Virus record (IMG/VR): IMGVR_UViG_3300044707_000169
Span: 1 to 21,145 of that record
DNA length: 21,145 nucleotides
Reading direction: 5' to 3' (one strand)
Origin: a virus
Shown piece after piece: positions 1 to 21,145 of this stretch. The notes beneath the pieces are model-generated. The model did no database searches. It had not been told where the DNA came from and was given only the letters and a program-made list of their open reading frames with translations. The first letter of the stretch is position 1. The number at the start of each line of letters is the position of its first letter. A program made the position numbers and the translations under genes.

Positions 1-622
1 CATTTATGATAGATGCAGGGATGTGTGGATTGTCCGTAATCTTCGATGGTATGAATGCCCACTTTGTTGGTAGTGTACCATCCTTGTATCTATCATAAAT
101 GATTGACTTCACCCAGTTGTGTGCAGGGTTGCAAGTTGCCAAACAGATGATTGGTGGTCTACCTTCTGACTTATTCCACGAGCCAATACGTTCCTGCACC
201 TTGTAGAAAGTTTGCTCCTGCAATTCATTCACCTCATCCAAGCCTGCCCCATTCACCTCAAGACCTTTGAATCGATTCAAGTCCTTGTCATCATCGAATG
301 ACTCTGCCATGAATATCAATTCTGAACCATTGGCAAACTTAACCACATTGGTCTCCCTATTCCAAGATGATACATAGTCACTAACACCATCTGCAAGGAT
401 GGAGGCGAATGATGGAAAAGTTGTCCTCTTTAAGTCTGGCAGACTCTTACGAATAATCACCCACCTACTTCTTGGATATTCCAATGCAAGGTATGTTATG
501 GTGAGAAGCAGCCAATAAGTCTTACCACCACGAATTGCTCCACCAAACACCACCACCCTATGACTACCATCAATGGCAATGTTAAATGCAGTGGATTGCC
601 TTGGTGTTAACTCAAGCCTCAC
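1..622 (-). CDS. terL: Terminase large subunit, N-terminal part (cut by window edge)
   Basis: The packaging ATPase/nuclease that drives DNA into the prohead; 207 codons of the ATPase half are present and the gene runs off the left edge. Translating the minus strand shows a Walker A-like loop GGAIRGGKT (residues 27-35), a Walker B with catalytic acid in GAGLDEVNE (about 125-133) and a coupling motif LATCNP (161-166), in the usual order and spacing. There is no ATG: an in-frame TAG lies ten codons upstream, and the only reasonable start is GTG at 622, inside the overlap with the terS stop codon (GTGAGGCTTGA). The C-terminal nuclease domain is outside the window. The motifs and the neighbouring terS make the call firm; the GTG start is inferred. 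Confidence 0.95.
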   Translation of the reverse strand, partial: MRLELTPRQSTAFNIAIDGSHRVVVFGGAIRGGKTYWLLLTITYLALEYPRSRWVIIRKSLPDLKRTTFPSFASILADGVSDYVSSWNRETNVVKFANGSELIFMAESFDDDKDLNRFKGLEVNGAGLDEVNELQEQTFYKVQERIGSWNKSEGRPPIICLATCNPAHNWVKSIIYDRYKDGTLPTKWAFIPSKITDNPHIPASIIN

Positions 623-1085
623 TTGGTGGTTCTTGTTCCTTTGTGGTGACTATCACCAGTGGCTCTGTAGTTTTGATGGTATTCTCACCATTGTTAGACC
701 ATCTGCCTCTCTGCCTATTGGCTAACCAATGCTTGGCAGCAGCAGTGTCTGATGGTAGTTCTTTGCGTAACTTAACCACATCTCCATCCCTTGTCAATGC
801 CTCCTCTGTGATGGTCACACCCAATGCTCTCTTGTACATTGCTCGTGCTACTTTGGCATCTGCATCCTCTCTCCCCTGCGTTAACGCCTCTAAAAAAGTG
901 GCATGGTCATTCTTCCAAACATTGATAGTTGCCTCTGATATACCTATAACTTTTGCTATCTGGACATCAGTAAGACCAAGGAGTGCCATCTCAAATGCTT
1001 TCTCATCATGTGCCTTCTGATACTCCATTGGTCTACCTAATGGTAACTTGGTGCGTTTGATTGTCTTATTGCCTTTCTTGTTCAT
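612..1085 (-). CDS. terS: Terminase small subunit
   Basis: DNA-recognition subunit of the packaging motor, 157 aa. Residues about 34-60 form a helix-turn-helix (LLGLTDVQIAKVIGIS, then EATINVWK), followed by a long amphipathic helix typical of the oligomerisation region. The tail (about 130-157) is Thr/Glu-rich and probably disordered. I chose the ATG at 1085 because the open frame upstream of it overlaps the preceding 47-aa gene and does not look like coding sequence. The gene ends inside the start of terL, as usual for this pair. The family call rests on the HTH and on position directly before terL. Confidence 0.88.
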   Translation of the reverse strand: MNKKGNKTIKRTKLPLGRPMEYQKAHDEKAFEMALLGLTDVQIAKVIGISEATINVWKNDHATFLEALTQGREDADAKVARAMYKRALGVTITEEALTRDGDVVKLRKELPSDTAAAKHWLANRQRGRWSNNGENTIKTTEPLVIVTTKEQEPPSEA

Positions 1086-1089
1086 ATGG

Positions 1090-1233
1090 CTATCTCTTGG
1101 CTCTTGATTTACGATATTTGTCTGCCTCTGCATAGGCAATTGCTATTGCTTGCTCTTGGCTATATCCCTCGTGCATCAACTTTCGGATGTTCATCTGGAT
1201 AATTTGGTCAGAGTCTCCTTGGAATAGTGGCAT
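1090..1233 (-). CDS. Small conserved phage protein, 47 aa
   Basis: A short gene that simple ORF thresholds miss. It begins MPLFQGDSDQII and continues with NIRKLMHEGYSQEQAIAIAY, ending in a basic KYRKSRAKR tail. The pattern 'N-(I/L)-x-x-L-(M/I)-x-E-G-x-x-x-x-Q-A-I-A-I-A' is one I know from many small phage proteins close to packaging or structural genes; their role is unknown to me. It fills the space between the 127-aa gene (stop at 1239) and terS (start at 1085) almost without gaps, which supports it being real. It probably shares the packaging-operon transcript. Confidence 0.8.
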   Translation of the reverse strand: MPLFQGDSDQIIQMNIRKLMHEGYSQEQAIAIAYAEADKYRKSRAKR

Positions 1234-1238
1234 ATGGT

Positions 1239-1622
1239 TTATTCTTGGTTCAAATTTACGAAAGATTCAAGTACCAATGAATTCTGATAAGAATTGATGT
1301 GGTGTCCTAACTTGACAAGTTCTTTATAGTCGGATGGGTATACCACAAGATTTACCAACTTACCACCTATGAATGCCTTGAATAGATATACATCAATGCC
1401 ATTGTTGTCTTCAAATGTCTGAATGAGTCCCAACTTATAGTTAACTCCTTCATGGTCTATCTGTGACCTATCTGTCACGATGTACTTCTTGAGTTTATTG
1501 GTTGGTATTGCTATGGCTATATCATACTCCAATCCTGCATGGGTGATGTATCCAAAGTGATATTGCTTGTCTTCCTTCATTTGTGAGTCAATGAAGAATC
1601 CTGCTCGTAGTCTTGTTGTCAT
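1239..1622 (-). CDS. Hypothetical protein, 127 aa
   Basis: I do not recognise this family. The 127-aa product is mostly beta-rich, with alternating hydrophobic stretches (YDIAIAIPTNKLKKYIVTD; GIDVYLFKAFIGGKLVNLVVY), and has no signal peptide or membrane segment. Its ATG overlaps the stop of the upstream gene as ATGA (1619-1622), so the two are probably translationally coupled. It sits between replication accessory genes and terminase. Treat it as a small soluble phage protein of unknown role. Confidence 0.75.
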   Translation of the reverse strand: MTTRLRAGFFIDSQMKEDKQYHFGYITHAGLEYDIAIAIPTNKLKKYIVTDRSQIDHEGVNYKLGLIQTFEDNNGIDVYLFKAFIGGKLVNLVVYPSDYKELVKLGHHINSYQNSLVLESFVNLNQE

Positions 1623-1855
1623 TGCTTGTATTTTTCGTTGTAGTATCCTTGTCCATCCTTGTGGTGCATTGGAGTGAGTTCCACAAGACCATTGTTGTAT
1701 GCCTGCTCTATTTGCACCTGCTCAATATTCTTGGCAGCATTTTTAGCCAGTTCCATCAATTCACAAAAATTATAATAGTCAATCTTGCCCTCTACATATT
1801 CCATGTGTAGCATCACGAATTGCTGGTATAGATAATCTATTGCAGTATCTTTCAT
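1619..1855 (-). CDS. Small conserved phage protein, 78 aa
   Basis: A 78-aa acidic/aromatic protein. It contains AIDYLYQQFVMLHMEYVEGK, then IDYYNFCELMELAKNAAKN and a GYYNEKY tail. The arrangement 'a-x-x-x-L-x-x-Q-(F/Y)-x-x-L-x-x-x-Y-x-x-G-K-I-x-x-x-x-F ... AYxxG' is a pattern I recognise from small uncharacterised genes in Bacteroidota phages; no function is known to me. Both ends overlap neighbours by four bases (ATGA at 1852-1855 and 1619-1622), which marks a tightly coupled operon. Confidence 0.78.
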   Translation of the reverse strand: MKDTAIDYLYQQFVMLHMEYVEGKIDYYNFCELMELAKNAAKNIEQVQIEQAYNNGLVELTPMHHKDGQGYYNEKYKQ

Positions 1856-2235
1856 AGTTGGTATGTGTCTATTCGTTTCTTAACCATATCAATGAATCTC
1901 TCCATCATTGATGCATAGTATGAGTTAAAGTCTTGATGTCCCTCGTTATTATGCTCAAATAGGACATAGAGGGATGAACGCAATCTTTGTGATGGTGTCT
2001 TGCCACCCAACTCTGATGCATCAATCTTGATACTCTTTAGCATCTCTTCATCATTGTAGTTGAACTGCTCACCTTTGAATGCCATCACACCTATCCCACC
2101 CATCCAGTGGGTCATTAGTTCGGTCATCTGATGTGGTGCTAATTCTTGAGTGCCAATCACCAATCTGATAGTCTTATCCTTTCGTGTTGCCACTGATTCA
2201 ATGGCACAAGGTATGGTTAGTAGTTCAGCAGCCAT
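1852..2235 (-). CDS. Conserved phage protein with KTPSQRLR motif, 127 aa
   Basis: A 127-aa protein starting MAAELLTIPC. I chose the ATG at 2235 over upstream ATGs because it overlaps the stop of the preceding gene (ATGGCTGCTGA) and has a purine-rich GAGAGGGG a few bases upstream. Visible features are an N-terminal beta region with TRKDKTIRLVIGTQELAPHQ, then a helical C-terminal half with GGKTPSQRLRSSLYVLFEHN and DFNSYYASMMERFIDMVKKR. The 'KDxTxxLxIGTQEL' and 'K(T)PSQRLRxxLYVL' pair is a recurrent combination in replication regions of many phages. I know of no assigned function. Position downstream of the helicase suggests a DNA-metabolism accessory role (inference). Confidence 0.8.
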   Translation of the reverse strand: MAAELLTIPCAIESVATRKDKTIRLVIGTQELAPHQMTELMTHWMGGIGVMAFKGEQFNYNDEEMLKSIKIDASELGGKTPSQRLRSSLYVLFEHNNEGHQDFNSYYASMMERFIDMVKKRIDTYQL

Positions 2236-2440
2236 AGTAGTCCCCTCTCTGTTTAGCCTTTGATACATATGGGTGCTTGAACTTGGCAAGGTATTCACTC
2301 ACCATCTTTCTTATTATCTCTTTCTGGGATTGTGGCACTCTGAATGTGATGTTGGCAGTTGGCTCTTTGTACTCACTTTTTTTGCCTGCTCCTACCCTCT
2401 TACCACCCCATGAATTCTTTGTTGTTGCTTGTTGTTCCAT
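2225..2440 (-). CDS. Small basic protein, possible ribbon-helix-helix-like, 71 aa
   Basis: A 71-aa basic protein with a Gly/Lys-rich N-terminus (GGKRVGAGKK) followed by a short beta strand and two helices (ANITFRVPQSQKEIIRKMVS). The 'G-A-G-(R/K)-K ... IxFRVPxxxxxxI' layout is common in small phage DNA-binding proteins with an RHH-like fold, so a transcriptional or DNA-binding role is plausible but unproven. The start at 2440 overlaps the 3' part of the upstream gene by 49 bases and the stop overlaps the next start. A TATATTTG sequence lies just upstream of the ATG but lacks a well-placed TTG partner. Confidence 0.72.
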   Translation of the reverse strand: MEQQATTKNSWGGKRVGAGKKSEYKEPTANITFRVPQSQKEIIRKMVSEYLAKFKHPYVSKAKQRGDYYGC

Positions 2441-2667
2441 TGTGCAAATATAGTCAATCTTTGATTATGTTGTGCAGTTGGATGTCTGATTAGGTAAGTT
2501 CTATATACACCACTACCTCTTGATGCATTCATCAATTGGGATGCATATGACCGATGAGTGGTAGATGTTGAATGGTAGATGGTATGCCTATCCACTATGG
2601 ATGACTCAATTGGCATCTTGGTATTCATGTACTCAATGGTCTTCTGCTCTATCTCTTGTGGTGTCAT
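2392..2667 (-). CDS. Hypothetical protein, 91 aa
   Basis: Starts at the helicase stop as TAATG, the spacing expected for translational coupling. The first 50 residues (MTPQEIEQKTIEYMNTKMPI, then a Ser/Thr/His-rich stretch) look like a normal protein. The last 16 or so residues are encoded in the overlap with the next gene and are Gln/Arg-rich, so the true C-terminus is the less certain part. No family recognised, no membrane segment. Confidence 0.62.
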   Translation of the reverse strand: MTPQEIEQKTIEYMNTKMPIESSIVDRHTIYHSTSTTHRSYASQLMNASRGSGVYRTYLIRHPTAQHNQRLTIFAQWNNKQQQRIHGVVRG

Positions 2668-4070
2668 TAGAATGGTTTATCATTATCAGATTCAAACCAA
2701 GATGATACTGGCATCCTCATTGGTGCTTCTACTTTGGGTTGGTTGAATACTGGTTGTATGGTGTCATCTTTAAAGTTTGTCATAGTATCATTGTGCCTAA
2801 ACATGACCTTACCCACTGCACCCTGCCTATGCTTCTCAAATAGATAGAATATCTCATTGGTGTAGTCTTGACCATTGTCATCCTGCAACTTGTAGTATGC
2901 AGGTCTCCATATGAAGATAACAGAGTCAGCAGTTTGTTCTATCTCACCCGACTCTCTCAAGTCTGCAAGGATTGGCATCTTGGTGCTTCTCTTCTCCACC
3001 TCCCTTGATAGTTGCGATAGTAGAATGATTGGTATGCCCAAGTCCAATTGGCATCTCTTCAGCAGTTTAATCATGGTGGATACCTCCTGCTCACGATTAC
3101 CCTTATTGCCTCCCTCCAGTTGTAGCAGTTGGAGATAGTCAATCACCACCCACTTGCACCTACCACTCTTGTATGCCTTCTTGATTACCCTTATTGCCTC
3201 ATGTACTCCGCACGATGGTTTGTAGTATACCAATAACTTCTTGGATTCTATTGCACCAATTGACTGCTCCATAGACATCTTCTCCTGCTGCGTTAGGATG
3301 CGCTTCTTGAGTCTTCCACCATCAATTGAACCATCTGCTTGGTTTAGTATCAATCGTTGCGCTAATTGGCTCTTGCTCATCTCACAATTGATGTATACAC
3401 CATACTCGTTGGTAGATAGTCCATGAAAGATTGCCAATGCAGTCTTCCCCATACTTGGTCTGCCTGCAATCACAATTAGTTCAGACTGCCATCCACCAGT
3501 GTAGTCATTCAATACCTTGATGCCAGTATCCACCCCTATCAGTTTTCCATCCTTTGCCATCTCCTCTTGAAGATAGTACAACTTGCGCTCATCATCCATT
3601 AATTCGTAGGTGGTTATCAACTTATCCTCTGCACTATTTGAGTCTATGAGTTTGGTCAACTTCTCAATGATAGATGTGGCAGTCCTAAATCCATCCAATG
3701 TCTTGTCTGAATTCATCAACTCCTCTGATATGATGCTTGGCATCACCCTGCTAATATATGCCTCATTGAGGATGGTTATATACTCAGATAATGGGTCTGT
3801 GAACCGATACGAGTCCATTGTTGATGCCACCACCTTGGTGCAGGATATCTTGGTAGCAATGTCATAGTTGGCTGCTATCTCCTTGCCAAGGGTCAATATG
3901 TTAATCTGCTTGGCTTGCTCCACCATCTTCTTGATGGTCTTAAATATTATCTGCCTTGGCTCATCACTAAAGTGGTCAGCAGTTAATCTTGCCAATACCT
4001 CTGATATGGATTCTGAATTGTTGACCATTAATCCAATCACTGCCAGTTCTATGTCATCTACTTGGTTCAT
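2667..4070 (-). CDS. dnaB: Replicative DNA helicase, DnaB family
   Basis: Hexameric 5'-3' helicase that unwinds the phage fork, 467 aa, the normal length. The N-terminal helical domain spans about residues 1-150 (DDIELAVIGLMVNN start). The RecA-like core has Walker A GRPSMGKT (203-210), the catalytic Glu in NCEMS (E230), Walker B VVIDYLQLL (308-316), LLSQLSREVEKR (350-361) and the DLRESGEIEQTADSV segment (370-384) ending in an arginine-finger region. All catalytic motifs are intact. The start at 4070 overlaps the stop of the upstream 102-aa gene by four bases. No primase domain is fused and no primase or DNA polymerase gene is visible nearby, so the phage probably relies on host enzymes. Confidence 0.96.
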   Translation of the reverse strand: MNQVDDIELAVIGLMVNNSESISEVLARLTADHFSDEPRQIIFKTIKKMVEQAKQINILTLGKEIAANYDIATKISCTKVVASTMDSYRFTDPLSEYITILNEAYISRVMPSIISEELMNSDKTLDGFRTATSIIEKLTKLIDSNSAEDKLITTYELMDDERKLYYLQEEMAKDGKLIGVDTGIKVLNDYTGGWQSELIVIAGRPSMGKTALAIFHGLSTNEYGVYINCEMSKSQLAQRLILNQADGSIDGGRLKKRILTQQEKMSMEQSIGAIESKKLLVYYKPSCGVHEAIRVIKKAYKSGRCKWVVIDYLQLLQLEGGNKGNREQEVSTMIKLLKRCQLDLGIPIILLSQLSREVEKRSTKMPILADLRESGEIEQTADSVIFIWRPAYYKLQDDNGQDYTNEIFYLFEKHRQGAVGKVMFRHNDTMTNFKDDTIQPVFNQPKVEAPMRMPVSSWFESDNDKPF

Positions 4071-4375
4071 ATTGTATTTATCTCTTGCTTGACTTCTAAT
4101 GACCTATTTTGTCTCTCAAGGTAGGTAGTGCCTCTCAAGTGTATATTAGTCTCTTGTATCTTTCGCCTCATCCTTGTGATTGCATCAAATGATGGTAGGT
4201 CTCCATTAGCCATCATATGCAGCATCTGTCTTGATGTGATGGTATCTAACCTATCCTTCCCAATAATTCGCGACCATATGCACCCTACAAGCAATTCATC
4301 ATTGTCTCTTGATGGTGGGTAGGCGGTCAACCAGTATGTGACTGCTTCTTTCTGACTTGTTATCTTCTTAATCAT
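4067..4375 (-). CDS. Conserved phage protein upstream of helicase, 102 aa
   Basis: A 102-aa helical protein. It carries DNDELLVGCIWSRIIGKD near the N-terminus, then SRQMLHMMANGDLPSFDAIT, and finally RMRRKIQE followed by HLRGTTYLER. The pattern 'I-x-R-x-RRxxQ ... LRGxxYxxR' near a replicative helicase or loader recurs in many phages; I know no assigned function, but its place directly before dnaB hints at a fork accessory role (inference). The ATG comes only a few bases after the U-run of the hairpin at 4380-4408, so expression needs read-through of, or initiation close to, that terminator. Confidence 0.8.
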   Translation of the reverse strand: MIKKITSQKEAVTYWLTAYPPSRDNDELLVGCIWSRIIGKDRLDTITSRQMLHMMANGDLPSFDAITRMRRKIQETNIHLRGTTYLERQNRSLEVKQEINTI

Positions 4376-4379
4376 AATT

Positions 4380-4408
4380 AAAAAAATATGGGGAGGACTT
4401 GCCTCCCC
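4380..4408 (-). terminator. Intrinsic terminator hairpin after the 113-aa cassette gene
   Basis: On the minus strand GGGGAGG (4408-4402) and CCTCCCC (4396-4390) form a 7-bp GC stem with a 5-nt loop, followed by ATA and a run of seven T (4386-4380). It comes right after the stop at 4417 and its U-run ends five bases before the ATG of the next gene at 4375. It belongs to a family of near-identical hairpins in this window. Confidence 0.82.
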
Positions 4409-4416
4409 TTGGTTTG

Positions 4417-4758
4417 TTATTTTAAGTATGCAATTGTATTTAACTTGATAATCTTCTCTTTACAAGACTCAATCATCTCATCATATGTACAATATTTTGA
4501 ACGCCCAGTATTTTGGTATTCGCTTTCTGTTAATTTCAAGTATTTTTCACAATTGTTCAATATTTGTCCTTGTTCGCCTTTACCAATTAAATCCAAACGT
4601 CCGAAAAAATATTTTCCATTAGCAGTACAAGCAACATAATGATTAAATGATATACGCTTGGCAATAACATTGTTGTCTTGGTCAATAACACAATATTCAA
4701 ATTTTCCGTTTTTTAATTGTGTTTTTGTTAGCGTGTAGTTGTTAAGAGCAGTGTTCAT
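4417..4758 (-). CDS. Inserted cassette gene, hypothetical protein, 113 aa
   Basis: A 113-aa protein of unknown family. The ATG at 4758 (MNTALNNYTLTK) was chosen over an upstream ATG because the latter would start inside the promoter. The sequence is beta-rich at the start (GKFEYCVIDQDNNVIAKRIS) and helical at the end (YDEMIESCKEKIIKLN), with no membrane segment. The coding sequence is visibly more AT-rich than the neighbouring replication genes. It stands alone between its own promoter (4795-4824) and terminator (4380-4408), a moron-like layout. The first four residues, MNT plus a small residue, and the leader CACTATGAACACT match those of the 189-aa cassette gene at 18143-18712. Confidence 0.78.
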   Translation of the reverse strand: MNTALNNYTLTKTQLKNGKFEYCVIDQDNNVIAKRISFNHYVACTANGKYFFGRLDLIGKGEQGQILNNCEKYLKLTESEYQNTGRSKYCTYDEMIESCKEKIIKLNTIAYLK

Positions 4759-4794
4759 AGTGAGAATGTTTAAATGTGTATGTGTTTGATTCAG

Positions 4795-4824
4795 CAAATA
4801 TCTAAACTTATTTTGAATCTGCAA
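4795..4824 (-). promoter_or_regulatory. Shared cassette promoter (copy 3)
   Basis: On the minus strand TTG (4824-4822), 19 bp, then GATATTTG (4802-4795), followed by CTGAATCAAACA. The spacer begins CAGATTCAAAATAAG and is nearly the same as in two of the other copies. The -7 element departs from TAnnTTTG only in its first base. The conserved spacer, exact spacing and conserved initial leader mark it as one of four related promoters. Confidence 0.75.
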
Positions 4825-4870
4825 ACTTTTATCAAGATATTTTTAAATTATTTTTACTTTCCCTTATTTA

Positions 4871-5491
4871 TCAAGTATTCCAAGCACGAGATTTTGGCTC
4901 TGATTGTTGGCTTGGTGTCTTCAAATCCTGCTTGTTGTTCATCTGCCATCTAACCAATCTACCTTTAACTGACCAAGTTTTCTCAAGTTGGAATCTCATC
5001 CTACCCTTGGCATCCTCTTCTGACCAGTATATGTAGAACTGCCTTAACATCTCATCGCTGAACTCATTTCTATACTTTGCTAATTCTTGTTTGAAAAGAT
5101 GGCTATCCATCTTCTTATAATTAATAATATCATTATCACTTACACTTACACTACCATTAACACTTACACTTACACTAACAGGTTTTCTGGGTTCTGAAAT
5201 AACCGACTGGGTTTTGTGGGTTTCTTCTAAACCATCTTGGTTTGTCTTGGGTCTACCACCCTTCAATCCATTAACTCTTGCACGTTCAGCACGTTGCTCC
5301 CACTTATCTGCATCTCTATCCATACTTGTTCGGATAAATCCAAATGCAATAAATAGTGGGTCTGATGTGCTTGGTGATGTACCATGAATTTGATATTCGA
5401 ATATCATTCGCATAAGTCTTCCAAACTGCTCATCTGAAAGATGCTTGATGGTATCGTAAGTGTCACAATAAAGTAAGAATGATTTTTTCAT
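4871..5491 (-). CDS. Replication-initiator-like protein (DUF6291-type), 206 aa
   Basis: A 206-aa protein beginning MKKSFLLYCDTYDTIKHLSD. Residues 1-60 match the pattern I associate with DUF6291 ('KxSFLLYxDxYxxIxxLSDEQxGxLxxxIFxYQ', then DPLFIAFGFI). Residues 74-82 carry GLKGGRPKT, common in phage replication proteins of this type. A low-complexity linker of alternating Val-Ser (105-118) follows, then a C-terminal helical domain (FYIYWSEEDAKGRMRF and TWSVKGRLVRWQMNN). By family and context the likely job is origin binding or helicase loading, but this is inferred. The DNA of the linker contains direct repeats beside an AT-rich tract, and a structured leader lies directly upstream. Confidence 0.78.
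   Translation of the reverse strand: MKKSFLLYCDTYDTIKHLSDEQFGRLMRMIFEYQIHGTSPSTSDPLFIAFGFIRTSMDRDADKWEQRAERARVNGLKGGRPKTNQDGLEETHKTQSVISEPRKPVSVSVSVNGSVSVSDNDIINYKKMDSHLFKQELAKYRNEFSDEMLRQFYIYWSEEDAKGRMRFQLEKTWSVKGRLVRWQMNNKQDLKTPSQQSEPKSRAWNT
5114..5177. repeat. Iteron-like direct repeats with AT-rich tract, candidate origin
   Basis: A 17-bp sequence, CACTTACACTTACACTA, occurs at 5137-5153 and again at 5161-5177, 24 bp apart start to start; each copy is itself built of a TTACAC hexamer step. Directly beside it, 5114-5136 is almost purely A/T (TTATAATTAATAATATCA). Repeats next to an AT-rich tract inside an initiator gene is the layout of the lambda origin in gene O. The simpler reading is a low-complexity Val-Ser linker. 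Confidence 0.4.
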
Positions 5492-5609
5492 TGGATAAAA
5501 AGAATGCCCATCAATAACTGCGGTCAGACCGATAGGCTATCACCCCTACCATCGCAGTCTCAATGGGCAATGTTTAACATCTTACTATTCGAGGTCTGAC
5601 TTTCGAATA
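5492..5609 (-). promoter_or_regulatory. Structured 5' leader with terminator-like stem (candidate riboregulator)
   Basis: Non-coding stretch between the VRR-NUC gene and the initiator-like gene. On the minus strand, hairpin A pairs TATTCGA (5609-5603) with TCGAATA (5592-5586) around a 10-nt loop holding GTCAGACC (5600-5593). Element B pairs TGCCCAT (5569-5563) with ATGGGCA (5511-5505), and inside it ACTGCG (5558-5553) with CGCAGT (5522-5517). Element B ends in TTCTTTTT just 12-13 bases before the ATG at 5491, as an intrinsic terminator would. GGTCTGAC (5530-5523) inside B is an exact complement of the loop of A, allowing a loop-loop contact. A promoter at 5612-5642 would start transcription at the foot of hairpin A. 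Confidence 0.6.
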
Positions 5610-5611
5610 TT

Positions 5612-5642
5612 CAAATATACTAAAGATTCAAATATGCATCAA
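5612..5642 (-). promoter_or_regulatory. Promoter for the structured leader and initiator-like gene
   Basis: On the minus strand TTG (5642-5640), 20 bp, TATATTTG (5619-5612), a full match to TAnnTTTG. It overlaps the last codons of the VRR-NUC gene. The spacer is not like that of the four cassette promoters. Confidence 0.6.
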
Positions 5643-6018
5643 TCTTCTTGATGCACTCATCTAATCCAACTGCAAACTCTGCACGATATCCTGCCTGCTC
5701 AAGATGCAACAACATCTCTGACTGCTCATGTAGATGCTTGTCAGACATCAATTGCCCATCCATCTTATGAATCCTCACATTCTTAATCTCCAAGAATAAA
5801 CCACCATATCCACCTCTACATTCACAGATAAACAAGTCGGGATATCCTCTGTGGGGATTCATGCCCTTATGCTTCTTGGCTTGTCCAAGACTCATCTTTG
5901 TCCCTGCACTAAAGTCAAATCTCCATACCACACTGGGATACTTGATTGCCATAAACTTGGCAATGGCAAAGTATATATCAGATTCCTTCGACATCCTTGA
6001 GAAATTCAATGCGTTCAA
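5620..6018 (-). CDS. VRR-NUC domain nuclease
   Basis: A 132-aa PD-(D/E)XK-type nuclease of the VRR-NUC family, which cuts branched DNA and often works in phage replication or recombination. Residues: N-terminal helix with KESDIYFAIAKFMA, VVWRFDFSAGT (31-40), GYPDLFI (58-64) carrying the catalytic Asp, LFLEIK (74-79) with the catalytic Glu and Lys, then LHEQSEMLLHLEQAGYRAEF (Q99 in the expected helix). The length is normal for a stand-alone VRR-NUC. The start could be 6018 or the internal ATG at 5994, which has AAGG just before it and shortens the overlap with the preceding gene (stop at 5978). Resolving replication or packaging junctions is a likely role. Confidence 0.88.
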   Translation of the reverse strand: MNALNFSRMSKESDIYFAIAKFMAIKYPSVVWRFDFSAGTKMSLGQAKKHKGMNPHRGYPDLFICECRGGYGGLFLEIKNVRIHKMDGQLMSDKHLHEQSEMLLHLEQAGYRAEFAVGLDECIKKIDAYLNL

Positions 6019-6229
6019 CTATATCATTGCGGTCATCAATTGCCTCAATGTATACCTCCACTGCTCTTTGATTCTTATGGTCTACATAGACTCGTGAATA
6101 CTTATAGTTCACATACTTGCTCTTCTCAAATCCACAAGCAGATAAGTAGGCTGCTACATTCTCCAACTTATGATGATATAATTCATCTAAGTTGCCAAGG
6201 TCTTCAAATCTATCGGTTAAAGTTCCCAT
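5978..6229 (-). CDS. Hypothetical protein, 83 aa
   Basis: An 83-aa protein of unknown family. It has an N-terminal helix (LDELYHHKLENVAAYLSACG), then a short beta stretch with several Tyr and basic residues (KYVNYKYSRVYVDHKNQRAV), and an acidic C-terminus. It lacks membrane segments. It overlaps the nuclease upstream by 20 bases and VRR-NUC downstream by about 40, so it is part of the same operon, sandwiched between two nucleases. A regulatory or partner role to either is possible but unsupported. Confidence 0.7.
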   Translation of the reverse strand: MGTLTDRFEDLGNLDELYHHKLENVAAYLSACGFEKSKYVNYKYSRVYVDHKNQRAVEVYIEAIDDRNDIVERIEFLKDVEGI

Positions 6230-6827
6230 CGAATTGTTCTAAAAAGTTAGCGATTAATTGAATTGCGTGGGTTAGTTCATCATCTGAGTGCCTATACAAG
6301 AATAGGTCACTGGATGTGCTACCATTCTTCTTTGCTTTTTGAGGAACACCAATATAATAAAAATCTTTGGGAGTCCACCCCATAAGCATAGAATACCATA
6401 CTGCTTGGATGTGATTGCAATGCTTCAACATATCCTTGGCAAACTGCTCAATGGTCTTGCAATTAGTGGTCTTAATATCCACTATCACCTTGTTCTCGTG
6501 GTACACCATGTCAAGCATTCCCTTGCCCAAAATGTGTTGGGTGCTTCCATCAAGATATGGGATTACTATCTCATCCACCACTATCATCTCCTTCTGTGAG
6601 CCATTGAACAATGCCTCAAGCATAGCATTAGAGCAGATTGCATTGTACACATTGTATGCATCCTTGGACATCTCTGATGGGTCTGTCTCCAACAACTGGT
6701 GGTGGAAAGCAGCACCTTTGTCAAGTGCTGCCTTTACTGATTTGTTAATTGATATATCACCAGTGTAGAATCGTTTGATTCTTGAGGCAGAGATGGCAGG
6801 ATAGTTTATATATTCTTCTCGTGTCAT
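6210..6827 (-). CDS. PD-(D/E)XK exonuclease, RecB/lambda-exonuclease-like
   Basis: A 205-aa nuclease of the Cas4/RecB-like group used in phage recombination. Near the start is YPAISASRIKRF (the 'x-S-x-S-x-x-K-x-F' segment), then KGAAFHHQLLE (His in motif I). The core is LGKGMLDMVY (Asp at about 106), VIVDIKTTN (Asp and Lys at 117 and 119) and IQAVWYSMLMG (Gln and Tyr at 141 and 145), so all catalytic positions are present. I chose the ATG at 6827: it overlaps the upstream stop as ATGA and has GAGGAG directly upstream, one of the few Shine-Dalgarno-like sites here. The alternative at 6872 would overlap the upstream gene by 49 bases. With the SSB-like protein at 7970-8668 it probably forms a single-strand annealing or end-resection module. 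Confidence 0.88.
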   Translation of the reverse strand: MTREEYINYPAISASRIKRFYTGDISINKSVKAALDKGAAFHHQLLETDPSEMSKDAYNVYNAICSNAMLEALFNGSQKEMIVVDEIVIPYLDGSTQHILGKGMLDMVYHENKVIVDIKTTNCKTIEQFAKDMLKHCNHIQAVWYSMLMGWTPKDFYYIGVPQKAKKNGSTSSDLFLYRHSDDELTHAIQLIANFLEQFDGNFNR

Positions 6828-7255
6828 ATCTCCTCGTATGTGATAGTGGTGATTGGTCTCTGTAATTTCCATCCCTTACTTTTCAGATGCAATGCCATCT
6901 GCTCATCAGTCATTGATTTGGATTCATCAATTGGGATGGTTAGTTGTTGTGCAGGTTGTGGTTTCTTAATACCCATCTGATGTATACTATGCATACATTT
7001 ATTATAAGATTTCTTGCTAAATCTGCTTGTCCCTATACACCATTGTTGATATGCACTATCACCATATCCAAGTGCGTTTGAGAAAGTACACTTGTTCATA
7101 TTTAAATACTCCCTAACTCTTTCCATAAACTCAATGATATCATTATGAGTCTGTGTTGTGAATGTGTATTTGCCATTGACAACTGCCTTGTATGGCTTCT
7201 TGGATTCACCATTAAGATGGTTCTTGATTGAGATGGTTGGTCTTGTTGTTTCCAT
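6824..7255 (-). CDS. HTH-like protein, 143 aa
   Basis: A 143-aa protein. Residues about 42-92 (FMERVREYLNMNKCTFSNAL, then GYGDSAYQQWCIGTSRFSKK) have the spacing of an XRE-type helix-turn-helix: an amphipathic helix, 'x-S-x-A-L-G', a short turn, then 'Y-x-x-W-x-x-G'. The first 30 residues resemble an AT-hook-free beta arm (KPYKAVVNGKYTFTTQ). The end, SMTDEQMALHLKSKGWKLQR, is a small motif also seen at the C-terminus of other phage proteins. A DNA-binding or regulatory role is likely but not certain. Four-base overlap with the nuclease downstream. Confidence 0.68.
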   Translation of the reverse strand: METTRPTISIKNHLNGESKKPYKAVVNGKYTFTTQTHNDIIEFMERVREYLNMNKCTFSNALGYGDSAYQQWCIGTSRFSKKSYNKCMHSIHQMGIKKPQPAQQLTIPIDESKSMTDEQMALHLKSKGWKLQRPITTITYEEI

Positions 7256-7257
7256 GT

Positions 7258-7917
7258 TTATCTGATTATTTGAGTTTTCTCTTCATAAATTTCAATGCCT
7301 TCAATGGCATCTACCCCAAGTTCTCTCATTGCCTTTGGTAGTCCTTTTAGTAGGTCTTCGGGATTGATGTTCTTATTGGCAAACTGAACAGATAGCACCT
7401 TCATCCAGTCTACTTCTCCACTGATTCTTGCCTTGGTAATAGTGCGTATATTCTTGGTATGTTCAGTGCTTACTGATGTGGCAAATAACTTATCTGTGAA
7501 TGTACCAAGTGCCTCTGCCATTGCCATCATTGGATTGTTCAGTGATGCCTCTGCCTCTGCTTTTAATTTAGCCTCTGCCTCTGCCTTCTTACGTTCAAGT
7601 TCTTGGCTGTACTCAATCATCTTACGCTTGCCATCTTCTACAAACTGCTTGAGTTCTGCCAGTGTATCTGTCTCAAGTTTGATTAGTTCTTTCTTGAATG
7701 CATCCACTGGAGCAGTTACGTTCTTTCTTGCAATCTCCACATCCTTGATGGCATCATTCACCTTCTTGAGTGATTCCGCCATCGTATCATATGATGGTCT
7801 ATCCTTTACCACCATACCAAGTATGGTCAATTGTTGAGCCTTTAAAGTGTTGGCTGAATTTATGATTTGATAGAATTCGCTGATTGGAATTTGTATCTTT
7901 ACAATATTGTTGTTCAT
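7258..7917 (-). CDS. Coiled-coil recombination-associated protein, 219 aa
   Basis: The start at 7917 (MNNNIVKIQI) is chosen because upstream codons lie in the hairpin at 7937-7964. The 219-aa product has a long predicted coiled coil (about 50-155: charged heptads with DAIKDVEIARKNVTAPVDAF and ELERKKAEAEAKLKAEAEAS). A globular C-terminal region follows, with EHTKNIRTITKARISGEVDW and a GIEIYEEKTQ tail. This coiled coil plus small C-terminal domain occurs in phage proteins of the DUF1351 type beside annealing or SSB genes, which agrees with its place between the SSB-like and nuclease genes. The function is not established; it may be a nuclease or SSB partner. Confidence 0.72.
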   Translation of the reverse strand: MNNNIVKIQIPISEFYQIINSANTLKAQQLTILGMVVKDRPSYDTMAESLKKVNDAIKDVEIARKNVTAPVDAFKKELIKLETDTLAELKQFVEDGKRKMIEYSQELERKKAEAEAKLKAEAEASLNNPMMAMAEALGTFTDKLFATSVSTEHTKNIRTITKARISGEVDWMKVLSVQFANKNINPEDLLKGLPKAMRELGVDAIEGIEIYEEKTQIIR

Positions 7918-7936
7918 GTGTTTCTCTGATTGAAGA

Positions 7937-7964
7937 GGGGAGGAGTGTGTGCCTCCCCTTTTTT
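7937..7964. terminator. GGGGAGG hairpin with T-run on the plus strand
   Basis: GGGGAGG (7937-7943) pairs with CCTCCCC (7952-7958) and is followed by six T (7959-7964) on the plus strand. Minus-strand genes surround it, and on that strand the stem is followed only by TCTTC, so it would be a weak terminator in the direction of the genes. It may terminate antisense transcripts or act as an RNA-stability hairpin between the SSB-like gene and the coiled-coil gene. Confidence 0.55.
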
Positions 7965-7969
7965 GGTTA

Positions 7970-8668
7970 TTAGAATGGAGGATTGTTTGATGATGTTGTG
8001 AACGATGAACCAAAGATATCATCCAAGTCCTTAGTTAGCATTGGGTCAATAGTGCTATGTGTTGACACTGGTTGCACTTGTGGCATCACAACTGATGGTT
8101 GACTGATTGCGCTATTCACTAAATTAGAACGATACTCATCAGACTCCATAATCTGAACCCTAACGAATTCGGGCAACTTACTGAACACATCTTGGTTGTG
8201 TGCAGTAGTGTCATAAGACATTGAAGGATTAATCTGAGCAGGACAAGTCATCCCTTTGGGTAGTGGAGAGATGCCAAGGATGTTGGCATATGTACCAGTC
8301 TCTGTCACACGATGGGTGATGTTGAGCAGTGCAGGCAAGCCCAACAAATCCATTATCTCAAAATTTGATGCCTCTCTATCTGTCATTGACTTGCCTATCC
8401 AAGACTCAATAAACTTGCGCAGATTCGCCTTCTCAGACATTGACAATGTCATAGATGTACGCACATAGTATGGTTGTGCGCCTTTGGTCTCATCGAATAC
8501 CTCAAGTTCAAGAGGCAGTTCGAATAGGAATTGTACTTTACGTTTTCGTCCACCAAACTTCTTATCCTCGGTTGTACCAAGGTCAATGATTTGGTAACAT
8601 CTTCCGATGTGCGCACCTTGTGGTGCGGTCTTCTTTGTGGCATTGCCACCAGTTGCATTTACTTTCAT
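7970..8668 (-). CDS. SSB-like single-stranded DNA-binding protein, 232 aa
   Basis: A 232-aa protein. After a disordered basic start, GRCYQIIDLGTT (22-33) and KRKVQFLFELPLE open a beta-barrel-like core; then ANLRKFIESWIGKSMTDREA, LLGLPALLNITHRV and TYANILGISPLPKG. This order fits the phage ssDNA-binding/DUF669-like group. The C-terminal 60 residues are low in complexity and acidic, and end in NNPPF, reminiscent of the acidic-hydrophobic SSB tip (DxPF) that docks partner proteins. It probably coats ssDNA for the downstream nuclease and helicase. It is third in a transcript from the cassette-type promoter at 9265-9294. Confidence 0.78.
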   Translation of the reverse strand: MKVNATGGNATKKTAPQGAHIGRCYQIIDLGTTEDKKFGGRKRKVQFLFELPLELEVFDETKGAQPYYVRTSMTLSMSEKANLRKFIESWIGKSMTDREASNFEIMDLLGLPALLNITHRVTETGTYANILGISPLPKGMTCPAQINPSMSYDTTAHNQDVFSKLPEFVRVQIMESDEYRSNLVNSAISQPSVVMPQVQPVSTHSTIDPMLTKDLDDIFGSSFTTSSNNPPF

Positions 8669-8674
8669 AAGTGT

Positions 8675-8980
8675 TTAAATTGATGTGGTTAATGAATCAA
8701 GTGCTTGGTAATGGAGTGCCTCTGTCACCAATGAGAATTGGTTGTGGAACTCTTCGATGGTACAAGGGTCATAGAGCCTCTTTTCAGCAGGCACACCATA
8801 CTCCATAGAGCGATGGAATTGTCTTGCAAGATTTGCAGATTGACTATCACATCTTGTGTATAGTCCTTTGATGCATCCATCATTAACCACCATCACAAGT
8901 GTGCCAGTGAGATGATTGTAGTGGAAGAATTCAGTACCTTTCCAATTTTGGAAGATAGTGCTTGTTGTTGATTGGTTCAT
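8675..8980 (-). CDS. Hypothetical protein, 101 aa
   Basis: A 101-aa protein of unknown family with an aromatic N-terminal part (IFQNWKGTEFFHYNHLTGTL, then VMVVNDGCIKGLYTRCDSQS) and a helical C-terminal part. Two Cys in the first half, no membrane segment. Its leader carries TTTAAAC as in five other small genes here. It lies between the 72-aa gene and the SSB-like gene and is probably made early with them. Confidence 0.68.
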   Translation of the reverse strand: MNQSTTSTIFQNWKGTEFFHYNHLTGTLVMVVNDGCIKGLYTRCDSQSANLARQFHRSMEYGVPAEKRLYDPCTIEEFHNQFSLVTEALHYQALDSLTTSI

Positions 8981-8991
8981 ATATTTTGAGT

Positions 8992-9210
8992 TTAAATGTT
9001 TACAAGTTCACCAGTTTCGATATCTATAATTTCCATCCATACCTTCTTGATAGCAACATATTGTGCTGCCTTGGCAATTGCGTGGATGAGTTCTGATTCG
9101 TCTGTGTTAGGCACTTCTTGGTGATATGCCACCCAATCGTTTTGGGTTTCGTGCCAAATTAGATTAACACCTGTATTGGTGATTGCGATGATTTGTGTTG
9201 ATGTTGCCAT
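8992..9210 (-). CDS. Hypothetical protein, 72 aa
   Basis: A 72-aa acidic protein (MATSTQIIAITNTGVNLIWH start, ELIHAIAKAAQYVAI helix, then VWMEIIDIETGELV end). The strand-helix-strand layout suggests a small alpha/beta domain. It is the first gene after the promoter at 9265-9294, with an unusually long leader (about 55 bases) holding two copies of a TTAAACATT sequence. Early small phage genes of this kind often act on the host, but nothing in the sequence proves this. Confidence 0.66.
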   Translation of the reverse strand: MATSTQIIAITNTGVNLIWHETQNDWVAYHQEVPNTDESELIHAIAKAAQYVAIKKVWMEIIDIETGELVNI

Positions 9211-9264
9211 TGGATTAATGTTTAAGTATTTGAATGTTTAAAAGAGTGTGTATGTTTGTTGAGG

Positions 9265-9294
9265 CAAATGTCTAAATACTTTTTGAATTAGCAA
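9265..9294 (-). promoter_or_regulatory. Shared cassette promoter (copy 4), early operon
   Basis: On the minus strand TTG (9294-9292), 19 bp, GACATTTG (9272-9265), then CCTCAACAAACA. The spacer starts CTAATTCAAAAAG, the most diverged of the four copies, but the TCAAAA core, the 19-bp spacing and the following CAAACA are kept. It serves the 72-aa, 101-aa and SSB-like genes, so this promoter class is not limited to single-gene cassettes. A weak AT-rich hairpin (ATGCAA 9312-9317, TTGCAT 9325-9330) just upstream may end the lysis transcript. Confidence 0.68.
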
Positions 9295-9365
9295 TAGCAA
9301 AACAAGAATAAATGCAATTATTTTTTGCATCAATTCTCAATCAACTATAAATCAGTTAAATAAAT

Positions 9366-10055
9366 TTACTTGGTTGCTTGAAAAATTATCCCACCACCAA
9401 TGGCAGCACCAAGAATAAATGCAAATCCTTTGGATTGCCACCACTTCTTCTCATCTCTGATGTATAGGTTAGATATACCAGTGATAGTCATATTGGGATT
9501 GTCTATACTCAAACGCACTACTTTATCCCTTCTGCCAAAAATATTCGAAATAAAGCCATCTCTTGCACTATCTCCCACTGCATAGGTCAAAGTACCATAA
9601 GATGCAATTGAATCAATTTGGAGCAGTCCTAAACGATTTATCGTGCCATCTATCGTTAGCCACTTATCTACCTTGCTGAACTCTCTTGGTAGTTTAAGAT
9701 GTGGGAATGAATCAATATAGATTGGCTCACCCAACTGAATCTCTGTCTTGATAATGGTCTTTGTATTTACCTTGACAAGTTCTTGCAGATTCTTTAATCT
9801 TAATCTCTCTGCGTCTTCTTGCAGCATCTTGATGGCAGCATCCTTTGATAGTATATTCTGCTTCTGTGAATACACCACCAAAGAATCATCATAGATTCTC
9901 TTGCTATACTCATCATTAATTCCATTGAGTTCAGTGATATCATCGTGCAGGATTAGATTGGTCTGGCAAGTAGATACCAATGCCATGACAAGTACGGCAA
10001 TGATGATTGCCATCAATATCTTGGATGGGTCAAAGTTAAATTGGGCAGCAGCCAT
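9366..10055 (-). CDS. Spanin-like membrane protein, 229 aa
   Basis: A 229-aa protein with a membrane segment at 13-29 (ILMAIIIAVLVMALVST), then a charged coiled coil (about 37-100), a beta-rich domain (105-200) and a second hydrophobic segment at 209-225 (KGFAFILGAAIGGGIIF). An N-terminal anchor plus periplasmic coiled coil, last in a lysis cassette, suggests a spanin-type function that joins inner and outer membranes. The second segment is unusual for Rz but could reach the outer membrane, as in unimolecular spanins. The Cys after the first segment (VSTC) lacks the small residue needed at -1 for a lipobox. The start overlaps the 69-aa gene. Confidence 0.6.
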   Translation of the reverse strand: MAAAQFNFDPSKILMAIIIAVLVMALVSTCQTNLILHDDITELNGINDEYSKRIYDDSLVVYSQKQNILSKDAAIKMLQEDAERLRLKNLQELVKVNTKTIIKTEIQLGEPIYIDSFPHLKLPREFSKVDKWLTIDGTINRLGLLQIDSIASYGTLTYAVGDSARDGFISNIFGRRDKVVRLSIDNPNMTITGISNLYIRDEKKWWQSKGFAFILGAAIGGGIIFQATK

Positions 10056-10245
10056 CTGTGATGTATAACATTAGTTGGTTAATCCTATCTTGTACTACAT
10101 CTCTTTGCTTAATGCCTTCTATCAGCACATTGATTGCAGTATGAATTGGCATACCCCTCTCAATCACATATAGTGCTGCTACCTTTACCAATCGCTCATC
10201 ACAATCCTCGTCTGTCTTGGGTAGGTATTTTGCAGCATCTATCAT
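10036..10245 (-). CDS. Hypothetical protein, 69 aa
   Basis: A 69-aa helical protein of unknown family (DERLVKVAALYVIERGMPIH, then a second helix with VLIEGIKQRDVVQDR). Its ATG overlaps the TGA of the PAS-DHp gene as ATGA and its end overlaps the spanin-like gene, so it is coupled to both. The size and helix content would allow a partner role for the PAS-DHp protein, but there is no receiver-domain signature (no conserved Asp pocket, too short). Confidence 0.68.
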   Translation of the reverse strand: MIDAAKYLPKTDEDCDERLVKVAALYVIERGMPIHTAINVLIEGIKQRDVVQDRINQLMLYITDGCCPI

Positions 10246-10808
10246 ATCTGTCTTGCAGCCTTTCGAACCAATACTTTTATTACCTCATCCAATCTATTCA
10301 CTGAATCATCCACCATTGACATCAGTTCTTGCCTCTCATTTGGTGATGCATCTGTATTATCCTTGAGCATCCTAACAAGTCCTCCAATAGATGTCAATGG
10401 TTGTCTCAATTCATGGGATAGCATGAATCTAAACTCTTCCAAAAGTATCTTCTGCCTCTCATGTTCGTGGGCAGCAATGGATGTGACATCAATAATCTGC
10501 ATACCTACAAAATGCAAGCAGTCCAAGATACTATAAATATTCCAAAGGTTGTACCTCAATACACCAGTTTTCTGCTTGGTCTTGGCATATACCCTTATGG
10601 GTTCTGGACTCTTATTCTTGCTCTTGTTGATGGCTGCAATTAGGTCATCCCTATCGCTATCAGTGGCAGCAATGTCAGCAATATTCTTGGGCTTGATATG
10701 ACTTATGTATTCTTTGAATAAATCATTAGAGGAGAGTATATTGCCATCTTTCTCTGTCACGAGATAGAACACATCTATGCTTGAATCCAAGATGTATAGC
10801 AATGACAT
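10242..10808 (-). CDS. PAS + histidine kinase DHp (HisKA) protein without ATPase domain, 188 aa
   Basis: An intact 188-aa gene that encodes the sensor and dimerisation part of a histidine kinase and then stops. Residues about 8-110 look like a PAS domain: FYLVTEKDGNILSSNDLFKE at the start, VLRYNLWNIY strand, then HFVGMQIIDVT as the closing strand. Residues 112-188 are a HisKA domain, with the H-box FMLSHELRQPLTSIGG and the phospho-acceptor His at 132, and the second helix (MVDDSVNRLDEVIKVL). No N-, G1-, F- or G2-box follows, and the downstream frame is a different gene coupled by ATGA, so this is not a kinase interrupted by a frameshift. There is no membrane segment. It may take phosphate from, or form mixed dimers with, a host kinase (inference). 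Confidence 0.85.
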   Translation of the reverse strand: MSLLYILDSSIDVFYLVTEKDGNILSSNDLFKEYISHIKPKNIADIAATDSDRDDLIAAINKSKNKSPEPIRVYAKTKQKTGVLRYNLWNIYSILDCLHFVGMQIIDVTSIAAHEHERQKILLEEFRFMLSHELRQPLTSIGGLVRMLKDNTDASPNERQELMSMVDDSVNRLDEVIKVLVRKAARQI

Positions 10809-10828
10809 TTCACAAAGATAGTTAAAAC

Positions 10829-11248
10829 CTATGCTTTGCTCATCTCCTGCTTCAATTCACTAATCAAATTTGTCCAAGATGGTATAGATGTGATGATATA
10901 CTTGGCACTCATCCAAAGGGTGAACCCAAACACAACACCATTCAAAAGTATATCATAGTTCATAGGCATCTCAATATCTGCTTCATTTCTTACGTTGTGA
11001 GTCTTGGCAGTGTAGTACGTTGGAGCAGGATACAAAGATACATCACATGGTGCTATAGTATCAAATGCGGTCAATTCAATTTCTTTTACTGGATGCTTGT
11101 ATGCACCACTCATGACTGCCTCATAAGACTCCTTATTTGCTTCCACCAATGCAGAATCAACATCAACACTTGGATGGTACGTCATAGTGTCTATGTTCAT
11201 CTTTCGATGACTAATGGTCTTGATGGTATCTCTACGAGTCTGCTGCAT
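10829..11248 (-). CDS. Membrane protein in lysis cassette, about 139 aa
   Basis: A protein of unknown family. Near its C-terminus (about residues 98-120 of this form) is a hydrophobic stretch, ILLNGVVFGFTLWMSAKYII, followed by a short amphipathic tail (ELKQEMSKA). The N-terminal part is soluble and contains DTIAPCDVSLYPAPTYYTAK. I chose the ATG at 11248, which overlaps the holin stop by 17 bases; 11281 and 11200 are also possible. A single C-terminal anchor in a lysis cassette could be an accessory holin, antiholin or spanin component. No firm assignment. Confidence 0.62.
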   Translation of the reverse strand: MQQTRRDTIKTISHRKMNIDTMTYHPSVDVDSALVEANKESYEAVMSGAYKHPVKEIELTAFDTIAPCDVSLYPAPTYYTAKTHNVRNEADIEMPMNYDILLNGVVFGFTLWMSAKYIITSIPSWTNLISELKQEMSKA

Positions 11249-11438
11249 CTGTCTTGGCTTTTGGGATGTACCCTGCTGCAATAAGTGTTGCCACTATGGC
11301 TGCAAGTGTCTCTGTGCTTATCACTTTAAAGATTAAAAGAAAGATTGAAACTAATATCATAAGACTACCAATAGTGCTACGCCAATGCTTCACAATGATA
11401 TCAATGATTCGCCTTGGTTTAGTAGGTCTTCTTGGCAT
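11232..11438 (-). CDS. Holin candidate, 68 aa, two membrane segments
   Basis: A 68-aa protein with a very basic N-terminus (MPRRPTKPRRIID), a first membrane segment at about 23-43 (IGSLMILVSIFLLIFKVIST), a short turn and a second, small-residue segment (LAAIVATLIAAGYI, about 45-58), then a short polar tail. Length, two hydrophobic helices and a charged end match class II holins, which permeabilise the inner membrane. It lies one gene downstream of the lysozyme. No family-specific motif, so the call rests on topology and context. Confidence 0.75.
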   Translation of the reverse strand: MPRRPTKPRRIIDIIVKHWRSTIGSLMILVSIFLLIFKVISTETLAAIVATLIAAGYIPKAKTDAADS

Positions 11439-11487
11439 ATCCTAATCTACGATTATGCCGTCCATCAGTTGATGCAATTTGGCATCA

Positions 11488-11943
11488 TTATTTACACAAT
11501 GAGAAATATAAATTCGCCTCTTCTCGTCTTCTGTTTGTGAGTCCTACTAACACCTTCCCTGCTGCCTTATTCCATCGTAGGAATTCATCAAGGATTGATG
11601 GGTCTGCATTATTGACCTTTGCTTTTTTAAGCAATGTGGATTTGATAAATGAACCAGTGCCAACATTGTAGGCGAATGATACTAATGCATCGAATTGGCA
11701 TTGATTGAGATTAGGCAGATGCTTGTTAACTGCTGCCTCATATGGCTCAAGGGTAGACAATAGCAGTTGTGTTGCCTCCTTTTCACTGCTTAACTTCTCT
11801 CCTAAAAGAACCTTCTTGCCATTGGGATAACGAGTCGAACCATATCCAATGGTAACTACAGATGCAGGACATAGGTAACTTGATAGCCTCAATCCCTCGT
11901 ACTTCTTAATCAGATTTAGTCCAAGGATTGAGGTGGAGCGCAT
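11488..11943 (-). CDS. Endolysin, T4-type lysozyme (GH24)
   Basis: A 151-aa muramidase that cleaves the peptidoglycan sugar backbone. The catalytic layout of the GH24 family, 'Glu - 8 residues - Asp/Cys - 5 residues - Thr', is exact: E16 in KKYEG, C25 in YLCPAS, T31 in VVTIGYG. The second half has QFDALVSFAYNVGTGSF, the conserved Asn-Val-Gly substrate segment, and RRREEANLY near the end. The use of Cys rather than Asp at the second position is a known variant. There is no signal peptide or SAR anchor, so release needs the holin. It follows the small fibre protein directly (stop at 11944), and 49 bases with nothing notable separate it from the holin. Confidence 0.94.
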   Translation of the reverse strand: MRSTSILGLNLIKKYEGLRLSSYLCPASVVTIGYGSTRYPNGKKVLLGEKLSSEKEATQLLLSTLEPYEAAVNKHLPNLNQCQFDALVSFAYNVGTGSFIKSTLLKKAKVNNADPSILDEFLRWNKAAGKVLVGLTNRRREEANLYFSLCK

Positions 11944-12444
11944 TTAGATAATAACGTATTGGAGAACTGCGTATAGGTATTGGTAACTAAATTCATTTGT
12001 TACAGATTGCAAACTCATATTAATTTTATCTGTTGCAGTGTCTGCCGCTATACCCCAATTAACTAATTCCCCATCTCCTACATTTTGATATGCAATTATC
12101 CCAAATGCATTTTTCGCTTGGGCAAAATCAGATGCTATAGGTAAATCTAAATCGAATGTACATTGATTCTCAGCAGTACCCATAGTAACATCCAAGAATA
12201 GTGAGCAAGTTACTACACTTCCGACACGAGAATAGTTTCCAGATATTATTGTAACACTTGGACTACCAAATACATTTGTTGGAGTTGGATTCCAAGAACC
12301 ACTATCTATGTCGGGCAATCCACCAACAAGATTCTGCACCTCAATCTTTCGAGATTGGTTCGATACAGCATCTACAATGTACATGATATCTGTAGGGTCT
12401 GCTGCTGCTAATGATGGTAAGTCAGTGACTTTTACTCCTGCCAT
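11944..12444 (-). CDS. Small tail fibre / receptor-binding-associated protein, 166 aa
   Basis: A 166-aa protein. Residues 1-42 (VKVTDLPSLAAADPTDIMYI, then VDAVSNQSRKIEVQNL) form a short attachment module common in phage fibre and baseplate proteins, where a 'VTDLP...ADPTDxxYIVD' segment precedes the shaft. From residue 45 a beta-rich domain follows (SWNPTPTNVFGSPSV, GNYSRVGSVVTCSLFLDVTM), similar to small receptor-binding tips. Probably the adhesin or its chaperone. A promoter overlapping the end of the preceding gene may boost its expression. Confidence 0.75.
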   Translation of the reverse strand: MAGVKVTDLPSLAAADPTDIMYIVDAVSNQSRKIEVQNLVGGLPDIDSGSWNPTPTNVFGSPSVTIISGNYSRVGSVVTCSLFLDVTMGTAENQCTFDLDLPIASDFAQAKNAFGIIAYQNVGDGELVNWGIAADTATDKINMSLQSVTNEFSYQYLYAVLQYVII

Positions 12445-12460
12445 AGTTTCTTGGTTTTTA

Positions 12461-12488
12461 CAAATTTACAAAGAATTCAGATACACAA
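12461..12488 (-). promoter_or_regulatory. Possible promoter before the 166-aa fibre gene
   Basis: On the minus strand TTG (12488-12486), 17 bp, TAAATTTG (12468-12461), a full TAnnTTTG match. It overlaps the 3' end of the 72-aa gene and lies about 16 bases before the ATG, leaving a very short leader. It could also be chance in AT-rich sequence. Confidence 0.4.
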
Positions 12489-12684
12489 TTGCATCTTGTG
12501 ATGTTGAATATTGATTATCATTAATTGTATGAGTAATTACTGATATTAAGAATACTCCTTGCTCTGTTATTAGATGAAAAGAGTTAGTATCTACCTCATC
12601 CCACTTTGGCTCTATCAATGCCATCAATCCACTTGCAGTTGATGTGAGTTCAACACTATTGTTTGTGATGCTTACGTTTGTCAT
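12466..12684 (-). CDS. Small fibre-associated protein, 72 aa
   Basis: A 72-aa acidic, beta-rich protein (MTNVSITNNSVELTSTASGL, then FHLITEQGVFLISVI). Its ATG overlaps the stop of the 838-aa fibre gene as ATGA, so it is translationally coupled to it. It has no membrane segment. The position between two fibre genes suggests a fibre subunit or assembly chaperone, but there is no recognised family. Confidence 0.68.
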   Translation of the reverse strand: MTNVSITNNSVELTSTASGLMALIEPKWDEVDTNSFHLITEQGVFLISVITHTINDNQYSTSQDAIVYLNSL

Positions 12685-15197
12685 TTGATTTCAATTTGAT
12701 AGTATGATAAAGTTGTGGAATCTCCTGCTGCACCATTCTGAATTGCAAATATGATGTATTGATTCTGCGTCCAATCGATGTTTGAATTGGTTAGTGATGC
12801 AATACCTATTGCTGCATCAGTTGGAATTGATGCATTTGCTTGTGCTGTTTGCGTATTGGTTGCACTCTTTACTATTGCAGTTCTGTCAATACCCATATAG
12901 GTTTGTCCAATTGAACCCAAAGCAATTGTAAGTAATAGCGTTGGTGCAGGGCTTACAATTGAATCGGCTGTGTTGGCATACACTCGAAGCGTGGAAATAC
13001 CAGCCCCTCCCGTCTTCCCTAACCTTGCCTTGAATTCGATAATGTTTCCTACAGATATTGTGTTAGCAGGAATCAGAACAGATACCACCTTGTTATTATT
13101 TGTGTTACCAGTAACTGCTGCTTGATTGTTTAAGTCTTTGTAGATAGTTAATGGGAATGTTGCCAATGTGCCATTACCTCTTAAATATTGCGATGCACTA
13201 CCACCAAGAAATGTAGCAAGAGTCTTATTTTTCCAAAGGTTGTTCGCACCAGTTGTATATACTAATATATCATTATTAACTGGTGTAACACTGGTAATAT
13301 CCACATCTGATAACTCATCAAGTTGGAATCCATTCTGAACGTGGACATATATCTGTCCATTCCCTGCATTGGCACGTTCAACAATCCCTACCCTTGTATA
13401 GTGGTTAGGTGCTAATGGCAGCACATTGGTTAGTGAGCCTGCCGTATTCCCAACATATAGCACATCTCCAGAGTTATATGCTGCCATATTCAAACCATCA
13501 ATCACACCTTGAGTGATGATGTATCCTCTTTGATTAGGTGCAATTGAACTACTAAAGACAAGCCCTAATGTACGAGATGATGTTGCTTCTGATGTGTTGT
13601 TGGCAAGTTTGACAGACATCCTATCACCACTTGCACCAAAGGAGTATACTGGTTGTCCCTTATTGATGGTCACACTATCTGCATTGGTGACATAGGCGAA
13701 CATCTGATTTGGTGCAACACCTAACAATTGGAAATTAGTGCCATCGTAGATTGCAATGAACTGCTGCCCTGCTGCAATATCTCCACCAACAATTGGTACT
13801 ACATTATTCTTGGATATGTTAACTGCACCAAGTCCATTGATGTTTAATGTTGATGCACCAGTATTGGCATTGGTGAACCCTATCGCATAGGCATCATTGG
13901 TATTATAGGCAGTAACTCCTGCGATGGTCACTGCATATGTATCAGTTCCCGATGCAGTGCCTCCTTGCATACCTACTGGAGCAGTGCTATCAATGGTGAA
14001 TGATGGATATGTGCCACTAATTGCAATGTTAGTCCCTGCAGTTAGGCTCACAATTTGGTCGGGAGCAGTATTGCTAACCACATTGCTTGTGATATCAATG
14101 CCAGTCCCTGCTGACAACACATCTTGTTTGCCATCGAAAGTATTCCAATCGGTTGATGATAGGTATCCATCTGATGATGTCCCTGCTTGACTTATTGAGA
14201 TGTCTGGATTAGCACCACCAGTTGATGCAATTGGTGATGTAGCAGTAACAGACTCTACAATGGTAGATGGCACTACTGGTATGGTAGGCTTATTAAGTAT
14301 CTGGTTATTCCCACTGCTTGAATTCCAATCTATCGGTTGTTGCACTAATGGAAATCCTGCACCAAGATTCACCCAATAAGTAGTATTGGTTGGCAACAAT
14401 GAATCGTTATTGGCAATACATCTATACACATTGCCATTATACCACACCACATTACCTATCACATACTGATTGTTGGTTGATGCCAAGTGGTCATTAGTGA
14501 ATGGCAGTGCTAACAATGCACCACCTCCACCACCACCACCTATTGCCACCAATGGGTCTTCTGGTGTACCATTGCCAATGATGGTGATACCATCCACTGC
14601 TACCTCTGTCAAACAAGGATTGCAAGGTTGAAAATCTGGCAATGGTATATCACCCACATTGCAGGCATCATAGCATCCATCCTCACTGAAATTAGATATT
14701 ATCACATCTATCTCCACTGCCACTGCTGCCCACTCATAATTGGGAGGCAATACCTTGTTGTCTATCTGATATCCACTTGGCAGCACCTCATAACCCACTA
14801 CACCAATGGATTGTCTAAATTGGGCATCTTGCCCACTAATCAATCTCAATACCCTTGTTGCCACCCAATCTTGTGACTCTGCTGAATCACAAGGTAAGTG
14901 GCTCTTGCGTACCATGCAGTATGCAGTAAGCGGATACCTTGTCTCATAGACAGACTTGCACCCAGACAAACGCAAGTTTTCCTGCTTGGTCATAGTGGTC
15001 TTGCCTCTCTTTGCCCAAAATATAGTACCTTGCTTGGCATCGTAGTTTGTAACTGGGATTGCCTGCCCATCACCTATGTAGTAGGTATATGCATTCTCCT
15101 CTTTGTAGTATTCTGACAGACCATAGAATTGGTCAAAGATGTTGCCTACATTTATTCGTTGGTTTAATCTCTCAATGATTTGGGTTAGTAGATTCAT
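12681..15197 (-). CDS. Neck/tail protein fused to long fibre, 838 aa
   Basis: The largest gene in the window. Residues 1-195 form a Cys-rich globular domain (NAYTYYIGDGQAIPV; WVATRVLRLISGQDAQFRQS; GCYDACN, PCNPC), probably the virion-attachment part. A run of seven Gly (220-226) forms a hinge. Residues 244-279 (YVIGNVVWYNGNVYRC ... TTYWVNLG) match the short aromatic module of chitin/carbohydrate-binding type 5/12. The shaft (285-640) has typical fibre repeats: WNSSSGNNQILNKP, GYLSSTDWNTFDGKQ, LSAGTGIDIT. The C-terminal domain (690-838) ends in QNQYIIFAIQNGAAGDSTTL and a YYQIEIK tail, likely the tip. It is the probable host-recognition protein. It overlaps its neighbours by four bases at both ends. 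The fusion of an attachment domain with a complete fibre is notable. Confidence 0.82.
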   Translation of the reverse strand: MNLLTQIIERLNQRINVGNIFDQFYGLSEYYKEENAYTYYIGDGQAIPVTNYDAKQGTIFWAKRGKTTMTKQENLRLSGCKSVYETRYPLTAYCMVRKSHLPCDSAESQDWVATRVLRLISGQDAQFRQSIGVVGYEVLPSGYQIDNKVLPPNYEWAAVAVEIDVIISNFSEDGCYDACNVGDIPLPDFQPCNPCLTEVAVDGITIIGNGTPEDPLVAIGGGGGGGALLALPFTNDHLASTNNQYVIGNVVWYNGNVYRCIANNDSLLPTNTTYWVNLGAGFPLVQQPIDWNSSSGNNQILNKPTIPVVPSTIVESVTATSPIASTGGANPDISISQAGTSSDGYLSSTDWNTFDGKQDVLSAGTGIDITSNVVSNTAPDQIVSLTAGTNIAISGTYPSFTIDSTAPVGMQGGTASGTDTYAVTIAGVTAYNTNDAYAIGFTNANTGASTLNINGLGAVNISKNNVVPIVGGDIAAGQQFIAIYDGTNFQLLGVAPNQMFAYVTNADSVTINKGQPVYSFGASGDRMSVKLANNTSEATSSRTLGLVFSSSIAPNQRGYIITQGVIDGLNMAAYNSGDVLYVGNTAGSLTNVLPLAPNHYTRVGIVERANAGNGQIYVHVQNGFQLDELSDVDITSVTPVNNDILVYTTGANNLWKNKTLATFLGGSASQYLRGNGTLATFPLTIYKDLNNQAAVTGNTNNNKVVSVLIPANTISVGNIIEFKARLGKTGGAGISTLRVYANTADSIVSPAPTLLLTIALGSIGQTYMGIDRTAIVKSATNTQTAQANASIPTDAAIGIASLTNSNIDWTQNQYIIFAIQNGAAGDSTTLSYYQIEIK

Positions 15198-15706
15198 CGT
15201 TGACTTAATGCGTTTGTGATTTGTTCAACTATTTGGTCAAGGTGGTCTTGCAACATTTCTTCTTGCTCTTCTTTTGTTGGTTCGAAGATGACACCATACC
15301 CTCTGAATGATTTATAAACTGGATTTACCTCTCTACCAAATTGCAATCCTTGTGCTTTCTTAAATTCGTCTGATGGTAATATAATCCCACATGATAGTCC
15401 AGCAGTCGCAACATCCACATTGATGAATGCAGAGCGCAAGAACCCAGTTAACTCCAATGGTATTGGTCTCTTTTTTTTCTTTGCTTCATATTGTGGAGAA
15501 TAGTCAGAGTTATAGTCTCCTCCTCTACGAGCAGGTCTTGGTATCTTAATCCCTGCTGTATTCTTATTTCCACCACTCTTCTCAAAGATACGTTTGAACA
15601 TTAGTCTCTTCATCTCCCTAACTGCTGAATAGAGAGGAGTGAATTGACTCTCCCATTGAGCATATAGGTTATCAAGATTATCTTGTATCTCCTTTGGTGT
15701 AGGCAT
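15194..15706 (-). CDS. Head-tail joining / tail completion candidate, 170 aa
   Basis: A 170-aa protein with an N-terminal helix (LDNLYAQWESQFTPLYSAVR), a basic, Gly-rich linker (about 43-80, with GGDYNSDYSPQYEAKKKKRP), then LTGFLRSAFINVDVA, a beta-rich stretch, GLQFGREVNPVYKSFRGYGV and an acidic C-terminal helix (EEQEEMLQDHLDQIVEQ). The 'L-T-G-x-L-R-x-S ... F-G ... RxF-x-G-F/Y' order resembles virion-morphogenesis and neck proteins (gp10- or tail-completion-like), so I propose a head-tail joining role. The position between a structural protein and the fibre agrees. Not certain. Confidence 0.6.
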   Translation of the reverse strand: MPTPKEIQDNLDNLYAQWESQFTPLYSAVREMKRLMFKRIFEKSGGNKNTAGIKIPRPARRGGDYNSDYSPQYEAKKKKRPIPLELTGFLRSAFINVDVATAGLSCGIILPSDEFKKAQGLQFGREVNPVYKSFRGYGVIFEPTKEEQEEMLQDHLDQIVEQITNALSQR

Positions 15707-16752
15707 TATGGTAGAGCAGTTACATACTTAATATTCTTTCTGCAATCCCAACAATGATTGTCATCTGGTAGCCTCATATTCTTTATCAATGCCTCCAGTT
15801 CTAAATTATAGTTCTCCATTGCAGTATCCCTTGCTGCCACGATACCTTCAAATGCAGGAGCAGTTGCGAATGGCTTACTACCCTTGTTGATTGTAATGGT
15901 AGTATTGACTCGTTGGTTAGGTGCAATGGTGAGTGCATAGTTGTAAATCTCCACTGCCGTTGCATATGCCAATGGCAATGCCATCAATCCACCCACTGAA
16001 CACATCCAAGATTGTCTGTCACAATTCACGTTGTAGTTAAGTGACATACCAGTGGTATACTTTGATGTCTTTGATGATAGCACATTAGTACCATCAGTGG
16101 TAAGTTCAATACCAATGGCATCTACGAATGGACAGATGTGCGCCTCTCTAACCTTGCCTCCACAATCGTAGCAAGCACCCTTCTTTGGGATGAACTTGAT
16201 GGTGTCAATAGTTGATTCATATACAAATGCCAAGTCTAACTTGCGCCTCCCTGCCTTGAACTCTGAACCAATAAACTGCTCAATACCACCCTCTGCATAG
16301 GTAATGGTCTTGATGAGTTTAAGAGTGGTCATATCGAAGACCAACACTGGTACATTAACACTGGCAGAACCAATAGCCAAGTTGATATCAGAGATGTACA
16401 GATTCAGATATGATAGATTGTTTGGGTCTATCTTGAGCCTTATGCCACCATACTTGCCTACACCCAATTGAGTCTGAACATTGGAATAGTCTGTTAGGAC
16501 TTGTCCAATCCTCTTGCCTTCAATGATGGTATCTGCCTTCATTGCAGGAGTCAATCGTAGCAGTACATCAGATGACAACTTGCGCCACGCAAACTGCCTC
16601 TTGTCAATGAATAGGTCTACACCACTCACATATTGGTCAGTGATTACTTGACCAAGGAATGTTTGATTGATGCCTAATTCATCTATGTATAAACCAGTCG
16701 ATGGTTCTGGTAGGCTGCACTCTTTCAATCCAATTAGAGATTCAATGCACAT
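15706..16752 (-). CDS. Cys-rich virion structural protein, 348 aa
   Basis: A 348-aa protein starting MCIESLIGLKEC and SGLYIDELGI-like (TGLYIDELGINQ, 19-30), a start I know from uncharacterised structural proteins of Bacteroidota phages. Two Cys-x-x-Cys pairs, CYDC (194-197) with C207, and CWDC (334-337), plus C244 and C251, could bind a metal or form cross-links. The remainder is mixed alpha/beta with no membrane segment. It directly follows the capsid gene and the terminator at 16774-16799, and its stop overlaps the next ATG by one base. Likely a neck, portal-adaptor or tail component; exact role unknown. Confidence 0.68.
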   Translation of the reverse strand: MCIESLIGLKECSLPEPSTGLYIDELGINQTFLGQVITDQYVSGVDLFIDKRQFAWRKLSSDVLLRLTPAMKADTIIEGKRIGQVLTDYSNVQTQLGVGKYGGIRLKIDPNNLSYLNLYISDINLAIGSASVNVPVLVFDMTTLKLIKTITYAEGGIEQFIGSEFKAGRRKLDLAFVYESTIDTIKFIPKKGACYDCGGKVREAHICPFVDAIGIELTTDGTNVLSSKTSKYTTGMSLNYNVNCDRQSWMCSVGGLMALPLAYATAVEIYNYALTIAPNQRVNTTITINKGSKPFATAPAFEGIVAARDTAMENYNLELEALIKNMRLPDDNHCWDCRKNIKYVTALP

Positions 16753-16773
16753 CGTATTATTTTTTGTAAAGAT

Positions 16774-16799
16774 AAAAAAAAGAGGGGATTGCTCCCCTC
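16774..16799 (-). terminator. Terminator after the capsid gene
   Basis: On the minus strand GAGGGGA (16799-16793) pairs with TCCCCTC (16788-16782) around a 4-nt loop, followed by eight T (16781-16774). It starts immediately after the micro-ORF stop codon and would end most capsid transcripts; read-through would feed the structural operon downstream. Confidence 0.85.
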
Positions 16800-16871
16800 C
16801 TATTCTGTGGTTAGGTTATCTAATCCATCTTGGGTCAATAAGTCCTCATCTGCTTGAGACAATAAACTCAC
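16800..16871 (-). CDS. Micro-ORF, 23 aa, or frameshift extension of the capsid protein
   Basis: Between the capsid stop and the terminator lies a reading frame from a GTG at 16871 to a TAG at 16802-16800, encoding SLLSQADEDLLTQDG and then LDNLTTE. The protein-like, repeating pattern (LLSQADED, LLTQDGLD, NLTTE) resembles small Bacteroidota-phage proteins rich in 'LxxxxGDxLxTE'. It fills the gap exactly and ends at the base of the hairpin. It can be read as a stand-alone GTG-start gene or as the -1-frame extension of the capsid protein, reached through the heptamer at 16883-16889. Confidence 0.5.
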   Translation of the reverse strand: MSLLSQADEDLLTQDGLDNLTTE

Positions 16872-16879
16872 TGACCCTA

Positions 16880-17920
16880 CTATGGGTTTACGATGCTAAC
16901 GCAGTTAACGTAGTTAACGCCACTGAATTTGTCTGATGCCTCATAGATGTCAGTTGGAAGAGTCACAATCTTTCCAGTTGTGGTCAACACTATTGACAAA
17001 TTTCCGCAATCATCCTTCATGGTTAAATCAGCAGGCAGACCAGCAGGAGTGAATACCAAGGTCTTTGAGTAGTTGCTTCCTGCAACTGGCGTGATACCTT
17101 GATTCCAATCTGCCAAGTTGAATGATAACCACTGGATTGCTCCTGCGGTTGTTACCAATGCAGAATTCTGGTCTCCTTGTGCTGCTGCTAAACGAGCATC
17201 ATAGGCGAACCCGAAACCATTCTGCTGAGTGATGGCAAGCAAGTCAATACCATATTGAGTGCAGCATCCTGCAGCCATAGCATTAGCATAGCGTTGCATT
17301 GCAGCACCACCGAATGCGATTGGTGCAGCAGGATAGTTAGCCATACGAGTTGCCTGCTGAATGTCAGCAATAGCGAATGGGTTTGGTTCATTGCCAGAGA
17401 TAGTTGCAATCTCCAAGCAGTCACCAGTTACTGAATAGAAGCCTTCAACATCAGTACCCCATTTACCAATCTCTGCAACGGCTTGAGTCGCAGCAGCAGA
17501 TGCCACCTTGCGGTCTAACACATCCATCAAACGCATTACCGACTCAAGTACATAACGTGAGTTGTCTTGGCAGTGACGAGCGATGTCAGCAGCATTAATA
17601 AGTTGAGATGCTTGGTATGTATCAGTCACATCCAATGTGTAGGTTGTGGTTGAATCACCATAGGTGTTGGTTGATGTACAAGTGAGGATGTCACCACCTT
17701 CTTCCACTTCTGTTTCGGGAAGACGCTGAATCCAACGTGCTTGCACAGTTTTTAACTTACCACCACTTGGTGATACCTCTTGGCGAATTAATTTTACGTT
17801 TTCGGGAGATAGGAGGAATTCCAAGAATGGTAATTGCTCTCGTTGTCCCACTTCAATGAATAGTTCACTAAGTGACATTTGCACATTAGGACATTCAGAT
17901 AGTATGCGTGAAATTGACAT
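16880..17920 (-). CDS. Major capsid protein (probable)
   Basis: A 346-aa protein that builds the icosahedral shell. I assign it from context more than from motifs: it follows a scaffold-like gene, has its own strong promoter and terminator as expected for the most abundant protein, and has the right length. The sequence has an extended N-arm, then SENVKLIRQEVSPSGGKL-like beta stretches, an Ala/Asn-rich central domain (AADIARHCQDNSRYVLESVM; KVASAAATQAVAEIGKWG; AAPIAFGGAAMQRYANAMAA) and a beta C-terminus. It ends in VSIVNP followed by two consecutive TAG codons. An AAACCCA heptamer spans the last codons. Codon use is smoother than in neighbours, in line with high expression. Confidence 0.82.
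   Translation of the reverse strand: MSISRILSECPNVQMSLSELFIEVGQREQLPFLEFLLSPENVKLIRQEVSPSGGKLKTVQARWIQRLPETEVEEGGDILTCTSTNTYGDSTTTYTLDVTDTYQASQLINAADIARHCQDNSRYVLESVMRLMDVLDRKVASAAATQAVAEIGKWGTDVEGFYSVTGDCLEIATISGNEPNPFAIADIQQATRMANYPAAPIAFGGAAMQRYANAMAAGCCTQYGIDLLAITQQNGFGFAYDARLAAAQGDQNSALVTTAGAIQWLSFNLADWNQGITPVAGSNYSKTLVFTPAGLPADLTMKDDCGNLSIVLTTTGKIVTLPTDIYEASDKFSGVNYVNCVSIVNP
16883..16889 (-). other. Possible -1 slippery heptamer (AAACCCA)
   Basis: On the minus strand the last two sense codons of the capsid gene read A-AAC-CCA, a formal X-XXY-YYZ heptamer directly followed by TAG. After a -1 shift, reading continues for 28 codons without a stop until the TAG at 16802-16800, and the hairpin at 16782-16799 lies after it. 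C as the YYY base is not among the most efficient choices, so this is a candidate only. Confidence 0.35.
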
Positions 17921-18016
17921 AGTTTTAAAATTGATTGGTTACGCATTCGTTTATTAGGCTGAATGCTGCTGCCTACAATTGCCATATGAGTTTGGCGAAC
18001 TACATCATAGATTCTG

Positions 18017-18042
18017 CAAAGATATGTAATTTATATAAACAA
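18017..18042 (-). promoter_or_regulatory. Capsid gene promoter
   Basis: On the minus strand TTG (18042-18040), 15 bp of AT-rich spacer, TATCTTTG (18024-18017), a full TAnnTTTG match. The spacing is shorter than the usual 17-20. The TTG overlaps the U-run of the terminator at 18041-18066. The leader to the ATG at 17920 is about 90 bases. Confidence 0.55.
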
Positions 18043-18066
18043 AAAAAAGAGGGACTCTCATCCCTC
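18041..18066 (-). terminator. Second of two tandem terminators before the capsid gene
   Basis: On the minus strand GAGGGA (18066-18061) pairs with TCCCTC (18054-18049) around a 6-nt loop, followed by eight T (18048-18041). With the hairpin at 18107-18137 it insulates the capsid promoter from upstream transcription. Confidence 0.78.
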
Positions 18067-18106
18067 CTTGTCTGCAAATACCAAAGACACTTGGTATGCC
18101 AAAGAT

Positions 18107-18137
18107 AAAAAAAGATGGGAGGACTATGCCTCCCCAT
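18107..18137 (-). terminator. Terminator after the 189-aa cassette gene
   Basis: On the minus strand GGGAGG (18134-18129) pairs with CCTCCC (18122-18117), flanked by further AT pairs, followed by ATC and seven T (18113-18107). It lies six bases after the cassette gene and is of the same GGGGAGG type as the hairpins at 4380, 7937 and 20544. Confidence 0.8.
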
Positions 18138-18142
18138 TTAGA

Positions 18143-18712
18143 TTATTTTTGTTCGTATAACCAATCTATAAACTTGCCTTCAAAATTGATTACATTACCT
18201 TCTTCATTAAGTTGTGGCTCAATAAATACTTCAGAAAGTATCTGAATGTTTTCAAATATAGCGTTACCCTTTCCACTTACTTTACCAGTAAAATCTGCTT
18301 TATACTTGCGCACTCTAACTTTAACTGAATATCCTTTATTCTCAAGAGTTTTTATTTTCTTTGGAAGACCAACACATCCAGTTGGAGTTGAGAAGAATAA
18401 TCCAAACTTGCCATATCTTGCACCCACTGAAATTTGATTTCCTTCCAAATCAGTTAACACAATAACTTTTGAATCTATTTCACAATACCCCTTTTCAAGA
18501 GTTTCTAAACTATAATTCATCTTTATACGAGCCTCATATTCTCTTGAAGAATCAGCAGCAGCGTGGTAAGGATTGCCAAAAGAATAATCATCAACGCAAT
18601 TAAAATAGTTTTGCATCCGATATTCGTTGTTCTGTTTTATATCATCAACTACTGATTGATAAGATGCAATAATCTGGTCTCTTGTTACTGATGTTGTTGC
18701 TTGAGTGTTCAT
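18143..18712 (-). CDS. Inserted cassette gene, hypothetical protein, 189 aa
   Basis: A 189-aa soluble protein of unknown family. The ATG at 18712 (MNTQATTSVTRDQI) was chosen because upstream codons lie in the promoter. The N-terminal third is helical (QSVVDDIKQNNEYRMQNYFN), the rest beta-rich (KVIVLTDLEGNQISVGARYG; YSVKVRVRKYKADFTGKV). The coding sequence is more AT-rich than the flanking head genes. It sits between the terminator at 18794-18823, its promoter (18741-18770) and the terminator at 18107-18137, i.e. it splits the head operon between the scaffold group and the capsid gene. It is therefore probably expressed at a different time and for a non-structural purpose (inference). Confidence 0.8.
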   Translation of the reverse strand: MNTQATTSVTRDQIIASYQSVVDDIKQNNEYRMQNYFNCVDDYSFGNPYHAAADSSREYEARIKMNYSLETLEKGYCEIDSKVIVLTDLEGNQISVGARYGKFGLFFSTPTGCVGLPKKIKTLENKGYSVKVRVRKYKADFTGKVSGKGNAIFENIQILSEVFIEPQLNEEGNVINFEGKFIDWLYEQK

Positions 18713-18740
18713 AGTGTAAATGTTTAAGTGTTTGATGCAG

Positions 18741-18770
18741 CAAAGATGAAACTTTATTTTGATTCTGCAA
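18741..18770 (-). promoter_or_regulatory. Shared cassette promoter (copy 2)
   Basis: On the minus strand TTG (18770-18768), 19 bp, CATCTTTG (18748-18741), then CTGCATCAAACA. The spacer CAGAATCAAAATAAAGTTT differs from copy 1 at very few positions. The -7 element has C for the first T of TAnnTTTG. Confidence 0.72.
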
Positions 18771-18793
18771 TACCTAAACAAAAATAAATCAAT

Positions 18794-18823
18794 AAAAAAA
18801 ATGGGCAACATTCCTGCTGCCCA
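18794..18823 (-). terminator. Terminator after the 90-aa gene
   Basis: On the minus strand TGGGCA (18823-18818) pairs with TGCCCA (18807-18802) around a 10-nt loop, followed by T8 (from 18801 down). It ends the scaffold-group transcript before the cassette promoter. Confidence 0.78.
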
Positions 18824-18869
18824 AACCCTAAACTATTATATGAACGAAACTCAATGCAAATATAAACAA

Positions 18870-19142
18870 TTACGGCAATTCAATCTTACCAAAGAATGGT
18901 TTATCTGATATTGATTTTTTGCCTTGGCAAGACCATAGTTGCCTTGCCCACCAATTAGCACTACCCCTTGGTGACGGGATGCCATTGCTTCTTGCACAAT
19001 AGTTATCTCCTGCATCAGTTCCTACCTTGATTCGGTAACCAGATGCACCAAAGTGTACCTCATTGCCATCCTCATCCACTGCCTTATACTTCTTCCCTTC
19101 TCTATCGGATGCAGTCACATTGTACCCTTCATACATCGGCAT
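18870..19142 (-). CDS. Conserved phage protein with YCARSNGI and W-x-C-x-GKKS motifs, 90 aa
   Basis: A 90-aa basic protein. The sequence KKYKAVDEDGNEVHFGASGY (18-37 or so), GDNYCARSNGIPSP and ARQLWSCQGKKS gives the pattern 'KY.A...DG..V.FGA.GY ... YCARS.GI ... W.C.GKKS', which I recognise from small proteins of many environmental phages, usually in the head gene region. Its role is unknown to me; two Cys and several aromatic residues suggest a compact, perhaps metal- or nucleic-acid-binding domain. It overlaps the upstream 49-aa gene by 14 bases. Confidence 0.8.
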   Translation of the reverse strand: MPMYEGYNVTASDREGKKYKAVDEDGNEVHFGASGYRIKVGTDAGDNYCARSNGIPSPRGSANWWARQLWSCQGKKSISDKPFFGKIELP

Positions 19143-19278
19143 ACTGAGTCTGTTTTGCGTGGTTAATTACAATCTGTAGTGCAGCAGTTAATTTGTGTGG
19201 TGCTACCATCTCTTGCTCTAATCCTTCACGCCACCTTTGATGGTGTTCCAAAATCTTGATGGCAATACCTAAACTCAT
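19129..19278 (-). CDS. Small conserved phage protein, 49 aa
   Basis: A short gene below common ORF cut-offs: MSLGIAIKILEHHQRWREG, then an acidic turn and HKLTAALQIVINHAKQ. The 'A-I-x-I-L-x-x-H-x-x-W-R-x-G ... L-x-x-A-(L/I)-x-x-(V/I)-(I/V)' pattern is frequent in tiny phage genes of unknown function. The ATG overlaps the scaffold stop as ATGA (19275-19278) and its stop is overlapped by the next gene, so the coupled layout supports it strongly. Confidence 0.8.
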   Translation of the reverse strand: MSLGIAIKILEHHQRWREGLEQEMVAPHKLTAALQIVINHAKQTQYADV

Positions 19279-20096
19279 TTAGTAAAGAATCTTGGATTAA
19301 CACCACGCACCTTCTTGTCTTGTCCACTCTCAATTGGTGATACTGAACCTGCACGAGTTAATGTTGGCATAGGCTTGCCTGCATGAGGATTCTTCTGGAT
19401 TATTCCTGCCTCTGTTGCCTCCCTCAATAACACATCAGATAGATTTAAGAATGTGCCTGCCTTGTCTTTAGATTTGAGCCTCTCTCCACTGGTCTTATCC
19501 TTAACCACGAATGCACCATCATCCTCAATATCCAATAGATACTTGTCTGCAATGGCACTCTTGAATCCACGAATAGTATATTCATTCACAGATGGGTCAA
19601 GTTTAATGGATGACAATTCCTTTTCAAAAGTGTGGTTAATCTTGGAAGACTTCTGCTCTTCTGCCATCTTAATCTTGAACTGCTCAAATTGATTGATTGC
19701 ATCTTGTCTGGCTGTGTCAACATCCACCACCTTCTTTTCAAGAGTCTTATACTTCTTCTCCCAATCCCTAACTAATTCCTCACTGCCAGTGTTAGTGGCA
19801 CGTTTCTCCCAATCCTCTCTCTGCTTATCATACTCATTCTTGGCTCGTTCTGATGCAGTGCGTATCACCTCCTCTACTTTCTTGTCCTTGAAATCATCCT
19901 CTGTCAATGTCACTCCGAATGGCTCAAATGCCTTACGAGTCACATTGGATATTGTACCAGTTAGTTTACCAATCTTGGCACTCATCTCCTTGGCTTCAAT
20001 CCAATTCTCTTGGAACTTCTCTTTTGCTTCTTCTACGTTTTCCGCTTGGTCGAGATTGAGGAACTTCATCAGTTCCAATGCTTCTTCTGGTTTCAT
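19275..20096 (-). CDS. Scaffold-like capsid assembly protein, 273 aa
   Basis: A 273-aa protein with a long charged coiled-coil core (about 15-165, e.g. EEAKEKFQENWIEAKEMSAK and EKKYKTLEKKVVDVDTARQD). A small C-terminal domain follows (ELSSIKLDPSVNEYTIRGFK; DKYLLDIEDDGAFVV), then a basic tail rich in Gly/Pro/Lys ending KVRGVNPRFFTK. This layout - helical body with a basic capsid-binding tail, just before the major capsid gene - is that of phage scaffolding proteins, which shape the prohead and then leave. Sequence divergence is normal in this class. The N-terminus overlaps an upstream small gene by 101 bases. Confidence 0.82.
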   Translation of the reverse strand: MKPEEALELMKFLNLDQAENVEEAKEKFQENWIEAKEMSAKIGKLTGTISNVTRKAFEPFGVTLTEDDFKDKKVEEVIRTASERAKNEYDKQREDWEKRATNTGSEELVRDWEKKYKTLEKKVVDVDTARQDAINQFEQFKIKMAEEQKSSKINHTFEKELSSIKLDPSVNEYTIRGFKSAIADKYLLDIEDDGAFVVKDKTSGERLKSKDKAGTFLNLSDVLLREATEAGIIQKNPHAGKPMPTLTRAGSVSPIESGQDKKVRGVNPRFFTK

Positions 20097-20223
20097 TGTT
20101 GTCTATTATTGGTGTATTGATTTGTTTCAATTTTAACTCCCTTGCGCCTCTCTTAATTAGTTCTTTGGCAAGGATGTCATTGGCTCTCTTAATAGTGCCA
20201 TCAGATAAGATGTAGAATCTCAT
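19996..20223 (-). CDS. Hypothetical protein, 75 aa, overlaps scaffold gene
   Basis: The first 41 residues (MRFYILSDGTIKRANDILAK, then ELIKRGARELKLKQ) look like a real small protein; a 'M-(K/R)-(Y/F)-Y-I-x-x-x-G-x-x-x-x-A ... L-x-x-x-G-A-(R/K)-E' start is common in small genes beside phage head genes. The last 33 residues are read from the overlap with the scaffold start and are basic and low in complexity. I prefer the ATG at 20223 to the one at 20241. The 101-base overlap is large for a phage, so the C-terminus could be a by-product. Confidence 0.58.
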   Translation of the reverse strand: MRFYILSDGTIKRANDILAKELIKRGARELKLKQINTPIIDNNETRRSIGTDEVPQSRPSGKRRRSKREVPRELD

Positions 20224-20261
20224 TGCGTAAAAGTAATGCATTGCCTATTCAAATGCAAACC

Positions 20262-20289
20262 AAAAAAGCCTACTTGTTAGGTAGGCTTT
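20262..20289 (-). terminator. Terminator after the 70-aa gene
   Basis: On the minus strand AAAGCCTAC (20289-20281) pairs with GTAGGCTTT (20273-20265) around a 7-nt loop, and the T-run continues to 20262. The 9-bp stem differs in sequence from the GGGAGG family. Confidence 0.85.
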
Positions 20290-20307
20290 GTATCAAGTTA
20301 TGGTAGG

Positions 20308-20520
20308 CTACTTGTAGAATACTCGTTTGATTCGTACTTGATTGATGAGCATCCAGTCTTCATATCCATCTTGGTACACATCTACATCATAGATAGATTC
20401 TATGACATCATACCCTACCTTGCGTAACTTGTAGTCCCCTACTTTGTTAAAAGGCATTCCTGCGATTACTGGAGATTTGCTTCTCTTCTTTTCGATTCTC
20501 TTGGCAATTGGTGAATTCAT
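20308..20520 (-). CDS. Hypothetical protein, 70 aa
   Basis: A 70-aa protein: basic N-terminus (AKRIEKKRSKSPVIAGMPFN), then a beta-rich region (YKLRKVGYDVIESIYDVDVY, EDWMLINQVRIKRVFY). No family recognised. It lies between two terminators (20544-20568 and 20262-20289); its leader follows the first of them by a few bases and contains TTTTAAACA. It therefore depends on read-through or on a weak local start. Confidence 0.68.
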   Translation of the reverse strand: MNSPIAKRIEKKRSKSPVIAGMPFNKVGDYKLRKVGYDVIESIYDVDVYQDGYEDWMLINQVRIKRVFYK

Positions 20521-20543
20521 CTGATTGTATGTTTAAAAGTTAT

Positions 20544-20568
20544 AAAAAATGGGAGGATTGCTCCTCCC
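20544..20568 (-). terminator. Terminator after the 55-aa cassette gene
   Basis: On the minus strand GGGAGGA (20568-20562) pairs with TCCTCCC (20557-20551) around a 4-nt loop, followed by A and T6 (20549-20544). It lies seven bases after the 55-aa gene. Confidence 0.84.
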
Positions 20569-20575
20569 TTTAGGA

Positions 20576-20743
20576 TTATTTAATTTTGTATGCCAAAGTT
20601 GTGTCAGTATCAACAATTTTCTCTGCTCTTTTTTCTTTGATAGCATTAAAGATAACGCTATGGATTTCTTCGTTTTTGGTGATTACTCCGAAAAGCATTC
20701 CAAATTTTTGACCTCTGTTTACGATTGCAAGTTGTGTTTTCAT
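20576..20743 (-). CDS. Inserted cassette gene, hypothetical protein, 55 aa
   Basis: A 55-aa protein (MKTQLAIVNRGQKFGMLFGV, then ITKNEEIHSVIFNAIKEKRA). The ATG at 20743 is chosen since further upstream the frame passes through the promoter. Strand-strand-helix-like, net basic, no membrane segment, no known family. It has its own promoter (20767-20796) and terminator (20544-20568) and interrupts the head operon right after the minor head protein. Its size and layout fit a host-takeover or anti-defence moron, but this is inferred from context alone. Confidence 0.75.
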   Translation of the reverse strand: MKTQLAIVNRGQKFGMLFGVITKNEEIHSVIFNAIKEKRAEKIVDTDTTLAYKIK

Positions 20744-20766
20744 AGTTTCTTCGTTGTTTGGTTCAG

Positions 20767-20796
20767 CAAATGTAAAACCTTTATTTGATTCTGCAA
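20767..20796 (-). promoter_or_regulatory. Shared cassette promoter (copy 1)
   Basis: On the minus strand TTG (20796-20794), 19 bp, TACATTTG (20774-20767), a full match to TTG-N19-TAnnTTTG, followed by CTGAACCAAACA. The best of the four related promoters. The spacer is CAGAATCAAATAAAGGTTT. Confidence 0.82.
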
Positions 20797-20876
20797 TACC
20801 TAATCGAAAATAAATCAAAAATATTTTTTGTAGGATTCTTGTAGGATTCCTACTGCACTGATTATGTGCAATATGA

Positions 20877-21145
20877 TTAATCGTAGAATCCCTCTGCCTT
20901 GGCTCTTGCCTTAATGGTTTCGGGGACTTTATTATCGGGGACTGGGACAAGATAATGTCTGCAGTTCCATCCACCAACAAAGGTGAATATAGATTTTGAA
21001 TCTGTACCATCTATCCTCCCTGCCCAAGAACCATCTCTAATGTCATTAACGCCTGCACTATTCTTGCCATCTCCCCACATCTCAATCTCTTTTCTGTGGA
21101 ATATCTGTCCCTCTCTATGCTCACAGAATGGTCTTGTGGTAGGTA
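20877..21145 (-). CDS. Minor head protein, Mu gpF-like, C-terminal part (cut by window edge)
   Basis: The frame is open to the right edge, so the ATG at 21080 is internal. The visible 88 residues carry TTRPFCEHREGQIFHRKEIE, then DIRDGSWAGRIDGT, and finally GGWNCRHYLVPVP. The order 'RPFC-x-x-x-x-G-x-x-(F)-x-x-x-E-(I) ... G-G-x-N-C-R-H' is the signature of the C-terminal domain of phage head morphogenesis (Mu gpF/SPP1 gp7) proteins, a minor capsid component that sits near the portal. The conserved Cys and His residues are intact. The portal gene is expected just upstream, outside the window. Confidence 0.9.
   Translation of the reverse strand, partial: PTTRPFCEHREGQIFHRKEIEMWGDGKNSAGVNDIRDGSWAGRIDGTDSKSIFTFVGGWNCRHYLVPVPDNKVPETIKARAKAEGFYD

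Follow-up and report, generated by a model that had tools for sequence, protein, structure and literature searches.

A gene for a predicted protein that joins a PAS domain to a DHp (HisKA) helix pair lies next to the lysis genes in hundreds of uncultured viral sequences, in none of them with the ATPase half of a kinase. What might a phage do with it? The reading favoured here, with a probability of about one half, is that it is a viral member of an ATPase-less class also present in the hosts, and that it serves as a histidine-phosphotransfer node acting on host response regulators. The protein would be cytoplasmic and presumably dimeric. Its His132 would take a phosphoryl group from the host, whether from the ATPase domain of a kinase acting in trans or from a phosphorylated receiver, and would pass phosphate to, or draw phosphate from, host receiver proteins, so that late in infection the node would redirect one branch of host signalling. 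How active it is would probably be governed by its PAS domain and by a 69-aa protein encoded with it. Within this scheme we infer dimerisation, His132 phosphorylation, the direction of transfer, the host partner, the timing and any effect on lysis. A fuller version, possible though distinctly tentative, has a PAS-gated phosphorelay intermediate, equipped with a leaderless promoter and a small partner, that taps host receivers late and couples the state of the cell to lysis; the PAS-linked timing of lysis that the first-pass annotation suggested is an idea drawn from gene position.

A kinase front half kept by selection

The gene (10242–10808, minus strand, as are all features below for which coordinates in the window, i.e., the whole 21,145-nt stretch of DNA analysed, are given together with a domain or cassette assignment) is a 188-aa ORF with an ATG start. 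Residues 129–178 match the HisKA profile PF00512 (E = 4.7e-10; 39.8 bits against a cut-off of 26.9), which is matched by all 53 family representatives too. The HisKA histidine is His132, whose codon, read from the sequence within SHELRQP, is at 10413–10415, and the DHp helix pair, assigned on PF00512, the predicted helices and H-box entropy, takes up residues 113–188 (10245–10472). Is what precedes it a PAS domain? None of the Pfam PAS profiles is significant in the family, the best being PAS_9 at E = 0.034 in 4 of 53 members, and membership of the PAS fold comes from predicted structure, not from a Pfam profile. Residues 13–112 (10473–10772) are assigned to it on AlphaFold topology, Foldseek matches and collinearity with the PAS domain of PDB 3a0r. 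The AlphaFold model, built with 53 family members (an input of 8 sequences gave a pLDDT of 53), has a b-b-a-a-a-b-b-b PAS fold at residues 13–105 with pLDDT mostly 80–94, and after it two long DHp helices, 113–150 and 156–187, the mean pLDDT of the model being 76; the chain stops at the end of the second DHp helix. LOV/PAS-histidine kinases are the top PDB matches in Foldseek (E ~1e-6), PAS-B domains are also matched, and residues 10–182 are collinear with the PAS-DHp part of ThkA (PDB 3a0r, labelled Sensor protein; E = 1.2e-8). The description in the first-pass annotation, a PAS domain plus DHp without an ATPase domain, is borne out, with HisKA found both by profile and by fold, the predicted PAS fold preceding the helix pair, and no HATPase_c. 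The list of NCBIfam matches is headed by PhoR models, at 41 bits against a cut-off of 334; mimicry of PhoR was rejected, and with scores so far under the cut-offs no target is inferred for the protein.

An alignment scan of IMG/VR gave 270 stretches with relatives, and a second scan 413, counts that overlap and include near-identical records. As a search with an H-box pattern biases the apparent conservation of the H-box, conservation was instead calculated from loci picked up by patterns lacking it, i.e., 148 complete genes encoding 105 distinct proteins. These are 183–189 aa long, and all 105 have His-Glu (His132-Glu133) and end 51–57 residues past the histidine. HELRQP is present in 102 of them, the residue at His+4 being Gln in 102, Ser in 2 and His in 1, and the C-terminus in the family is LVKKA or similar. 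Protein lengths were alike in the set obtained separately with the H-box pattern. Mean entropy is 0.17 bits for the H-box (residues 121–139), 0.95 for the PAS part and 1.15 for helix 2. The dN/dS of the gene is ~0.05–0.09 (0.05–0.08 for whole genes against their nearest relatives; family median 0.08). No relative has residues beyond DHp helix 2, and no longer version was found. By these measures the gene is intact and under strong purifying selection, and the earlier statement that it lacks signs of decay, its truncated form being what selection kept, agrees with the uniform ends and the low dN/dS; nor is there, among the relatives, a full kinase of which this gene might be a frameshifted copy.

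Among cultured phages no full relative was found; Listeria phage records gave weak matches confined to the DHp. The first scan of genomes for relatives gave no matches and the second, of GTDB genomes, a single one, on a 3.7-kb contig in a Bacteroidota MAG; as that contig has the same cassette gene order it is probably a binned phage fragment.

Cassette, partner and predicted promoter

The gene order lysozyme, holin-like gene, p150, PAS-DHp gene, p69 and a gene for a 229-aa membrane protein is kept in nearly all loci. The lysozyme is the endolysin (11488–11943; PF00959, E = 2.6e-38; phrog_7 endolysin, E = 1.4e-49). The holin-like small membrane protein of 68 aa (11232–11438), conserved in 194 of 197 loci, has a weak PHROG holin match (E = 0.054), and p150 (10829–11281; conserved in 176/197) is small, has a single hydrophobic stretch at its C-terminus and finds no family match in Pfam and PHROG profile searches. 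The 229-aa protein (9366–10055; conserved in 172/197) is a possible, unproven spanin, DUF6549 being matched under the cut-off (E = 6.8e-4). The first-pass annotation had put the PAS-DHp gene between holin and spanin-like genes. Its fixed place in the lysis cassette stands, p150 however separates it from the holin-like gene, and the spanin label is not confirmed, the Rz-like PHROG match being at E = 0.32. In a divergent subgroup a lipoprotein-like ORF (L201:886-1347), with an LSSC lipobox by eye and a C-terminal hydrophobic segment, sits between the p150-like and PAS-DHp genes and is a candidate single-gene spanin.

Immediately downstream is p69, a soluble-looking 69-aa ORF (10036–10245) with the motif LPxTDxECDERL...ERxMP, whose start overlaps the PAS-DHp stop as ATGA (10242–10245). 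It is present in 145 of 148 loci, with the overlap of -4 in 113 of the 148, and 76 of 76 further p69 loci, many of them the same contigs, adjoin a PAS-DHp gene with an H-box. Members of the p69 family, which has no database match, are ~52–70 aa long with the motif LPxTD-x-[ED]CDERL...ERxMP. The two genes are a fixed two-gene unit.

The coupling to both neighbours claimed earlier thus holds on the downstream side. Upstream there is instead a 20-nt gap that contains a Bacteroidota -7 box, TATCTTTG (10813–10820, minus strand), 12 nt before the ATG. In 151 of 198 members a TAnnTTTG box begins precisely 12 nt ahead of the start codon; among distinct upstream regions TAHHTTTG is found in 80 of 112, always 12–15 nt before the start and in 71 at exactly 12. 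The box is within 15 nt of both ATG and GTG starts; it is missing in some subgroups, whose PAS-DHp genes often begin directly at, or within, the gene upstream. The -7 element of Flavobacterium occupies -12 to -5 relative to the transcription start (PMC6847099, PMC9723704), which would place the first transcribed base at the start codon itself when the box precedes that codon by 12 nt. In F. psychrophilum leaderless mRNAs make up only 5.5% (PMC6847099/PMC9723704). Since no clear -33 element is found at a fixed spacing in the PAS-DHp upstream regions, the promoter stays a prediction: the gene is predicted to be transcribed as a leaderless mRNA from a promoter of its own.

The window (1–21145) is a fragment of a tailed-phage genome with nearly all genes on the minus strand. 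It includes genes for the terminase large subunit (2–622), a DnaB helicase (2667–4070), a DUF6291 protein (4871–5491) and a DUF3799 PDDEXK nuclease (6210–6872), and one for a 346-aa protein (16880–17920), without a match in cultured phages, that is a probable capsid protein by position only. The nearest cultured phage by terminase is Flavobacterium phage 11b, at 33.5%. The -7 box, the terminase and the MAG match together point to Bacteroidota hosts, and the carriers are most likely phages of Bacteroidota.

Could the phage itself supply what the protein lacks? In 19 phage records, 18 of them of 34–39 kb, HATPase_c is absent and no receiver domain is over the cut-off, while positive controls were matched; a single receiver-like match, in one record, reached 15.9 bits against a cut-off of 30.2. 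An ATPase or receiver domain encoded elsewhere in the phage was accordingly rejected for these records, and phosphate partners must be the host's unless they are of an unrecognised kind.

Relatives on host chromosomes and the competing readings

When 296 Bacteroidota genomes were searched with the family profile, chromosomal HisKA proteins were matched, at modest scores only. Among the best 20 host loci 14 end shortly past the DHp (13 measured at 56–70 residues after the histidine, L326 by eye), whereas 3 of the 28 HisKA proteins measured for comparison in two of these genomes do so (Fisher p ~4e-5), an enrichment from small samples in which the 20 loci are the most phage-like matches. The median score of the phage DHp is 63.9 bits with a profile of the ATPase-less host proteins and 54.0 with one of full kinases, a moderate advantage for a domain as short as ~60 residues. 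In place of the kinase linker the phage proteins and most of the ATPase-less host relatives have a C-terminal V-x-K-[A/S/T]. With its PAS domain, short DHp end and this terminal motif the phage protein is, by sequence, a member of the class, which is defined here on a small sample and with kinship judged from profile scores and tail lengths. Absence of the ATPase domain is therefore no peculiarity of the phage, as had been supposed, being common to most of its closest Bacteroidota chromosomal relatives, and the phage probably inherited the design rather than trimmed a kinase. With a host ATPase-less protein as query, no match was found in phages.

By Pfam, three of the host proteins are REC-PAS-DHp proteins (L313:4167-5586, L316:3868-5715 and L328:4223-5239). 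Receiver-only genes adjoin L313, L316 (on both sides), L324, L325 and L329, so that two of the three REC-PAS-DHp proteins (L313 and L316) are beside one, though full kinases have such neighbours too. The REC-PAS-DHp proteins beside receiver-only genes look like phosphorelay intermediates. They would be incapable of autophosphorylation, yet appear to have the parts for a relay in which phosphate from the Asp of a receiver reaches the DHp His and then a next receiver. No paper on, or described family of, ATPase-less PAS-DHp or REC-PAS-DHp host proteins was found in the literature searched. Other domain combinations occur on the host chromosomes: an extracellular solute-binding domain (SBP_bac_3) fused to an ATPase-less DHp (L322:5001-6203), and a membrane protein with TPR-like repeats, by eye, and an ATPase-less DHp at its end (L326:5072-6232).

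What, then, does the invariant H-box of the phage protein say? Kinase activity of HisKA proteins depends on the acidic residue that follows the histidine, whereas phosphatase activity does not and requires a Thr or Asn at His+4; in CrdS it was abolished when that Asn was changed to Gln (PMC3510030). As the Glu next to the histidine is invariant, a phosphorylatable histidine is favoured, and with Gln four residues past the histidine the phage DHp fails the HisKA phosphatase motif. The simplest reading is of a histidine that would be phosphorylated by the host and exchange phosphate with host receivers, rather than of a phosphatase.

That the helix bundle instead pairs with a host histidine kinase, poisoning or capturing it, with any phosphotransfer incidental, is unlikely, though kinases dimerise through their DHp helices, the ATPase domain is absent in every member, and there is the precedent of the lytic phage protein PIT4, which binds host kinase domains (PMC10714779). 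For a protein that served purely as a decoy there would be no need to keep His-Glu unchanged; helix 2, a large share of any dimer interface, is more variable than the H-box; and the nearest relatives are ATPase-less proteins and not one host kinase. Strict pairing with p69, from both sides of the search, and the fixed place in the lysis cassette would also suit a protein whose PAS domain bends the helix bundle and so controls p69 or a lysis protein directly, with His132 structural. Less than half of the host relatives without an ATPase domain have kept the Glu beside the histidine, so that phosphorylation by a kinase is not a necessity for their class, and this too can be counted for such a switch; it is nevertheless about as unlikely as the decoy, for in the phage proteins the complete catalytic H-box is invariant, including the Glu needed only for phosphorylation. 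Still less probable is a PAS-controlled phosphatase that dephosphorylates host phospho-receivers: the DHp alone suffices for phosphatase activity in NtrB and EnvZ (PMC3510030), but the required Thr or Asn is replaced by Gln in nearly all members, the change that removed this activity from CrdS. FixL/DctB-type kinases carry Gln at His+4, and the argument from Gln against a phosphatase is not decisive. A functionless remnant of a captured kinase, or a sequencing frameshift or truncation, for which the shortness of the domain compared with canonical kinases might be adduced, can be dismissed on the uniform ends, low dN/dS, fixed gene order and lack of any full-length relative.

Relation to known systems

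If the phosphotransfer reading is right, the protein is a conserved and abundant viral part of a two-component circuit, offering His132 as a single residue to test along with a defined gene pair, where very few phage proteins acting directly on host two-component systems are known. A conserved phosphate-carrying half that never comes with the ATPase half suggests that these phages plug into host signalling circuits late in infection. Attention is drawn, too, to host REC-PAS-DHp proteins that lack an ATPase domain and lie beside receiver-only genes, a neglected class which censuses of kinases based on the ATPase domain (e.g., PMC6365647) miss by design. In the literature searched no description was found of a phage-specific ATPase-less PAS-DHp protein with a dedicated partner gene, in keeping with the earlier remark that no described phage system of this kind was known to its author. 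What is already known are full phage kinases and one phage protein that binds host kinases, and ATPase-less PAS-DHp proteins exist in hosts.

That one protein, PIT4 of Pseudomonas phage LSL4, is likewise directed at host two-component systems. It is an unknown protein from an early gene that binds host kinase domains, no relationship to HisKA being reported in the part of the paper drawn on here (PMC10714779), and according to that 2023 paper no phage protein with a direct action on the two-component systems of its host had been reported earlier. Full-length phage histidine kinases (phrog_10912, phrog_857; in BFVD, e.g., that of Agrobacterium phage Atu_ph07) have HisKA, and some have PAS, but they are long proteins, in contrast to the ATPase-less phage family of 183–189 aa. 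Spo0B and ChpT are DHp-type phosphotransfer proteins, with a four-helix DHp dimer, a phospho-His and no working ATPase; they keep a degenerate CA-like domain and have no PAS. ThkA, collinear with the phage protein through PAS and DHp, has the ATPase (CA) domain that the latter lacks, and autophosphorylates. Closest are the host ATPase-less PAS-DHp proteins (L313, L316, L324, L328 and others), which like the phage protein combine PAS and DHp without an ATPase domain, mostly have the V-x-K-[A/S/T] end in common with it, stop 56–70 residues past the histidine where the phage family stops at 51–57, and match PF00512 over a similar part of the profile (mostly 10–57, against 8–55 in the phage). Compared with that class the phage protein is shorter, is without a receiver, has Glu after the histidine in all members, and is encoded with p69 in a lysis cassette.
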